In this document: in pieces, positions 1-64,000 of the stretch
Position numbering within the stretch: the stretch's first letter is position 1
Layout of the letters: each line of letters begins with the position of its first letter
Position numbers and translations under genes: made by a program
NCBI GenBank assembly: GCA_958296125.1
Contig: OY282444.1
Span: 3,009,623 to 3,073,622 of the forward strand
Length of the DNA: 64,000 nt
Direction: 5' to 3'
From: an uncultured Poribacteria bacterium
GTDB lineage: Bacteria; Poribacteria; WGA-4E; PCPOR2b
The notes under the pieces: generated by a model
Databases searched by the model: none
Seen by the model: only the letters and a program-made list of their open reading frames with translations
Told to the model about the DNA's origin: nothing

Positions 1-2
1 AC

Positions 3-3000
3 AAAGCGCAGGCGTTACGCTTGTATGCCGAACAATCAACGCTGGACGTGCTTGTTCAAGAAGACACGGATAGATACAAAGCGGCACTGGCAGCGACAGG
101 GGGTGCGTTTGGTGACATTGAACCGATTTCACGATTTCATGAGGCGTTTGAGGGGTCGGTGGACGCGGCTTATGCCGCAGCTGTGGTTGGGTTGGAGACC
201 GCAGCCTTCCAAGAGAAGATACGTGAGAATATAGGGCTACAGAACGCAGGCTTGCTAGTGTTAGAGGGTGAGAACGGGAGTATGAAACGGGACGCATGGA
301 CATCAAGGTTTCGGGATGTGATTTTTGCGTTGGATTTCCCGGAGCAGTTCACCCCTCCGACGGTCATAACACCGCCGGAACAGACACCGAGTGCGGTTGT
401 CCATATCCCGGACCCGAACCTGCGCGCTGCAATTGCGGAGGAGCTCGGCAAAAGCCCGAATGCCCCGATTACTGTGGAGGAGATGAAAAGGTTGAGAGCA
501 CTCCTAGTATCGGGTAGGGGCATCCGTGATTTGACAGGCATTCAGTTCGCAACCAATCTGTATAGGTTGCATATTGGTGGGTGGGGCGAGGATGAGAATC
601 AGGTATCTGACCTTTCGCCAATAGCGGGTTTAATCAACCTGGAAAGACTCTATCTTTCCGGTAATCCCATATCTGACTTCTCTCCCCTGAAAGGCTTAAC
701 AAATCTCAAAGGACTGGTGTTGAATCATACTTTGGTGTCCGACTTATCTTTCGTGAGAAGTTTAACGAATCTCGATGCACTGATAGTGCAGGACACTTTG
801 GTAACCGACCTGTCGCCGGTTGCAGGACTAATTAACCTGGAGTGGATAGCTTTTAACGATGGCGAGGGCAAAATATCCGACATATCGCCCTTTGCAGGGT
901 TAATCAACCTGACAAAAATTAACACGTGGGGTAACCCCATATCCGATTTATCGCCCCTTGCGGGTTTAACAAAACTGGAGACGATAGATGTTTGCGGCAG
1001 TAATATATCAGACCTTACGCCTTTGGCGGGATTAACAGACTTGGAAGAACTGTATCTTGTGGGCAACGAAATATCTGATATATCCCCCCTTACGGGATTA
1101 ACCGGGTTAACCCGTATGGATCTCCATTCCAATGACATATCAGACGTAGCCCCACTTGCGGGATTAACCGGATTAACATGGTTAAATCTTTCAGTAAACG
1201 ACATATTGGATATATCCCCGCTTACAGGATTAACCAATTTGAAATGGCTAGCGGTCGATCGCAACAACATTTCTGACCTTTCACCTTTGGCGGGGTTACG
1301 CGAGAATATAACGCTCTCTTGGTCCAACAATCCGGGGATTCCCAAAGACGGGGGGCCGAATATAGAGGGACCGTGGTTATGGGTCCTGTTATCGGACGTA
1401 GAACTGAGTAACAGGGATTTACTATCAGACGCGAGTGAGGGTAAGGTGAAAGAGGTAGAGGTCGCTACCCACGGGGCGACAGCGGGAAATCCTGTTGGCG
1501 ATCAGGTGTGGGCCTTCCACAAACTCCCGTCTGGGGTACAAAATAACATCGGTGATATGCTGAAACGCGACCCACCCGATGGCCTCATCTACGGGACTGT
1601 ATCGCTCTATTCTCCACGGGAACAGGAGACAACGTTGCACGTCGGTGCCGATGATGGGTTAAAGGTTTGGCTCAACGGAACTTTAGTTTACAATAACCCC
1701 CGAATTTTTGGGTCTGGCGGTTACACCGATTTCGCTCCCGTCACGCTTAGGGCAGGGAAAAATATCCTATTAGTTGCGGTTGGGATAAGGGGGCGCATTC
1801 ATAACGGCGAGTTTGGGTTTAAGCTTGGCACGGAATATACAGTAGCAACCCCCGGTGTCGGCTACACTTTTTCCAACAGCTCAATTCATACGGGCGATAC
1901 CTTCACCCTTGATATCCGCGCAGAAACTGTCACCGACTTGGCAGGGTGGCAGTTTGATATTGAGTTTGCCCCTGCCGCCCTCGAAGCTATCAACGTGACC
2001 GAAGGCGATTTCCTGAAGGCGGACAGCGGCACGACCTTCTTTCAAGGGGGCAGCATTGATAACGCAGCCGGTAAAATCACAGGACTCAGCGCGGTGCGGC
2101 TTTCTAGCAGCGGTGTGAGCGGCACAGGCACCCTGCTTCAGGTAAGATTCAAGGCGCAATCAGGCGGTGAAACAGAGTTGGCATTAAAGAACTTCCAGTT
2201 CGCCTCCATCACCGGCGATAGTATCCCCGCTGGCCCGCATCAAATCCGCATCGCTGTGGAGGGACAACTGGCAACCGGGGACGTGAATCGAGATGGCGTG
2301 GTTAGCGTTGTGGATCTGGTGCTTGTCGCTCAGCAGTTGGGGAAAAGGGTGCCTGCTAACTCGCCGGTGGATGCCAACGGCGATGGTGTGGTCAGTATCC
2401 TTGACCTTATTCTCGTGTCACGGGGAATTGGGGAGACCACAGCGTCTGCTGCACCCCCCTTAATCCCCCCGCAGGTGTCTTCATCCCGATCTGTCGGGGT
2501 GTCTTCATCCCGATCTGTCGGGGTGTCTTCATCCCGATCTGTCGGGGTGTCTTCATCCCGATCTATCGGGGCGGGGGGAGAGAGGATGTTAGACGCTGCA
2601 GGGGGAGCGAGGATGGTAGATCCTATGGGGAGAGGGAGGATGGTAGACGCTGCGAGGAGAGAAGGGATAGTAGATCCTATGGGGAGAGAGAGGATGGTAG
2701 ATGCTGCGATGATAGAGGGGTGGATAGTGCAGGCGCGGTTGGCAGATGACGGTTCGCTTGCCTTCAAAGAGGGTATTGAGAATCTCCAAAAACTGCTAGC
2801 CTCGTTGATACCTGAAGAGACTGCGTTGTTGGCAAACTATCCGAATCCGTTTAACCCGGAGACATGGATACCGTATCAGTTAGCGGAGTCGGCAGAGGTA
2901 ACGCTGACGATTTATGATATGAACGGGGGAGTAATTCGGCGTTTGGCGGTGGGGCATCGAGCGGCGGGTATGTATCAGAGTCGCAGCCGTGCAGCCTATT

Positions 3001-3107
3001 GGGATGGACGGAATCAGTTGGGTGAGCCTGTCGCCAGCGGTCTCTATTTTTACACACTGACAGCGGACGAATTCACAGCGACACGGCGGATGTTAATACT
3101 GAAATAA
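3..3107 (+). CDS. Secreted LRR / cohesin / dockerin-like multidomain protein (5' partial)
   Basis: The reading frame is open to the left edge and the first residues are not a signal peptide, so the N-terminus is probably outside the window; the first internal start is a TTG at 21. From that TTG the order is: a helical lead-in; about ten 22-residue leucine-rich repeats at about residues 178-430 (pattern L-x-x-I-S-D-L-S-P-L-A-G-L); a PA14-like region (453-603); a cohesin-like beta domain (607-750); two dockerin-like Ca-binding loops at 752-806 (GDVNRDGVVSVVDLV, DANGDGVVSILDLI); low-complexity repeats (818-900); and a FlgD-like C-terminal module beginning YPNPFNPETWIPYQL. That tail is typical of exported proteins in Poribacteria-like genomes and may act in sorting or anchoring. 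Likely a cell-surface or secreted binding/adhesion protein; the ligand is unknown. Confidence 0.85.
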   Translation, partial: KAQALRLYAEQSTLDVLVQEDTDRYKAALAATGGAFGDIEPISRFHEAFEGSVDAAYAAAVVGLETAAFQEKIRENIGLQNAGLLVLEGENGSMKRDAWTSRFRDVIFALDFPEQFTPPTVITPPEQTPSAVVHIPDPNLRAAIAEELGKSPNAPITVEEMKRLRALLVSGRGIRDLTGIQFATNLYRLHIGGWGEDENQVSDLSPIAGLINLERLYLSGNPISDFSPLKGLTNLKGLVLNHTLVSDLSFVRSLTNLDALIVQDTLVTDLSPVAGLINLEWIAFNDGEGKISDISPFAGLINLTKINTWGNPISDLSPLAGLTKLETIDVCGSNISDLTPLAGLTDLEELYLVGNEISDISPLTGLTGLTRMDLHSNDISDVAPLAGLTGLTWLNLSVNDILDISPLTGLTNLKWLAVDRNNISDLSPLAGLRENITLSWSNNPGIPKDGGPNIEGPWLWVLLSDVELSNRDLLSDASEGKVKEVEVATHGATAGNPVGDQVWAFHKLPSGVQNNIGDMLKRDPPDGLIYGTVSLYSPREQETTLHVGADDGLKVWLNGTLVYNNPRIFGSGGYTDFAPVTLRAGKNILLVAVGIRGRIHNGEFGFKLGTEYTVATPGVGYTFSNSSIHTGDTFTLDIRAETVTDLAGWQFDIEFAPAALEAINVTEGDFLKADSGTTFFQGGSIDNAAGKITGLSAVRLSSSGVSGTGTLLQVRFKAQSGGETELALKNFQFASITGDSIPAGPHQIRIAVEGQLATGDVNRDGVVSVVDLVLVAQQLGKRVPANSPVDANGDGVVSILDLILVSRGIGETTASAAPPLIPPQVSSSRSVGVSSSRSVGVSSSRSVGVSSSRSIGAGGERMLDAAGGARMVDPMGRGRMVDAARREGIVDPMGRERMVDAAMIEGWIVQARLADDGSLAFKEGIENLQKLLASLIPEETALLANYPNPFNPETWIPYQLAESAEVTLTIYDMNGGVIRRLAVGHRAAGMYQSRSRAAYWDGRNQLGEPVASGLYFYTLTADEFTATRRMLILK
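2475..2570 (+). repeat. 24-bp tandem repeat, four units, inside the LRR gene
   Basis: Four consecutive 24-bp units start at 2475, 2499, 2523 and 2547; the last differs by one base. Each encodes VSSSRSVG, so reading frame is kept. Each unit contains the palindrome CCCGATCTGTCGGG, which resembles CCCGAT-ATCGGG hairpins seen between genes elsewhere in the window (for example near 34365, 35420 and 45516). Confidence 0.95.
2571..2720 (+). repeat. Degenerate 27-30-bp repeats encoding RMVDAA / RMVDPMG blocks
   Basis: Directly after the 24-bp array, purine-rich imperfect units built around GAGGATGGTAGA encode alternating blocks such as RMVDPMGRG and RMVDAARREG. The composition is unlike the rest of the gene and looks like slippage-driven expansion of a linker before the C-terminal module. 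Confidence 0.7.
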
Positions 3108-3209
3108 ACTAAAAACAATCCCAATGCGTTGTTGGGTCTAACCCTGTAATTTTACTTTTCAAAAGTATGTCTAAGTCCGTTGGGACAGAGCCTCCTCGCG
3201 ATGTAATTG

Positions 3210-3251
3210 GGTTTCCTATCTATGATCGCCGGAATCGCAAGTTAGGAAACC
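3210..3251. terminator. Inverted repeat between convergent genes
   Basis: Arms GGTTTCCTA (3210-3218) and TAGGAAACC (3243-3251) match perfectly. The site lies between the stop of the LRR gene and the stop of pdxH, which converge here. It may act as a bidirectional terminator, although there is no clear T-run. Confidence 0.4.
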
Positions 3252-3265
3252 TGCGGCCGCTATTC

Positions 3266-3898
3266 TCACGGCGAAATGCGCTCGATTCGCCAATCATCAT
3301 TGGGTTGGCGGGTGTAACGAAGACGGTCGTGCAGACGGCTTGGGCGACCACTCCAGAACTCAATCATGTTGGGGGATAAACGGTAACCACCCCAATCTGA
3401 GGGCAGCGGAATCTCTGCGTCCTGATATTGTGCTGCTAACTGGTTGAACCGTTCCTCCAGTACCTTTCGGTCAGGGATAATTTCGCTCTGTTTTGACACC
3501 AGTGCGGCCAAACGACTACCGGCGGGCCGGCTTTGAAAATAGTTGTTGGAGTTTTCACGAGAAACTTTGCTCACCTGCCCGGCGATACGCACCTGCCGAT
3601 CCAGTTCTCGCCAGTAAAAAACCAGTGCCGCATTCGGATTTTCTGCAAGCTCCTTCCCCTTTTGGCTTTCGTAGTCTGTATAAAAAACAAAACCCCGCTC
3701 ATCAAGTCCTCTGAGCAGTACAATCCTTGCCGAAGGTATTCCGTCCTTCGTTGCCGTCGCCAGCGTCATCGCGTCCGGCAGATCGAGTTTCGCGTCAATC
3801 GCTTGTTGAAACCACTTCTCAAACTGCTTAAAGGGATTCGCATCCAAGTCGCGCTCGTCCAAGCCGATATCCGTATATTCTCTGCGAAGTTCAGCCAT
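3266..3898 (-). CDS. pdxH: Pyridoxine/pyridoxamine 5'-phosphate oxidase
   Basis: FMN enzyme that oxidises PNP or PMP to pyridoxal 5'-phosphate (vitamin B6 salvage and synthesis, cytosol). The chosen start gives 210 residues beginning MAELRREY, close to the size of E. coli PdxH, with AAGGAG about ten bases upstream; the longer open frame to 4015 has no such site. Visible family motifs are the FMN-binding region FVFYTDYESQKGKEL, RQVRIAG, and the C-terminal signature GYRLSPNMIEFWSGRPSRLHDR. It stands alone and converges with the LRR gene. Confidence 0.96.
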   Translation of the reverse strand: MAELRREYTDIGLDERDLDANPFKQFEKWFQQAIDAKLDLPDAMTLATATKDGIPSARIVLLRGLDERGFVFYTDYESQKGKELAENPNAALVFYWRELDRQVRIAGQVSKVSRENSNNYFQSRPAGSRLAALVSKQSEIIPDRKVLEERFNQLAAQYQDAEIPLPSDWGGYRLSPNMIEFWSGRPSRLHDRLRYTRQPNDDWRIERISP

Positions 3899-4082
3899 GT
3901 CTACGGGTCTCCTTGCGGCTAACACTTTTTGAAAGAGTTTCTCACAATCCCAATGCTTGCCTGGTCTCGGCACGGACAGCGTTGGGTCAAACACCGTGAT
4001 TTTTACCTTGCACAACCCTTAGAAATGTGTTACAATTAGATATGATTTTGCATTGCCCCCACCTTTTAGAGTTGTGGGCGCA

Positions 4083-4294
4083 AGCCATATCTGGACAAAG
4101 TATCAGGGTTGGATGTTCAACCCTGTAGTCGTCCGTGCCGAGACCAGGGGCGGTGTGGCATCGCCCGTAGGTGTGAGATTTAATGCACATCTATGTCGCT
4201 TAGACTCGCGGTCGCCCTTTCGGGGACTCATATCTAAGAAGCCTGTCAAGAACAGGTAAGAAGCCCAAGCATTTATGCTGGGGAGTATGTCACA
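4083..4294 (+). mobile_element. Decayed right end of an IS200/IS605 (TnpB-type) element
   Basis: This 436-base gap (3899-4334) holds no intact gene. It ends in a hairpin (CCCAAGCAT / ATGCTGGGG, about 4267-4285) followed by AGTATGTCAC, which is the arrangement of IS200/IS605-family right ends. Upstream, the plus frame reads PVVVRAETRGGVASPVG, reminiscent of the variable tail after the TnpB zinc-finger region. No TnpA or TnpB core remains. A related end lies near 35393-35503. This is recognition by pattern only. Confidence 0.5.
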
Positions 4295-4334
4295 ACAGCC
4301 ATCGTAATAAACCTCCCATCCAATCAATTAGTAA

Positions 4335-5678
4335 TTAGTAACTCGATGGTTTCGGCGTTGCAGGGGGCCAATACCTATTGGGATCTTCATCCCAAGCGCG
4401 TCCGCATAGCCGAGAGATTACGCACCACTCCGCCGATGTGAGATGCGCGTGATTATGGAAAAGGAAACGCTTCAGACCCGCTTCCTCTGAGACTGTTAGG
4501 ATGCGATGCAAATCTCCGGCGGTCATTGGATCTCCGCCATGCGGCATCCGTCCCGTATCCACCCAAGGGACAATCTTCTCCGGTTGGCTGACTGCCGCAA
4601 GTGCCCGATCGGTTTCAGTTTTCACGACTCGGTCGAAGAAGGCTTGGGGAAATCCCAAATCCATGTCCGATAGAGCGTTTACCTCCGGCAAATCTACGCC
4701 TAGCCAAGCTTTCACTACTGTAAAGCAATCCTGTTCGGTCAGGCGAGGATTCCATTCTTGGATCTGTTGTATCCAACGGGCGACGGTGCCGTACATACCG
4801 TCGAAGCCACGATGCCAGAAGTAGTGCTTGACGAGCAGCACATCCACGATCTGATCCCAAGCGTGGAAATCGAGCGCAGTCATGCCAGAGAATACCGCCG
4901 AACGGGGGCCATTTCCCAATAACAACTTACGCGGGGATTTGTCCAGTTCACGACGAAATGCTTCTCCCGTTTTAATTCCATCCTCCCGTCGCCAGCGCAG
5001 CCAGTAAACAGCGTCCTCATTGATATCGAAGAGGTTCATCTCCGACAGCACACCGTGGGGTCCGTGGTAGCGGACTTCGGCGGGGGTAAAACTGCGAAAA
5101 CGCTCATGGAGATGGTATCTGCCGCGTTCAAGTCTGTCTGGATCGTATCCTCTAACAGCGGCTTGGACTTTGGTTGATTCAGGAATAGTCGCAAACACAG
5201 CGTTGCCATGGTGCCATTCTAGTTCATAGGGGGACTCGGTCCAGCCATCCATGATACCCCCGTCGACTTGTGGAAAGCCTCCGAATACCTCATCCCAGAC
5301 CGCCGCCATGGTGACTGCGCCGTAGGGGTCCTCCTCCAATGGAAGTGATTTCGCACCCGTTGCCCCGCTGCCGGGGGCAAAAATGAAAATCTCCCAGCCG
5401 CGCACTTTGGCGTTATCAAGCATCGCATGGAGCAGTTTCTCTTTGGAGGAATCGGTTTCTGTGTTGCGGGCATTTGGCTCCAACCCGCGGTTGCGATACG
5501 CTTGAGGGTTGGAAGGAAAAGCGGGAATGCTAAATTGACCCTGTGCATCCGCAAAGAGCGTGCGACCGAAAACGAAGCCTTTGATCCCCCCAGCTTCCCA
5601 GGCATCAAAGATTCGTTCATAATCGTTCATCACCGGTTCAAGGGGTTGACCGATACGCATCCATGCTTGCAACGCCAT
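4335..5678 (-). CDS. Predicted TIM-barrel, glycoside-hydrolase-like protein
   Basis: 447 residues with no signal peptide. A strong AAAGGAG lies eight bases before the ATG. I do not recognise a named family. Features are acidic and aromatic stretches such as GWEIFIFAPG, GIMDGWTESPYELEWHHGN and YWLRWRRE, plus a C-terminal block GLKRFLFHNHAHLTSAEW. These resemble the end of TIM-barrel sugar hydrolases, where a late strand carries a Y/F-N-H motif. Likely a cytosolic enzyme acting on a carbohydrate or sugar acid. Its start overlaps the 3' end of the antitoxin remnant at 5638-5832. The real reaction is unknown. Confidence 0.7.
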   Translation of the reverse strand: MALQAWMRIGQPLEPVMNDYERIFDAWEAGGIKGFVFGRTLFADAQGQFSIPAFPSNPQAYRNRGLEPNARNTETDSSKEKLLHAMLDNAKVRGWEIFIFAPGSGATGAKSLPLEEDPYGAVTMAAVWDEVFGGFPQVDGGIMDGWTESPYELEWHHGNAVFATIPESTKVQAAVRGYDPDRLERGRYHLHERFRSFTPAEVRYHGPHGVLSEMNLFDINEDAVYWLRWRREDGIKTGEAFRRELDKSPRKLLLGNGPRSAVFSGMTALDFHAWDQIVDVLLVKHYFWHRGFDGMYGTVARWIQQIQEWNPRLTEQDCFTVVKAWLGVDLPEVNALSDMDLGFPQAFFDRVVKTETDRALAAVSQPEKIVPWVDTGRMPHGGDPMTAGDLHRILTVSEEAGLKRFLFHNHAHLTSAEWCVISRLCGRAWDEDPNRYWPPATPKPSSY

Positions 5679-5832
5679 GTTGTGAGCTCCTTTTCCTCTG
5701 GTTCGTGGTGTTTACGATATCCTCCTCGATTTGCAGAGCAAGCAACCGTTTTTGTGCACCTTCTGATACTTCCTCAAGGATGCCCTCCTCGGCGAGAAAA
5801 TCATCAACGTTACTCCCACTATGCTTGTTCAT
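5638..5832 (-). pseudogene. Truncated HigA-like (XRE-type) antitoxin remnant
   Basis: 64-codon frame with GGGAGG five bases before the ATG. The first about 38 residues (NKHSGSNVDDFLAEEGILEEV and KRLLALQIEEDI) match the N-terminal block typical of small antitoxins paired with RelE/HigB-type toxins (pattern GSSFDDFLxEEGxLEE...KRVLAWQ). The helix-turn-helix that should follow is absent, and the rest is unrelated sequence running into the next gene. No toxin is adjacent. Interpreted as the remnant of a lost toxin-antitoxin module; its ribosome site may still drive a short peptide. Confidence 0.55.
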
Positions 5833-5936
5833 ATTGACCTCCCACTTTGCCATAAATTTCTTCCATTTCGTGCCAAATTTGTCGAAATAGTTCTCGATTA
5901 ACTCCCAATACTTTCGCTACTAATCCTGCGTGACTC

Positions 5937-6695
5937 CTACGCATTAGGCATGATGTAGCGTCGTCGATGATAGGCAATGCGGAACCCCTGTCGTTGGTAT
6001 ACCCGCTCGGCGTTGCTGCCTGTTGTCGTTTCCAGCGTTGTCCAATGGTTGCCCATCGCTTGTGAACCCGTAACCGCTCGCGTAATCATGGCGGAGGCGA
6101 TCCCTTTGCGGCGGTGTTCTGGCAGTGTTGCGACATGGTCGATGTAGCCCATGCCGAATTGCGAATAGACCAGCGTCGTACCCACCGGCGCACCGTCCAC
6201 ACGCGCTAGATAGCGGCACACCTCGGGCACAACCAGCGCAGAACGTCCGACCTCCCCCATTGTCTGCGGATGACCGAATCCGCGACACATGACCTCCGCC
6301 CAAAGGTCATATTCCCTATCGGGCGATATACTGATTTCCGCGACAGTTTGTGGGGGCAGCGGGGCGGTAGGCGGGTCATAAACCATCGCTGATGCCAATG
6401 CACCTTCTGTGAAACCGCGTCTCTCCAGCCGCTCGCCAAGGTCAGCGGGGTGGTCTAGCGGCGAAAGGGTGAACATACAGTCGTATTTTTTCTCTCCAAA
6501 TAGGCGCAGCGCGTCGTCAATCAATCTGTCTACTTGGATGTCGTCCACATTCACCTGTGCAATGCGATGAAAGAAGTCCATCGCTGCGCGGTCGTGGCTG
6601 AATGCCAGTGCGCCATCGAGGTCGTGATTGTCACACCACTGTGCACGAAGGGTGATCCAGAGTTTTTCAAAGGTGGTCATCAGTTCGTCGGGCAT
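5937..6695 (-). CDS. GNAT-family N-acetyltransferase
   Basis: 252 residues from the ATG at 6695, which has AGGAG seven bases upstream; a start 18 bases earlier is weaker. The C-terminal half is a GNAT fold: strand-loop motif A is visible as YIDHVATLPEHRRKGIASAMI, the acetyl-CoA pyrophosphate loop (R-R-K-G-I-A), followed by NAERVYQRQGF (motif B). The N-terminal about 110 residues may be a second, degenerate GNAT-like or substrate domain. Substrate is unknown. It lies on the same strand as its neighbours, separated by about 100-150 bases. Confidence 0.85.
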   Translation of the reverse strand: MPDELMTTFEKLWITLRAQWCDNHDLDGALAFSHDRAAMDFFHRIAQVNVDDIQVDRLIDDALRLFGEKKYDCMFTLSPLDHPADLGERLERRGFTEGALASAMVYDPPTAPLPPQTVAEISISPDREYDLWAEVMCRGFGHPQTMGEVGRSALVVPEVCRYLARVDGAPVGTTLVYSQFGMGYIDHVATLPEHRRKGIASAMITRAVTGSQAMGNHWTTLETTTGSNAERVYQRQGFRIAYHRRRYIMPNA

Positions 6696-6842
6696 AATCA
6701 CACTCCTGTTCAAGGATAGCTGTCCTATATCTCCATATCCCCAGGTTATTCAAATTGCACCTCAGATTTCTTGGAACATTCCTGTCTTTGTCGATGAGGC
6801 ATAATTGCCATGATCACATTAGGGTGATTATGTCTCCGCTGA

Positions 6843-8177
6843 TTAAACGGAGTGGGTAAATCGAGGCTCAACCAACCGGAAGGTCAGCAGGACACTGCAG
6901 AAGACAAGGACCGAGCACGCAATAAATACAGATTCAAAAGAGAATCGATCAATCAACAGACCAACCCCCGGCGAGCCGAGCAACGGCACGGTCTGAAGAA
7001 CACTCAGCAGGCCCAAGTATTGCGGGTGCTTTTCCTGTGGAGAAATCTCAAGGGTGTAGTTTGTAAGAATACGGCCCGATACCGGGGTAAACCCCAAACA
7101 GGCATACACAAGCCAATACCAGTGGGCTCCTGTTGGCAGGCGGCTCAAACCAACCGCCAGCAGAGGCACACAGGCGGCGATAAAAATCAATACACGCAGC
7201 ACAATCCGATTGCCGTGCCGATCTGCAATATTCCCCATCACTAAGGCACCGAGCCCACTGACTGTGTTCTGTGCAATCAAGAGCGTCACGAAGTTTCTCG
7301 ACACCAACCCTAACGCCCGCTTTCCAAAAACGGTATAGTGCGGAAATATGGGCCAACCTGTGTAGAACAACATTAGAACTATCGCGAGTATGCGAAAATT
7401 TCGGTCATACCGCAGCAGCATCAGTCCGGAACTGAGATACTTGAGAAAAGGCACGGTTTGCGGGGAATGGTCACCAGGGGGCTCACGGAAAAACAAACTG
7501 GAGCACGCAGCAAGCCCAAAGAACATCCCCGTTGTCCCAAATATCCAAGCATAATTGGCACTGTCACCGCTGACCCAACGGGGCATCACAAGCCAAACGA
7601 TGGCAATCGCAAGCGTGCAACCGATGAGGCTAGCATAAGCCAATAGCCGCCCCCGTCTTTTCGGACGAATCAGCTTGCCCTGTAGGGTGCCGTGCGCGAG
7701 GACATTGCTGCCGTAAGTCAGCCAGTGCAAACCATACAGTGTCAGGAAGATCGTCACAATCGCGCTATTCGACCAACGTCCAAACTCAAGGGTCAATGCC
7801 AATACCAGCCAAGGGAGGGTGATGCCAAAAGCGGAAAGTATAAACACAATCCGTTTTTTAGGCATTTTTGCCACGCGGTGTGCGATAAGAATCTGAGGGA
7901 TACTTTGCCCAATTCGAGAGATGAGGGGCAGAAACCCCCGGATAACCCCCGATAAGGTGTAGACATCCAGAAACCCCGGCATCACCACCGATTCGGTCTT
8001 GAAAATCCAGCCGAGCCGCATGAAAATCTGGTTTGCCCCAAATACGATGAGATTGTGTTTTTCATGCTGCTGGACCGCTTTCTCAATTATGCCCATAAAG
8101 AAAAATGACCTTTCCAAGACCGAAACAAAAAGTCGTGACTTCAACGGTATGACTGCAACCGGGGTGACGACTTTCAT
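6843..8177 (-). CDS. Major facilitator superfamily transporter
   Basis: 444 residues with about twelve hydrophobic segments (for example VFILSAFGITLPWLVLALTL, ILAIVLMLFYTGWPIF, SVFIACSVLVFCSVLLTFRL) and MFS-like loop sequences such as GNIADRHGNRI. An internal ATG (8096, MGIIEKAVQQ) might be the real start because the first 27 residues look atypical; neither start has a strong ribosome site. It begins 29 bases after the ilvC stop, so it is probably read with the ilvBNC operon. Substrate unknown; context allows amino-acid export but does not prove it. Confidence 0.85.
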   Translation of the reverse strand: MKVVTPVAVIPLKSRLFVSVLERSFFFMGIIEKAVQQHEKHNLIVFGANQIFMRLGWIFKTESVVMPGFLDVYTLSGVIRGFLPLISRIGQSIPQILIAHRVAKMPKKRIVFILSAFGITLPWLVLALTLEFGRWSNSAIVTIFLTLYGLHWLTYGSNVLAHGTLQGKLIRPKRRGRLLAYASLIGCTLAIAIVWLVMPRWVSGDSANYAWIFGTTGMFFGLAACSSLFFREPPGDHSPQTVPFLKYLSSGLMLLRYDRNFRILAIVLMLFYTGWPIFPHYTVFGKRALGLVSRNFVTLLIAQNTVSGLGALVMGNIADRHGNRIVLRVLIFIAACVPLLAVGLSRLPTGAHWYWLVYACLGFTPVSGRILTNYTLEISPQEKHPQYLGLLSVLQTVPLLGSPGVGLLIDRFSFESVFIACSVLVFCSVLLTFRLVEPRFTHSV

Positions 8178-8205
8178 GAGAATATGTTATTCCAAGGTGT
8201 GATTA

Positions 8206-9198
8206 CTACTCCGCAAGCCAGCTCATCATGCTCCGTAAATCCTTCCCCACCTTTTCGATCTGCAGCTCCGACTCTCGGCGACGGAGGGCTTGTAGCACGG
8301 GTTGATTCGCCTGATTTTCCAGCACCCATTCCCGTGCAAATTCCCCATTCTGCACCTCTTTGAGAAGTTCCCGCATTCGTTCCCGGACCCCCTCATCAAT
8401 GACACGGGGCCCGCGGGTAAGATCGCCGAATTCTGCCGTGTTGCTGACATCATTGCGCATTTTGCTGAGCCCCCCTGTATAGATCAGATCTACAATCAGC
8501 TTCAACTCATGCAGGCACTCAAAAAACGCCATCTCTGGTTGGTAGCCAGCCTCGACGAGGGTATCGAAGGCGGCTTTGATCAGGGCGGTCGTTCCGCCAC
8601 AAAGCACTGCTTGTTCGCCGAAGAGATCGGTTTCCGTCTCTTCACGGAAGGTGGTCTCAATGACACCGGCTCGGGTGCCACCAATTCCTCTTGCATAAGC
8701 GAGTGCAAGGTCTCTGGCATGTCCCGTTACATCCTGCTGGATAGCGATAAGGCACGGGACACCCCCCCCCTCTTCAAAGACCTGTCGCACGAGCAGCCCC
8801 GGTCCCTTCGGTGCAATCATCGCCACGTCAATGTCGTTCGCTGGAACAATCTGACCGAAATGGATGCTGAAACCGTGCGAAACCATCACCATATTGCCCG
8901 CCTGTAGATTCGGCTCAATCTGATTCCGATACACCGCTCCATGTTGTTCATCCGGGATGAGAATCTGAACGACATCCGCTTCAGCAGCGGCTTCGTCAAT
9001 ATTTTTTACCGTCAATCCTTCCGACTCTGCTGCCGGTTGGGAACGGCTGCTGGGGCGCAGTCCGAGGACAACGTTTGCGCCGCTGTCCTTGAGGTTCAAC
9101 GCCTGTGCACGCCCTTGGCTGCCGTAGCCGATGACAGCAACCGTTCGTTCTTTGAGTAAATCAAAATTTGCGTCGCTATCGTAATAAACTGTTGCCAT
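8206..9198 (-). CDS. ilvC: Ketol-acid reductoisomerase
   Basis: 330 residues from the ATG at 9198, with AAAGGAG six bases upstream; the longer frame to 9288 lacks a site and overlaps ilvN. Converts 2-acetolactate or 2-aceto-2-hydroxybutyrate to the dihydroxy acids using NADPH and Mg2+. The Rossmann motif is [17 protein letters not shown], then VLIPDEQ-type and GPG motifs ([11 protein letters not shown]), and metal-binding acidic residues in the C-terminal knotted domain ([18 protein letters not shown]). Class I length. Third gene of ilvB-ilvN-ilvC. Confidence 0.98.
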
Positions 9199-9241
9199 GA
9201 ATGCTCCTTTGCGTGAAATTTGCAAACTCAATGTCGGTCGA

Positions 9242-9733
9242 TCACCTTGTGACACCGCGCATGATTGCAATTTTACCGGTACGGACAAGTTCTTGAATGC
9301 CGTAGGGACGTAGCAAATCGATTGCCGCCTTCAGTTTCCCCTCGTCGCCGGTCACTTCGATGATTAGAGAATCGGGCCCGACATCAACCGTGTGGGCGCG
9401 GAAGATCTCCACAATTTGGAGAATTTCGCCGCGCCGCTGTGGCTCAGCATGGACCTTAATCAGCACAATCTCCCGCTCGACGTGGTTTTCAAGGGTAAGA
9501 TCTATCACCTTGATTACGTCAATCAGCTTGTTCAGGTGCTTGTAAATCTGCTCAATAATCTGCGCGTCCCCATGCGTAACAATTGTCATGTGTGAAACGG
9601 CTGGATCGTCAGTCTCCGCGACATTGAGGCTGTCGATGTTAAATCCACGCCCACTGAACAACCCTGCAATTCGCGCGAGGACCCCGAACCGATTTTCAAC
9701 AAGTACGGAAAAGATGTGTCGTTCTTCAGTCAT
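9242..9733 (-). CDS. ilvN: Acetolactate synthase small (regulatory) subunit
   Basis: 163 residues. N-terminal ACT domain ([28 protein letters not shown]) that binds the feedback inhibitor valine, then a C-terminal ACT-like domain ([24 protein letters not shown]). Forms the holoenzyme with IlvB. Its ATG shares one base with the ilvB stop (TAATG overlap at 9731-9735), indicating translational coupling. Confidence 0.97.
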
Positions 9734-11409
9734 TATGCCAAACCTCGTATAACGTCGCCAAGTCCCGCCCCCGCTGGAACCATTGGGAACACATTTTCCT
9801 CTTCATCAACGATAAAATCGATGACAACGGGCCCGTCGTCAACCCCCTTTGCTTTCTCCAATGCCGGACGGACATCCTCGATTCGCTCGACCCGAATACC
9901 TGTCGCCCCAAATGCCTCAGCAAGCTGCGCGAAATCAGGGTTATCGTGATAGTCAACAGCGGCGTAGCGTTTCTGGTGAAAGAGCTCCTGCCACTGCCGA
10001 ACCATGCCGAGATACATATTGTTGATGATGAAGATCTTGAGCGGGAGCTTCATCGTGATGGCGGGAACAAGCTCTTGTATCGTCATGATGTATGAACCGT
10101 CGCCATTGATGTTGACAACCGTTTGGTCGGGACAGCCAATCTGTGCGCCAATCGCAGCCGGCAAGCTGAACCCCATAGTGCCGAGTCCACCGGAGTTTAA
10201 CCATTGACGCGGTTCGGTGAATTTGAAATACTGTGCCGCCCACATCTGATGCTGTCCGACATCTCCAACAACTATCGCATCAGAGTAAAGGTCATAAATC
10301 TGCTCGATTACATACTGTGGCATAATTTTATCGCCCTTTTGTTGGTACTCAAAGGGGTACTGCTCTTTCCATTCATTAATTTGGCGCATCCACGGTTCAA
10401 TGTCCACGCGATGCACCAGTCTGTTCATTTCCGTCAATACGCGCTTGGCATCGCCCACAATCGGCACATCAACCGGAACGTTCTTGCCAATGCAGGAGGC
10501 ATCAATGTCAATATGAATCTTCTTCGCTCGTGACGCGAATTTCGTCAAGTCTCCCGTAACGCGGTCATCGAACCGGGCACCGACCGCAATCACAAGATCG
10601 GAATCGGTAAACGCATAGTTCGCACAGCAGGAGCCGTGCATACCGGGCATCTCCATTGCCAGCGGATGGGTTTCGGGAAATGCGCCCAAGCCCATAAGCG
10701 TTACGGTGATCGGAATACCGGTTTTCGTCGCCAACTCGCGCAATTCTTCAGAGGCGTTAGCAAGTGTTACGCCCCCACCGGCGTAGATGATCGGGCGTTC
10801 AGCATTGTGAATTAACTCAACAGCTTTCGCTATCTGGCGAGGGTGCCCATCAACCTTCGGTTTGTAGCTACGGATATTCACCTTCTCTGGATAGCGGAAT
10901 AACGATTCGTGAATCTGAGCGTCTTTGGCGAAATCGACGACGACGGGCCCAGGTCTGCCCGTGCTAGCAATGTGGAACGCTTCCGCCACAACTTCAGCGA
11001 CTTCATCGCCACTTTTGATTAAGTAACTGTGCTTGCAGACCGGGCGTGTCACGCCTATCACGTCACATTCTTGGAAGGCATCGTTACCCATCAGGTGGGT
11101 AAAGACCTGTCCCGTGATTGCTACCATCGGAATAGAATCCATAAAGGCGGTCGCGATGCCGGTCACTAGATTTGTGGCACCGGGCCCCGAAGTGGCGAGC
11201 GTGACACCGACTTTGCCGGTTGCCCGTGCGTAGCCATCGGCGGCATGTGACGCGCCTTGTTCATGCCGCATCATGATTAGTTTCACATCAGGGTGATCGT
11301 ATAGGGCATCAAAGATGGGCATCGCTGCGCCGCCGTTGACACCGAAAATATACTCCACACCCTCGTGTTTAAGACTTTCGATCAGTATTTTTGCTCCTGA
11401 TAGTTCCAT
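9733..11409 (-). CDS. ilvB: Acetolactate synthase large (catalytic) subunit
   Basis: 558 residues, usual family size. Thiamine-diphosphate enzyme that joins two pyruvates, or pyruvate and 2-oxobutyrate, as first step of branched-chain amino-acid synthesis. Catalytic glutamate in MRHEQGASHAADGYAR, FAD-domain motifs, and the TPP/Mg motif GDGSYIMTIQEL...FIINN are all present. AAAAGGAG lies seven bases before the ATG. A T-box leader lies upstream, so expression is probably controlled by uncharged branched-chain tRNA. Confidence 0.98.
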   Translation of the reverse strand: MELSGAKILIESLKHEGVEYIFGVNGGAAMPIFDALYDHPDVKLIMMRHEQGASHAADGYARATGKVGVTLATSGPGATNLVTGIATAFMDSIPMVAITGQVFTHLMGNDAFQECDVIGVTRPVCKHSYLIKSGDEVAEVVAEAFHIASTGRPGPVVVDFAKDAQIHESLFRYPEKVNIRSYKPKVDGHPRQIAKAVELIHNAERPIIYAGGGVTLANASEELRELATKTGIPITVTLMGLGAFPETHPLAMEMPGMHGSCCANYAFTDSDLVIAVGARFDDRVTGDLTKFASRAKKIHIDIDASCIGKNVPVDVPIVGDAKRVLTEMNRLVHRVDIEPWMRQINEWKEQYPFEYQQKGDKIMPQYVIEQIYDLYSDAIVVGDVGQHQMWAAQYFKFTEPRQWLNSGGLGTMGFSLPAAIGAQIGCPDQTVVNINGDGSYIMTIQELVPAITMKLPLKIFIINNMYLGMVRQWQELFHQKRYAAVDYHDNPDFAQLAEAFGATGIRVERIEDVRPALEKAKGVDDGPVVIDFIVDEEENVFPMVPAGAGLGDVIRGLA

Positions 11410-11429
11410 AGCACTCTCCTTTTCAGTTT

Positions 11430-11640
11430 AATCAAGATTTAATCAGGATTTACCCGATTAAAGGATTAACAGGACAGGATTTACGTACTTCAGTAGAGAA
11501 CAACAATCGTTGTTCCCTACGAACTTCCTGATGGAGTCCCTGCTGTAGTTGCCCGATTCATCGAGCATCGTGAGTCATATTGTGCGGTGATGAATCACCG
11601 AACTACAAGGCTTTGAGCCTCCAACCGCGTAAGTCCTACG
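11430..11640. repeat. Repeat-rich insert between the T-box terminator and ilvB
   Basis: About 250 bases separate the T-box terminator from ilvB. They hold degenerate AGGATTTAC repeats (11430-11483), a near-palindrome GAACAACAATCGTTGTTC (11498-11515; related copy at 30407-30434), and a 62-bp inverted repeat with about 18-base arms beginning GTAGTT (11545-11562 and 11589-11606). The last contains the hairpin CGGTGATGAATCACCG. No gene is seen here. Confidence 0.7.
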
Positions 11641-11664
11641 GTTTTTATTGCAAATACGTCCAAT

Positions 11665-11759
11665 AAAAAAGCCCTCCCGTTCCATCCCTCAGTAGAAAAG
11701 CCCCGATTGAAGCTTTCGGGACAACTTTTGAGGACATGCTTGGAGACGAGAAGGGCTTT
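11665..11759 (-). terminator. T-box-controlled intrinsic terminator
   Basis: Minus strand: AAAGCCCTTCTCGTCTCC pairs with GGAACGGGAGGGCTTT followed by a T-run. The loop holds a second small hairpin (CCCGAAAGC...CGGGG). The 5' arm starts about 15 bases after the T-box core, so antitermination and termination are mutually exclusive. Confidence 0.85.
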
Positions 11760-11985
11760 CTTTAAAATCCTTACCGTGGTACCACTCCAATTCCCTTTTG
11801 TTGCTTAAATACTGTGTAAAAGGGCACTCATTGGTATGCGTAACGTGCATTAACTCGGCGGACCCTACTTGGTGTGTTCAGGTCAGCAGCTCCGGGGCGA
11901 CCTTCAGTCGGGATTGCTTGGGAAAATCTCTCAGCCGGTGGATTTCCCGCTCTGTCAAGCCCGCTCGACTTACTCCTCCCCTTCA
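11665..11985 (-). ncRNA. T-box riboswitch leader of ilvBNC
   Basis: On the minus strand the leader shows T-box landmarks in order: GATGAAGGGGAG and GGAGTAAGT at the 5' end of Stem I; a distal stem with GGCTGAGA loop; CGCCCCGGAGC; AAGTAGG and CGTTA of the Stem II region; then the T-box core AGTGGTACCACGG (11774-11792) and a terminator. The bulge UGGU pairs with ACCA, that is, a tRNA with discriminator A, as in Ile, Leu and Val tRNAs. A possible specifier is GTC (Val) at 11899-11901, but this is tentative. Uncharged tRNA would stabilise the antiterminator and switch on ilvBNC. Confidence 0.85.
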
Positions 11986-12055
11986 TCGCTTTTGTGTATT
12001 CAATTTTGAACAAGATTGGTTATTGGGAAAATCTCGAAAAAACCTGTTAATTCAA

Positions 12056-12556
12056 TTAATTTTCCTCTTCATCGGAATGTTTCGATGGACGCTCACACCC
12101 ATCCTCAAACGCCTCCGACTCTCGTTGAACTCGCTCATCTTCAGGGAAACGCTCCCGCGCCCGGCGGTAAACCTCTGCAGCTTTTTCGGCCTCGCCTGCT
12201 TCTTCGTAGGCCCGCGTCCACTCTAGGTAGCTATCCGCTCGATTCGGATGGGATTTGAAGGAATCGCTTCTGCTGGCTTGCTGTAGGAGAGCATTTGTCC
12301 TAGTCCATATAATACATCTACAGCGGTTGGGTCCATTTCAAACAATCGCCGAAAAGTTGCCTCCCTCTCATTGCCATCGTGAGGTAGCAATTGGGCCAAT
12401 AAAGGTTTGACCCTTTTTGGGATACTTGGTTGGAAAAAGTTTAGGGAGTTTTATATAGACATTTCCCACCCATGGTTCCTGCTCTTGACTTTGTAATAGC
12501 CTTCCAAAGGCAAGCACCATAACAATTCCTAACATGACTAATAAAATACTGAACAT
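12056..12556 (-). pseudogene. Frameshifted small membrane-anchored TPR protein
   Basis: AAGGAG lies four bases before an ATG at 12556 that encodes a single membrane segment (MFSILLVMLGIVMVLAFGRLL). The frame then breaks near an A5 run at about 12425. A second frame continues with LAQLLPHDGNEREATFRRLF and DPTAVDVLYGLGQML (TPR-like). A third frame, after a break near 12240, gives SYLEWTRAYEEAGEAEKAAEVYRRARERFPED, a clear TPR helix pair, ending in an acidic tail at 12056. Together these form one about 165-residue protein with two frameshifts. It is either a decayed gene or one with indel errors in the assembly. Confidence 0.6.
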
Positions 12557-12618
12557 CACTCTCCTTGCATATTGATTCCTCTTTTGAGAAAAACGTTCGG
12601 GCTCCCAAGTAAGAAGGC

Positions 12619-12669
12619 GTAGAAGTGAAACCCATTCCACAAACGTTGTCGAAGGGATTTCACTTCTAC
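12619..12669. terminator. Long hairpin 3' of sodA
   Basis: Arms GTAGAAGTGAAACCC (12619-12633) and GGGATTTCACTTCTAC (12654-12669) are nearly perfect complements. The hairpin lies just past the sodA stop on the minus strand and could stop or stabilise its transcript; there is no long T-run. Confidence 0.55.
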
Positions 12670-12684
12670 AACCAGAGCGTCGTC

Positions 12685-13299
12685 CTAGCCTTTTGCAGCA
12701 GCGTAACGTCTGGCGACCTCTTCCCAATTGATAACGTTCCCCCACGCTTCAATATAAGCGGGGCGGAGGTTTTGATATTTCAAATAATACGCATGTTCCC
12801 ACACATCAAGACCCAGTATCGGTGTATGGCCCTGCATGATGGGGCTATCTTGGTTAGCAGTCGAGTAGATCTGCAAATCACCATTTTCATCAACAACCAC
12901 CCATGCCCAGCCAGATCCGAAGCGGGTCGTCGCGGCTGTCACAAACTGTTCTGTGGCAGCCTCGCAAGATCCAAAAGCGGAGTTGATCGCATCGTCTATT
13001 TCTCCTGTGGGTTCGCCGCCACCGTTGGGTCCCATTATGGTCCAGAAGAATGAATGGTTGGCATGTCCGCCGCCATTATTGATAACAGCTTGCCGCTTGG
13101 CTTCCGGCACCTGGTCGATATTACGCAGCAAGTCTTCGACCGACAGGGCTGCCAAATCATCAAGTCCTTCAAGGGCAGTGTTAAGATTAGTGATGTAAGC
13201 CTGATGGTGTTTTCCATGATGGATCTGCATCGTTTGCTCGTCAATATACGGTTCTAAAGCGTTATGAGCATACGGCAGGTCGGGGAGTGTATGTGCCAT
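12685..13299 (-). CDS. sodA: Superoxide dismutase (Mn/Fe family)
   Basis: 204 residues from the ATG at 13299, with AAGGAGG eight bases upstream; the longer frame to 13365 is not needed. Converts superoxide to oxygen and peroxide, cytosolic. Metal ligands are visible in the order H (MQIHHGKHH), H (HANHSFFW), D and H ([13 protein letters not shown]). [10 protein letters not shown] and NQDSPIM favour the manganese subtype. A sigma70-like promoter lies upstream at 13398-13426, with the MITE-like element beyond it. Confidence 0.97.
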
Positions 13300-13397
13300 G
13301 AGGATTTGCCTCCTTAGGAATTCCTTTAATTTTGAAGTTGATAAGCTAACACTAACTAAGCACATAAGTGCTAAACATATAGTCCTTAAACCACTTT

Positions 13398-13426
13398 ATT
13401 ATAACACATAGAGCAATCAAAGCCAA
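13398..13426 (-). promoter_or_regulatory. Sigma70-type promoter of sodA
   Basis: Minus strand TTGGCT (13421-13426), 17-base spacer, TATAAT (13398-13403), about 100 bases before the sodA ATG. Confidence 0.65.
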
Positions 13427-13429
13427 GCG

Positions 13430-13537
13430 ATTTTTATCATAGGGCTATTTAGTTTTCGATTTTCTCTCTGTCTGAGCGGTGTGTTGGGATTCGGAAATCT
13501 CTCCTACAGAAGAACTAAATGCCCCTAATTTTTATCA
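13430..13537. mobile_element. 88-bp MITE-like element with 10-bp target duplication (copy 1)
   Basis: Element 13440-13527 starts TAGGGCTATTTAGTTTTC and its other end, reverse-complemented, reads TAGGGGCATTTAGTTCTTC. It is flanked by identical ATTTTTATCA at 13430-13439 and 13528-13537. A second copy with the same termini but a different duplication lies at 34302-34454. It sits between the divergent promoters of sodA and guaA and encodes nothing. Confidence 0.85.
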
Positions 13538-13545
13538 ATGCTTGA

Positions 13546-13574
13546 TTGACCGTCCTGCTAATCTATGATACAAT
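13546..13574 (+). promoter_or_regulatory. Sigma70-type promoter of guaA
   Basis: TTGACC (13546-13551), 17-base spacer, TACAAT (13569-13574), 36 bases before the ATG at 13611. The -35 box is 19 bases from the end of the MITE-like element. Confidence 0.7.
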
Positions 13575-13610
13575 AAATTCACGACTTAATAGATGAAAAG
13601 GTTACGCACA

Positions 13611-15149
13611 ATGAAACGTGAAACCATAGTTGTTCTAGATTTCGGTTCGCAGTATACACAGTTAATCGCGCGGCGGATCCGTGAACACAAGGTGTACTGT
13701 GAGATCCATCCCTACAACATTCCGCTAAATCAGTTGGCATCCATGCAACCGAACGGTATCATCTTCTCTGGCGGCCCTGCAAGCGTCTACGCAACAGATG
13801 CGCCCCTGATCGATCCAAAAATTTTAACGCTCGGTGTGCCGATCCTCGGTATCTGTTACGGTATGCAGCTCATCGCGCGCCTCTCCGCCGGTGGAAAAGT
13901 GCACCCTGCCGTTGATCGCGAATTTGGTTCAGCAGAATTAACCGTAGATCTGCCGATTCCATTGTTTGCCGACCTGCCGAAGACGATAGATGTCTGGATG
14001 AGCCACGGCGACCGAATTGAGGTTCTGCCTGATAGATTTCACCCCGTTGCCCATACCCACAATTCCCCTATTGCAGCGATAGCGGATCTAGAGCAGGATA
14101 TCTACGGTTTGCAATTCCATCCGGAGGTTATCCACACGCGAGATGAGAACCGGCTGCTTGGCAATTTTGTCTATGAGATTTGTGATTGTAACGACCAATG
14201 GACGATGGAGTCCTTCATCGCGGAAGCGACAGAGAAGATTCGTATCGAAACAGGTGGTGCTCGCGTGTTATGCGCCGTGAGCGGGGGTGTCGATTCGACA
14301 GTGCTTGCGACGTTACTAAAACGTGCTGTCGGGGATGCACTGGTCTGCGTTTTTGTCAATAACGGCTTGTTGCGGAAAAATGAAGCAGATCAGGTGTTGT
14401 CAACTTTTCGAGAGCTCGGGATTGATGTTTATTATGTCGATGCTACTGACCGATTTCTCGAATATCTTTCAGGCGTTGAAAGCCCGGAGCAGAAGCGCAA
14501 AATCATCGGGAATCAGTTCATCGAAGTGTTCAAAGAAGAATCCGCACAAATTGGACAGATCGACTTCCTAGCGCAAGGAACGCTCTATCCTGATGTAATT
14601 GAGAGTGTGTCCGTCAAAGGACCATCAGCGACGATTAAGACGCACCATAATGTCGGTGGGCTTCCCGAAAATCTGCCGTTCAAATTGATCGAACCGCTGC
14701 GTGAACTGTTCAAAGACGAAGTGCGAGCGGTCGGGTCAGAACTGGACATCCCGAAATCGGTCTTGGGACGGCACCCGTTTCCGGGCCCCGGTTTAGCTGT
14801 CCGTATATTGGGACCAATCACGCAAGAACGTCTCGATATGCTGCGGGAGGCAGATGAAATCTTCATCGCAGAGCTACGGAAAGCGGGGCTATATGACGAA
14901 ATCTGGCAGGCGTTGACTGTGTTTCTGCCGGTTAAGAGTGTAGGCGTGATGGGCGACGAGCGTACCTACGAAAACGTTGTCGCGTTGCGAGCCGTGACGA
15001 GTACCGATGGCATGACAGCGGATTGGGCGAAGATTCCTCACAACGTATTGGGTGTTATTTCCAACCGCATCATCAATGAGGTACGTGGCATCAATCGTGT
15101 CGTTTACGATATTAGCTCAAAACCACCGAGTACAATTGAGTGGGAGTGA
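13611..15149 (+). CDS. guaA: GMP synthase (glutamine-hydrolysing)
   Basis: 512 residues from the ATG at 13611 (AAAGG about 11 bases upstream); an ATG 18 bases earlier is less likely. Converts XMP, ATP and glutamine to GMP. The N-terminal class-I glutaminase has its nucleophile Cys82 in GICYGMQ and its His-Glu in FHPEV. The ATP-pyrophosphatase domain has the P-loop SGGVDSTV. The C-terminal dimer domain ends in the usual PPSTIEWE. Monocistronic or read into the GH-like gene that starts 118 bases later. Confidence 0.98.
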
Positions 15150-15267
15150 CAGGGCGAAACATGGTGGGAAGGGACGTGGAAGTGGCCCAGTTCCCGGAGC
15201 ACTTGAAGTTCACCCCAATGTAAAATCTATAGCTGCATTCCGCAATAACACCGAAAGGAAAACGAAT

Positions 15268-16812
15268 ATGCCCACTCCTCCTGAATATCGAATTATCTAC
15301 AATTGGGACGGTGCCCCTCATGGCTACTCTGAGCCGCCGCAATCTGTAAACGCCTTCCTCGAAAAGGTTTACGCTCCTCTGGAGGATACGCAGGTCGGTG
15401 CCCATTTCTGGTGCATCGGCGAACATGCCGCTCGATGGCAGAGCGATGTCCTTGAACAGCTCGGCGATATCCACGGTCGGCGTTATGAAAGCGTTCAGGC
15501 GTACATTCACACCGAAAACATCCGTCAGATGGTGGAGCGTGGCGAAGATCCGCAGCAAGCACTTATCGAGCGTGGACACCAACTTGGGATGCATGTTTAT
15601 GCCTCAGTGCGAATGAACGACAATCACTTCAGCGGGGCACAGGTCGCTGACTTGGAGAGACTGCACCACACGGAACTGACACAGATGCGGATCGAACATC
15701 CGGAGTGGTTGCTCGGCGATCAGACATCGGAGTGGTTCGCACTCTCATGGAATTTCGCGGTCCCTGAAATACGGGAACACCGCTACGCACACATCAAGGA
15801 GATTTGCGAACGGTATGACTGGGACGGTGTCGAATTGGATTGGCAGCGACACGCCTTTCATCTGCCCGCAGACGAAGGCTACCGACTTCGGTACGTCCTA
15901 ACCGACCTTCAGCGAGCGGTGAGACAGATGACCGATGCTCTCGCGAAGAAACGCGGCAGACCGTTCTATTTAGCAGCGCGTGTGGCTGGTACGCTGGAGA
16001 TGTGCCGCAACATCGGATACGACATTCCGACTTGGGTGAACGAGGGGTTAGTGGACATCCTGATTCCCGCCGGCGGTGCCGCAACGGATCCTTCCTTAGA
16101 TGTCGCAGCTTTTGTCGAGCTATGTCAAGATAAGCCGATTGCGGTCTACCCCGGATTTGATGGCGGCTTGCCTGAAGCCTTCGCTGGGCCCGAGGATGCC
16201 GAGACCAAAGACCGGATGCGGACTCGTGCTATCGCCAGCCGCTACCACAAGGCAGGTGCCGATGGTATCTATGTCTTCAACTGGCACGCGAACCGCGATT
16301 CGAGGCGGGAATTGCTCTCGCAGATCGGATCGCCCGATACATTGCGGGGCACGGACAAAATTTATGCGGCAACGCATCGCTTCCTTCAGAAGACAGGAGA
16401 ATGGCGGGGGGCTTACCGAAATGACCGCCTTTGGGGCGAAGTCCCGGTTGCGCTGAAACAGACGCTCACCGGCGAAGGTCCAACGATTACACTAAATGTG
16501 GTGGACGATTTATCAACTAACATCCCCAAACAGGTCGAGTTACGAGTGCGGCTGGATCAGTGGGTGCGCGGCGATGTGGTGCGAGTCTGGTGGGATGGGG
16601 CAGTCCTTGATGACCCGACAATTCGCTATTGCACCATCAATGACCCACATCGTATTTCAGATGTGAGCGGGGCGGCGTGGTTATGTTTCGAGATGGATGC
16701 GCCCCAATCCGATCGGGGTTTACACGAAGTCAAGGTTGCGCTTGAGGAACGTCACCCGAAGATTGCCCCTGACATTGTGTTGACGGATGTGGAGTTGGTC
16801 GTTCGCTTTTAG
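15268..16812 (+). CDS. Glycoside-hydrolase-like family 10-type TIM-barrel protein
   Basis: 514 residues from the ATG at 15268, with AAAGGA eight bases upstream. A TIM-barrel protein resembling putative family-10-like hydrolases (GHL type). Visible blocks are VYASVRMNDNHF, LSWNFAVPEIREH, YDWDGVELDWQRH (probable catalytic acid region D-G-V-E-L-D), PTWVNEGLVDILIPAGG and GADGIYVFNWHAN. A C-terminal beta domain follows from about residue 400. No signal peptide, so it probably acts in the cytosol on oligosaccharide or glycoside products. A clear paralogue lies at 50776-52266. First gene of an apparent four-gene operon ending with the enolase-superfamily gene. Confidence 0.8.
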   Translation: MPTPPEYRIIYNWDGAPHGYSEPPQSVNAFLEKVYAPLEDTQVGAHFWCIGEHAARWQSDVLEQLGDIHGRRYESVQAYIHTENIRQMVERGEDPQQALIERGHQLGMHVYASVRMNDNHFSGAQVADLERLHHTELTQMRIEHPEWLLGDQTSEWFALSWNFAVPEIREHRYAHIKEICERYDWDGVELDWQRHAFHLPADEGYRLRYVLTDLQRAVRQMTDALAKKRGRPFYLAARVAGTLEMCRNIGYDIPTWVNEGLVDILIPAGGAATDPSLDVAAFVELCQDKPIAVYPGFDGGLPEAFAGPEDAETKDRMRTRAIASRYHKAGADGIYVFNWHANRDSRRELLSQIGSPDTLRGTDKIYAATHRFLQKTGEWRGAYRNDRLWGEVPVALKQTLTGEGPTITLNVVDDLSTNIPKQVELRVRLDQWVRGDVVRVWWDGAVLDDPTIRYCTINDPHRISDVSGAAWLCFEMDAPQSDRGLHEVKVALEERHPKIAPDIVLTDVELVVRF

Positions 16813-16872
16813 CACAGTCGCCATGTGAGGGAGATGCTGGTTGATGCCCCTTGAGCTAGAGGAGGAGTGTCA

Positions 16873-17328
16873 ATGACACTAGCTAGTCAATATCAATCTG
16901 AAAAAACGACGGTGGAGACAGCAGCTGAAAGCAAGTTGGTAATTGTTTGCCGAGCAGTTGCTTTTGCACTCCTGATGCTATATGTCGCATTTGGTCCCTT
17001 TTACAAGCAGGGGCTGAGGGGTAAATCAAATGCCTTTCAGGCATGGCGGATGTACCATACTCGTGGAATCGGTGTCTGTGATGTGGAATTTTACATTCGA
17101 CATCCGGATGGACGCATCGAGCACGTTGACCATTTCAAAACATTGGATTATGACAAATTGTTGAAATCACACCACCATCTGCGGCGGATTATGGGTGCAA
17201 AAGGTGTATTGCATGTGGGACAACGCATACGACAGAAAGTGGGGAATACTGCTGATTTGCGAGTAAACGCACGCATCGGCACGCGCAAAGGGTGGGAAAC
17301 CCTATATGTGGATAAACGCATTGAATGA
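16873..17328 (+). CDS. Small single-pass membrane protein, partner of HTTM-like gene
   Basis: 151 residues from the ATG at 16873; GGAGGAG lies six bases upstream and rules out the in-frame GTG. One membrane segment at about residues 22-40 (VCRAVAFALLMLYVAFG) precedes a soluble 110-residue domain with histidines (HHHLRR). The domain contains CDVEFYIRHPDGRIEHVDHF, resembling the extracytoplasmic companion domains found beside HTTM or vitamin-K-carboxylase-like proteins. The next gene begins 29 bases later. Function unknown. Confidence 0.7.
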   Translation: MTLASQYQSEKTTVETAAESKLVIVCRAVAFALLMLYVAFGPFYKQGLRGKSNAFQAWRMYHTRGIGVCDVEFYIRHPDGRIEHVDHFKTLDYDKLLKSHHHLRRIMGAKGVLHVGQRIRQKVGNTADLRVNARIGTRKGWETLYVDKRIE

Positions 17329-17357
17329 CGAAGCGCACTTGACCAAATATGTAAGCC

Positions 17358-18191
17358 TTGCAAGCCATGTTACGTATCCTACAGCATTTTTATAATTGGG
17401 CATTGTGTTATCGCGATTCCACCCGTTCAGTGGGTTTAATCCGAATCGGATTGGTTCTGCTCATCTGGGCTCGGTGGGCAGGTGAACTGATACTCTGTCG
17501 GGATATACGACTGAGCGCAATTCTACTCAATTCTGCGTTTTTCCTCCTTACCGGCCTTATGTGCGTCGGTCTATGGACGCGAGTGTCATCAATGGGGACA
17601 GCCATCATTATTTCGGTGATGTTTGCTATGTATGAGTCATGGAAACATCATCATACGTTTCTCTTGGTCATGTCTACCCTCTTTATTGCACTGACACCGT
17701 GCGGCCTGTCATACTCGTTAGATCGTTGGTTGGCACTCCGCCGCGCTCTAAAATCAGGCTTACCCCCACCGCCTGAAATCGGCAATTTGTGGGGCCTACG
17801 CCTAATTGCCATTCAATTGTCGATGGTCTATTTTTGGACCGCCTACGACAAACTTAACTGGGGGTTTTTGAGTGGTGCCCGCATGGAACTCCTCGTTTAC
17901 AACTATTATGCGGGGTTTGACTACGCGACCCTCCCCGGGTTTTCTGCGCTCTGTTTTATTGTTGCAATTACGACTGTGATACTGGAATTCCTACTGGCAT
18001 TCGGATTGTATATTCCTAAATTCCGCAAATACTTGATGCTCGCCGGAATCGTCTTGCATGTCCTTTTTTACGTCTTATTGCCCATCCGTACCTTTACTTT
18101 GACCATGATTCTCTTGTATCTTGCCTTCATTCCAGCGGCTTCCGTTCATCATTTCATCAACAATATGCATGAGGGTTACGAAACTGCTTAG
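17358..18191 (+). CDS. HTTM-domain (vitamin-K carboxylase-like) membrane protein
   Basis: About 277 residues with six to seven hydrophobic segments. The segment YFWTAYDKLNWGFLSGARMEL matches the conserved Y/F-F-x-A-x-x-K-L-x-x-W loop of the HTTM family. The family is named for horizontally transferred transmembrane proteins related to gamma-glutamyl carboxylase, but bacterial members have no settled reaction. Start is TTG at 17358 or ATG at 17367; neither has a strong ribosome site, which suggests coupling to the gene 29 bases upstream. Confidence 0.75.
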   Translation: MQAMLRILQHFYNWALCYRDSTRSVGLIRIGLVLLIWARWAGELILCRDIRLSAILLNSAFFLLTGLMCVGLWTRVSSMGTAIIISVMFAMYESWKHHHTFLLVMSTLFIALTPCGLSYSLDRWLALRRALKSGLPPPPEIGNLWGLRLIAIQLSMVYFWTAYDKLNWGFLSGARMELLVYNYYAGFDYATLPGFSALCFIVAITTVILEFLLAFGLYIPKFRKYLMLAGIVLHVLFYVLLPIRTFTLTMILLYLAFIPAASVHHFINNMHEGYETA

Positions 18192-18210
18192 AGGAGGAGA
18201 TGTCAAAACC

Positions 18211-19458
18211 ATGAAAATCACTGATATTGAGATACACGTTATTTGCCCCCCGTTTCAGGCGTGGAATAGTGAGGCGTTGACGCGCTATCAGGGGCCTGAC
18301 TTCCGTTATCGCACGGTCTTTGTCGTTCATACCGATAACGGGTTGGAAGGCTTAGGCGAGCACATCGGTAAATTGTGGAATGGGATAGACGAATGGATCG
18401 AGCAGCTGCGTGGTACGAATCCGTGCGATTGGTTAGCACACCCATCTCTCCCTATCGCCCTCGCTCCAGCTATCTACGATTTGGTTGGCAAGTACAACGA
18501 TGTCCCCGCCTATAAACTCTTCGGCCCACAAGCCCGTTCGCGTGTGCCAATGGCCGCATGGACAGTCTCGCAGACACCTGCGAAGATGGCAGAGGAAGTT
18601 GAGCACGCGGTTGCTGGGGGTTATACATGGCTCAAGTTCCACACCTACCACTGCCACAACGTTATAGCACAGACCGAGACGATGCAGGTTAAACTTGGGG
18701 AGGATGCGCCTCCGGGATTTAAGATTCATTACGATATCAACTTCGACAATACAGTAGAGCACGTTTTGGACTTGGCGCGAGAGTTGGCACAATTCCCCAT
18801 CGCGGGGGCGATTGAAGACCCGTTGCGTACACACGATTTTGAAGGGTATCGCGCGCTGCGAGGGAAGTGTCCACTGCCGATCTACTTTCACCATCTGCCG
18901 TTGGGCGGACGGGAGGCGTTAATGGGACTCGCGGATGGCTACATGCTGGGCCATGCACCCGTTGGGCAGGTCGTTCAGCGAGCAGGACTGTTCGAGGCAG
19001 CAAATATACCGTTCATGATGCAGAACACGGGTGGTAATATCACGCGAGCGTTTATCGCACACATGGCGGCGGTCTTCCCGATGGCGACACTGCACCACGT
19101 TACCTGCACCCACCTGTGGTCGGCAGACATCGTGATGCCGGCGTTGGAGGTCGCTGGCGGGACGGCGCGTGTGCCAGAGGAACCGGGGTTGGGCGTGACG
19201 CTTGACCGTGACGCGCTTGCCCACTGGTCTACGGTTGGACCCGATCCATTACCACGCGCATTGATAGAGATTCAATATGCAGGGCTCGCGCCGATTTACG
19301 CGCGGCTGCCCATCCGTTCTTTGAGCGATGGTCAGGGCACCGGGCCAAGTTTTATCGATGGATATGGTCCAGGTTACAATCGACCTGTTGATATGTACTT
19401 CTGGGACGACGATGGCTCTGCGGCGTTTGCTGAGGCGTGGGAGCGTACGGCGGGTTGA
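18211..19458 (+). CDS. Enolase-superfamily (mandelate racemase / muconate lactonizing-like) enzyme
   Basis: 415 residues from the ATG at 18211, with GAGGAGGAG upstream. An N-terminal capping domain and a C-terminal barrel. Two of the usual three metal acids are seen: D in HYDINFD and E in GAIEDPLR. The third strand reads PIYFHHLP, with histidines where an acid is usual, and the usual KxK base motif is replaced by KFHTYHC. Substrate is probably a sugar acid (dehydration or epimerisation), unproven. Last gene of the 15268-19458 run. Confidence 0.85.
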   Translation: MKITDIEIHVICPPFQAWNSEALTRYQGPDFRYRTVFVVHTDNGLEGLGEHIGKLWNGIDEWIEQLRGTNPCDWLAHPSLPIALAPAIYDLVGKYNDVPAYKLFGPQARSRVPMAAWTVSQTPAKMAEEVEHAVAGGYTWLKFHTYHCHNVIAQTETMQVKLGEDAPPGFKIHYDINFDNTVEHVLDLARELAQFPIAGAIEDPLRTHDFEGYRALRGKCPLPIYFHHLPLGGREALMGLADGYMLGHAPVGQVVQRAGLFEAANIPFMMQNTGGNITRAFIAHMAAVFPMATLHHVTCTHLWSADIVMPALEVAGGTARVPEEPGLGVTLDRDALAHWSTVGPDPLPRALIEIQYAGLAPIYARLPIRSLSDGQGTGPSFIDGYGPGYNRPVDMYFWDDDGSAAFAEAWERTAG

Positions 19459-19658
19459 CGACATTCAAGAGGGGTCCCAACTGGAACAAGAGGGATGGAT
19501 GCCAATGGGGGAATATTCAAAACCTCACAAACAATCTTTTAGCCCAGTCAAACAGATCGCGCTATAACTACCATTACCAGAAAACAGCGTTGCTGAGATG
19601 TAGGGGGTACAGGCTTACTTCTGTCTGCACATTTCCGTTGCCAAGAACTATGGTGCGC

Positions 19659-20354
19659 TTACCGCGGGATCAACCCCCTCAACTCTCGAATACTCGATAG
19701 CATGTAATCCGGTGCCGCCGCCATCAGTTGTGCTTCTGTCTGAGATCCCGTCAACACAGCGACTGTCCAAGCACCGGCATTCTTCCCTTCCTGAACATCC
19801 ACCACAGTATCCCCAATTTTGACAACCTTTCGTCCGTCTGTGATATTGAGTTGCTGCATAGCGTCAAGGATCATTTTCGGATTGGGACGCCCGGCTCCAA
19901 CCTGCTCCGCGCTTCCTACATAGTCCAACAGCCCCTTGCCCAGCCAACCCAGTTGGGAAGCGATTGCCTGAACGACCTGCATCGGGAAGCCGCTTCCTAC
20001 TCCAACATGGATATCCTTGGATTTGAGGTATCGGAAAAGCTCGGTTGTGCCATCAATTTCCGAGATACTCGAAAGGTTGCTTTCCAGTTCATGAAGAAAC
20101 TCACGATACACGCTATCGCCGACGCGCTCGGCATCGGTGCGAGATAACTCTGCAACTTCCCGCAGAAGGGTTTGGATAGCCTCAGACTTCTGCTTTCCCC
20201 GATGTTTGTTAATTACGTTTGGGGCGAGTTCAATCCCATGCTTCGCAAAAGCACGTATCATGCTGATGACCATCAGGGGGTGTCCGTCAACTTTGTCGTT
20301 GACAGTGGTCCCAGCCATATCGAACATTGCTAACTGAATTGGTTGGGAGAACAT
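19659..20354 (-). CDS. Phosphonatase-like HAD hydrolase
   Basis: 231 residues. HAD motif I is FDMAGTTVND, typical of the phosphonoacetaldehyde-hydrolase-like subfamily. Motif II is the G-S-G-F-P region, then KPNP-like GAGRPNPKMI, and motif IV KIGDTVVDVQEG. No cap lysine of true phosphonatase (PhnX) can be assigned by eye, so the substrate may be another phosphate or phosphonate ester. Lies downstream of the glutamine-synthetase gene on the same strand. Confidence 0.85.
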   Translation of the reverse strand: MFSQPIQLAMFDMAGTTVNDKVDGHPLMVISMIRAFAKHGIELAPNVINKHRGKQKSEAIQTLLREVAELSRTDAERVGDSVYREFLHELESNLSSISEIDGTTELFRYLKSKDIHVGVGSGFPMQVVQAIASQLGWLGKGLLDYVGSAEQVGAGRPNPKMILDAMQQLNITDGRKVVKIGDTVVDVQEGKNAGAWTVAVLTGSQTEAQLMAAAPDYMLSSIRELRGLIPR

Positions 20355-20463
20355 AGATCCATCCCTACCTTTTGGGCGTTTGATCAGTATTATCTATATG
20401 TCGAGTCCGAAGGATTGGAAAGGTTCATCGGTGGGTGTCCCAGATTTTTATTCAGGGACGGTA

Positions 20464-21828
20464 TCAGATAATCTCGAAGTAGCGTTTGAGTTCCCAATCC
20501 GTTATCGCACGACGAAACTCCATAATTTCATGTTCGCGTGTGATTACGAAGTGATCCACAAACGCATCGCCGAGACAGGCACGACTGATTTCGCTGTCTT
20601 TCAACTGATCTGTCGCTTCCGCCAGCGATCTTGGCAAAGGCTCAAATCGCCCTCGGGGACTGTTATAGGCATTTCCACTAAACGGCTCGCCGGGGTCCAG
20701 TTGATGCTCAATGCCGTATAATCCAGCGGCGAGGCTTGCCGCCATAGCGATATGTGGATTGGTGTCAGCACCGGCTAGCCGATATTCGGTTCGCGTAGAT
20801 TTAGGGGATGTCCCAGGAATTGCACGAAGGGAGGCTGTTCGATTTTCAATTCCCCAAGAGGCGTTGGTTGGTGCCCAAGCGCCGGGGACGGTCCGTTTGT
20901 AGGAGTTGATTGTCGGGCAGATGAGTGCCATCATTTCAGGCATTGCAGCAATCTGTCCAGCGATATAGTGCTTCATCGTTTGAGACATACCCGACGCATC
21001 CGATTCATCGGCAAATAGGTTTGTATCACCTTCTAAATTCCATAAGCTCTGATGCAGGTGACCACTGCAACCGGGGTAATCTGGACTCCACCTGGCCATA
21101 AAGGTGGCAACGAGTTCGTGTCTGGCTAAAATCTCTTTCACGCCTGTTTTGAACAGTGCTGCTTTGTCTGCGGCATGACATGCGGTGTCGTACCGAATCG
21201 CAGTTTCATACACGCCGGGTCCCGTTTCCGTGTGTATCCCTTCCAGTTCAACGTCATATTCTCTCATCCTATCGATAATTGCGTGAACGTACTCCGCAGC
21301 CGCAGATGCTCGTAACACACTGTAGCCGAACCAGCCGGGCGAGAGCGGTGTCATGTTCTCAAACCTTTTGTCCTCTAGGGAGTGAGGGGTTTCTCGGAAG
21401 ATGAAGTACTCGTACTCCGCTGACATGAACGGTTGGAATCCCATATCGTTCGCTTTACGGACGACCGTTTGGAGCAGTTGGCGTGGGGAAACTGCAAGTG
21501 GTTGATCTTCATTCGTATAAAAGTCGAGCAAAAACAACGCTGTATTCGGCTCCCAAGGTATCACGCGATATGTGCTTAGGTCAATCTTGGCGAGGAGATC
21601 CGGATACCCGGTATGCCAACCGGTGACAGTCGGTTGTTCGTAGAGCTGATCAATCATGTCCCAACCGAATGTCACATCGCAAAACCCCAAACCCTTTTCA
21701 ATGGCAGAAAAAAATTTATCGAGTGAAATATATTTACCCCGCATAACCCCATCAATATCGAAGCCAGCGAGTTTAATCTTCTGAATTTTATCGCTTTCAA
21801 TATGCGCTTTGATCTGATTTATTGCCAT
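20464..21828 (-). CDS. Glutamine-synthetase family protein (PuuA-like)
   Basis: 454 residues. Glutamate-ammonia-type ligase fold: AEYEYFIFRE (metal/Glu site), E-TGPGVYE, CSGHLHQSLW (conserved H-x-H), APTNASWGIENRTASLRAI (ATP/Glu site with catalytic Arg) and EYRLAGADTNPH. The lack of the adenylylated Tyr region and the C-terminal WELKRYFEII ending place it with gamma-glutamylpolyamine or non-canonical synthetases rather than the main GlnA. It likely couples glutamate to an amine. Neighbours on the same strand are a phosphonatase-like HAD and an oxidoreductase. Confidence 0.9.
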   Translation of the reverse strand: MAINQIKAHIESDKIQKIKLAGFDIDGVMRGKYISLDKFFSAIEKGLGFCDVTFGWDMIDQLYEQPTVTGWHTGYPDLLAKIDLSTYRVIPWEPNTALFLLDFYTNEDQPLAVSPRQLLQTVVRKANDMGFQPFMSAEYEYFIFRETPHSLEDKRFENMTPLSPGWFGYSVLRASAAAEYVHAIIDRMREYDVELEGIHTETGPGVYETAIRYDTACHAADKAALFKTGVKEILARHELVATFMARWSPDYPGCSGHLHQSLWNLEGDTNLFADESDASGMSQTMKHYIAGQIAAMPEMMALICPTINSYKRTVPGAWAPTNASWGIENRTASLRAIPGTSPKSTRTEYRLAGADTNPHIAMAASLAAGLYGIEHQLDPGEPFSGNAYNSPRGRFEPLPRSLAEATDQLKDSEISRACLGDAFVDHFVITREHEIMEFRRAITDWELKRYFEII

Positions 21829-21938
21829 ATCTGATTTATCTCCATAAATGATAAATGACGGTTTACAGGAGGCCGGGGTTATCCAATGCCGGTTAACGCT
21901 GCAGCTGATTTCCAGTGCATTCAGCGATCTCTGATGTT

Positions 21939-22898
21939 TTACGAGTCCGGCAAAGCTCCTTCAATCTGGTCAACAAGGTGAATCGAATGAATCACGTCAC
22001 GGAGATCGCTAATCGGAACTTTCTTGTTACGGACGCAATCTACAAAGTGCTCGTGCATCGTCAGGACCCCTTCATACCGAGGTGTATCCCGCTCGTCAAC
22101 GTCGTCAACTTCCCAACCTCCCATTATGTGGCTCTGATTGTCTTCGTAAATCTCGATTTCCGCCGGGATCTGCATGTAGCACCCGATCCCCACACCGTGA
22201 AGTTCTGAGCGGAGCACCCGACCTCCTGATGCCCGATTCCCAAGTAGCACGCCTGTTACATCGTTATCAAAGCGAACGAGCGCGGTGTAACAGTTCCGAC
22301 TTTCGCTGCCGAATTTGTCTTGATATGCTGTTACCTCGACAGGTTCGCCGCCCGCCATATATCGCAAAAGATCAATAACATGACACACATCGTTCCAGAG
22401 TGTTGTCGTAAACTCTTTTCCATCGCCGCCGAGGATCTGCTTGTTGAAGGTGGTTATTGCTGTAGAGACAGGTCCTTTTTCTGCCACGCGGCGCATCGCC
22501 TCACGGGTCACCGCAGCATAACGGCGTTGAAAACCGACCATCGCATAGACATCATTCGCAATCGCTGTGTCCAGTAACTGCTGTGTCTCATCGCTGTTAG
22601 CACCGGGCGGTTTTTCGATGAAGATATGCTTCCCCGCGTTGAGGCAATCGAGCGCGGGTTGCAATATCCATTCCTCTCGCATCACGCAGTAGATAATATC
22701 CAGGTCGACGCTATCAAGCATCTCGCGGTGATTTGTGAACGTATGCTGGAATTCATATTTCTTGGCGACCTGATTCAGTCGTTCTTCGTCAAGTTCGCAT
22801 ACCGCGACCAGTTCGACATCATCTTCGAGACGGTTCACATTCGGGTAGTGCGCGCCTTGACTTCGGCCGCCCGCACCGATAAATCCTGCTTTTAACAT
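21939..22898 (-). CDS. Gfo/Idh/MocA-family oxidoreductase
   Basis: 319 residues from the ATG at 22898; AAAGGAG lies five bases upstream. NAD(P)-dependent Rossmann domain (KAGFIGAGGRSQGAHYPN) and the family motif EKPPG, with substrate-domain residues after about 125. Acts on a sugar, inositol or sugar acid; substrate not determinable. Lies 110 bases upstream of the glutamine-synthetase gene on the same strand. Confidence 0.92.
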   Translation of the reverse strand: MLKAGFIGAGGRSQGAHYPNVNRLEDDVELVAVCELDEERLNQVAKKYEFQHTFTNHREMLDSVDLDIIYCVMREEWILQPALDCLNAGKHIFIEKPPGANSDETQQLLDTAIANDVYAMVGFQRRYAAVTREAMRRVAEKGPVSTAITTFNKQILGGDGKEFTTTLWNDVCHVIDLLRYMAGGEPVEVTAYQDKFGSESRNCYTALVRFDNDVTGVLLGNRASGGRVLRSELHGVGIGCYMQIPAEIEIYEDNQSHIMGGWEVDDVDERDTPRYEGVLTMHEHFVDCVRNKKVPISDLRDVIHSIHLVDQIEGALPDS

Positions 22899-23108
22899 GG
22901 CGACTCCTTTCTGAGGCCTTGATCTAAGGAGTTGGATAGGGCTATTATTAACCAATAGTGCTAGTTTGCAACTGTTGATGCGCTCTCCGATCAAAGACCG
23001 AAAGTGAAACATGAAAGCAATTTGTTCACTGTTTCATGGTCGCTATATTCGGGAGTCGGTGAAGCACCGAGGGTGCAGAATAATTTTTTTATTATATCAC
23101 GTTTTCTA

Positions 23109-23137
23109 TTGGCAAGGCAACTAAATTCGTGTATAAT
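23109..23137 (+). promoter_or_regulatory. Sigma70-type promoter
   Basis: TTGGCA (23109-23114), 17-base spacer and consensus TATAAT (23132-23137) lie 64 bases before the ATG at 23201. Confidence 0.75.
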
Positions 23138-23200
23138 GCGGCAGAAAGATAATTGGAACTTTTGCTAATGAAATTACGACCAAGAACGAGGAAAAACTCG

Positions 23201-23572
23201 ATGACTGAAACGCAAAAAGAAACCACGGAGGTACTAGTAACGGAACTCCAGCAGGGAACACTGACGGAAGCTAGTCTGCGGGTGGGAATCGCGGACATTG
23301 TGGGAACAGACAACCCGAAACGGCAGGATGTCCTCTATTTGCAAGCGGTAACCACTTCCCCCGGAGCGGCGGTAGTTGGTATGCTGCTGATTAAGGATGG
23401 AGAACTTCGCGAGGGACCGCCTAATCCAGATGATTGGCCCTATCAGACAGTCCTAGATGCTGTCCGAGACGGTTGGCGAATTATCTCTTTCCCCAATATG
23501 GCACTACTTGCTGTAGATGAGAAAGAGTTTTACGGTTTGGGTGCTGAATTCATTCTTGAACGCTGGAGGTAA
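23201..23572 (+). CDS. Conserved hypothetical protein
   Basis: 123 residues from the ATG at 23201, with GAGGA eight bases upstream; the longer frame from 23153 is not supported. No known domain was recognised. It is a small soluble protein with an N-terminal helix, a central VLYLQAVTTSPGAAVVGMLLI segment and a C-terminal WPYQTVLDAVRDGWRIISFPNMALL-type block that looks conserved. A strong promoter just upstream argues that it is real. Confidence 0.65.
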   Translation: MTETQKETTEVLVTELQQGTLTEASLRVGIADIVGTDNPKRQDVLYLQAVTTSPGAAVVGMLLIKDGELREGPPNPDDWPYQTVLDAVRDGWRIISFPNMALLAVDEKEFYGLGAEFILERWR

Positions 23573-23641
23573 ACCGTGCGAATAACGGCTTTAAGTCATT
23601 GGGTTGGGAAGTTCTCAAGTTGTGCCAAGACGACGAAATGA

Positions 23642-24148
23642 ATGCACTGCAAGAGAAGTCCATCGAGCAGTTTGATTCCGTTAAGACCTTCATTTTATAT
23701 GGGTCCGACACAGATTGTGCCTGGCACTCATCTTGTGCGAAACAAGGCGAGGTTCATGGGACATTTGGCTAGCATCAAGGGCACTATCCCCATCACTGCA
23801 TCTGCGGGTTCCATCTTCCTGACCGTATATCACATCTGGCATCGCCGCGGAGCGTCAACCGCTTCGGGCATCCGCAATTTGCTCAAGTACTTCTACTGGC
23901 GCACGATCCATCCACAACGGGACTGGGTGATCGAGCCAGATTTCGATTTTGCGACCGCTCAATATGCGGGCCCTGGCGGGGCGTATGTGGAGCAATTCCG
24001 CGACGCGATCAAGGTGTCGGAGATGTCCTTATGGCTCTGTAGTCGCCATAGGTCGTACCAGAATCTGGGTGGGCAAAGCTGGCCGCGTAGTAATCTTCCT
24101 TATGGCTTCCCCGCAGGATTGCCCCAACCCGAATCCATTGAATTGTAA
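23642..24148 (+). pseudogene. N-terminally truncated phytanoyl-CoA dioxygenase (PhyH) fragment
   Basis: The frame holds only the C-terminal half of a PhyH-type Fe(II)/2-oxoglutarate dioxygenase: MGPTQIVPGTH (normally following the second metal region), GSIFLTVYHIWHRRGAS (distal His and 2-oxoglutarate Arg region), RNLLKYFYWRTIHPQRDW, and a tail. The first 60-100 residues, with the HxD metal motif, are missing, and the region upstream (23573-23690) does not restore them. No good ribosome site is seen, so it is probably non-functional. Confidence 0.65.
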
Positions 24149-24174
24149 GAACCCCCAATACAGCGAGGTGAACA

Positions 24175-25203
24175 ATGAGCAACGAAAAATTACGGGCAGG
24201 CGTTATCGGTTGCGGTTTGGGATCATATCATGGATATGCCTACGCCAATGCCTCCGAATTTGAATTGGTCGCAGTCTGTGACCTGAAGCCCGATGTCCTT
24301 GACAACTTCTTTGAACGGTCACGAATCACCCGCGGCTCTGTCCGCGAGTACAACGATTACTACGCCATGCTCGAAAAGGAGAACCTAGATGTCGTCAGCG
24401 TAGCAACGCCGGACGATTATCACACCAACCCGGTCTGTGACGCATCCGATGCCGGAGTCAAAGGGATTCTTTGCGAGAAACCGCTGACAATCAACCTTGA
24501 AGACGCTGATCGGATTATTGAGACGGTCGAGCGGAACGGGACCAAGATGTCGGTGGATCATACGCGGAGCTGGTTGCCGCTTTACCAAGCGGTACGAACT
24601 GCGGTTCGGGGGGGTGAAATCGGTGGACTGACCCGCATCGTTGCACACATGGGGGGACATCGGTCAATGCTTTTCCGTAACGGCACGCATCTCATCGATG
24701 CGGTCTGCTACTTCGCCGATGCGGCCCCGGTCTGGCTCATCGCCGCACACGAGCAAGGCTTTGAAGACTACGGCATTGAGTACAAGGGGGAAGGCGGGAA
24801 GGATCCTGCCCTGGATCCGGCATCGTCGATTCTTATTGAATTTGCCAACGGGGTGCGCGGTATTGTGAACAGTGCCAAGATGACACCCGCCGGTTGCGAA
24901 TTCGATCTTCAAGGACCGAATGGGCGCTACGTTTTGAACGACAGTCATTGTAAAGCTTGGAAAACAGATCAACCAGAAGGGACAGCGACGGAAGCACCGG
25001 CACCTCAAGGCGATACCTATGGAAACTTCTTCGGCGATAGTTTGATTCATCCTGTCCGGGAACTTGCCCAGATGGTTTGGAACGATGTGCCGAGTAGTTC
25101 GCCGCCGCGCCGCGCCCGACACACACTGGAGATTATGCTAGGCGCATTACAATCACAATCACGTGACAGTGCGAAAGTTCACATACCTTTGCCGCGAGAC
25201 TAA
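24175..25203 (+). CDS. Gfo/Idh/MocA-family oxidoreductase
   Basis: 342 residues with GAGGTG six bases before the ATG. Nucleotide-binding start LRAGVIGCGLGSYHGYAYAN, catalytic-region CEKPLT, and a C-terminal substrate domain (HMGGHRSMLFRNGTHLIDAVC). Probably a sugar or polyol dehydrogenase, substrate unknown. An inverted repeat of the window's GC-rich family follows directly (25221-25262). Confidence 0.92.
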   Translation: MSNEKLRAGVIGCGLGSYHGYAYANASEFELVAVCDLKPDVLDNFFERSRITRGSVREYNDYYAMLEKENLDVVSVATPDDYHTNPVCDASDAGVKGILCEKPLTINLEDADRIIETVERNGTKMSVDHTRSWLPLYQAVRTAVRGGEIGGLTRIVAHMGGHRSMLFRNGTHLIDAVCYFADAAPVWLIAAHEQGFEDYGIEYKGEGGKDPALDPASSILIEFANGVRGIVNSAKMTPAGCEFDLQGPNGRYVLNDSHCKAWKTDQPEGTATEAPAPQGDTYGNFFGDSLIHPVRELAQMVWNDVPSSSPPRRARHTLEIMLGALQSQSRDSAKVHIPLPRD

Positions 25204-25220
25204 GAAAGACAAGAAAGTGA

Positions 25221-25262
25221 GTGTTTGAGGGGGCGAGGGGTTTTCCACGCTCCCTCAAACAC
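25221..25262. terminator. GC-rich inverted repeat (terminator / REP-like)
   Basis: Arms GTGTTTGAGGG (25221-25231) and CCCTCAAACAC (25252-25262) match perfectly and flank GGGCGAGGGGTTTTCCACGC. Variants of the core GAGGGGCGAG...TTCCACGCTTC recur near 26425-26490 and 31755-31810, always just after a gene, so it may be both terminator and dispersed repeat. Confidence 0.65.
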
Positions 25263-25331
25263 CCGCTCCCACGCTCTCTCCGATACTCGCTTTCCCACTT
25301 GCTGCTTTAACACTTAGGAGATGGTTCTTAC

Positions 25332-26405
25332 ATGTTTAGGAAAAAGGCGCATCATCATCACGGTGGACCTCATCACCATCATGACCACCACGACCATGAG
25401 GAAGATGATCATCATGGTCACAGCCACGACCATGGAGAACACAGCCATACACACGGTGTCATTGACCCGTCCATAATAACCACGGAGCGCGGTATCTGGG
25501 CAATAAAATGGTCCTTCTTAGGACTGATGGTAACCGCGCTGCTACAAGTCGGTGTCGTTGTGCTTTCCAGCAGTGTCGGACTGCTTGCTGACACGATCCA
25601 CAACTTTGGCGACGCGGCAACTGCAATTCCGTTGTGGATTGCTTTTTCCTTCGCCCGCTTAAAACCGAATAAACGGTTCACCTACGGTTATGGGCGTGTT
25701 GAGGACTTGGCGGGTATCGCAATCGTGCTCACGATACTGTTCAGCGCGATTGTTGCAGGGCGCGAATCAATCAACCGTTTCTTTCACCCTGAAACCGTCG
25801 AACACATTTGGATCGTTGCCGCCGCATCAGTGGTCGGTTTTATAGGCAATGAAGGGGTTGCGATATTTCGGATTAAGGTCGGAAAGGAAATTGGGAGTGC
25901 TGCCCTTATTGCGGATGGTTACCACGCGCGCGTTGATGGTTGGACCAGCCTCGCAGTGCTGGCGGGGGCGATTGGAATATGGCTCGGCTACCCCCTTGCA
26001 GACCCGATCGTTGGGGTGCTTATCACTATCGCGATTTTCGGAATTGTGTTGCAATCAGGAAAAGCAGTATTTACCCGCCTGTTGGATGGTGTGGAGGATG
26101 ACGTAATTGATGAGATAAACCATGCCGCTCACCATGTTGAGGGCGTTAAAGAAGTAACAGATGTTCGCAGCCGTTGGATCGGGCACCGCCTACATGCAGA
26201 ATTGAATATCGCTGTGACACCGCACCTCTCTGTCGCTGAAGGGCATACGATAGCGAAAGAGGTCCAACATCAGCTTTTCCATCACCTGAGCTATCTTTCC
26301 AGGGCAGTCATTCATATCGCCCCGGTTGAAGAATCTGGCGAACACCATCACAGTATCATAGAACATAGTCATGACGGTTTACCGACCCACTCGCATGTTA
26401 TGTAG
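25332..26405 (+). CDS. Cation diffusion facilitator, zinc/divalent-metal exporter
   Basis: 357 residues. A histidine-rich N-terminal tail (about residues 7-45) is likely metal-binding. Six membrane segments follow, with the metal site in HNFGD (TM2) and HARVD (TM5), matching the HxxxD/DxxxD pattern of the CDF family. The C-terminal cytoplasmic domain has a further H-rich end. The family exports Zn2+, Cd2+ or Co2+ by proton antiport in the inner membrane. TTAGGAG is 12 bases before the ATG. Confidence 0.93.
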   Translation: MFRKKAHHHHGGPHHHHDHHDHEEDDHHGHSHDHGEHSHTHGVIDPSIITTERGIWAIKWSFLGLMVTALLQVGVVVLSSSVGLLADTIHNFGDAATAIPLWIAFSFARLKPNKRFTYGYGRVEDLAGIAIVLTILFSAIVAGRESINRFFHPETVEHIWIVAAASVVGFIGNEGVAIFRIKVGKEIGSAALIADGYHARVDGWTSLAVLAGAIGIWLGYPLADPIVGVLITIAIFGIVLQSGKAVFTRLLDGVEDDVIDEINHAAHHVEGVKEVTDVRSRWIGHRLHAELNIAVTPHLSVAEGHTIAKEVQHQLFHHLSYLSRAVIHIAPVEESGEHHHSIIEHSHDGLPTHSHVM

Positions 26406-26424
26406 CATACAGAGGTAGGGGTTA

Positions 26425-26490
26425 TGAGGTGGGGCGGAAGCGAGGGGGCGAGTTTTTTTTACGCTTCCACATCTCCTCACATACTGCTTC
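26425..26490. repeat. Dispersed GC-rich inverted repeat, copy 2
   Basis: Contains GGAAGCGAGGGGGCGAG, a T8 run and ACGCTTCC, so arms GGAAGCG and CGCTTCC can pair. It lies just after the CDF gene and shares the core of the repeat at 25221-25262. Confidence 0.55.
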
Positions 26491-26594
26491 CACGAACACT
26501 TGAAAGACCCGGTAGGAACGAAGCCAGTTAAGCTGATCCGCGGATTACGGCAAGTAACGCTGAATATTGCCGGGTCATTAGGAAAAAATAATAG

Positions 26595-28136
26595 ATGCAA
26601 CATCTTGAACCGGTAGATATATTGAATCATATTCGACTTGGGTTGAATTCGCTTGTAGGGGGAGTTGACCCGACGCGGAAGCACATGCCGTACTGGTCTA
26701 TCGGCTTTGCTGAAGGACAGTTGAAGGCGTTTGGTCACGCTGGTGCGTGGGACTGGTGTCATGATGTCGCCAGAGCCATTCACGCTATCGGCATGGCGGA
26801 GCGCGCCACGGGGGAATGTGTCAACGAAGCTATCTGGACAGATCTCGCCGATCTTCAAATCGCTCTGTTCGATGAAGCAGACAACCTACCCGGCACAGCG
26901 GATAACGATACAGGTGAACGTTTCATCAGTCTCCACAACATACGGGAATCCACGCACGCCCTGAACGGTCTCATCCGTCGCGGTGACGAACGGGCGCGAG
27001 AGTGGAGTCGGCGGATGATTCGGACTGTCCGTGCTTCACTAAGTGACGATGGAGCTATCCAACTAGACCGTCTTCCTCCTTACGTCTCAGACTATAACCA
27101 CCAGCCATCGCAAGAAGGTCGCGCCGTTGATGCGTTGGTTCGGAATTATCGTATCACAGGCGATGCAGCTGCCCTAGAATTAGCAGGACTCCTGACATCT
27201 TACGCGCTGGAGCACTGTTTTACCCCCGAAGGAAGAGTTAAGGAAGAAGCGGGGACGCACGGTCACTCCCTCAACGCGATGGTTGCCGGAATGCTTGACT
27301 TCTCGCTCCTCACTAACGATGCAGATTTGTTGATCAGAGTCAAAGCCATCTATGATGTCGGGTGTCCACGTTTCAACAGCAGTTTCGGTTGGTCAATGGA
27401 ATCGCTGCATAAATTCCACCCCCGCGGCGAATCCAACAACACCGGCGACCTATTGCGCGCCGCCCTGCTTTTGGGCCACGCCGGTTGGCACAACTACTTT
27501 GAGGACGCAGAGCGCATCCTTCGCGGACATCTCCTACCTTCGCAAGTTATTGATGTGGATGATTTGCCCGACGACCCTGATGAAACGGAGGATAGCCGTC
27601 ATCGCCGTGCCTCACGTTTGCGCGGCGGCTTCAGCTTTCCAACGCCCAATGACTACCTTCTGCATCCGGATGCCACTATTACAACGTATGATATTACATC
27701 TGGTGCTGTGGATGGGATATGTGAAGCCCTATCGTCCATCATTACTTCAGACGCTGCCGGTGTGCACATCAATCTACTGTTCAGCCACGAGGCAGAAGGG
27801 GTGCGTCTTACCAGTCACCTGTCCCAAACAGGGCGACTTGAGATTGAAAACCGAAGCGGTCGGACGCTACTGGTACGTATCCCGTCTTGGGTGGATAAGA
27901 AAGACGTTTGCCTGAAAGTAAACGGTGTGGAATCTCCGAAGATATTCATCCAGTCGTATCTACTGAATACTGGACATGAGATTCCTTCGTCAAGTATCAT
28001 CACTTTTCCAATGCGCGAAGCACGGACCGTGGAAAGTATATGCTTTGAAAACTATATCATTGATTGGCGGGGCGATCAGATTATCGCCATGTCGCCACCT
28101 GCGAAACATCGGCCGATGTTTCCACCGTGTGAATAA
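26595..28136 (+). CDS. GH127-like alpha/alpha-toroid protein
   Basis: 513 residues with no signal peptide. The first about 330 residues are predicted helical with repeats such as ALNGLIRRGDERAREW and HGHSLNAMVAGMLDF. The C-terminal part has RIPSWVDKKDVCLKVNG and ITFPMREARTVESI, resembling the beta-domain of GH127/beta-L-arabinofuranosidase-type proteins. The Zn-binding cysteine cluster of that family is not seen, so it is likely a divergent member. The ABC transporter gene starts 18 bases later, suggesting co-expression. Confidence 0.7.
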   Translation: MQHLEPVDILNHIRLGLNSLVGGVDPTRKHMPYWSIGFAEGQLKAFGHAGAWDWCHDVARAIHAIGMAERATGECVNEAIWTDLADLQIALFDEADNLPGTADNDTGERFISLHNIRESTHALNGLIRRGDERAREWSRRMIRTVRASLSDDGAIQLDRLPPYVSDYNHQPSQEGRAVDALVRNYRITGDAAALELAGLLTSYALEHCFTPEGRVKEEAGTHGHSLNAMVAGMLDFSLLTNDADLLIRVKAIYDVGCPRFNSSFGWSMESLHKFHPRGESNNTGDLLRAALLLGHAGWHNYFEDAERILRGHLLPSQVIDVDDLPDDPDETEDSRHRRASRLRGGFSFPTPNDYLLHPDATITTYDITSGAVDGICEALSSIITSDAAGVHINLLFSHEAEGVRLTSHLSQTGRLEIENRSGRTLLVRIPSWVDKKDVCLKVNGVESPKIFIQSYLLNTGHEIPSSSIITFPMREARTVESICFENYIIDWRGDQIIAMSPPAKHRPMFPPCE

Positions 28137-28154
28137 TGCTTCGGGAGTCCGTTT

Positions 28155-30395
28155 ATGATGAAATTGCTTGAACAGATGTCCCAAGAATCGGGGCAGAAAA
28201 TTCAGAACGTGCTGACCGACGACGAAGAAGAGTTCATTCGTGTTTCCACCGATCTGAATCCTGATGGAAACTTTGGAGAGCAGTGGATCATCGTCACGGA
28301 TCGACGAGTAATTGTGATGCCTGCGGAGGGTGCTGACGGGGTTGTTGACATACCCATCAGGGAATTAGTGGCTGTCCAGACCGAACCCTTAATCGGAGGG
28401 GGACGTTTGGAAATCGAGCGGAAAAGGCAGGCAACTCTCTTCGTTCATTATTCTAGCTCACTTGCAGAAAAATTCTCTGAGGTTGCACGTGGTCTTGAGC
28501 AACTGCGCCAACAAGACGAATTTTTGATTAACACGGAGCTTGACCAAACGCGGTGCTCCAAATGTGGCAGGCTGTTGCCTGAAAAGAATGGGATCTGTAC
28601 AGCTTGCATTCGTCGGCTGGCGACGTTAGGGCGAATTGCCAGCTATTTGAAGCCCTATAAGTGGCGCGCTGGCCTCTTGGCACTCGTCTCACTGGCAACT
28701 ATCGGTTCAGAGCTGGTCCCACCGCAGATTACGCGGCACATCGTTGATAAGGTATTTTTACCACCGGAGGGAACGGCTGACAGCATTGACAGCAGGGCGG
28801 CCCTTCTGGGATTGTGCGTACTTGGGTTGATTGGTGCTCGCCTGCTGCGTTGGGGATCGGAGTTGGTGCACGGGTGGACAGTGAGTTGGCTGAGCGCGCG
28901 GGTGACAGCAGACATTCGAAGCCATCTCTATCGGCGGCTAGAGATGCTCTCAATGCAATTTTACGACAAGCGTAGGGTGGGAGCACTGATGTCTCGTGTG
29001 ACGCGGGACAGCGATATGCTGCGGGAATTTCTGGTCGATGGACTGCCCTACCTGATAATCAACACCTTGATGGTTGTTGGCATACTCGGCTTCCTGCTCT
29101 GGATGCACTGGCAGCTCGCCCTTTATATGCTGACACCCATCCCGCTCATCATGATCTGGGGAACGCTTTTCTGGCGGCGTATGCGACGGATTTTCAACAA
29201 GCACGGTCAAGGCTGGGCTCACCTCAGTGCACGATTAAATGAGGCACTCGCCGGTATTCATGTCGTAAAGGCTTTCGCTCAGGAAGTCCGGGAGATACGG
29301 GAATTTGAGAAGAAGAACATCAATTTGATGCAGATTTCCAGGAAAACCGCACGTCACTGGTTCGTATTCTTCGCGGTAACGAGCTTCCTGACCGGATGTG
29401 GGGGATTGATCATCTGGCTGTTTGGGGGGGTGGAGGTACTTAGAGAAAACTTAACACTAGGCACCCTCGCGGCGTTTTCCAGTTATATGTGGCTCGTCTA
29501 CGGACCCTTGGAGTGGTTTAGTCGGGTCAATAGCTGGATGACACGGGCTTTTGCCGGCGCAGAGCGCATTTTCGAGGTCATCGATGCGTCACCCGAAGCC
29601 TACAATGATCCGGAGGCAACCTCGCTAGCAGAAATAAAAGGACGAATCACCTTCAAGGACGTGACCTTCGGTTACGACAAGAGCAAGCCGGTCCTCCACG
29701 AAGTGGACCTCAATGTTGCGCCGGGGGAGATGATTGGGCTCGTGGGCAAATCCGGAGTGGGCAAGACAACCACCGTGAACCTAATCGCTCGGTTCTACGA
29801 TGTAGACCGTGGTGCCATTGAAATTGACGGTGTGGATGTACGCAAAGTCCGCCTAGAAGACCTACGGAGTCAGATTGGTATCGTGCCGCAAGAACCGTTC
29901 CTCTTTAGCGGGACAATCGCCGAGAACGTAGGATATGGCAAACCGGGGGCCACTTTTGAGGAGATTATGCAGGCAGCCCAGGCGGCAAACGCGCACAATT
30001 TTATCGTGGCAAAGGCAGATGGCTACGACACGCACGTTGGGGAACGGGGGAACAATCTGTCGGGTGGAGAAAAGCAGCGGGTCTCTATCGCTCGCGCTAT
30101 CCTCCACGACCCGAAGATCCTTATTTTGGATGAAGCAACCTCGTCGGTGGATGTGGAGACCGAGAAGGAGATTCAGGAAGCCGTTGCCCGGCTGATCAAA
30201 AATCGGACGACCTTTGCTATTGCTCATCGACTTTCGACACTGCGGAACGCTAACCGGTTGGTGGTCCTTGATGCCGGGCGAATTGTGGAGGTCGGCACGC
30301 ACAGCGAATTGATGGACAAGAAGGGCGTGTTTTACGGGCTTGTGGAGCTACAACAGCAGACCTCTGAAATTATTGGTATTGGGATCAGGGAATAG
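28155..30395 (+). CDS. ABC exporter with N-terminal PH-like region and zinc ribbon
   Basis: 746 residues. Residues 1-125 form a predicted beta domain (FGEQWIIVTDRRVIVMPAEG...IPIRELVAVQ) like PH/GRAM modules. Residues 134-151 hold a zinc ribbon, C134-x2-C137-x10-C148-x2-C151. An exporter-type membrane domain follows (about 160-480). The ATPase has Walker A GKSGVGKTTTV, LSGGEKQR signature and ILILDEATSSVD. A half-transporter that should work as a dimer, like lipid or peptide exporters. Start is the first of two ATGs, with GGGAG seven bases upstream. Confidence 0.9.
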   Translation: MMKLLEQMSQESGQKIQNVLTDDEEEFIRVSTDLNPDGNFGEQWIIVTDRRVIVMPAEGADGVVDIPIRELVAVQTEPLIGGGRLEIERKRQATLFVHYSSSLAEKFSEVARGLEQLRQQDEFLINTELDQTRCSKCGRLLPEKNGICTACIRRLATLGRIASYLKPYKWRAGLLALVSLATIGSELVPPQITRHIVDKVFLPPEGTADSIDSRAALLGLCVLGLIGARLLRWGSELVHGWTVSWLSARVTADIRSHLYRRLEMLSMQFYDKRRVGALMSRVTRDSDMLREFLVDGLPYLIINTLMVVGILGFLLWMHWQLALYMLTPIPLIMIWGTLFWRRMRRIFNKHGQGWAHLSARLNEALAGIHVVKAFAQEVREIREFEKKNINLMQISRKTARHWFVFFAVTSFLTGCGGLIIWLFGGVEVLRENLTLGTLAAFSSYMWLVYGPLEWFSRVNSWMTRAFAGAERIFEVIDASPEAYNDPEATSLAEIKGRITFKDVTFGYDKSKPVLHEVDLNVAPGEMIGLVGKSGVGKTTTVNLIARFYDVDRGAIEIDGVDVRKVRLEDLRSQIGIVPQEPFLFSGTIAENVGYGKPGATFEEIMQAAQAANAHNFIVAKADGYDTHVGERGNNLSGGEKQRVSIARAILHDPKILILDEATSSVDVETEKEIQEAVARLIKNRTTFAIAHRLSTLRNANRLVVLDAGRIVEVGTHSELMDKKGVFYGLVELQQQTSEIIGIGIRE

Positions 30396-30406
30396 TGCGA
30401 GCGCGT

Positions 30407-30434
30407 GTAGGGAACAACAATCATTGTTTCCTAT
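30407..30434. repeat. Palindromic repeat, related to copy at 11498
   Basis: GTAGGGAACAACAA...TTGTTTCCTA forms a near-perfect palindrome just after the ABC exporter stop. A related palindrome occurs at 11498-11515 upstream of ilvB. This suggests a dispersed repeat, possibly working as a terminator. Confidence 0.6.
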
Positions 30435-30596
30435 TATCTTGGGGTTTTGCATTTTTTTTATGAGCCCCGTAGGTCGGGCTTCCTAGCTCGACTGCACCCC
30501 TGAACCAATGGTTTTCACGTTTCACGCGCTTTGCACTTTCTCTTTACATGAGCCGCAACATTCTTCTCTCATCAACTCAAAAAAGGAATACCAACT

Positions 30597-31667
30597 ATGG
30601 CAACAACACATAGATTTCAAGCAAGTTACTTGCATTCTATCACGCGACGAATATTTGTCGAGGCAGGCGCGACCCGCCACATTGCTGACGACGTGGCAGA
30701 AATTCTGGTCAACGCGAACCTCGCCGGACACGACTCACACGGAATACTTCGCATCCCCGCATATCTGCGCAGCATTGAAGGTGGTGGGCTTATCCCCAAT
30801 GTAGAACCAGAAGTCACGAAGGAAACCGCTAACACCATGTTTTTCGACGGGAAACAGTGCTTCGGTCATTACACGGCTCGACAGGCGATGAACCGCGCAA
30901 TTGAGAAGGCAAAAGAAGCGGATATTTGTAGCGCAAGTATTGTCAATACCGGTCACATTGGTCGGCTGGGCGAGTATGCCGAAGCGGCAGCGCGTGCTGG
31001 CTGTATCGGCATTATTACCACCGGCGGGGGTGGGCGAATGCAGGGAATTACGGTGCCCTTTGGCGGTGCCGGGGGGGCGACGGGCACCAACCCGATTGCT
31101 GTCGGTGTCCCAACCGGTGACAATGCCCTGTTTGTCATTGATATTGCCACAAGCATGATTGCCGAAGGCAAAATCCAAGTTGCACGAAGCAAGGGCGAAG
31201 ATCTACCTGAAGGCTACATAGTGGATAAGAAGGGAAATCCGAGTGTCAAACCCGCGGACTTTTACGATGGTGGATTCCTCCTGCCGTTTGGCTTGCACAA
31301 AGGCTACTCAATTGGCCTGCTGGTCTGTCTGCTTGGGGGATTATCTGGCACCTTCGATGTTGAAAAGGGCGCAATGGGCGGTTGTTTTATGCAGGTAATA
31401 AATGTCAACGCACTGACACCGTTGGAGAAATATCAACAGGGTGTGCGTGCCTTCTTGGATGGCATCAAGTCAATCCCTCCCGCGCCGGGCTTTAACGAGG
31501 TGCTCGTCCCTGGTGACTTTGAACATCGTAATCGGGTCCAGCGTCTATGTGACGGCATTGAAATCCCCGATACTATCTATCAGCAGATTTCGGAGTGTGC
31601 AGAGAAACTGGGGGTTTCAATGAGTGAAGATGCCGTTGAAGCTGCCGACGCAAAGCGGTACGAATGA
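30597..31667 (+). CDS. Malate/L-lactate dehydrogenase (Ldh2/YlbC type)
   Basis: 356 residues, AAAGGA nine bases before the ATG. NAD(P)-dependent 2-oxo-acid reductase family, distinct from classical MDH/LDH. Visible motifs are AGHDSHGILR (catalytic His region), GTNPIAVGVP and a FGLHKGYSIGLLVCLLGG segment. Substrates in the family include malate, lactate, sulfolactate, ureidoglycolate and 2,3-diketo-gulonate; none can be chosen here. Followed by a small membrane protein. Confidence 0.92.
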   Translation: MATTHRFQASYLHSITRRIFVEAGATRHIADDVAEILVNANLAGHDSHGILRIPAYLRSIEGGGLIPNVEPEVTKETANTMFFDGKQCFGHYTARQAMNRAIEKAKEADICSASIVNTGHIGRLGEYAEAAARAGCIGIITTGGGGRMQGITVPFGGAGGATGTNPIAVGVPTGDNALFVIDIATSMIAEGKIQVARSKGEDLPEGYIVDKKGNPSVKPADFYDGGFLLPFGLHKGYSIGLLVCLLGGLSGTFDVEKGAMGGCFMQVINVNALTPLEKYQQGVRAFLDGIKSIPPAPGFNEVLVPGDFEHRNRVQRLCDGIEIPDTIYQQISECAEKLGVSMSEDAVEAADAKRYE

Positions 31668-31754
31668 AGTGTGAAACGTGATGCGTGAAAAGTAAATTCT
31701 GCGAAAGTATTATTTTTTTGCGTTGGACTTCGCACGAACTCCTAAGAAGGAAGC

Positions 31755-31810
31755 GGGTGAACGAGGGGCGAGGCAACGAGGGATTTCCACGCTTCATCAC
31801 ACACCCGCTC
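31755..31810. repeat. Dispersed GC-rich inverted repeat, copy 3
   Basis: GAAGCGGGTG...GAGGGGCGAG...TTTCCACGCTTC...CACCCGCTCC contains pairing arms and the same core as the repeats at 25221 and 26425. It lies between the dehydrogenase and the zinc-ribbon protein. Confidence 0.55.
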
Positions 31811-31863
31811 CCGCGCTCCCTTGCAGACCTGACACAATTTTAATCTGGACAGGCGAACTGATT

Positions 31864-32166
31864 ATGCTATTTTTTATCATCTGGATTATTTGTATACCAC
31901 TAATTATCTGGATTATTCTACAGATCATTTCCAGACGGAGAGCGAACGAAGAGGCAGGGGCCGATGTCCAGCTTGAGGAATGTGCCCTCTGCCATGAAGA
32001 GTTTCCGATGGACGCGCTGCTAGAGAAAGAGGTCGGCGGCTATAGCAGGATCTACTGTTTTTGCGGCGGCTGTATTGAACAGCTGTGCAGGGAATATCAA
32101 GCTAAGGTGGAACAAAAAGATGAGGAGAATGAGCAAGTCAGCGAATCCACCAAGAAGGAGTTATGA
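31864..32166 (+). CDS. Small membrane protein with zinc-ribbon-like cysteines
   Basis: 100 residues from the ATG at 31864 (in-frame upstream starts lack support). One N-terminal membrane segment (MLFFIIWIICIPLIIWIIL), then C-x2-C (CALC) and a second cluster CFCGGC in a short soluble domain, and a charged C-terminal tail. Likely a metal-binding or zinc-ribbon protein at the membrane; function unknown. The ribosome site is weak. Confidence 0.6.
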   Translation: MLFFIIWIICIPLIIWIILQIISRRRANEEAGADVQLEECALCHEEFPMDALLEKEVGGYSRIYCFCGGCIEQLCREYQAKVEQKDEENEQVSESTKKEL

Positions 32167-32326
32167 AAAGGTTCCATTTTCATCAATTCCTTTTAAACAT
32201 GAATTGGGGTCAAGTGTTCATTGAACTCATAAACGCTTGAACTGGATCTATTCCACTTGGCGCATCACACAATACGTCTCGATCAAGGCATCGGGACTAC
32301 GTTTTATCTGAAACGAGGAGGTCAAT

Positions 32327-33370
32327 ATGTACGATTTGGTTACATTTGGCGAAGCGATGGTACGACTCACTTCGCCTGACTTTAGGCGGCTTGAACAATC
32401 GCCGACGCTGCTGATCGATGCCGGTGGGGCGGAGTTGAATGTTGCGGTCAATGGGGCTCAGTTAGGACTACGCACCGCATGGGCCTCTCGCTTGGTTGAT
32501 AACTGGTCAGGGAAATTCATTGCTAACAAGGGACGTGAGTTGGGTGTCGATATGTCTCATATTGTGTGGATGCCGTTTGATGGCGTTGGGCTAGAACGGA
32601 ACGGTTTCTATCATGTCGAATTGGGCGCAGGTCCCCGTGCTAGCAGCGTTACCTATGACCGTGGCTATTCAGCAATCTCAAACATCCAACCCGGCGAGAT
32701 TAATTGGTCGCAGATTTTTGACGGTGCCCGTTGGTTCCATCTGAGCGGCATCACTCCTGCACTATCTGAGTCCGCAGCAGCGGTAGCGAAAGAAGCACTT
32801 CAGGCAGCACGCGCCGCAGACGTAACAACAAGTTACGACCTGAACTTCCGGTCGAAGTTATGGAGCGCAGAACAAGCACAGGCTGCGAATCGCGAGATGG
32901 TGAAGCACGTCTGTGTGCTCATCGGCAACGAAGAGGATTTCGAGATGGCACTCGGCTTCAAAGCGGAAGGCACAACCGAAAGCTTCAGCCAACTTGACCC
33001 GGAGAGTTATAAAGAGGTCGCACAACGGGTTTGCGAGGCATTCCCGAATATCGAAATGATTGGCACCACCTTACGCGACGCAAAGACCGGTTGGCTGAAC
33101 GATTGGCGCACGCTCCTGTTCGATGGATCGGACTTCTACCTGTCGCGCATCTACGAAAACCTTGAACTCGTCGATCGCGTCGGCGGAGGTGATAGTTTCT
33201 CCGCGGGGTTGATCTATAGCCTGCTCAACGGCAAATCACTCCAAGAAGCAGTTGATTTTGGTGGCGGCTACTCCGCGCTTGCACATACCTTCCCCGGCGA
33301 TTTCAACTGGGCAACTGCTGAAGAAGCTGAAAAAGCAATGCAGGCAGGCAGCGTCAGGATTAGGCGATAG
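32327..33370 (+). CDS. kdgK: PfkB-family sugar kinase, probable 2-dehydro-3-deoxygluconokinase
   Basis: 347 residues with GGAGGT five bases before the ATG. PfkB signatures are YDLNFRSKLWS (typical of KDG kinases) and DRVGGGDSFSAGLIY with the catalytic Asp. Would phosphorylate KDG or a related sugar acid in the Entner-Doudoroff or hexuronate route, fitting the sugar-acid enzymes elsewhere in the window. Other PfkB substrates, such as fructose, remain possible. Confidence 0.88.
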   Translation: MYDLVTFGEAMVRLTSPDFRRLEQSPTLLIDAGGAELNVAVNGAQLGLRTAWASRLVDNWSGKFIANKGRELGVDMSHIVWMPFDGVGLERNGFYHVELGAGPRASSVTYDRGYSAISNIQPGEINWSQIFDGARWFHLSGITPALSESAAAVAKEALQAARAADVTTSYDLNFRSKLWSAEQAQAANREMVKHVCVLIGNEEDFEMALGFKAEGTTESFSQLDPESYKEVAQRVCEAFPNIEMIGTTLRDAKTGWLNDWRTLLFDGSDFYLSRIYENLELVDRVGGGDSFSAGLIYSLLNGKSLQEAVDFGGGYSALAHTFPGDFNWATAEEAEKAMQAGSVRIRR

Positions 33371-33439
33371 GTGTTTGAAACAACCCCGCCTCGTCGGGCC
33401 CGCGAACCGCATCTCATCGCAGATTGGCTCATCGGTTAC

Positions 33440-34081
33440 TCAATTTGTCCATCGGACGCGCTCACTCAAGGATTTTCGCTCGAGCGTTGGCACTTCAGCT
33501 GGATAGCCCATATAATAGAATCCGATGATATACTCCTGATCGGAATCAATACCGAGCAAATCGTAAGTATTCTGCTCCATCGTGATTGCGCCGGTGCTCC
33601 ACTGCATACCGACCCCTCGCTCCCAACCAGCTAGTTGAATGTTCAGCATAGCGCAGCAGGTCGCCGCATAGTCTTCACGCTTTCGCTGTTCGTCTCCGTC
33701 TTGGATACACGAAACCGCTACAATTGTGGGTTTGGATGTGAACTTCTTGAAGCCTTGTTCTCCAACTTTGGCGAGGGTCTGCTCATCCGCAGCTGCAGCC
33801 GCCTTCGGGTTGGACGTAATTTTTTCGATCTGGATTTCACGATACCGCTCAGCGAGGATTAGTTTCGTTTCTTCGCCAATGACAGTGAATCGCCACGGTT
33901 CAGTCAGGTGGTGATTGGGGCTCCAGATACCCGCCTCAAGAATGTTTTCGAGAACATCTTGGGGCACCGGGTCTGGCTTAAACTGAAAAATCGTCCGGCG
34001 AGATCGAATCACCTCTGTAACAGGGAAACTCTGATCAGTTGGAACAGAGCGTATCTCAGTGGTCAGATTGTCTTGACTCAT
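33440..34081 (-). CDS. Nitroreductase-family flavoprotein
   Basis: 213 residues with AAAGGAG six bases before the ATG. Nitroreductase fold: RRTIFQFKPDPVP near the start (FMN phosphate region), IWSPNHHLTEPWRFTVI, and a late GFYYMGYPAEVP. An FMN-dependent NAD(P)H oxidoreductase. A perfect 11-1-11 palindrome lies 16 bases upstream of the start and may be a Fur-type operator, so expression may respond to iron. Confidence 0.9.
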   Translation of the reverse strand: MSQDNLTTEIRSVPTDQSFPVTEVIRSRRTIFQFKPDPVPQDVLENILEAGIWSPNHHLTEPWRFTVIGEETKLILAERYREIQIEKITSNPKAAAAADEQTLAKVGEQGFKKFTSKPTIVAVSCIQDGDEQRKREDYAATCCAMLNIQLAGWERGVGMQWSTGAITMEQNTYDLLGIDSDQEYIIGFYYMGYPAEVPTLERKSLSERVRWTN

Positions 34082-34096
34082 CGTTGTCTCCTTTTT

Positions 34097-34119
34097 TTGA
34101 AAATGAGACTCATTTTCAA
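34097..34119. promoter_or_regulatory. Perfect 23-bp palindrome, Fur-box-like operator
   Basis: Arms TTGAAAATGAG and CTCATTTTCAA around a central A are exact complements. The A/T-rich AAATGAG core resembles Fur-type boxes (7-1-7, TGATAAT/ATTATCA). It sits just before the nitroreductase ribosome site. Confidence 0.7.
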
Positions 34120-34301
34120 TTTTAGATTCAAGAAAATTATAAACCTATCGAAAACATTTGTCAAGAGATTTTTCGCTGAAAAAACGCTAATAATTAGAAA
34201 TTATATCATGCGTTTTACATTTCCTCATGAAAAAATGAACGTTAGCAGTTCCGACATGATTTGGTCCCAATAGCGTCGCCGCCCCAGCGAGAGCATTGCG
34301 A

Positions 34302-34454
34302 ATTTCTGTAGGGCTATTTAGTTTTCGGTTTTTTGACCGATTTTGGCGGGTAATCCGTGCCAGCCCCGATTGCATCGGGCCTGCCCTCGGAACGGGGGAC
34401 GATCTATCGGGGAGACCAGGGACGGACCGAAGAATTAAATGACCCTAATTTCTG
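34302..34454. mobile_element. 139-bp MITE-like element with 7-bp target duplication (copy 2)
   Basis: Element 34309-34447 begins TAGGGCTATTTAGTTTTCGG; its other end, reverse-complemented, begins TAGGGTCATTTAATTCTTCGG. It is flanked by ATTTCTG at 34302-34308 and 34448-34454. Termini match the copy at 13440-13527 while the duplication differs, which supports real transposition. The interior contains CCCGAT...ATCGGG palindromes. The aldo/keto reductase promoter starts 17 bases past its end. Confidence 0.85.
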
Positions 34455-34463
34455 TGAATGGGG

Positions 34464-34492
34464 TTGACCTTATCAATGCCTTGTGATATACT
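34464..34492 (+). promoter_or_regulatory. Sigma70-type promoter of aldo/keto reductase
   Basis: TTGACC (34464-34469), 17-base spacer, TATACT (34487-34492), 67 bases before the ATG at 34559. Confidence 0.75.
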
Positions 34493-34558
34493 CTCCACAA
34501 CGATAAATAAATTAACCGCAAGATGGTATAACCATCTTTAACCCAAAGGAGCCATTCA

Positions 34559-35320
34559 ATGCAAGTTGTGGATCTGGGTAGAACAGGACTGCGAGTTTCG
34601 CGGCTTTCGATTGGAACAGGTACGCACGGTTGGGGTGGAAAATCGGATCAGACGGCGTTGGGATTGAAAGGATTGGTAGACTTGCTCCATTTTGCCCACG
34701 ACCAAGGTGTGACGTTTTGGGATGCCGCAGATCAATATGGCAGCCACTCCTATATCAAGGAAGCCCTCAAGGAATTAGATCGGTCTTCAGTCGTCATCAC
34801 AACCAAAACTGTTTCGCGCACCAGGGAATCGGTTGAAAACGATGTCAAACGATTCTTGAAGGAGACCGGATCGGACTACGTGGATATCGTGTTGCTGCAC
34901 TGTCTCACCGAATTCGATTGGCCAACGCGCTATCCGGACGCGATGGAAGCCTTAACACGATGCAAAGAACAGGGACTCATACGTGGGCACGGGGTCTCGT
35001 GCCACGACTATGGCGCGTTCCAAACGGCTGCCATGACCAAATGGGTCGAAGTTGTGTTAGCCCGGATTAACTACGCTGGAAGCCACATGGATGCGTCACC
35101 CGCTGACGTTATCCGGACGATGGAACAGATGGCAGCGTTTGGCAAAGGTATCTACGGTATGAAAGTGCTTGGGCAGAGCAAGTTAGCCAAAGAAGATGGC
35201 CCAAGGAAAGGCATCGAATTCGTCATGGGGCTGCCTTGCGTTCACGCGATGACAATTGGTATGGTAAGTCGCCGCGAAGTCGAAGAAAACGTTGCAATTG
35301 TCAATGAACTTGCTAATTAA
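34559..35320 (+). CDS. Aldo/keto reductase
   Basis: 253 residues with AAAGGAG seven bases before the ATG. NADPH-dependent AKR barrel. The catalytic tetrad is visible as D and Y in WDAADQYG, K in TTKTVS and H in VLLHC. A C-terminal YGMKVLGQ and MTIGMVSRREVEENV match the cofactor end of the family. Slightly shorter than the usual 300+ residues, but the family ends seem intact. Substrate unknown. Confidence 0.9.
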   Translation: MQVVDLGRTGLRVSRLSIGTGTHGWGGKSDQTALGLKGLVDLLHFAHDQGVTFWDAADQYGSHSYIKEALKELDRSSVVITTKTVSRTRESVENDVKRFLKETGSDYVDIVLLHCLTEFDWPTRYPDAMEALTRCKEQGLIRGHGVSCHDYGAFQTAAMTKWVEVVLARINYAGSHMDASPADVIRTMEQMAAFGKGIYGMKVLGQSKLAKEDGPRKGIEFVMGLPCVHAMTIGMVSRREVEENVAIVNELAN

Positions 35321-35392
35321 CTCAAGTTGTTACTTATTCCAGACGTTTTTCTCATCCAAGTGGCAACTTTACAAAAAGGGACTTTAGCCCGT

Positions 35393-35503
35393 AAAGCCCA
35401 AGCATTGTCCGTTCCAGTCCCGATACATCGGGACTCACCTCGTTGAGTGAACAATTCGACTCCTAAAGGAATAAGTGAGAATCCCAATCCTTTAGGGGAG
35501 TAT
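35393..35503 (+). mobile_element. Second IS200/IS605-like right-end remnant
   Basis: AAGCCCAAGCAT (35395-35406) and, after about 90 bases, TCCTTTAGGGGAGTATGTCAAC. The same two blocks occur in the remnant at 4083-4294, separated there by only a hairpin loop. Between them here is a CCCGATACATCGGG palindrome, perhaps a later insertion. Confidence 0.45.
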
Positions 35504-35529
35504 GTCAACCTTATTAGAGGAGGCATATT

Positions 35530-36717
35530 TTGAAACTATTTGGTTTGAAGATTTCTAGTCTCTTTGTCTGCACTATCGCTGCAATTCTCCTTCAATCACC
35601 CTCACAACTCCTATCGCAAACTTCGGAGCAGGCGGAACAGTGGCAGCGGGAATATGAAAAGAAAAAGGAGGAAAAGCGGAGTCTGGAAGAACAAAGAAAC
35701 TCAATTATCAAAAAGGAACAGGGAATCTTACGGAAACTACAGGAGATTGAATCCGAATTAGCTGCCAACGAAAAAAAACGCGATCGGTACCAGCAAGAGA
35801 TTGAAAGTCATAAACTTGAGGCAGCGAGGCTTCAGAGGGAATTAAAGCAGTTGGTCTCTCGAGACAAGGAACACAAGAAACAGACTGTAAATCGGATTCG
35901 TGCAATCTATAAGTTGGGTTATAATGGGCGTCATGAGCACATGCTGAAGATGTTGCTCGGTGCTCAGGATATGCAGGATCTTGTGGAGAAGTATAAATAC
36001 ATGGACGTTATTATCGAAGCAGATCAAGATATGCTCAAGGAAATACAACTCCGACAGGAAGAAATTTCGCAAAAATCCCTTGAATTGACTCACCAGATCC
36101 AATTGGCAAAGGAGGCCTCGAAAGCTGCACAGGTCGAACATTCACGCCTCCTCGCTCAAGAACAGGAACGTCAACAACTCCTGCATACGTACCGAACAGA
36201 GAAAGGAATTCATAATCAGGCAATAAAGGAGTTAAAAGCTGCCGGTGCACAGTTTGAGGCGCGCCTCGGAATCGTCAGTAATGCACGTCTTGAAAAGCAA
36301 GCAGAGGCGATTAAAAGCATTCGGCCGGCGCTGTTTGGCAAACTCCCTTGGCCCGTTGTCGGGGTGGTTGTGCCGAACCAGGGAGCCACTGACCGTGGTC
36401 TCACTATTCGAGCGAAGAAGGGAACCCCCGTGCGCTGTGTTGCAGATGGTATTGTCGCAACTAGCGAATCAATGTTCGGCTATGGCAACATGGTTATTGT
36501 TCTGCACGGGGATGGATACATCTCCGTTTATGGACATCTGTCAGGTGCATCTGTGAAACGGGGTGATACTATTCAAGCGAAACAAGTTTTCGGAACCGTC
36601 GGCGAGACCGGATCGCTGATTGGCCCAGTGCTTCACTTTGAACTCTGGAAGGGACGTAATCCTCCTCAACTTTTGAATGCGCGAAGGTGGTTGACAAGAG
36701 ACATGAATCGATATTAG
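35530..36717 (+). CDS. EnvC-like murein hydrolase activator (coiled coil + degenerate M23/LytM)
   Basis: 395 residues starting at TTG with GGAGG eight bases upstream. A signal-like N-terminus (KISSLFVCTIAAILLQSPSQLLSQ) is followed by a long coiled coil (about 30-265) and a C-terminal LytM domain. The zinc-ligand positions are altered: the usual H-x3-D site reads DRGLTIRAKKGTPV, and the usual HxH end is VLHFELW. The domain therefore probably lacks peptidase activity, as in EnvC, which activates amidases in cell division. Periplasmic. Confidence 0.88.
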   Translation: MKLFGLKISSLFVCTIAAILLQSPSQLLSQTSEQAEQWQREYEKKKEEKRSLEEQRNSIIKKEQGILRKLQEIESELAANEKKRDRYQQEIESHKLEAARLQRELKQLVSRDKEHKKQTVNRIRAIYKLGYNGRHEHMLKMLLGAQDMQDLVEKYKYMDVIIEADQDMLKEIQLRQEEISQKSLELTHQIQLAKEASKAAQVEHSRLLAQEQERQQLLHTYRTEKGIHNQAIKELKAAGAQFEARLGIVSNARLEKQAEAIKSIRPALFGKLPWPVVGVVVPNQGATDRGLTIRAKKGTPVRCVADGIVATSESMFGYGNMVIVLHGDGYISVYGHLSGASVKRGDTIQAKQVFGTVGETGSLIGPVLHFELWKGRNPPQLLNARRWLTRDMNRY

Positions 36718-36763
36718 TCGGTCTTTCAATCGGCGACTATCAATCCCGATTGGGGAGCAAAAC

Positions 36764-38209
36764 ATGGCATACAGATACGAAACTGTTATCGGTTTGGAGA
36801 TTCACGCTGAGTTATCGACAAACAGCAAACTCTTTTGCAACTGTGAGGTTAAGTTTGGATCCGCGGCGAATACGCAAACCTGCCCTATCTGTTTAGGGAT
36901 GCCCGGTGTGTTACCTGTGATGAACCAGCGGGCGGTCGAGTTCTCAATCCGCGCCGCTTTAGGATTGAATTGCAAGATTGCGTCTTACAGCAAATTCGAT
37001 CGGAAAAACTACTTCTATCCAGATTTGCCCAAGGGTTACCAAATCTCACAGTATGACCTACCCCTTGCCTACGACGGTTATGTTGATTATGAACTGGAGG
37101 GCGAGACGAAGCGCGTTCAGATTAATCGCATCCATCTAGAGGAGGATGCAGGCAAGCTGGTCCATGCAGACGTGACGGGAAACCCCAATCAGAGCTATGT
37201 GGACTTTAACCGTTCATGCGTGCCGCTGTTAGAGATTGTCAGTGAGCCCGATCTACGCTCCCCCGGAGAAGCAATCGCCTACTGGCGTGCTGTCAAAGAA
37301 ATCCTAGAATATGTCGAAGTCAGCGATTGCAATATGGAGGAGGGGAGTTTTCGCTGTGATGCGAACATCTCCCTGCGTCCAGTTGGCAGCAAAGAGTTGG
37401 GAACACGGACGGAATTGAAAAATAAAAACTCATTTCAGCATGTGTTGATTGCCTTAGAATACGAGGAGAAACGTCAAACGCGGATTCTCGATCAGGGGGG
37501 TGAGGTTGTCCAAGAAACGGTGCTGTTCGACATCAACACCGGCAGGACAGTGCCCATGCGGAGCAAGGAGGAAGCCCACGACTATCGCTACTTTCCTGAG
37601 CCCGACCTTGTTCCTTTTGAGGTGGATACAGCAGAAGTTGAACGTATCCGAGCGACGTTACCGGAACTACCTGCCGAGTGCCGCAAGCGTTTTATGGCAG
37701 AATATGGCATTCCCACCTACAATGCAGAATTTCTCACTACCACGCGACAGATGGCGAACTTTTTCGACGAAACAGCACGTCTCAGTGGCGATCCAAAGGC
37801 AAGCAGTAACTGGATTATGGGTGACTTGTCGGGGTTGTTGAACAGTGCAGGGATAGAGATTCAGGCTGCTAACGTAACTCCCGCTCATCTTAGCGAACTG
37901 ATTCAGCTAATTAAAGATCAGACGATCAGCGGTAAAATTGCTAAATCCGTCCTGCCCGAAGTCTTTGAAACCGGCAAAACCCCAAGGCAAATCGTCGAGG
38001 AAAAAGGGCTTTCACAAATTTCCGACACGTCTGCAATAGAATCAGTTGTCGATCAGGCCATCGAAGAAAATCCGGGGCCCGCACAAGATTACCGGGATGG
38101 GAAGCAGAAAGCGATCGGTTTTCTCGTCGGTCAGGTGATGAAAGCTACCAGAGGCAAAGCCAACCCGCAGATGGTTAACCAACTTTTGCGGCAGAAACTT
38201 GACGGGTAA
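36764..38209 (+). CDS. gatB: Aspartyl/glutamyl-tRNA amidotransferase subunit B
   Basis: 481 residues. GatB of the GatCAB complex, which converts Glu-tRNA(Gln) or Asp-tRNA(Asn) to the amide. Start YETVIGLEIHAEL, zinc-type Cys motif region CNCEV...CPICLGMPG, NRSCVPLLEIVSEPD and the tail domain (YqeY-like, IAKSVLPEVFETG) are all present. GGGGAG lies six bases before the ATG. GatA and GatC are not in this window. Confidence 0.97.
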   Translation: MAYRYETVIGLEIHAELSTNSKLFCNCEVKFGSAANTQTCPICLGMPGVLPVMNQRAVEFSIRAALGLNCKIASYSKFDRKNYFYPDLPKGYQISQYDLPLAYDGYVDYELEGETKRVQINRIHLEEDAGKLVHADVTGNPNQSYVDFNRSCVPLLEIVSEPDLRSPGEAIAYWRAVKEILEYVEVSDCNMEEGSFRCDANISLRPVGSKELGTRTELKNKNSFQHVLIALEYEEKRQTRILDQGGEVVQETVLFDINTGRTVPMRSKEEAHDYRYFPEPDLVPFEVDTAEVERIRATLPELPAECRKRFMAEYGIPTYNAEFLTTTRQMANFFDETARLSGDPKASSNWIMGDLSGLLNSAGIEIQAANVTPAHLSELIQLIKDQTISGKIAKSVLPEVFETGKTPRQIVEEKGLSQISDTSAIESVVDQAIEENPGPAQDYRDGKQKAIGFLVGQVMKATRGKANPQMVNQLLRQKLDG

Positions 38210-38557
38210 GAGACCAACAAACGATGACTGAAATTGCCAATGGTATCCTTCGTCTAAGACCTGCTCAGTTTGCGGTGCCGTTAATCAATCGTTGAATCTA
38301 CGGGATAGAACATGGCAATGTCCAATTTTCAACGCCCGGAACTCGATCAGATTGAACGATTCCGCCACATTGTCGCCGATGGGCACCATGTCGCACCGAT
38401 TCGGTTCAGCAAGGGCAGAGACATCGCCGCCTGTGGTCAACTCCGAACAACTGACGAAAAACGGCGTGTGATGCTGCCAAGCACTTCGTAACAACCCCAC
38501 CCAACACTACAATTAGCGGCAAATTCAGATTTGGCAATTCAGGTTGAGGGTAGAAAT
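38210..38557. other. Intergenic region with weak short ORF
   Basis: Between gatB and the TPR gene. A 59-codon plus-strand ORF (38312-38491, starting MAMSNFQRPELDQIERFRH) has only a weak site and no recognised domain. No promoter or hairpin stands out. Confidence 0.3.
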
Positions 38558-39415
38558 TTGTATCGAATAGCAAGCAAACAGGAATATGAAACAAGTAGTT
38601 CGTTACACGCCGCAATCCGCAATTTGCGCCCTCCTTTGCACTACATACTCCTCATTTTATCTCTCTTTCTGATTGGGTGGATAGGAAGTTGGTCTCAAGC
38701 GATCAAGCGTGGAAATGTGCACTATAAAGCAGGCGCGTATGATGCAGCACTTGAAGCATATCAATCGGCGGCAAAAGATCGACCTGAAGATGCGGTTTCC
38801 CACTATAATCTGGGAACAGCCCTATACCAAAAAAAGCAGTTTGAGAAAGCAGCCGATGAATTCAGGCGGTCACTTGATAAGGCAGATCCAATCCGTCGGG
38901 CGCAGGGATACTATAATTTGGGGAACGCCCAAGCTCAACTCAACGATATAGAGGGGGCAATTCGGTCCTACAAAAGTGCGCTGCGCTTGAACCCAACAGA
39001 TTTGGATGGCAAGCATAACCTAGAGCTCGCACTTGAGAAGTTGGAACAAAAATCGCAGCAGAATCAAAATCAATCAGAGCCCGAGCCTGGGGGCAAAGAC
39101 CAACAGGAACAGACCCCGCAACAGCAGAATCAAGATCAACGGAACAGCGACGAAAGGGAATCGAATCGGCAAGATCGGGAGAATCCGGCAGAATCGGAGC
39201 AACGGCAGCAAAATCAGGAATCATCTGATCAAAAATCCACCTCCGAAGCATCTCCTCCACAACCTGAACAGGAGTCAATACAACAGCCGGTTGAAATGTC
39301 CAAGGAGGATGCCATTCGACTTCTAGAGGCTGTCAAAGATAATGAAAAAGAGATTCAGAAGAAGATATTACAAAAGCGATTTTCGAGGCGCAAGCGACCC
39401 GAAAAGGATTGGTAG
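38558..39415 (+). CDS. batC: TPR protein, BatC-like
   Basis: 285 residues from the TTG at 38558 with GAGGG seven bases upstream (an earlier TTG at 38531 has no site). One membrane segment (HYILLILSLFLIGWIG), TPR repeats (AYDAALEAYQSAAKDRPEDAVSHYNLG; three units), a long Q/N/E-rich low-complexity stretch, and the conserved end SKEDAIRLLEAVKDNEKEIQKK. That end is typical of BatC in the Bat aerotolerance operon. Directly followed by batD and batE. BatA and BatB (VWA proteins) are not adjacent. Confidence 0.82.
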   Translation: MYRIASKQEYETSSSLHAAIRNLRPPLHYILLILSLFLIGWIGSWSQAIKRGNVHYKAGAYDAALEAYQSAAKDRPEDAVSHYNLGTALYQKKQFEKAADEFRRSLDKADPIRRAQGYYNLGNAQAQLNDIEGAIRSYKSALRLNPTDLDGKHNLELALEKLEQKSQQNQNQSEPEPGGKDQQEQTPQQQNQDQRNSDERESNRQDRENPAESEQRQQNQESSDQKSTSEASPPQPEQESIQQPVEMSKEDAIRLLEAVKDNEKEIQKKILQKRFSRRKRPEKDW

Positions 39416-39430
39416 GAGGTAAAGCCAGAC

Positions 39431-41299
39431 ATGGGGACAAAGGGGGCACAGGACAAAGCGTTCAAACGTTCAGGGGTTGGGATGCTCGGGTATTCATCCA
39501 CACTTCACGTTTCACGTTTTATGTTTTATGCTTCACGTTTCGCGTTCTCTATCCTTTTGGTTTCTGTTTTCTGCAACAACATTGCTTACAGCCAAGACAT
39601 TACCGTATCAGCGGAGGTCACCCCAAAAATTATTAGCCTCACCGAAACGGCGACTTTGCGTGTAAAGATTGCCGCCAATCAACAACTAGGTAATATTACG
39701 CCACCGAAGCTAAAGGCATTGCCGGAGTTCAATGTCTTTTACGGCGGTTCATCCAGTCAATATAATCTCACCGGTAATCAATTTTCTGCATCGGTGACTT
39801 GGACTTACGTGTTAAAACCTAAGAAAGTGGGACAATTTACGGTGTCCCAAATTCACATCTCCTATGGAAACAAAACCTACGCGGCGAATCCGGTCACCAT
39901 CAAAGTATTAGCGAAATCTAGGAAACCTCCCCAAAGCAAATCAACGCAAGATACTTTTACGGACGCATTTTCCAGCAGTACGCATAAAGTTGAAGCCTCC
40001 GTTGATAATTCACGCCCCTATGTGAATGAGCAGATTATATATACCTTTCGGTATCTCTATACTGTCCGCATCCCAAGTTTTAATGCTCCCAAATACACGC
40101 CGCCTTCCTTGAGGCAGTTTTGGCAAACAGAGTTGGAAAGGAAACGGAGTCGGAGACAAGTGATTGATGGAACCCTTTACTGGATTGAGGAAATTCAGGT
40201 TGGGTTGTTTCCAATTACCGCCGGCAAGGTCACAATTGAGCCTGCGAAACTGTCGCTCCCGACTGCTGCGGGGCGTAGTCGTCTCCAATCGTCCAAAGTG
40301 CTTGTCACAGATCCGGTTGAAGTCAATGTTCGTCCGCTCCCCCAGAAGGGCAGACCTACAAACTTCGCAAGCACCGTCGGTCAATATCGTATCCATGCAC
40401 AAACCGACCGGCAGACAATCGAAGCGGGAGATGGATTCACCCTGCGGGTGCAAGTCTCCGGGGAGGGGAATATTAAGACGGTGCCTGAGCCAACCATCTC
40501 TGCGCTTCCACATATGGCGATATATGACCCCCAAATTACGGATGCCATTGGTGTAGTAGATTCAAAAGTTCAGGGAAGTCGCACGTATGAATATGTTATT
40601 ATTCCATCAAAGGAGGGTCGTTGGACAATTCCTGCGATTGACTACCCTTATTTTCATCCGCAAACGGAGAACTACCAAATTGCCCGTACCGTTGCAATCA
40701 CTATTAATGTGCTTCCTAACCCGAATGCGATAACTGGGACAACAGCCCCACACACGACACAGTCCGACATGCACCTCCTCAAACAGGATATTCGATATAT
40801 CAAGCCGGATTTGCTTGAATTATCGAATCAGCACCTTTATCCCTATAAGCGTGTATCATTTTGGGCTGCCCAGACCCTACCTATTGTTATTGTTCTGTCT
40901 GTATGGTTCTATCGGCAGCGGCAAGCTAAGCGTGACCCCAAACAGATTCGAGAGCAGTATGCCGCAAAGAAAGCCTTGCGACTCATAGAATACGCTAAGA
41001 AACACACCACAAATGAACCGACAGCATTCTATGGAACGCTCGCCAACGGATTGTACCAGTACATTGGAGACATCTTTGATATTTCACCCGGCGGGCTCAA
41101 TCCTGAACTCGTGCGTCAGCGATGTAAGGAGGCGGGTTTCCCTGAATCTGCGACGACACAGATTGTTGATACGCTGACGCAGTGTGACTATGTCCGGTTT
41201 GCTCCAGTTGCCGCAAATCCGACAGATATAGAAGATGCGCTCAATCGTGCGAGGGCAGCGATTGACGAGATTGAGAAGGAACGGCAGTTGAAGACATGA
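39431..41299 (+). CDS. batD: BatD-like protein
   Basis: 622 residues with AGGAGG ten bases before the ATG. Large extracytoplasmic region of beta-sandwich repeats (DITVSAEVTPKIISLTETATLRVKI, SVDNSRPYVNEQIIYTFRYLY) and a C-terminal membrane segment (RVSFWAAQTLPIVIVLSVWFY) with a cytoplasmic helical tail. This is the BatD layout. Function in Bat systems is not settled (stress tolerance, envelope). The first about 45 residues contain a repeat-derived HVSRFMFYASRF stretch that seems part of the signal region. Confidence 0.85.
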   Translation: MGTKGAQDKAFKRSGVGMLGYSSTLHVSRFMFYASRFAFSILLVSVFCNNIAYSQDITVSAEVTPKIISLTETATLRVKIAANQQLGNITPPKLKALPEFNVFYGGSSSQYNLTGNQFSASVTWTYVLKPKKVGQFTVSQIHISYGNKTYAANPVTIKVLAKSRKPPQSKSTQDTFTDAFSSSTHKVEASVDNSRPYVNEQIIYTFRYLYTVRIPSFNAPKYTPPSLRQFWQTELERKRSRRQVIDGTLYWIEEIQVGLFPITAGKVTIEPAKLSLPTAAGRSRLQSSKVLVTDPVEVNVRPLPQKGRPTNFASTVGQYRIHAQTDRQTIEAGDGFTLRVQVSGEGNIKTVPEPTISALPHMAIYDPQITDAIGVVDSKVQGSRTYEYVIIPSKEGRWTIPAIDYPYFHPQTENYQIARTVAITINVLPNPNAITGTTAPHTTQSDMHLLKQDIRYIKPDLLELSNQHLYPYKRVSFWAAQTLPIVIVLSVWFYRQRQAKRDPKQIREQYAAKKALRLIEYAKKHTTNEPTAFYGTLANGLYQYIGDIFDISPGGLNPELVRQRCKEAGFPESATTQIVDTLTQCDYVRFAPVAANPTDIEDALNRARAAIDEIEKERQLKT

Positions 41300-41335
41300 T
41301 AGGTATTGTGTATAATGAGTGAGGAGATTAGAAGC

Positions 41336-42142
41336 ATGAAAGGATGGAAAAATGGAAGGGTAGCAGATAAGGCAAGATTCGTTTCACGTTTCACGTTTCT
41401 CATCTGCTTCCTCTGTTTCCCTTTCCGGGAGCAGCACGCCTACTCCCAATCTCAATCAACCTTAGAGGCGAGTTATCGGAGTGCAGATGCTTTATATCAG
41501 AGTGGGCAGTATCAACAGGCAGCTGAAAAGTACGAACAGATTGCACGTTCAATCCAAAATGGTGCCGTTTATTATAATCTTGGCAATGTCTACTTTCGTC
41601 TTGGCAATAGAGGAAGGGCTATCCTGAACTACGAGCGTGCGAAGCGATTGATGCCAAGGGATAAAGATATAAATTTCAACCTCAAAATCGCCAAGGCACA
41701 GAATGTCGATCCATTCGACCTGGTTAAACCCCTCTCCGGTTTTTCGCTCCTATATGGTGCTTTACACCCCAACGAGATCATCTGGGCAGGACTCGTTCCG
41801 TATTGGATCGCAGCTGCTAGTCTCATTGCGATCCAATTCACTCAGAAGCGTCATTTCCAACGGACGTTACGTTATGCCATCTGGATTGGGGGGATTACAT
41901 GGCTGTTTTCTTTATTGGTTTTGGATTTGAAAATTCGAGAGATTAATCGACCGTATTCCATTGTCGTTGCAAACGAAGTCATGGTGCGGAGTGAACCCGA
42001 TTTGGGGTCCGAAACAATTGCGCTTCCACTGCATGAGGGGATTAAGATCCAACTTCAGGAAGAACGTAACGATTGGGTGAAAATCTATCTGCCCGATGAA
42101 AACTCAGGGTGGTTGACTGCGGATGCGATCGAAAAGATTTAG
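41336..42142 (+). CDS. batE: BatE-like TPR and SH3b membrane protein
   Basis: 268 residues from the ATG at 41336 with GAGGAG nine bases upstream. Signal-like N-terminus (RFVSRFTFLICFLCF), two to three TPR units (AVYYNLGNVYFRLGNRGRAILNYERA), two membrane segments (IIWAGLVPYWIAAASLIAIQF; AIWIGGITWLFSLLVLDL), and a C-terminal SH3b-like domain (VMVRSEPDLGSETIALPLHEGIKI). This is the BatE layout. It starts 36 bases after batD. Confidence 0.85.
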   Translation: MKGWKNGRVADKARFVSRFTFLICFLCFPFREQHAYSQSQSTLEASYRSADALYQSGQYQQAAEKYEQIARSIQNGAVYYNLGNVYFRLGNRGRAILNYERAKRLMPRDKDINFNLKIAKAQNVDPFDLVKPLSGFSLLYGALHPNEIIWAGLVPYWIAAASLIAIQFTQKRHFQRTLRYAIWIGGITWLFSLLVLDLKIREINRPYSIVVANEVMVRSEPDLGSETIALPLHEGIKIQLQEERNDWVKIYLPDENSGWLTADAIEKI

Positions 42143-42174
42143 AAATAACACGGTTCTAAAAGAAAGGAGATTTC

Positions 42175-42678
42175 ATGGAATTATTAGGTGTATTGGCCTT
42201 ATGGCTACACGTCACTGCTGCCGCGATTTGGATCGGTGGCAATTTTATGATGGCGATGGTGATTGTGCCCTACTTCAAACGCTCGGTATCCCTCGTAGAG
42301 CGAACCAAAATCCTGATGCAGATCGGTAAAGGCTTTGAACCGATTGGATGGACGTGCGTGCTGATTCTCATCTTCTCTGGTCTGTTTAACATCTTTACTG
42401 CTGGTGTGTTAGGGAATCCGGATTTGATTGGTCCCTTCATGCGAATGCTTGGCATCAAAATCCTCCTTGTTCTCATCCTAATTATCTTGACCGGCATTCA
42501 CGGCTTTATCATGGCACCGCGGTTAGCGCGAGCGGTCGAAGAACTTGATCCGGGGACTCAGGAACTTCCCGAACATATCGACAAGATGCGCGGTCAGATG
42601 GCGGTGGTGTCCAGCCTTATCGGCGTGTTTTCCCTACTTACTCTGCTTGCTGCGGTTGCGTTACGGTTGGGAATATAG
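42175..42678 (+). CDS. CopD-like integral membrane protein
   Basis: 167 residues with GAAAGGAG six bases before the ATG. Four membrane segments (residues about 5-30, 55-80, 90-112, 140-165). LALWLHVTAAAIWIGGN resembles the CopD/YohJ-type H-x3-W-x-G helix. Possibly a heme- or copper-linked protein. It sits 32 bases after batE, so it may be in that operon. Confidence 0.7.
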   Translation: MELLGVLALWLHVTAAAIWIGGNFMMAMVIVPYFKRSVSLVERTKILMQIGKGFEPIGWTCVLILIFSGLFNIFTAGVLGNPDLIGPFMRMLGIKILLVLILIILTGIHGFIMAPRLARAVEELDPGTQELPEHIDKMRGQMAVVSSLIGVFSLLTLLAAVALRLGI

Positions 42679-42925
42679 ATGAGGAGTGAGCCCACGTGCT
42701 CATTAACAAACATGAAAAAAGAGTCGTAATCTGCAGGCTTTGTGGGTTAAATCGCGTACGCCACCCTAGTGATTAAAATTAGGACTTGCACAGTTGAATG
42801 CTCAAAACTTCATTGAATCAATTCTCGATTCAATTAGGAAGCACATCATCACGCAAAAGGTTAAGACTGAATTAGGAGATGGACATCTTCCTAGTGGATA
42901 GGAAATTCGGAGAGGGACTACTGTT

Positions 42926-45301
42926 ATGATTCGTAAGAGAAAAAGAATTCTAAAAGCTACTCTCTACTTGTTATTCATCCTTTTGTTAGTGCTAGCGAGT
43001 GGAGGAATTTTCAGTATTATCAAGCTATGGGGGTCTCTGCCAATTCGCGATGGCGAACGGCAAATTGAGGGGTTAGCCCTACCGGTCACGGTGACTTCAG
43101 ATCGCTTTGGGATTCCGACAATTACTGCATCGACGCGCAGGGATGCTGCCTTAGCGTTAGGGTACGTGACCGCCCAGGATCGGCTCTTTCAAATAGATTT
43201 AATGCGCCGCCATGCCACCGGACGGCTCTCCGAAATTGTCGGTAAAATTGCAGTAGAAGCCGATAAGCAACAGAGGGTTATCGGATTCTACCGTGTGACT
43301 AAGGCAATCGTTGCCAATCTCTCCGATGAACAGCGGGAAGTCCTCGTTGCTTACGCCGATGGGGTGAACGCCTTTATTCGCCAAATGGACACCGCCCCTT
43401 TTGAATTTCTCCTCTTGGGTTATCAACCAGAACCTTGGACAGTGGAAGACAGCCTCCTTGTCGTCTTCAATATATTTCAGGTGCTATCTCTCAAGGAAAA
43501 TGACGAACGGATGATGAGTATCATGGAAAAGTCGCTCCCCCCGAAAGTGATCGCTTTTCTGACCCCTGATACGGATAGCTACACCCAGGTTCTCTTGGGG
43601 GGACCGGACTCCCACCGACCCATTCAGCCTATTCCTGTCGAAGCACTTGCTGCAATTCGTCGGACGCCAAAGCAAAACGGAAAACGACTGGTTCACGCAA
43701 CGGCCCGCGTCGCGGGGTCGAACAGTTGGGCGGTTGATCAATCGAAGACGGCAGATGGTCGGGCGATTGTGGCGAATGATATGCACCTAACCCTATCTAT
43801 ACCGAATACGTGGTATCGGGTATCTCTCCGCTATGGAAACGTTGAGATTTCGGGTGTTATCCTGCCGGGTACTCCTGCTGTGGTTGTTGGATCTAATGGA
43901 CATGTGGCTTGGGGGTTCACCTATATCTGTGGAGATTTCCTTGACCTCGTCCGATTAGAGATTAACCCCGAAAACCCAGATGAATACAAGACACCAAATG
44001 GTTGGAGACAATTTGAGGTTGTCAACGAACGGATCCAAATCAAAGGGGAGCAGCCCATTGTCCAGTCTATCAAGCTCACAATCTGGGGACCTGTCAGTCC
44101 AATTCCATTGATGGGTCAACCGGTTGCCATTCATTGGACAGCCCTACAACCCGAAGCGGTTGGCATGGAGCTGCTTGATATGGATAAGGCGATAACGCTT
44201 GAAGATGCCCTACATCTCATGAATCGCTTTCGGGGACCACCGCTGGATGTGATTATAGCTGATGACACTGGACAAATTGCTTGGACATATTGTGGGAAAA
44301 TTCCTATCCGAAAAGGGTTTGATGGATCTTCCACCAAGTCTTGGGCGGATGGCGACATTGGTTGGGAAGGTTATATTCCACCGTCTGAATTGCCGCGTGT
44401 GATTTCTCCGCCAGAGGGTTTTATAGCGACTGCAAATAATCGGACGCTCGGTAAAGACTATCCCTACCTCATCGGTTATAACTTCGCCAATAGCCATCAG
44501 GCTTACCGCATCAACAAGCGGTTGCGCGAAATGAATCAGGTTACGGAACAGGATATGTTTCAACTCCAGTTGGATACGACGAGCTACTTCTATGAATTTT
44601 ACCAACAGCTAGCCCTATCCGTTTTGACAGGGGCTGCCATTGCAAATGAACCCCTCTTATTAGAGGCGCGGCGACAGATAGCAGCGTGGGATGGTAAAGC
44701 TGAGGTGGACAGCGTTGCTTTCGGGCTTTTGGTTCGGTTTCGGCAAATTCTGGCTGAGGATGTGTTTGAACCATTTCTAGTTCCCTGTCAGGAAACTGAT
44801 AAAAGGTTCTCATACTCTTGGAGGAATATGGAAACCCCGCTCCGTGCATTACTAAGTGAAAGGATTGCTGCAGTCCTTCCAGACCCAGCAAATTATCCAG
44901 ACTGGGAGAGGTTCATCCGCTCGAAATTGGAAGAATCCATTGAACAACTGCTTCGTGAACATAATTTTGATTCGTTAGATCAATTGACGTGGGGCACCAT
45001 TCATAGGACTCAAATCTCACATCCACTCGGATTTATACCTATGCTAGGCAAGATATTGAATATGCCGAGTAAGCCCCTTCCGGGGGGTGACTATTGCGTC
45101 CGCTCTGCGAGGGCATCTGAGCGCATGGTCATTTCCGCGGATCACCCTGCGGATGGGATTCTACACATACCTTGCGGTCAATCGGGTCACCCTTTATCAG
45201 AAAACTACAAGGACCAGTACAGCTATTGGTTAAAAGGAGAGCCTCTGCCTTTCCTTCCTGGTCCAACTACCCATACACTAACGCTCAACCCCAGTCCTTG
45301 A
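42926..45301 (+). CDS. Penicillin acylase-family Ntn hydrolase
   Basis: 791 residues. One N-terminal membrane anchor (about 9-31). Processing site is VAG|SNSWAV, so Ser265 would be the new N-terminal nucleophile after self-cleavage. Conserved blocks TAQDRLFQIDLMRRHATGRLSE and GHVAWGFTYICGDFLDL match the family. Homologues cut acyl-amide bonds (beta-lactams, acyl-homoserine lactones and other N-acyl compounds); the substrate is unknown. The ribosome site is weak. Stands alone. Confidence 0.93.
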   Translation: MIRKRKRILKATLYLLFILLLVLASGGIFSIIKLWGSLPIRDGERQIEGLALPVTVTSDRFGIPTITASTRRDAALALGYVTAQDRLFQIDLMRRHATGRLSEIVGKIAVEADKQQRVIGFYRVTKAIVANLSDEQREVLVAYADGVNAFIRQMDTAPFEFLLLGYQPEPWTVEDSLLVVFNIFQVLSLKENDERMMSIMEKSLPPKVIAFLTPDTDSYTQVLLGGPDSHRPIQPIPVEALAAIRRTPKQNGKRLVHATARVAGSNSWAVDQSKTADGRAIVANDMHLTLSIPNTWYRVSLRYGNVEISGVILPGTPAVVVGSNGHVAWGFTYICGDFLDLVRLEINPENPDEYKTPNGWRQFEVVNERIQIKGEQPIVQSIKLTIWGPVSPIPLMGQPVAIHWTALQPEAVGMELLDMDKAITLEDALHLMNRFRGPPLDVIIADDTGQIAWTYCGKIPIRKGFDGSSTKSWADGDIGWEGYIPPSELPRVISPPEGFIATANNRTLGKDYPYLIGYNFANSHQAYRINKRLREMNQVTEQDMFQLQLDTTSYFYEFYQQLALSVLTGAAIANEPLLLEARRQIAAWDGKAEVDSVAFGLLVRFRQILAEDVFEPFLVPCQETDKRFSYSWRNMETPLRALLSERIAAVLPDPANYPDWERFIRSKLEESIEQLLREHNFDSLDQLTWGTIHRTQISHPLGFIPMLGKILNMPSKPLPGGDYCVRSARASERMVISADHPADGILHIPCGQSGHPLSENYKDQYSYWLKGEPLPFLPGPTTHTLTLNPSP

Positions 45302-45356
45302 CTTTGGACGGCTATCCGATGAAGTAAAGTCTTGACTGAATTTCCGCTGTTACACT

Positions 45357-45581
45357 ATAATAACCCAAGTTGCTAGTAGTAGGCATATTCCGTATGCAGT
45401 AACCTCAAAAGTTCATTAATTGCACTAATGAACCGATTTGGAAGGTACGCCCCTACCGCATGTTTTATGTTAGGAGGGAATTCTGATTCCCGACTATTGC
45501 GTCAGTTACTAACGTCCCGATAAATCGGGCTTTCGCTGATGCTCAACTTGCGATTTATCAACTAGCAATTTAGGTTATAAT
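45357..45581. mobile_element. 215-bp inverted-repeat element with 5-bp target duplication
   Basis: The element 45362-45576 starts AACCCAAGTTGCTAGT and ends ACTAGCAATTTAGGTT, inverted repeats of about 16 bases with two mismatches. ATAAT flanks both sides (45357-45361 and 45577-45581). It contains a CCCGATAAATCGGG palindrome. An unpaired similar end, AACCCAAGCTGCTAGT, lies at 54505-54520. It encodes nothing and lies between the acylase and LarA-like genes. Confidence 0.75.
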
Positions 45582-45870
45582 TGGAAATCAGGATGAAGTC
45601 AGGGGATTGTAGCTTCCACCACAGCCTGCTTCTGCACAGCAGCCATGCCAACCGCTCATCGAAGCAGCACCGGGGATACGCTACCCACTATATGTGTTCA
45701 AAAACGAGATATATGGGGGATGCACTTAAACCTGATTATCCGCTAATCTGTGGTCAAGAATTTCCGAATTATGTTTAATACCGTATTGCCGGCTCAACGT
45801 CTTAGCAACGGGGGAATCTTCGCGGTTACCCTATTCGTAGATCCACTAATTCCGTAAGGGGGGATTGATA
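45582..45870. other. Intergenic region before LarA-like gene, nothing recognised
   Basis: Contains only an unsupported 65-codon ORF and weak hairpins. The GGGGGG ribosome site of the LarA-like gene lies at the end. Confidence 0.4.
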
Positions 45871-47094
45871 ATGCAATCAGTTCAGGTTTTGACAGCCGCT
45901 TGGTATGGCGATCGAGAGATCGACTTGACGTTTCCTGACGATTGGGACCTTAATCTCATCGCTTTTGAAGAACGGCCAGTGCTGACGCGAGATCAGCTGC
46001 GACAGGCGTTTCATCAGTCGATTGGGTCACCGAGAATAGCAGAACTCGCGCAGGGAAAGAAAAGTGCTGTCCTTATCGCTGATGATCTCACGCGGCCCAC
46101 TCCGACCTCAGAGGTGATGCCCTTCATCTTAGATGAATTGCAAGAAGGAGGCATCGCCGAGGAGGATATCTTAATTTTCATGGGCTTTGGCTGCCACAGA
46201 CAGATGCGGCATGATGACATCACAAAGAAACTCGGTGAGGATACTGTAAATCGTATCCGTGTCAAGCAAAATGAGTTGGATGACCCATTTGTCTATTTAG
46301 GGGACACGTCGCGGGGGATTCCGCTGCATATTAACCAGTGGGTCATGGACTGCGAACTCAAAATTGGCATCGGTGGGACATGGCCACACGGCACCGCCGG
46401 TTTCAGTGGCGGTGGAAAGCTGGCTATCCCCGGTATAGCGAGCTACGAAACTATCAGTCGCGCACACGGTACGTTAAAGGGCGGGGGCAGGGCTGGAAAT
46501 GTCGAGAATGAATTTCGGCTTAACTCCGAAGAAGCCGCCCGGATGGCAGGGTTGAATACGACGGTGCTGACCATCTTGGACTATAAGCGCGAGATTACCG
46601 GGTTGTTTGTCGGCGATGTGGTTAAAGCACACCGCGCTGCCGTTGAAGCCGCCAAGAAGGCGTACGCTATTCAAGTAATGCCCGATGCCGATATCGTGAT
46701 TACCACCGGCTATCCGCGGGACCACGACCTTGCGTACGGTGGTCAGGGCAGTTGGCCTATGAGACATTCTCAACCGGAGGCAACGCGTGTTTTGATTAAC
46801 ACTGGCACCGAAGGGGTCGGCTATCATCGGGGAGGTATCCTCCGGGGCAAACAACTCCGCAAGGAAGAGAATCGTGAACGCGAAGAACGGAAGCCGCTAA
46901 TTAGATCAGAGGATTGGGATTATATCCTCTTCTCTGACGCTGTAGGTCCGATGGAGGTATTGGAGACTCACCCCAAAGCTACATTAATGGAATCGTGGGA
47001 TGAAATCCTCGATTTTCTGAAGCAGACATATCGTGACCAGAAGCCGAAGGTGGCGATATATCGCTCGTCAGCGATTGCTTATCCACGTGATTAA
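45871..47094 (+). CDS. LarA-like (DUF2088) nickel-pincer-type protein, first of tandem pair
   Basis: 407 residues from the ATG at 45871, with GGGGGG upstream. Family of lactate racemase LarA. Visible motifs are DDLTRPTP, a GFGCHRQM His region (LarA His108-like), and HGTAGFSGGGKLAIPG (His174 and Lys184-like). In LarA that lysine carries the pincer nucleotide cofactor with nickel. Activity here is probably racemisation or epimerisation of a hydroxy acid. Paralogue 47116-48360 follows after 21 bases. LarB, LarC and LarE are not in the window. Confidence 0.88.
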   Translation: MQSVQVLTAAWYGDREIDLTFPDDWDLNLIAFEERPVLTRDQLRQAFHQSIGSPRIAELAQGKKSAVLIADDLTRPTPTSEVMPFILDELQEGGIAEEDILIFMGFGCHRQMRHDDITKKLGEDTVNRIRVKQNELDDPFVYLGDTSRGIPLHINQWVMDCELKIGIGGTWPHGTAGFSGGGKLAIPGIASYETISRAHGTLKGGGRAGNVENEFRLNSEEAARMAGLNTTVLTILDYKREITGLFVGDVVKAHRAAVEAAKKAYAIQVMPDADIVITTGYPRDHDLAYGGQGSWPMRHSQPEATRVLINTGTEGVGYHRGGILRGKQLRKEENREREERKPLIRSEDWDYILFSDAVGPMEVLETHPKATLMESWDEILDFLKQTYRDQKPKVAIYRSSAIAYPRD

Positions 47095-47115
47095 AGTTAG
47101 CAGAAGGAGACAAAT

Positions 47116-48360
47116 ATGCAATCTGTTCAAGTTTTAACGGGTGCCTGGTATGGCGATAGAGAAGTCGACTTGACGTTTCCCGACGATTGGGACATCAACG
47201 TCATCGCGTATGAAAAGCATCCGGTGCTGACTCAAGACCAACTGCGGCAGGCGTTCCACGAACCGATTGGGTCGCCACGAATTGCGGAGATAGCACAGGC
47301 CCAAAACAGTGCTGTCATCATTTGCGACGATTTAACCCGTCCAACCCCCGCCTCAGAAGTTATCCCTTTTATCCTAGAGGAGCTTCAGGAGGGCGGCATC
47401 TCCGAAGAAAACATCATCTTCTTCATGGGCTTCGGATGTCACAGAAGCATGAAGCATGCTGACTTGGTGAAGAAGCTGGGCGAGGATACGGTGCGCCGTT
47501 TTCGCGTTAAGCAGAACGAGTTGGATGATGCTTACATCTACGTGGGTGAGACCTCGCGGGGGGTCCCGCTTCACTGCAACCAATGGGTCGTAGATTGCGA
47601 TGTAAAGATTGGTGTCGGGGGCGCGTGGCCGCATGGAACTGCAGCGTTTAGCGGTGGCGGGAAGATTGTCATCCCTGGCGTGTCTAACTATGAAACCATC
47701 AGCACCGCCCACGGTACGCTAGAAAGCGGGGGAAATGCGGGGAACGTTGAGAATGAATTTCGGCTCAACTCCGAAGAAGCCGCCCGAATGTTAGGGGTGA
47801 ATGCAACGGTGATAACCACCCTTAACGACAGACGGCAGATTACCGCCCTTTTCGTCGGCGACGTGGTTGATGCCCATCGCGCTGCTGCTGAGACCTCCAG
47901 AGTCGCCTACGCGGTCACACCGATGAGGGATGCCGATATTGTGGTCACTACCGGCTATCCGCGTGACCATGACCTCAGTTATGGCCAAATCGGTGGGTGG
48001 CCTATGCAACATACGTCGCCGGAAGCAACACGCATCTTAGTTTCCTCCGGAGATGAAGGCGTGTGCTACCATCGGGCGGGTATCCTTGGCGCGAAGCGTC
48101 GTCGCGAGGCGGAGAACCATGAACACGAAGAACGGAAGCCACTGATTAGATCGGAGGATTGGGATTATATCCTGTTCTCCCAAGCCGTTGGCCCAATGGA
48201 AGTCTTAGAAGCCCAACCCAGAGCCAAATTGATAGATTCGTGGGATGAGATCTTGGATATGTTGAAGCAGGTATATCGAGACCAGAAGCCCAAGGTGGCG
48301 ATATACCCATCTGCGGCGATTGCTTATCCGAGAAAAGAAGGAGCGGACGGACTGTACTAG
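47116..48360 (+). CDS. LarA-like (DUF2088) nickel-pincer-type protein, second of tandem pair
   Basis: 414 residues with AAGGAG six bases before the ATG. Highly similar over the full length to the previous gene: the same start (MQSVQVLTGAWYGDRE), DDLTRPTP, GFGCHRSM and HGTAAFSGGGKIVIPG. The two may form a hetero-oligomer or act on different substrates. It ends with KEGADGLY, an extra tail absent in the first copy. Confidence 0.88.
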   Translation: MQSVQVLTGAWYGDREVDLTFPDDWDINVIAYEKHPVLTQDQLRQAFHEPIGSPRIAEIAQAQNSAVIICDDLTRPTPASEVIPFILEELQEGGISEENIIFFMGFGCHRSMKHADLVKKLGEDTVRRFRVKQNELDDAYIYVGETSRGVPLHCNQWVVDCDVKIGVGGAWPHGTAAFSGGGKIVIPGVSNYETISTAHGTLESGGNAGNVENEFRLNSEEAARMLGVNATVITTLNDRRQITALFVGDVVDAHRAAAETSRVAYAVTPMRDADIVVTTGYPRDHDLSYGQIGGWPMQHTSPEATRILVSSGDEGVCYHRAGILGAKRRREAENHEHEERKPLIRSEDWDYILFSQAVGPMEVLEAQPRAKLIDSWDEILDMLKQVYRDQKPKVAIYPSAAIAYPRKEGADGLY

Positions 48361-48391
48361 TCAGTATGGTCACGGTAACGCCGAATCTAGC

Positions 48392-48517
48392 CCCCTTGCG
48401 AAGACTTCAAATTCCGGTTTCGTTGCTTCAATACCCTGATCGGAACTTATGAAACCGTGAATCCACGATGCTGTAAGGCACAGAATTTGCCACCAGCATC
48501 GGGCCCTTCGCAAGGGG
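48392..48517. repeat. Inverted repeat with 12-bp perfect arms
   Basis: CCCCTTGCGAAG at 48392-48403 and CTTCGCAAGGGG at 48506-48517 enclose about 100 bases between convergent genes. No target duplication was found. A second hairpin AACCCGATTGCTAGCGGGTT ends near 48560 and may be a terminator. Confidence 0.65.
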
Positions 48518-48560
48518 TATCACCTTTATCAACGACATCAGAACCCGATTGCTAGCGGGT

Positions 48561-49370
48561 TTAGCCATCTATCAGTGTTTTCAGATAGCCGACAGCATCG
48601 GGTATGCTTTGGGGTCCGAGATGTTCCGGAATGATTAGCCCATCGTATTCCGCCTTGAGTAGTGCCCGCACACATTGCGGAATGTCTACATCACCGCTGT
48701 CCAATGGCACTTCCTCATGATTCATCATGATCGAACTGTGTCTAATCTGATTGCGCGCGTGACAGAAAAAGATCCGATCCATGCCCCATGTATCAACAGG
48801 TGAATGCGGGTCCTCACCAAAGAGGGACATCCCTTGGCAATAGGTCACACCATTATTGGGGCTTTTCACCGTATCCCAAATGGCGTGCAGCACATCAACC
48901 GCCCATAGATGATTTGCTAACCTCAGATTCACCTCGTCGGCTACGCTCACCACCCGCCTGAAAAACTGAATAACCGTATCCCACCCGTCCTCGCCCGGCA
49001 TTACCATTAGCGGTCTGCCGGGGTGATATTCGTGAAAATAAATTAACCGATCCAGCGGATAGAAAAGCACGACATCAATACCGGAATCCCCTATAGCTCG
49101 CAGCGTTCGGCAAAGGGCATCCAGTTCTGACTCATTTTCGCCGAGCACTGCCTCTTTGGAAGGCACCGGTGCAATCATCCCGGATACCTGAATCCCGCGC
49201 TCTTGAAGCATATCCCTGAAGGGCTTGAAGGTGTCCGGTGTCATGAACCCTCGATCTGAGGCACCCGGGACCGAACCGGCGCTGAGGAAGATCTCGTTCA
49301 CACCTGCATCACGACAACTCGCCGCGATTTCGTCTACGCTGCTAGAACCTGCGTGTATACCGACTCTCAT
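48561..49370 (-). CDS. Mannonate-dehydratase-like TIM-barrel isomerase/epimerase
   Basis: 269 residues with GGGAGG seven bases before the ATG. TIM-barrel of the sugar-phosphate isomerase / mannonate dehydratase type. The C-terminal half matches UxuA-like ends: MDRIFFCHARNQIRHSS, DSGDVDIPQCVRALLKAEYDGLIIPEHLG. This places it with sugar-acid or sugar isomerases. Gene is shorter than true UxuA (about 390 residues), so exact reaction is uncertain. Preceded 22 bases upstream by the oxidoreductase gene. Confidence 0.8.
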   Translation of the reverse strand: MRVGIHAGSSSVDEIAASCRDAGVNEIFLSAGSVPGASDRGFMTPDTFKPFRDMLQERGIQVSGMIAPVPSKEAVLGENESELDALCRTLRAIGDSGIDVVLFYPLDRLIYFHEYHPGRPLMVMPGEDGWDTVIQFFRRVVSVADEVNLRLANHLWAVDVLHAIWDTVKSPNNGVTYCQGMSLFGEDPHSPVDTWGMDRIFFCHARNQIRHSSIMMNHEEVPLDSGDVDIPQCVRALLKAEYDGLIIPEHLGPQSIPDAVGYLKTLIDG

Positions 49371-49392
49371 AGTTTATCCTCCCAATTATCTG

Positions 49393-50481
49393 CTATGATG
49401 ACAACGTGCGCTCAACAGCATCTAACTCCGCTTCGGTGTAAGGTTGTTGGAATGCGCTATCCGTCGGTTCTCCATCTTGCATCAACACCGGCGATGGATT
49501 CGGAACCTCCCAGTCGCCCAATTCCTCCCGGCGGACAAAGGCTCCGCCGCGTTCTATAATTGAATAGAACGGCAGGAGAAACATCGTTAATTTTTCCATT
49601 AAATCGTCGCCGGTTTCCGGTGATTCGCCTGTTTCAAACATCTCTTGAATAACCAGCTGCAAGGCATTCCATGTGTTGTAGCGGAAATACCCCGGACGTC
49701 CCGGTATCTTGCCTTCCGCATCGCCCTGATGGTCACCGAAAATACGCATATACGCTTGTCCATCCGCACCACCTACCAATTGCAATGAACCATAGTACGG
49801 ATGCGTCGGATGATCATGCTCATAGATGATGAGACCATTAGGCTTGCGCCAATTAGGGGTGTGATACGCCGCCCCTGTCATTTTTCCCCGCCCTTTCTTA
49901 ATCTCGTCCCGCAATACGGCATGGAGGTACCATACGCCGTGTAACCCATGCGAATAATAATCGCTCATCGAATTGTGTGCGACATAGCCTTTGATGTCCG
50001 TCATATCGGCTGCTTTTGCGCGCAGATCTCCTACGCTCTCAGTATATTCCCACGTTGATGCGGTCAAGAGTGGGGTGCCGTGTTTCACTGCCAGATCTAC
50101 CATCGCCTGTCCCTTCACTAGGGAAGTAGCAAACGGGCGATTGACAAACGTTGGGACCCCTGCCTCAAGGAAAAGCTTTGCGAACAGTGGATACAACGAA
50201 ATCGCGGTGATGTCATCAATATACACGCCATCAACGTGGTCGATCATATCAGCGGGATGTTGGACAATTTCAATGCCTTGGAATAATGACTTCAATCGCT
50301 CCGCCATATCAGGTCTAATGGTCCAAGCGTGTGTCAGCACCATACCTGTCGTGCGGATTTGGCCCGCTGGTGGGTTCATCGTATTGCCCCAAATACCGTG
50401 TGTATGTCCGCCGGGGCCGGCTATCACTCCAACGCGGACGAGGTCATGTGGAGTCGATCGGGTAAAAGATGGCGTGGTCAT
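49393..50481 (-). CDS. Gfo/Idh/MocA-like oxidoreductase, atypical
   Basis: 362 residues with AAAGGAG six bases before the ATG. Rossmann-like start VRVGVIAGPGGHTHGIWGN and a substrate domain like Gfo/Idh/MocA. The usual EKP motif is replaced by NRPFAT (Lys to Arg), and the glycine loop is unusual, so NAD binding or catalysis may differ. Operon with the UxuA-like gene. Confidence 0.75.
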   Translation of the reverse strand: MTTPSFTRSTPHDLVRVGVIAGPGGHTHGIWGNTMNPPAGQIRTTGMVLTHAWTIRPDMAERLKSLFQGIEIVQHPADMIDHVDGVYIDDITAISLYPLFAKLFLEAGVPTFVNRPFATSLVKGQAMVDLAVKHGTPLLTASTWEYTESVGDLRAKAADMTDIKGYVAHNSMSDYYSHGLHGVWYLHAVLRDEIKKGRGKMTGAAYHTPNWRKPNGLIIYEHDHPTHPYYGSLQLVGGADGQAYMRIFGDHQGDAEGKIPGRPGYFRYNTWNALQLVIQEMFETGESPETGDDLMEKLTMFLLPFYSIIERGGAFVRREELGDWEVPNPSPVLMQDGEPTDSAFQQPYTEAELDAVERTLSS

Positions 50482-50611
50482 AAGTTGCTCCTTTTAAAAT
50501 GGTCATACGTTGTGCGAACAAATCGAATTTTGCTGATTGTAATGGAATCGGATTTCAAAGTCAAGCAATTTTATGTTCGTTTCCCCAACCGGAAAGGAAT
50601 AACAAATTTCC

Positions 50612-50640
50612 TTGACCAGCAGGTAAGAAACAGATAAAAT
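50612..50640 (+). promoter_or_regulatory. Sigma70-type promoter of the GH-like paralogue
   Basis: TTGACC (50612-50617), 17-base spacer, TAAAAT (50635-50640). The leader to the gene start at 50776 holds AAGGGAGG followed by an ATGTCATGT short frame (about 18 codons), and a 7-3-7 palindrome CAATTCTCCAAGAATTG just before the start. Confidence 0.6.
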
Positions 50641-50775
50641 GGCTTCGTATATTTTCAAAGTGAGAAGGGAAAACCGGAGCTTTAGCGGTTGTCAGAACCG
50701 CGAAGGGAGGTATGTCATGTAGGTCGAATCATATCCCGACAATCTTCTGTCAATTCTCCAAGAATTGACCTATAC

Positions 50776-52266
50776 ATGATACAAGACATGAACCCTTATC
50801 TTCTTATCTATCAGATGGATTCAAGCGGGGTGCTGCCCGCTTCAACGGATGTCAATGATTACCTCAAGGGTATCGTCGGTTTCCTTGAGGACAGCCACAT
50901 TGACTGTCTCTTCTGGCATGACGGAGCTGGCGGCAACACTGCTAACTACGACAGCGATGTGTTGGAGTTGACCGGGGAGCGTATCGGGGAAGTGTGTCCA
51001 TCGCTGCTTCGTCTTATTGAGGAAGGCAACGACCCACCAAAGATCGTCGTGCGAGAAGCAAAGAAGCGGGACGTAGATATTTTCTACTCTTTCCGCCTCA
51101 ATGACTGTCACGATTCCTTTGGCCATGGGCAACTGCTCGCTACTTTCAAGGTAGAGCATCCAGAGTGGACGATCGGAAAGGGACATCCGGAGGTGCATTC
51201 CTCTGTCCACCGCAATCTCAACTTTGCGGTGCCCGAGGTGTGCGATCTGAAGTTCGCCGTTATTGAGGAAATTTTCCGAAAGTACGACTTTGATGGATTG
51301 GAGATTGATTTCCTCCGCAGTCCCCCCTATTTCATCCCGAGCGAAGCCCCCGGAAATGCCCATCTGCTCACACAGTTTCTCAGGCGGGTGCGGGAACATC
51401 TGAATCAACGCGGCAAAGCGCGGGGCAGGCAGCTCCCGTTGGCGGTGCGTGTGAACCCCACGCTGGAGGCGTGTCGGTTGGATGGATTCGATATTCCTAC
51501 TTGGGTTGAGGAAGGGTTGATGGACAGTCTCATCCTCGGTAGTGGCAACATAGATTGTGACGTGGAGGCGTTTAAGAACCTGACCGACGGTACGGGAATA
51601 TTCGTGTATCCTTGTGTGTACGGTTGGCCCAGTGGGTATAATATCATCTTCGGCTTTGAGGGTTCCGAACCGATGCTCCGTGCTTTGGCATCCAACTACT
51701 GGCATCAGGGAGCCGACGGTATCTACACCTTCAACTGGAACGCCCACTCCTACGTGCACCGTCCCAACGCCCATCCACAGTTCGCACCTCAGACACAGTT
51801 ACTGCGAGAGATGGATGCGCTTCAAGCGATGCGGGGCAAAGATAAGCTCTATGCTGCCGACCGCCTCTTGGGACCGAAACCAATGTTACCACATAACTGG
51901 CTGCAGGCAACGCTCCCACAAACCCTAGAGCGTGGAGAGCAGGTGGCGGTCCCCGTTCTGGTGGAAGAGGATTTCACCGCATCCCCTCCCCCTCAGACGA
52001 TATGGTTGTCCGTCACTTACAGCGATCTTGCCGAAACGAGTCAAATCGATATTACGCTCAACGGGCACCCCTTGGCGGAGCTTGAACCAACCGGTGCTTG
52101 GCTCCCGCCCGACAATACGGACGGCACCTCGCAACCAGATCGGGTCCGCGCTCTACGTCAGGAGATCAGGCCCGATCTGCTCATACAGGGGCGGAATCAA
52201 GTCGGAGTCTTAGTCGTCGCTGGTGAGATCACCATAAAGGCAGTGGAAATCCACGTTCTCTACTGA
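50776..52266 (+). CDS. Glycoside-hydrolase-like protein, paralogue of 15268-16812
   Basis: 496 residues from the ATG at 50776; no strong ribosome site, and ATG at 50788 is possible. Same block order as the earlier gene: YSFRLNDCHDSF, LNFAVPEVCDLKF, YDFDGLEIDFLRSP, PTWVEEGLMDSLILGSG and GADGIYTFNWNAH, with a C-terminal beta domain. A TIM-barrel hydrolase related to GHL10-type proteins, probably on a glycoside. The promoter is at 50612-50640. Confidence 0.8.
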   Translation: MIQDMNPYLLIYQMDSSGVLPASTDVNDYLKGIVGFLEDSHIDCLFWHDGAGGNTANYDSDVLELTGERIGEVCPSLLRLIEEGNDPPKIVVREAKKRDVDIFYSFRLNDCHDSFGHGQLLATFKVEHPEWTIGKGHPEVHSSVHRNLNFAVPEVCDLKFAVIEEIFRKYDFDGLEIDFLRSPPYFIPSEAPGNAHLLTQFLRRVREHLNQRGKARGRQLPLAVRVNPTLEACRLDGFDIPTWVEEGLMDSLILGSGNIDCDVEAFKNLTDGTGIFVYPCVYGWPSGYNIIFGFEGSEPMLRALASNYWHQGADGIYTFNWNAHSYVHRPNAHPQFAPQTQLLREMDALQAMRGKDKLYAADRLLGPKPMLPHNWLQATLPQTLERGEQVAVPVLVEEDFTASPPPQTIWLSVTYSDLAETSQIDITLNGHPLAELEPTGAWLPPDNTDGTSQPDRVRALRQEIRPDLLIQGRNQVGVLVVAGEITIKAVEIHVLY

Positions 52267-52300
52267 CTCTGCACAGTACAGTCGGGGGGCAGTCTTTCAC

Positions 52301-52954
52301 TTAATTTGTATGAAACTGTTCAATCTGCCAATCGTTGGCAGCGGCGATTTCTCGTAGTTTTCTATCAGGATTGACGGCAACCGGGTGTCCAACCCGTTTG
52401 AGCTTGTGTGCGTCCGAATGATGGTTTCCGTAGGCATAAGATGCGCTCAAGTCAAAATTGTGTGCTTCGGCAAGCCCCTGAACCAATTTGGCCTTATTCT
52501 CACCATAAGGATTTAAGCCCACACAGCACCCTGTGATCTCTTCTTCAACGACCTCTAAGGTGTATCCAATCATGAAATCCGCCTTCAGGTGTTCATAGAA
52601 ATACCGGACTAAGATTTCTAGAGAGCCGGATAAAATAACAATAGCTCGCCCTTCGGCGCGGTGAAATTCGATGAGGTCAAAAACTTTAGGCGAGATTCGA
52701 TCTACCATGCGCTCCGTAAAGCAGGTCCGTGCTAAGTTGCAGATATGCTGATAATCTAACCCTTTCAGGTACATCTTGTTTGCTTTGGCTTGACGGAGAT
52801 CTCGGAGCCGAATAAAATCGAGGATCCACTGGGACAGGTTACGAAATGGCAGTTCACCACCCTCAAGCAGATATTTGAGGAAAACCCGCTCAGAAGAATT
52901 GTCAATGATTGTCCCATCTAGATCGAAAATAGCGCATTTCAGTTCCCTTTTCAT
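52301..52954 (-). CDS. HAD-IB phosphatase (SerB-like)
   Basis: 217 residues with AAAAGGGA eight bases before the ATG. HAD motif I FDLDGTIIDN, motif II ILSGSLE, Lys in GENKAKL, and motif IV YGNHHSDAHKL. The length and pattern match phosphoserine-phosphatase-like / HAD-IB hydrolases. A 14-base direct repeat (CAGTTCCCTTTTCA) covers the start region. Convergent with the GH-like gene. Confidence 0.88.
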   Translation of the reverse strand: MKRELKCAIFDLDGTIIDNSSERVFLKYLLEGGELPFRNLSQWILDFIRLRDLRQAKANKMYLKGLDYQHICNLARTCFTERMVDRISPKVFDLIEFHRAEGRAIVILSGSLEILVRYFYEHLKADFMIGYTLEVVEEEITGCCVGLNPYGENKAKLVQGLAEAHNFDLSASYAYGNHHSDAHKLKRVGHPVAVNPDRKLREIAAANDWQIEQFHTN

Positions 52955-53207
52955 CTCTCAGTTCCCTTTTCACCGGGTCAATGGGCCTTGTAGACTTGAT
53001 GGGACAGTTAGAGTATAGCATATTTTTTGGAAATGGAATTAGATTTTTCTAATTTTTCTTGTTTGTATGCTCTTATAATCTGCTCCATAGATCGAGATTC
53101 GCGCCGCTATCTGCGAGGTGTGTCGGTTTTAGAAAATTGACCGACACCTCATTATGACTTTAGAACCTCAATCCAATCGTAGCCCAAGCTATACGAGGAG
53201 GAAAAAT

Positions 53208-54500
53208 ATGTCAACCGATTTGGCACATCACATTCAAGGCACGCCTTTAGTTGATACACATGAGCATTTGGATCGAGAACATGTGTGGTTAGAAAAGGGG
53301 CCTGACATCTTGCAAGACCTGTTTGGGAATTATGTCCCCGCGGACCTCAACACGGCAGGTGCATCGTCTGACGCGATGAAACGTTTGATGGATGCTTCAG
53401 ACCAGGATATCGCTGGACGCTTTGAGGGTATCCGAGAGGCGTGGGAAGCGACACAGTTTACGGGCTATGGCGAAGCAGTGCGACTCATTGCTGAACACGC
53501 CTACGGGATTGATGAACTCACCGGGGCAAACCTAGCATCAGCGCAAGGGAAAATTAAGATGCTGAGACGCCCCGGTGAACGTTTCCGGTTGCTGCAGGAT
53601 GTTGCCAACCTCGACCACACGCAGACGGATGATAAGCTGTGGGTGTGTGCCCCGGATAGTTCTGGACTCGATTTTTTTCTCTATGACCTGTCGTGGCGTG
53701 GCTTCTGCAATGGAGAAATCGAACTGGAACAGATCCACGCCGAAACGGGAATCGAAGTGATAGATCTCAGAACACTAAGACAGGGGATAGAGGCAATCTT
53801 TGCAAAACACGCTCCTACCGCCATTGCGGTGAAAGCGCAGCACGCCTACAATCGAACCCTCAATTGGATCGAACGGAACGATGTTGAAGCGTCCGCAGCC
53901 CTCAGAAAAGTGCTGACCCAGCCTGCGGAGGAGATCAGCGTCGAAACCCGGCTCTGTTTGGGAGATTGGTGCTGGGCGCGAGGGGTCGAGCAGTCAATCG
54001 AACACAACCTTCCGTTCAAGATTCACACCGGCTACTACGCAGGGAACGATCGGATGCCCATAAGTCGAATCCCCGCTGGCAACATGTGTGATCTCTTTGC
54101 GCGTTACCTTGATGCCAAGTTTGTCCTGATGCACATTTCCTATCCCTACACCGATGAACTGGTCGCACTCGCGAAGCACTATCGTAACATTTGGGTGGAT
54201 CTCTGTTGGGCATGGAGCATCGATCCGTACAGTTCCCGCGACTTTTTGCGGCGGTTCCTGCACGCTGTTCCATCGAATAAGCTGTTTGCGTTTGGCGGAG
54301 ATACCCATTGGCCCACAAGCGCGATGGCGTATGCGATACAAGCGCGTAACGAGATTCGTCGTGCCCTTGAAGGGGAGATAGCGGACGGTTATATGACCGA
54401 AACGCAGGCGATGCAAATCGCAACGCGCATCATGCGGGATAACCAGTACGCCTGTTTTGATGTTGAAGGGACACGGGCGCATATTCGTGCTGCTGCTTAA
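53208..54500 (+). CDS. Amidohydrolase (amidohydrolase_2-like)
   Basis: 430 residues from the ATG at 53208 with GAGGAGG six bases upstream. TIM-barrel amidohydrolase. Start LVDTHEHLDREH carries an H-x-H metal motif; later K-IHTGYY and FGGDTHWP place the usual His and Asp ligands. Fits hydrolysis or decarboxylation of cyclic or carboxylate substrates, such as uronate isomerase- or ACMSD-like families. Substrate unknown. Confidence 0.85.
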   Translation: MSTDLAHHIQGTPLVDTHEHLDREHVWLEKGPDILQDLFGNYVPADLNTAGASSDAMKRLMDASDQDIAGRFEGIREAWEATQFTGYGEAVRLIAEHAYGIDELTGANLASAQGKIKMLRRPGERFRLLQDVANLDHTQTDDKLWVCAPDSSGLDFFLYDLSWRGFCNGEIELEQIHAETGIEVIDLRTLRQGIEAIFAKHAPTAIAVKAQHAYNRTLNWIERNDVEASAALRKVLTQPAEEISVETRLCLGDWCWARGVEQSIEHNLPFKIHTGYYAGNDRMPISRIPAGNMCDLFARYLDAKFVLMHISYPYTDELVALAKHYRNIWVDLCWAWSIDPYSSRDFLRRFLHAVPSNKLFAFGGDTHWPTSAMAYAIQARNEIRRALEGEIADGYMTETQAMQIATRIMRDNQYACFDVEGTRAHIRAAA

Positions 54501-54693
54501 TATTAACCCAAGCTGCTAGTGGGATTCCCGCCCTCGCTCAAGATCTGTAAGCCTGCACCCGCAGCGAGAGGTTAGCTTGTGGCGACTGCGCCGGGTTTGC
54601 ATCTCACAGCGGAGCGACCTGGCTCAAATCGGTTGGGACGATAATCATCAAACATTTTTATTCGGTCTTCTTCCTAGCATATTGGGTGCTAAG
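54501..54693. repeat. Repeat-bearing intergenic region
   Basis: AACCCAAGCTGCTAGT at 54505-54520 resembles the end of the element at 45362, but no partner end was seen. The remainder is GC-rich with a CCCGC...GCGAG hairpin; no gene. Confidence 0.5.
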
Positions 54694-56034
54694 TTAATCC
54701 GACGCAATGCAGTAAAGAGATTTGCTTCCGCGTAGATATATCTCCCTGTCTACGATTGCGGGTGAGGCATTGAAACCGTCATTGAGGACATTTTCAGCAA
54801 GGACTTCAAACGTGGAACCGTGCTTGATTACCAGCGTAACACCATCTCTATCCGCGATATAGATACGGCCGCCCGCGCCCACCGGCGACGCATATACATC
54901 CGATATGCCTTCTAGGCGTTCTGGTCCATAGTACGCCTCGCCGGTACTGGCGTTGAAGGCGGAGAGAATTCCTCTGTTGTGTTTCAGGAAATAGAGTATA
55001 TCGCCATAGAGCAGCGGGGAGGGCACATAGGGAGTATCTCTATCATATTCCCAGATAACCGCCGTTGCACCGGTAATGTCTCCAGTTGTATCAGCGAGAC
55101 GAATCGCTTGCAGGGCGTTGCCGCGAAAGCCGCTGGTAACGTAGACAATGCCGTTTGCTGTCACGGGCGATGGTATTGCATTGGCTGTCATGCCGCCACA
55201 TTCCCAAAGCGTTTTCCCTGTCGCCAGATCATAGCTACGTGTGCGGTAGGTCGCGTTGACAACGACTTGAGGGGTTCCATTGTCTTCAACAACGAGCGGT
55301 GTTGACCACGACGTGCTTTCATCTCGGGCGACTTTCCAGAGTTCTTCACCTGTCCGCTTATCCAGCGCAATAATAAACGAATCCCCTTCGTGATCCCAGT
55401 TAAGAACGATGACATCGCCATAGAGCACCGGCGAACTTCCTTCACCGAAACTGCGCTTGATGATCATGTCTCCTAAGTCTCGCTCCCATTGGAGATTTCC
55501 CTGCATATCATAACAGTAGAGACCGCGAGAACCGAAATAAGCGTAAACATGCTCCCCATCGGTGACCGGGGAGTTTGCTGCCCAGCTGCCGGTCTGATGT
55601 GTTCCCTCATGCGGCACTTCTTCACGGGCGGTCTGTTGCCAATGGACGCTCCCGTCGGAACGGTTGATGGCGAAAATTACAAACTTGTAGGTAGACGATG
55701 GGGCTGCGGAGCGGCCGCGGCGGCCTCTTCGTCGTTGTGGTACCTCGATTGGCTCTAGTTCTACTTGCTTGTCGGTCTTGATGGCACTTGTGACAAAAAC
55801 AGTATCGCCCCACACGATTGGGGTAGCATGTCCTTGACCCGGGATCTCGGTTTTCCATCGGACGTTTTTGTTTTCGTTCCACTCGATTGGTGGGTCCCCG
55901 TGCGGTGCGACACCGGAAGCCTGCGGTCCCCGCCATTGGGGCCAATACCTCTCGAAATCTGCACGCGAGGACATCCCCCACAAAAAAGTCGAAATCGCAC
56001 AAAAACAGATAAAGATGGTTAGTGTCCTTTTCAT
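54694..56034 (-). CDS. Secreted PQQ-like beta-propeller protein
   Basis: 446 residues. Signal peptide (LTIFICFCAISTFLWGMSSRA), WPQWRGPQASG motif typical of PQQ/BamB-like proteins in Planctomycetes and related phyla, and repeated propeller blades such as DKRTGEELWKV, DLATGKTLWECGG. No PQQ binding shown. Extracytoplasmic, probably an assembly or scaffold protein or sugar dehydrogenase-like. Starts 31 bases after the dienelactone hydrolase gene; AGGAG lies seven bases before the ATG. Confidence 0.9.
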   Translation of the reverse strand: MKRTLTIFICFCAISTFLWGMSSRADFERYWPQWRGPQASGVAPHGDPPIEWNENKNVRWKTEIPGQGHATPIVWGDTVFVTSAIKTDKQVELEPIEVPQRRRGRRGRSAAPSSTYKFVIFAINRSDGSVHWQQTAREEVPHEGTHQTGSWAANSPVTDGEHVYAYFGSRGLYCYDMQGNLQWERDLGDMIIKRSFGEGSSPVLYGDVIVLNWDHEGDSFIIALDKRTGEELWKVARDESTSWSTPLVVEDNGTPQVVVNATYRTRSYDLATGKTLWECGGMTANAIPSPVTANGIVYVTSGFRGNALQAIRLADTTGDITGATAVIWEYDRDTPYVPSPLLYGDILYFLKHNRGILSAFNASTGEAYYGPERLEGISDVYASPVGAGGRIYIADRDGVTLVIKHGSTFEVLAENVLNDGFNASPAIVDREIYLRGSKSLYCIASD

Positions 56035-56065
56035 TAAAATTTCTCCTGTGTTAGGGTTGTATCTT

Positions 56066-56899
56066 TTAGTGTTTATTTAGTAAACTCACCCATCGCTCCC
56101 AAGCCTCACGGGTTGCGATTTTCTGAACTTCACTCGCCTCCGCAGCCATACCCCGTCTCAAGAAGCCGTGACCTACACCGGAATAAATAACCGGCTCATA
56201 GGTGATGCCGGAGGCTTTTGCGGCTGCTTTCGTCGGTTCAATGGTCGAGTTGATTCGGTTGTCATTCTCACCGTAAAAACCGTAGACCGGACACACAATC
56301 TTTCCCAATGTCGCTGTGTCCGGGGAGCGACCATAGAAAACGAAAGCGGCTTTTAGTGAATTGTCATTGGTGGCAAAGCGGAACGATTGTCCACCGCCCC
56401 AACAGAAGCCACTCACAGCGACCACATCTGTCGTCGAAGGCAGATCGCGGACGTATTTCATGGTCGCTTTGAGGTCAGTCGTGATCTGGTCAGGGTCCAA
56501 GGCACGAATCGCTCGTCGGACATTATCACCGGATCCAAAGCTGTCGGTGCCACCTCCGTTTGGTCCCATCCCGGAAAGGAGATCGGGACAGATCGCGACA
56601 ACGCCGGATTTTGCAAGTTCATCCCCGACCTGTCTTATCCAATCTGTTAGACCAAAAATCTCATGGATGACAATCACCGAAGTCGCCTTCTCCTTAATCT
56701 CCGGGAAAACAATGAAGGCATTGACCTCGCGTCCGCTCTCTGTGGAGATTTTCACCCATTCCCCGTGCCGCGGCGATTTCTCCAGTTGTTCTTTCGCTGT
56801 GTCTGCATGTGCGTAAATACCGGCCATCATCAAACCGCCGATTAGCACGAGACCGATGATTCGCACGGTGAATCGAGTTAAACTGTTAAGCGTTTTCAT
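56066..56899 (-). CDS. Secreted dienelactone-hydrolase-family protein
   Basis: 277 residues with a signal-like N-terminus (FTVRIIGLVLIGGLMMAGIYAHA). Alpha/beta hydrolase with the DLH triad: Cys in GFCWGGG, Asp in GENDNRI, His in GVGHGF. Would hydrolyse an ester or lactone outside the cytosol. AAGGAGG lies six bases before the ATG. Part of the apparent minus-strand operon 59851-54694. Confidence 0.9.
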   Translation of the reverse strand: MKTLNSLTRFTVRIIGLVLIGGLMMAGIYAHADTAKEQLEKSPRHGEWVKISTESGREVNAFIVFPEIKEKATSVIVIHEIFGLTDWIRQVGDELAKSGVVAICPDLLSGMGPNGGGTDSFGSGDNVRRAIRALDPDQITTDLKATMKYVRDLPSTTDVVAVSGFCWGGGQSFRFATNDNSLKAAFVFYGRSPDTATLGKIVCPVYGFYGENDNRINSTIEPTKAAAKASGITYEPVIYSGVGHGFLRRGMAAEASEVQKIATREAWERWVSLLNKH

Positions 56900-56952
56900 T
56901 TTGTTTCCTCCTTGAAAGTTGTTGAGTCTCTACGGGGTCCGATTTGACACCG

Positions 56953-57774
56953 CTATTCAATTATCTCGCACCGAGAGAGCATCTCCTTGCTTCGTTCAGA
57001 GAGTTTGTCAAATTCCGTCTGGGTCATCTCAATAGGCTTACGCATCGCGAACCAAGGGAGGGAATAACAAATTACCAACTCTGGTCTGGGATGATCGGCG
57101 CGGTTGGGTGTCCCACGGTGGAGCGTTCGTGGATCCTGAATCCATAGCGTTCCCTTCTTCAGATTGAGGCGGCGCGCTGTAGGAAAATCGCCTGTTGTCA
57201 GCACTTCGTCGTAGCGGTTCTCCAACTCTGGGTCTGCGAGGTATTGGGTGGCGGGCAGGATTTCAAAACTCCCGTTTTCCTCATAGGTGTCTACCAATGG
57301 AAACTTGATACCAAAATGCGGACAAACTTCTAAGCCGACGTGGGGAACCAATTTGGAAAGCCCCGCATCTCGATGCCACCGCTGGTACTCGCTGCCGGGG
57401 TACGGGTTGTTTGAGTGGTAGTAGGTAATGTGATAGTCGCTGGTGCCCCAATACCGGTCGAGAAAAGCGAGCAGCATCGGGTTCTCGAAAATCTGAGGAT
57501 CGGCGAAGGGCTGCTCCCAAGGGACGTACATCGTGTAACGATTGACGATTTGTAGACGGCCCTCCACAACAAGCCGATCATCGGTGTGTCCACGCACCTT
57601 GACATCTTCGCCTTGCGTCTTGCTGTGAGTCTTTACCTCTTCCAAAAGGGGCAGAAACGCTTCACGTATCCGATCGATTGTTTGAACAGGTATCAGGTCT
57701 TCAAAAGTGGCGTAACCGTTAATCTTCAATTCGGCAAGTTTCAAATCGAGGTCATAATCAGGTTGCGCGGTCAT
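56953..57774 (-). CDS. Phytanoyl-CoA dioxygenase (PhyH) family protein
   Basis: 273 residues from the ATG at 57774, with AAGGAG six bases upstream. Fe(II)/2-oxoglutarate-dependent oxygenase fold. The HxD metal pair is H-R-D in QRWHRDAGLSK and the distal H and R in TLHRGTPNRADHPRPE. Substrate unknown; such genes are numerous in Poribacteria-like genomes. It starts 11 bases after the DUF262 gene. Confidence 0.92.
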   Translation of the reverse strand: MTAQPDYDLDLKLAELKINGYATFEDLIPVQTIDRIREAFLPLLEEVKTHSKTQGEDVKVRGHTDDRLVVEGRLQIVNRYTMYVPWEQPFADPQIFENPMLLAFLDRYWGTSDYHITYYHSNNPYPGSEYQRWHRDAGLSKLVPHVGLEVCPHFGIKFPLVDTYEENGSFEILPATQYLADPELENRYDEVLTTGDFPTARRLNLKKGTLWIQDPRTLHRGTPNRADHPRPELVICYSLPWFAMRKPIEMTQTEFDKLSERSKEMLSRCEIIE

Positions 57775-57784
57775 TGGTCTCTCC

Positions 57785-59851
57785 TTATTGGTCTGCAATC
57801 TGTTTTTCAAACACCTGACGTATCAGGAACATGATGTAATCGAGCTCGGATTCATTCGAGAGACCGACCTGTACATCTCCTGTCCTAAAAGTCCCTCGGT
57901 TTGTCACATCGTCGCACAATTCTTGCGGGTCATCAATCTCAGAAAAGGGTAGGTTTAAGACTAAAAGCAGTCTTTTTTTTTGCGGTTTAATAGATACGAA
58001 GACCGTGTCTCTGGTCTTATAAGTGATATAAGTTTTGAGGATCTTTCTCCCGACAGAGTCTAACGCCTGAATGCGAGAGTGTAATTGCTGGAATAATTCT
58101 AGCATTTTACCAGTGAGAAAACGGTGATCGGCTAGTGTGTAATCCTTCCCTTTCTTTTGATCGTAATTCTCCTGTTCTTCCCGTTGAACGCCGAGGTCAA
58201 TCCAGATTTTGAGTGCCTCTTGAAATAATTGCTCTCCCCGGTTTACGATAGCGGTTTCGTCCCATCGCTCCGCTTGGGCGAGACTCTGATTTAAATGCAA
58301 CGGACTATTAGAAAAAAACCTGTCCCGTTTATCTGCGAAGGAACGATTGCTTAATTCTGAATTGTACCCGGTAAGAGTGAGGTTGCCAATGGTATGGAGG
58401 TACTTTTCATGCACTTCTTTCCAGTTTTCCCCTAAATCCTCTCGCCATTCTTTAGTCAGTGTTTCCGGCATCACACGCTCAATCGTGTAGTCTTCAACAC
58501 GAATCGGCTCTTTGCGTCCGTAGTTCTCCAGCTTGCGTAGTAGATAATTGCGCTTGTCGAAGTTATAAACGTCCGCAGTGAGAAACCTTCGTTGGAACTC
58601 GGTATTGGAGGGATAACGTTGAGAAGGGGGCATCAGCGAGAAAGCGGTCTTCAGACTTTCAAGATAATTGCTTTTATCAACTTTCTGCCCTAGTGTGGCA
58701 AAGAGTCTGCCGAAGGTCGCCGCTCGAATGCCACAGATTGCGAGACGAAAAATATAGCTCTCTATCAAGCGAAGGATTTCAATGACCTCCGTTTTTTCGA
58801 TTCGTTCTTGCGTATAGTCATCATAAACTTCAAGTAAGAACGGAAAAACGACCTCAACGTTAAGATCCCGGAGGTCCTCAAGGGAGGCGCGAAGTTCTGG
58901 GTCTGCTTCTTTGAGTGATACGATGCGGACATAGTGTCTTGAATAGCGCTGGATATCCTTAATAATTTCCTCTAACTCTTCCTGACTCTTTTTTGCTCCT
59001 ATATGCGCTTTAAAACTGTTGTAAACACCCTTCATACCCTTCATAGTGGGAATCCGCCGCGTCTTTAGCGTAAGATAGTTCCTTATGAAACGGTCAAATC
59101 GCTCGGTATACTCTTCCCCAAAACTACCCTCCATCGGAAACCAATAGTCCTCATAAAGTCTGTTTTGGAAGTTGGGTTCTTGTCCCATGAGCACATAATT
59201 ACGGATGAGATCGGCTTGGGAAAGAGCAAGTCCAGTGGAGTTGAGACTCTCAAAAATCAGTTGCGGATTATCGTAATCGCGGTCCAGACTGATGTCTACG
59301 ATTATTAGCTTCTCAATCCCTTTATACACCGCTTCAAGGGCGGCGCGCTTGAGTTGACCTTCAAAAAATCGGTAGTTTTCTACCAAGAGATGTGAGGGGT
59401 TAGCGGGAAGGTCTCTCCCCTCCAACAACTGAATCAGGGTTTCCTTATCATGACGGGTCAGCAGTTGTTTGTAACGTAATTCCCCCTCTTCATAGGCGTT
59501 GAACAGATAGTAGTCCTGTATTCTGCTCTGGTCTATGCCGATATCAACTTTCTGTGCTTTAATAGCTCTGCCGAGTGCAGAAAGCAACAGTGAAAGCGTC
59601 GTCAACCGCTGTTGACCGTCAATAACGAGCAATTGAGACACTGCTGAGGCACTAAAAATACCGTGCTGCATAGATACGATTGAACCGAGAAAATGAGCAC
59701 GGGCATCTTTATCTTCCGCGACCCGCAATACATCATTCCACAGTTGCTCACAATGACGCTTTTCCCAACTGTGCCGACGTTGAAAAATTGGCACATGAAA
59801 CTGTTTCGGACCTTGCAAGAATCTCAGCAGATTCGTTTCACTCGCTTTCAT
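57785..59851 (-). CDS. DUF262/DUF1524 (GmrSD-type) protein with DUF5655-like C-terminus
   Basis: 688 residues with GGAGG seven bases before the ATG. N-terminal DUF262: PIFQRRHSW and the DGQQR motif (LLVIDGQQRLTTLSLL), which in GmrS binds nucleotide. DUF1524 HNH region: IERVMPETL and HTIGNLTLTGYNSELSN. The C-terminal 110 residues (TYKTRDTVFVSIKPQKKRLLLVLNLP, DPQELCDDVTNRG, GDVQVGL) resemble DUF5655. GmrSD proteins restrict modified phage DNA. The first HNH histidine is Arg (codon at 58475-58477), so nuclease activity is uncertain. Confidence 0.82.
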   Translation of the reverse strand: MKASETNLLRFLQGPKQFHVPIFQRRHSWEKRHCEQLWNDVLRVAEDKDARAHFLGSIVSMQHGIFSASAVSQLLVIDGQQRLTTLSLLLSALGRAIKAQKVDIGIDQSRIQDYYLFNAYEEGELRYKQLLTRHDKETLIQLLEGRDLPANPSHLLVENYRFFEGQLKRAALEAVYKGIEKLIIVDISLDRDYDNPQLIFESLNSTGLALSQADLIRNYVLMGQEPNFQNRLYEDYWFPMEGSFGEEYTERFDRFIRNYLTLKTRRIPTMKGMKGVYNSFKAHIGAKKSQEELEEIIKDIQRYSRHYVRIVSLKEADPELRASLEDLRDLNVEVVFPFLLEVYDDYTQERIEKTEVIEILRLIESYIFRLAICGIRAATFGRLFATLGQKVDKSNYLESLKTAFSLMPPSQRYPSNTEFQRRFLTADVYNFDKRNYLLRKLENYGRKEPIRVEDYTIERVMPETLTKEWREDLGENWKEVHEKYLHTIGNLTLTGYNSELSNRSFADKRDRFFSNSPLHLNQSLAQAERWDETAIVNRGEQLFQEALKIWIDLGVQREEQENYDQKKGKDYTLADHRFLTGKMLELFQQLHSRIQALDSVGRKILKTYITYKTRDTVFVSIKPQKKRLLLVLNLPFSEIDDPQELCDDVTNRGTFRTGDVQVGLSNESELDYIMFLIRQVFEKQIADQ

Positions 59852-60206
59852 GGATTTATACCTCCGTGTTGATAAGTTTGGGATGAAGGAGGCCTCAGGT
59901 TTGGCAGTAGCTTTGATTTTTCGTCCAATGGATTTCGGACACTTTGATTATAGTTCAAGCCCACCAACTTGGGTATCACCTTCCGCTATATCGGTTAAGG
60001 AGTAGACCACCTGATGTCGCCCTCCTTGTTTTTTTAGTTCTGGGGAGACTACTAACCAAAGTTCTTAGTCGAATCATAACACTAGCGCAGATGCTATCAT
60101 GAATTTATAAAAAAGACAACAAAAACCGGACTGTATTAAGAATCTACCTAAGGAAGCTTTCCCCGATCCTATCTTCACCCATATCTTCTCGATCGACGAG
60201 TCAGAT
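59852..60206. other. Intergenic region, little recognised
   Basis: 355 bases between two minus-strand genes. A minus-strand TATAAT about 100 bases before the DUF262 start suggests a promoter; no clean -35. A minus frame reads VVYSLTDIAEGDTQVGGLEL and may be a gene-end remnant. Confidence 0.35.
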
Positions 60207-60977
60207 CTACTGTGCGGTATACCCACCATCGACGATAAGTGGGGCTCCCGTCACAAAAGAGGATTCATCCGATGCCAGAAAAAGTGCTGCGTAGGCGATC
60301 TCTTCGGGCCGTCCGATCCTGCCTATCGGGTAACGCTGCTCCAACCATTCACGCCGCTCTGGGTTTTGGATAAACTCCCGAATCAGATTGGTGTCTATGT
60401 GGCCGGGGCAGATACAATTCACGCGAATGTTCTTCTTGCCGTATTCAATCGCTAAGTTTTTGGTAAACTGAACCACGCCTCCCTTTGAGGGGACATACGC
60501 GTCGAAGCCGCCGCCGAGGCCAATCGGATAACCCACCAATCCATTGATGGAAGCGATGTTGATTATTGAACCGCCCCCGGACTGTTCCATCGCCCGCACC
60601 GCATGCCACGTGACCAAGTAAGTCCCCTTCAGGTTGACATCCATCACACGGTCCCACACCTCTTCAGGGGATGCGCCTTTCGGGAGGGCTTTACCGGCAA
60701 TAACGCCGGCGCAGTTGACCACAATGTCCAACGTGCCATAAGTCTCCACCGCGCCCCTCACCATCGCCTCGGCATCGGAGTTACTTGATACATCTCCGGT
60801 GAGGGCGGTGGTGTCGCCTTCCTCAGCTTTTATCTCCGCAACGGTTTCAAGGGCGTTTACCTCATTCAAATCGGAGACGACCACCTTCGCCCCCTTCGCG
60901 GCGAATAGCACTGCTGTCGCGTGTCCAATGCCGGAACCGCCGCCTGTAACTAGTGCTACTTTGTCCTTCAAACGCAT
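60207..60977 (-). CDS. Short-chain dehydrogenase/reductase (SDR)
   Basis: 256 residues with TAGGAGG six bases before the ATG. Classical SDR: cofactor TGGGSGIGHATA, NAG motif VVNCAGVI, catalytic Ser in INIASINGL and YxxxK as YVPSK. Likely NAD(H)- or NADP(H)-linked oxidation of a hydroxyl; substrate unknown. Read after the LLM gene, 58 bases apart. Confidence 0.95.
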   Translation of the reverse strand: MRLKDKVALVTGGGSGIGHATAVLFAAKGAKVVVSDLNEVNALETVAEIKAEEGDTTALTGDVSSNSDAEAMVRGAVETYGTLDIVVNCAGVIAGKALPKGASPEEVWDRVMDVNLKGTYLVTWHAVRAMEQSGGGSIINIASINGLVGYPIGLGGGFDAYVPSKGGVVQFTKNLAIEYGKKNIRVNCICPGHIDTNLIREFIQNPERREWLEQRYPIGRIGRPEEIAYAALFLASDESSFVTGAPLIVDGGYTAQ

Positions 60978-61035
60978 ATCTCACCTCCTAAACGTGCAGG
61001 GCGTATTGATGCCCTCCTGTCTCACGCCCGACAGC

Positions 61036-62103
61036 CTATGTCAGGTCTGCTATTTTAGGCATCACCTCGGTAATAAGCAACGTCATGGAATTGAGCCACT
61101 TCTCCTTCGGTTCCCATTCGTGCCCCATCGCCAAGAGTACGCCAAAACCTCCCACGTCCTCGTATAATTGACGCAGTTGATCGGCAACATCGTCGGGACT
61201 TCCGACGATCCAGAGGTTGTCCAGTAGATACTCAACTGTCACTTCATCGTTGGGCATGTTGGGATCTCTCTTGAATCGTTCCTTAGGCAGAAGTTTAAAC
61301 CAGTAATCATTGAAGTCACGTGCGAGGGTTCCCGCTAGTGCCTCCTCACGTGCCTGCTCGGTGGTATCTGCGATGTAAATCTCCCGCGCAATACGCCATA
61401 TTGACCGATCCGGAGTACGCCCCGCTTTCTGTGCCCCTTCTTCCACTGCCTCCCAGTGTGTCTGGATGACCTCTAAAGGTACCAGATTGAGACTCATCGG
61501 AATCCAACCCCGCTCACCTGCCAACACCAGCGTGTCCGATCTAGGTGAAACACCCCCCATTGCGATGGGTGGGTGAGGCTTCTGATACGGCTTCATGTGA
61601 ACCTTTAAGCCGATGTCCTCCACCGGTTCAGGAATTTTATAGTGCCAGTACTCAGTTTCATATAGCCCCGGTTTGGGGTCTTCCCAAATTTGGAGCACCG
61701 CCTCGATACCTTCTCGTGTTGCTTTTCGTCGGTCGCCGTCCGCTGCGAATCCAAACATCTCGCAGTCCCCCGGTATGGCACTAGAACCGACACCCCAATA
61801 GAAACGCCCGTGCGCCAAATGGTCGAGTTGGGCGATGCGATGGGCAACAGCAGCCGGGTTGTGGATGGGCATACATGTAACGCCCGTCCCAAAGACGATA
61901 TTCTGGGTCAACCCTAGGGCATTTGCGATGAAGAGTTCAGGGGATGGAATATTCTCCCATTCAAAAGTGAAGTGTTCACCGATCCACGCTTCCGTGTAGC
62001 CTAACTTATCCAATGTCACCACCTGATCTAGGTCGTCATCCAAGGTCTTCGTGAAATCCGCGCCCGGCGGATGCAATGGCATTGTGAAGAAACCGAGTTT
62101 CAT
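61036..62103 (-). CDS. LLM-class flavin-dependent oxidoreductase
   Basis: 355 residues with AAGGAG seven bases before the ATG. Luciferase-like monooxygenase barrel: GFFTMPLHPPG, GYTEAWIGEHF, GVTCMPIHNPAAVAHRIAQLDHLAHGRFYWGVGSS and the C-terminal VGSPDDVADQLRQL. Uses reduced flavin and oxygen; substrate unknown. In an apparent operon with the SDR gene. Confidence 0.93.
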   Translation of the reverse strand: MKLGFFTMPLHPPGADFTKTLDDDLDQVVTLDKLGYTEAWIGEHFTFEWENIPSPELFIANALGLTQNIVFGTGVTCMPIHNPAAVAHRIAQLDHLAHGRFYWGVGSSAIPGDCEMFGFAADGDRRKATREGIEAVLQIWEDPKPGLYETEYWHYKIPEPVEDIGLKVHMKPYQKPHPPIAMGGVSPRSDTLVLAGERGWIPMSLNLVPLEVIQTHWEAVEEGAQKAGRTPDRSIWRIAREIYIADTTEQAREEALAGTLARDFNDYWFKLLPKERFKRDPNMPNDEVTVEYLLDNLWIVGSPDDVADQLRQLYEDVGGFGVLLAMGHEWEPKEKWLNSMTLLITEVMPKIADLT

Positions 62104-62380
62104 GAGAAAGTCTCCTTGCGTTTAGGCGCAATCCTGACTATGTTGGTTCTGTCACCGGTAGGATAGCCCACTAGTTTTGTGCGTTGTGGAAACAAATTAA
62201 TTATCACCCCTATTCTTATATCACGGTTGTCCCGTAGCGTCAACAGAAAACTTCGTTGTGCTCGGTTTTCGCTTGACCTGATTGGTGAACGGTGATATAG
62301 TAATCATCTTATAGTAGTAGGGGGTGCCCTTGACCCCACACTTGGGTATCAACTTACACGCCAAACGGGAGGCGGCGATT

Positions 62381-63247
62381 ATGTACGAAGCAGAACAGTT
62401 CCCCACGATGAGCGAGCGAGAAAAATATCTGTTCGATTTGCAGGGTTTTCTCGTCGTTAGAGATTTGCTCTCGACCGCCGAGGTGAAACGCCTGAACGAG
62501 GCTGTCGATGCGAACCTAGACAAACACGGCGAACACACCAGTCGCGCAGTTGGCCCACAGTTGGAGGGAACGCAACTCCGAGGTCATATCAGCGGTATGC
62601 TAACTTGGGAGCATCCTTGGTGTCAGCCCTTTCGCGATTTGTTAGCTCATCCTAAACTCATCCCTTATCTCAATACCTTACTGGGTCGCGGTTGGAAGTT
62701 GGACCACTCGCCTGATATATTGACCTCCACATCCGGTGCCGAAGGGCTGCGTCTTCACGGCGATGGCAACGTTACTTTCAACGGATCCCGCTTCTACGCC
62801 TACCAAAACGGCAGAATGCGCTGCGGTCTGATTAATTGTCAGTTTTACATGACAGAGGTGAATCCCGGCGATGGGGGATTGTGCGTCATACCGGGCAGCC
62901 ACAAATCAAACTACCCCTGTCCCGAAGACATCCAGCTGTGGGAAGCGAACCGGGAAATTGTCTATCACATCCCCCTTTCTGCTGGTGATCTGGTAATTTT
63001 CAACGAAGCAACCACCCATGGCACCCTTCCGTGGAAGGGAAAGGGTGAGAGACGCACAGCACTCTACCGCTATACTCCCAAGTACGTCCACTATCACGGT
63101 GGATATTACGATGCAAGTCTGCCGGAGTGGGTATCTGAACTGACCGAAGCCCAGCAGGCGGTGCTGGAGCCGCCGTACATTTACCACCGGCCACTGATTG
63201 AGGCGGATGGCACCACCTTAGTGAGACCTCGCCGAGAGGGAGAGTGA
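62381..63247 (+). CDS. Phytanoyl-CoA dioxygenase (PhyH) family protein
   Basis: 288 residues from the ATG at 62381, with GGGAGG about nine bases upstream. Fe(II)/2-oxoglutarate oxygenase. Metal region L-H-G-D-G (RLHGDGNV), and later IPGSHKSN, ATTHGTLPWKGKGERR with the distal His and Arg. Substrate unknown. Precedes the SDR gene by about 100 bases. Confidence 0.92.
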   Translation: MYEAEQFPTMSEREKYLFDLQGFLVVRDLLSTAEVKRLNEAVDANLDKHGEHTSRAVGPQLEGTQLRGHISGMLTWEHPWCQPFRDLLAHPKLIPYLNTLLGRGWKLDHSPDILTSTSGAEGLRLHGDGNVTFNGSRFYAYQNGRMRCGLINCQFYMTEVNPGDGGLCVIPGSHKSNYPCPEDIQLWEANREIVYHIPLSAGDLVIFNEATTHGTLPWKGKGERRTALYRYTPKYVHYHGGYYDASLPEWVSELTEAQQAVLEPPYIYHRPLIEADGTTLVRPRREGE

Positions 63248-63349
63248 GTCTCTTGGCTGCTTAGTCGAAGATCTAAACTCAACCAGCAGAAACAAATCTG
63301 TTTTCGTTCGAGGGGCTCATACAAAGCCGGTCAGCAGAAAGGAAATTAT

Positions 63350-64000
63350 ATGTACAACCTTAGCGGAAAAGTTGCCCTAGTGACGGGTGCAGGTGGTGAA
63401 CACGGCATTGGTCGTGCAATCGCCATACGTCTTGCCAAGGAGAGTGCCGATGTCATTGTCAGTGACGTTGTCGATAATCCTTATGCTCACAACTCAATCG
63501 ATTGGGAGGGAGCCCCTTCCGTTGTCCGTGAAATTGAGGCGTTGGGACGACAGGCAGTGACTATCTTAGCAGATGTATCTGATGGCGAACAGGTGGACGC
63601 GTTGGTGAATGAGGGGATTGAGCGGTTCGGGCAGATTGACATCTTGGTGAGCAATGCCGGATCACGCCCTGGTCCTGACCGTGTGCCGGTGGTGGAACTG
63701 GAGGAAGAGGCGTGGGATACCGTACACACAACCAACCTCAAGGGAACCTTTCTCTGCTGTAGAGCAGTCGCCCGGCATATGATAAACCGTGGCGGGGGCG
63801 GAAAAATCATTACTATGTCCTCCGTGTCGGGCAAAAGCGGTTCGGCACGTTTCGCAGCTTATGCCGCCTCCAAATTTGGAGTGATCGGCTTCACCCAAGC
63901 CTTGGCACAAGAACTGGCACCTCACCATATTAACGTGAACGCCATCTGTCCCGGCGTTGTCGATACAGAGCGGTGGAGTTACATAGGTGCCGCCCTATCG
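63350..64000 (+). CDS. Short-chain dehydrogenase/reductase (3' partial, cut by window end)
   Basis: 217 codons visible from the ATG at 63350 (AAAGGAA seven bases upstream). SDR motifs: TGAGGEHGIGRAIA, NAGSRPG, catalytic Ser in MSSVSGKSG and YxxxK as YAASK, and CPGVVDTE. The gene continues beyond the right edge. It probably pairs with the upstream PhyH. Confidence 0.93.
   Translation, partial: MYNLSGKVALVTGAGGEHGIGRAIAIRLAKESADVIVSDVVDNPYAHNSIDWEGAPSVVREIEALGRQAVTILADVSDGEQVDALVNEGIERFGQIDILVSNAGSRPGPDRVPVVELEEEAWDTVHTTNLKGTFLCCRAVARHMINRGGGGKIITMSSVSGKSGSARFAAYAASKFGVIGFTQALAQELAPHHINVNAICPGVVDTERWSYIGAALS

What the first reader, a model, noticed from the sequence alone, without database searches (positions are those of the whole stretch)
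13430..13537. MITE-like element with matching ends and 10-bp duplication between sodA and guaA promoters
The 88-bp element has about 19-base inverted ends (TAGGGCTATTTAGTTTTC / TAGGGGCATTTAGTTCTTC) and perfect ATTTTTATCA duplications. It sits between two divergent sigma70 promoters, whose -35 boxes lie about 15-20 bases outside the element. The pair of copies with unlike duplications (see 34302) supports an active family. Its insertion may have set the spacing or insulated the two promoters.
Basis: partly seen in the sequence, partly recalled or inferred. Interest (0 to 1): 0.72.

Follow-up and report, generated by a model that had tools for sequence, protein, structure and literature searches.

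The report
Promoter-targeting ISAs1 mini-transposon between sodA and guaA
The 88-base repeat is a tiny non-autonomous jumping element of the ISAs1 family, and it and most relatives tested sit at a fixed distance (about 18 bases) upstream of gene promoters, so this transposon family seems to aim at the transcription start machinery; type element ISAs1 does not.

Summary
Window 13440-13527 is an 88-bp element with inverted ends and perfect 10-bp ATTTTTATCA duplications. Five congeneric genomes have the empty site with one target copy. The genome, from Candidatus Poribacteria, has 128 matching ends and at least 52 paired copies, and no intact transposase. The ends, TSD length and a transposase remnant place the parent in the ISAs1 family.

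The unexpected result is where the copies sit. 79 of 155 ends have an outward sigma70 promoter whose -35 box starts 16-19 nt outside the element, against about 3 in any other 4-nt bin. Full-length ISAs1-family ISs of Poribacteria (15/15 and 13/18 copies) and of Ktedonobacter racemifer (14/18) show the same, typically at TSD + 8-9 nt. IS4-type elements in the same two genomes do not (3/24), nor does type ISAs1 of Aeromonas (0/7). Promoter-targeted insertion is known for TnGBS/ISLre2 and ISKra4 elements, which have Mutator-type transposases; I found no report for ISAs1. Recruitment by promoter-bound RNA polymerase is favoured but inferred.

The parts
13440..13527 (+). 88-bp non-autonomous element (MITE) of the ISAs1 family, L end on the left
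13430..13439 (.). target-site duplication ATTTTTATCA, left copy
   Evidence: single copy in five congeners
13528..13537 (.). target-site duplication ATTTTTATCA, right copy
13440..13457 (+). L terminal inverted repeat TAGGGCTATTTAGTTTTC
13509..13527 (-). R terminal inverted repeat TAGGGGCATTTAGTTCTTC
13546..13574 (+). guaA sigma70 promoter TTGACC-17-TACAAT; its -35 box starts 18 nt from the element (10-nt TSD + 8 nt); the presumed target
   Evidence: promoter also present at the empty sites of congeners
13398..13426 (-). sodA sigma70 promoter TTGGCT-17-TATAAT; its -35 box starts 13 nt from the element
13593..15149 (+). guaA (GMP synthase); likely start codon at 13611
12685..13365 (-). sodA (Fe/Mn superoxide dismutase) ORF; likely start codon near 13301
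34309..34447 (+). second copy in the window (139 bp, subfamily A interior), between a nitroreductase and an aldo/keto reductase gene
   Evidence: empty site in five congeners
34301..34309 (.). TSD AATTTCTGT of the second copy, left (the last T is also the first base of TAGGG; 7-9 bp depending on how the terminal T/A is assigned)
34447..34455 (.). TSD AATTTCTGT of the second copy, right
34464..34492 (+). sigma70 promoter TTGACC-17-TATACT, 16 nt outside the second copy, upstream of the aldo/keto reductase gene
   Evidence: conserved at the empty sites

Best explanation
The element is a MITE mobilised in the past by an ISAs1-family (DDE) transposase. That transposase, and most ISAs1-family members tested outside the Aeromonas type lineage, insert at a fixed place just upstream of sigma70 promoters. 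The promoter-proximal cut falls 8-9 bp before the -35 hexamer (about -45) and the distal cut 9-10 bp further out (about -54). The target-site duplication therefore keeps the promoter's own DNA intact to about -54. Shown here: family membership of the parent type, the TSD, the fixed distance, the presence of a -10 as well as a -35, use of either end, occurrence in Poribacteria and Chloroflexota (and probably alphaproteobacteria), and absence in two negative controls. Inferred: the transposase is guided by promoter-bound RNA polymerase holoenzyme (sigma region 4 or alpha-CTD), in the way proposed for TnGBS.
For: Position: of 155 ends, 79 (score >=8) have an outward promoter at 16-19 nt. Other 4-nt bins hold 0-9, the opposite strand 1, shuffled flanks a mean of 1.8; 88% (49/56) of the -35 boxes have a -10, against 6.6% of genomic TTGACA-like sites. 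42/52 paired MITEs have at least one such flank, against 2.2% for random positions. Full-length ISs: Poribacteria G039 15/15, other Poribacteria 13/18, Ktedonobacter racemifer 14/18; offset minus TSD is 9 in 35 and 8 in 6 of these 42 hits. Single copies in Anaerolineales, Thermomicrobiales and Methylosinus agree. Same-genome control: IS4-type elements 3/24, no peak. Ends: both L (35) and R (44) face promoters. Promoters pre-date insertion: empty sites at both window copies. Family: NF033564 at 1e-61 to 1e-66; transposase C-terminus remnant inside a TAGGGTCATTTAGTTTTCG end in the own genome.
Against: No transposition assay and no RNA polymerase contact were tested. About a fifth of paired MITEs have no recognisable promoter at that distance; some may be old, or use a sigma factor the consensus misses. 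The type element ISAs1/ISAeme2 shows no targeting (0/7), so the property is not family-wide. Actinobacterial copies could not be scored with this consensus. Offsets in the own genome spread over 16-19 nt, wider than in the recent full-length ISs. Promoters were called by consensus, not by mapped transcripts.
Confidence: 0.82

Rival explanations
1. The transposase itself reads DNA at the promoter (the -35/-10 sequence, or the A/T-rich curved stretch upstream of -35) without RNA polymerase.
For: The distance is held to the -35 hexamer within 1 nt in recent copies, and positions -9 to -4 before the -35 are A/T-rich in the targets.
Against: 88% of the targeted -35 boxes have a correctly spaced -10, against 6.6% of TTGACA-like sites in the genome, and 59% carry a TGn extended -10. 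A sequence reader would need to read about 45 bp of degenerate promoter. The TSD itself has no visible consensus.
Confidence: 0.3
2. Insertion is random, and only copies just upstream of promoters survive selection.
For: Insertions in genes or core promoters would be harmful, and MITEs are generally intergenic (general knowledge).
Against: Survival would allow the whole upstream region, but the peak is 2-4 nt wide. Recent copies with perfect TSDs show it most sharply (15/15 in G039). IS4-type elements in the same genomes do not.
Confidence: 0.05
3. The MITEs are domesticated regulatory parts (insulator, upstream activating element or terminator) kept at a fixed distance because they work there.
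For: Fixed spacing; the insertion moved the sodA and guaA promoters apart from 21 to 119 bp; modest folding (z -1.7 and -2.9).
Against: Both ends face promoters about equally and interiors are highly variable. Congeners lack the copies. Full-length ISs with transposase genes show the same spacing. No terminator-like site.
Confidence: 0.07
4. The -35/-10 boxes are brought in or created by the element (hybrid promoter, as with ISs that carry an outward -35).
For: Many ISs make hybrid promoters (general knowledge).
Against: The boxes lie outside the element beyond the TSD, in sequence unique to each site, and are present at the empty sites of congeners.
Confidence: 0.01

Closest known systems
TnGBS integrative conjugative elements and ISLre2 family (p-MULT 3), Guerillot et al. 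2014 (PMC3942029), citing Brochet et al. 2009
   Same: Insertion at a fixed distance (15-17 nt; TSD of p-MULT elements 8-9 bp) upstream of the -35 of sigmaA promoters; DDE transposase; recruitment by the RNA polymerase initiation complex proposed there.
   Different: Mutator-superfamily transposases. ISAs1 transposases match NF033564/PF13808/PF01609 instead, have a 10-bp (9) TSD and an 18-19 nt offset, and use both ends, whereas most p-MULT 3 elements insert with IRr next to the promoter.
ISKra4 group (p-MULT 4), same paper; several from Ktedonobacter racemifer
   Same: Fixed-distance insertion upstream of promoters in both orientations, with near-symmetrical IRs.
   Different: Unrelated transposase family.
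ISAs1 family sensu stricto (ISAs1, ISAeme2 of Aeromonas)
   Same: Same transposase family, CAGGG ends, 10-bp TSD.
   Different: No promoter at 18-19 nt in 7 sites, some inside genes.
Ty3 and other Pol III-targeting retrotransposons of yeast (PMC8632968)
   Same: Works alike: integration in a narrow window upstream of transcription starts, harmless to the host gene.
   Different: Retrotransposon integrase guided by TFIIIB in a eukaryote; no homology claimed.

Membership tests
MITE | Short, no coding capacity, terminal inverted repeats, TSD, multicopy | tested here: met
   88 bp; IRs; 10-bp TSD; at least 52 paired copies
MITE | Empty orthologous sites with one target copy | tested here: met
   five congeners at each of two loci
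MITE | Ends shared with an autonomous element | tested here: met
   ISAs1-family ISs in order-level relatives with (C/T)AGGG..ATT(T/C)A(G/A)TTTT ends; none intact in the own genome, and no autonomous copy with identical ends was found
ISAs1 family (as non-autonomous member) | CAGGG-type ends | tested here: inconclusive
   ends are TAGGG rather than CAGGG; the rest resembles ISAs1-family ends of relatives
ISAs1 family (as non-autonomous member) | TSD of 8-10 bp | tested here: met
   9-10 bp in most clear cases
ISAs1 family (as non-autonomous member) | Transposase NF033564 / PF13808 + PF01609 | tested here: inconclusive
   met for full-length ISs of relatives; the own-genome remnant (69 aa, HWSIENKFHRVRDVVL) matches them at about 40-48% identity but is too short for the profile
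TnGBS/ISLre2 or ISKra4 (p-MULT) | Mutator-type transposase | tested here: not met
   transposases match NF033564 ISAs1; no p-MULT or IS256 family among the hits
TnGBS/ISLre2 or ISKra4 (p-MULT) | Insertion at fixed distance upstream of sigma70/sigmaA -35 | tested here: met
   works like it, is not a member

The most novel reading that the evidence does not exclude
A large part of the ISAs1 family is guided to promoters by contact between the transposase and RNA polymerase holoenzyme. This would have arisen independently of the Mutator-type TnGBS/ISLre2/ISKra4 elements, with nearly the same cut position. ISAs1 MITEs in uncultured bacteria would then be natural marks of promoters recognised by the host polymerase.
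Probability: 0.5. Interest if true: 0.8.

Novelty: new variant of a known kind. Interest (0 to 1): 0.66.

Why it matters
Promoter-targeted transposition in bacteria has been described only for some Mutator-type transposases (PMC3942029), as far as the searched library shows. The same rule in an unrelated and widespread family suggests that aiming at RNA polymerase is a repeated solution for harmless insertion. It also makes the open question of what the transposase touches testable, with targeting and non-targeting members of one family to compare. Practically, the elements mark promoters in uncultured bacteria, and the family could be a tool for inserting DNA upstream of active promoters.

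Tried and rejected
PF13808 in the own genome gave nothing, and NF033564 gave nothing in the own genome and only a trace in one congener, so the autonomous partner is absent or lost here. Terminator and folding tests did not support an insulating hairpin. ISPa60 plasmid hits share a single site (the same TSD) and cannot be used as independent insertions. ISKpn31, ISKpn9, cyanobacterial and Acidithiobacillus plasmid copies gave no convincing boundaries. Actinobacterial copies have no scorable promoter with this consensus. Literature searches for ISAs1 with promoter targeting found none; subscription papers are not held.

Full report
Observation. The ends occur in the window only as two pairs, here and at 34309-34447, where shuffles expect almost none. 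The window lies in a 5.16-Mb single-contig genome. There the end pattern has 128 matches against 0 for the reversed control, and the 88-bp element has 37 BLAST matches. Pairing the ends gave 52 short elements of 59-321 bp; the clearly matching flanks are mostly perfect 9-10 bp repeats that differ from copy to copy. The host is therefore very probably a poribacterium.

Empty sites. At sodA-guaA five genomes of the same genus have no element and a single target copy, with both divergent promoters conserved. The same holds for the 34309 copy, with the aldo/keto reductase promoter conserved. Both insertions are therefore absent from all five sampled congeners and hit promoters that already existed. 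The gap between the two -35 boxes went from 21 to 119 bp.

Parent. A lone end in the own genome (C1:2010543) is followed directly by the C-terminus of a transposase. A 69-aa piece of it matches ISAs1-family transposases in order-level relatives at roughly 40-48% identity. Those relatives carry full-length ISs of about 1.3 kb with ends such as CAGGGTCATTTAGTTTTA and 9-10 bp TSDs. Their transposases are NF033564, ISAs1 family, at 1e-61 to 1e-66, and the one scanned against Pfam has PF13808 and PF01609. The own genome and its genus have no intact copy. The MITEs are thus ISAs1-family derivatives whose helper is missing in this genome.

Where they insert. Scanning outward from the ends for sigma70 promoters gave a sharp peak: the -35 box starts 16-19 nt from the element, with the mode at 18. 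With a stricter score, 79 of 155 ends have this, against 0-9 in every other 4-nt bin, 1 on the opposite strand in the same stretch, and a mean of 1.8 after shuffling. 49 of 56 near-perfect -35 boxes have a -10, against 6.6% of TTGACA-like sites in the held sequence of the genome, and 47 of 79 have a TGn extended -10. Both ends face promoters (35 L, 44 R). 42 of 52 paired elements have at least one such promoter; random positions have it in 2.2%.

Full-length insertion sequences follow the same rule. In Poribacteria G039, 15 of 15 distinct copies with clear TSDs have the promoter, 13 at 19 nt and 2 at 18 nt. In other Poribacteria it is 13 of 18. In Ktedonobacter racemifer, a Chloroflexota species, it is 14 of 18 copies over several different ISs. 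Binomial p values against local background are 1e-11 to 1e-20. Over these 42 hits the offset minus the TSD length is 9 in 35, 8 in 6 and 7 in 1. The promoter-proximal cut is thus held 8-9 nt before the -35 box, while the TSD is 9 or 10. Single copies in Anaerolineales, Thermomicrobiales and Methylosinus agree. Azospirillum copies have TTG-starting -35 boxes at 17-18 nt but weaker -10 matches, so the alphaproteobacterial evidence is suggestive only.

Controls. IS4-type elements in the same two genomes give 3 of 24 and no peak at 18-19. The type element ISAs1 and its close relative ISAeme2 give 0 of 7, with several copies inside genes. A tree of 27 transposases splits into two large clades. Targeting members are found in both; the Aeromonas ISAs1 lineage does not target.

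Mechanism. Random insertion followed by selection cannot explain a peak 2-4 nt wide that is sharpest in copies with perfect TSDs. Creation of the promoter by the element is excluded at two loci by the empty sites. Either the transposase is brought by promoter-bound RNA polymerase, or it reads promoter DNA itself. The strong demand for a -10 partner favours the first, but no experiment was possible. A model of cuts near -45 and -54 means that the duplication leaves the promoter's own DNA intact to about -54, which would spare the host gene.

Known or new. Guerillot et al. 2014 (PMC3942029) showed that TnGBS/ISLre2 and ISKra4 elements insert 15-17 nt upstream of -35 boxes and proposed contact with the RNA polymerase initiation complex. 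Those transposases are of the Mutator superfamily. The ISAs1 family is not mentioned in the passages read, and five literature searches in the held library found no report of ISAs1 promoter targeting. The finding is therefore a new variant of a known kind: the same insertion rule in an unrelated transposase family and in its MITEs. Absence from the library is not proof of absence from the literature.

Limits. Promoters were called by a consensus tuned on E. coli, and hosts with other promoters were not scored well. The score thresholds and the 16-19 window were chosen after seeing the first copies; the full-length ISs of relatives and of K. racemifer are the independent test. About a fifth of paired MITEs lack a recognisable promoter. 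The own genome was read only around the ends found by pattern, so the copy number is a lower bound. The insulation idea remains open: no terminator was found, the fold is modest, and no expression data exist.

Noticed in passing
L060 (C1:2010326-2010543): Remnant of an ISAs1-family transposase C-terminus directly inside a TAGGGTCATTTAGTTTTCG end, itself 19 nt from a TTGACT-17-TATAAT promoter; the only trace of the autonomous parent in this genome.
   Followed up: partly
own genome, for example C1:2087448-2087768, C1:3658972-3659251, C1:4440664-4440936: Many longer MITEs carry inner C-rich repeats of the type CCCCCCTTAATCCCCCCGCAAGCGGGGGG in tandem, and interiors differ greatly while the ends stay; the interior seems modular or host to another repeat.
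   Followed up: no
C1:2517684-2517837 (in L069): Chimeric MITE with two R-type ends, one of each subfamily, and a junction of the two interiors.
   Followed up: no
own genome, about 68 lone ends: Single ends without a partner, many still 16-19 nt from a promoter; likely decayed copies or solo ends.
   Followed up: partly
L297, L405-L411: Type ISAs1/ISAeme2 of Aeromonas lies inside or between genes with no promoter at the fixed distance, unlike the other lineages; a natural contrast for finding the targeting determinant.
   Followed up: partly
Mycobacterium ulcerans plasmid hit H4: An ISAs1-family IS there would be a natural test of the rule in Actinomycetota; not examined.
   Followed up: no
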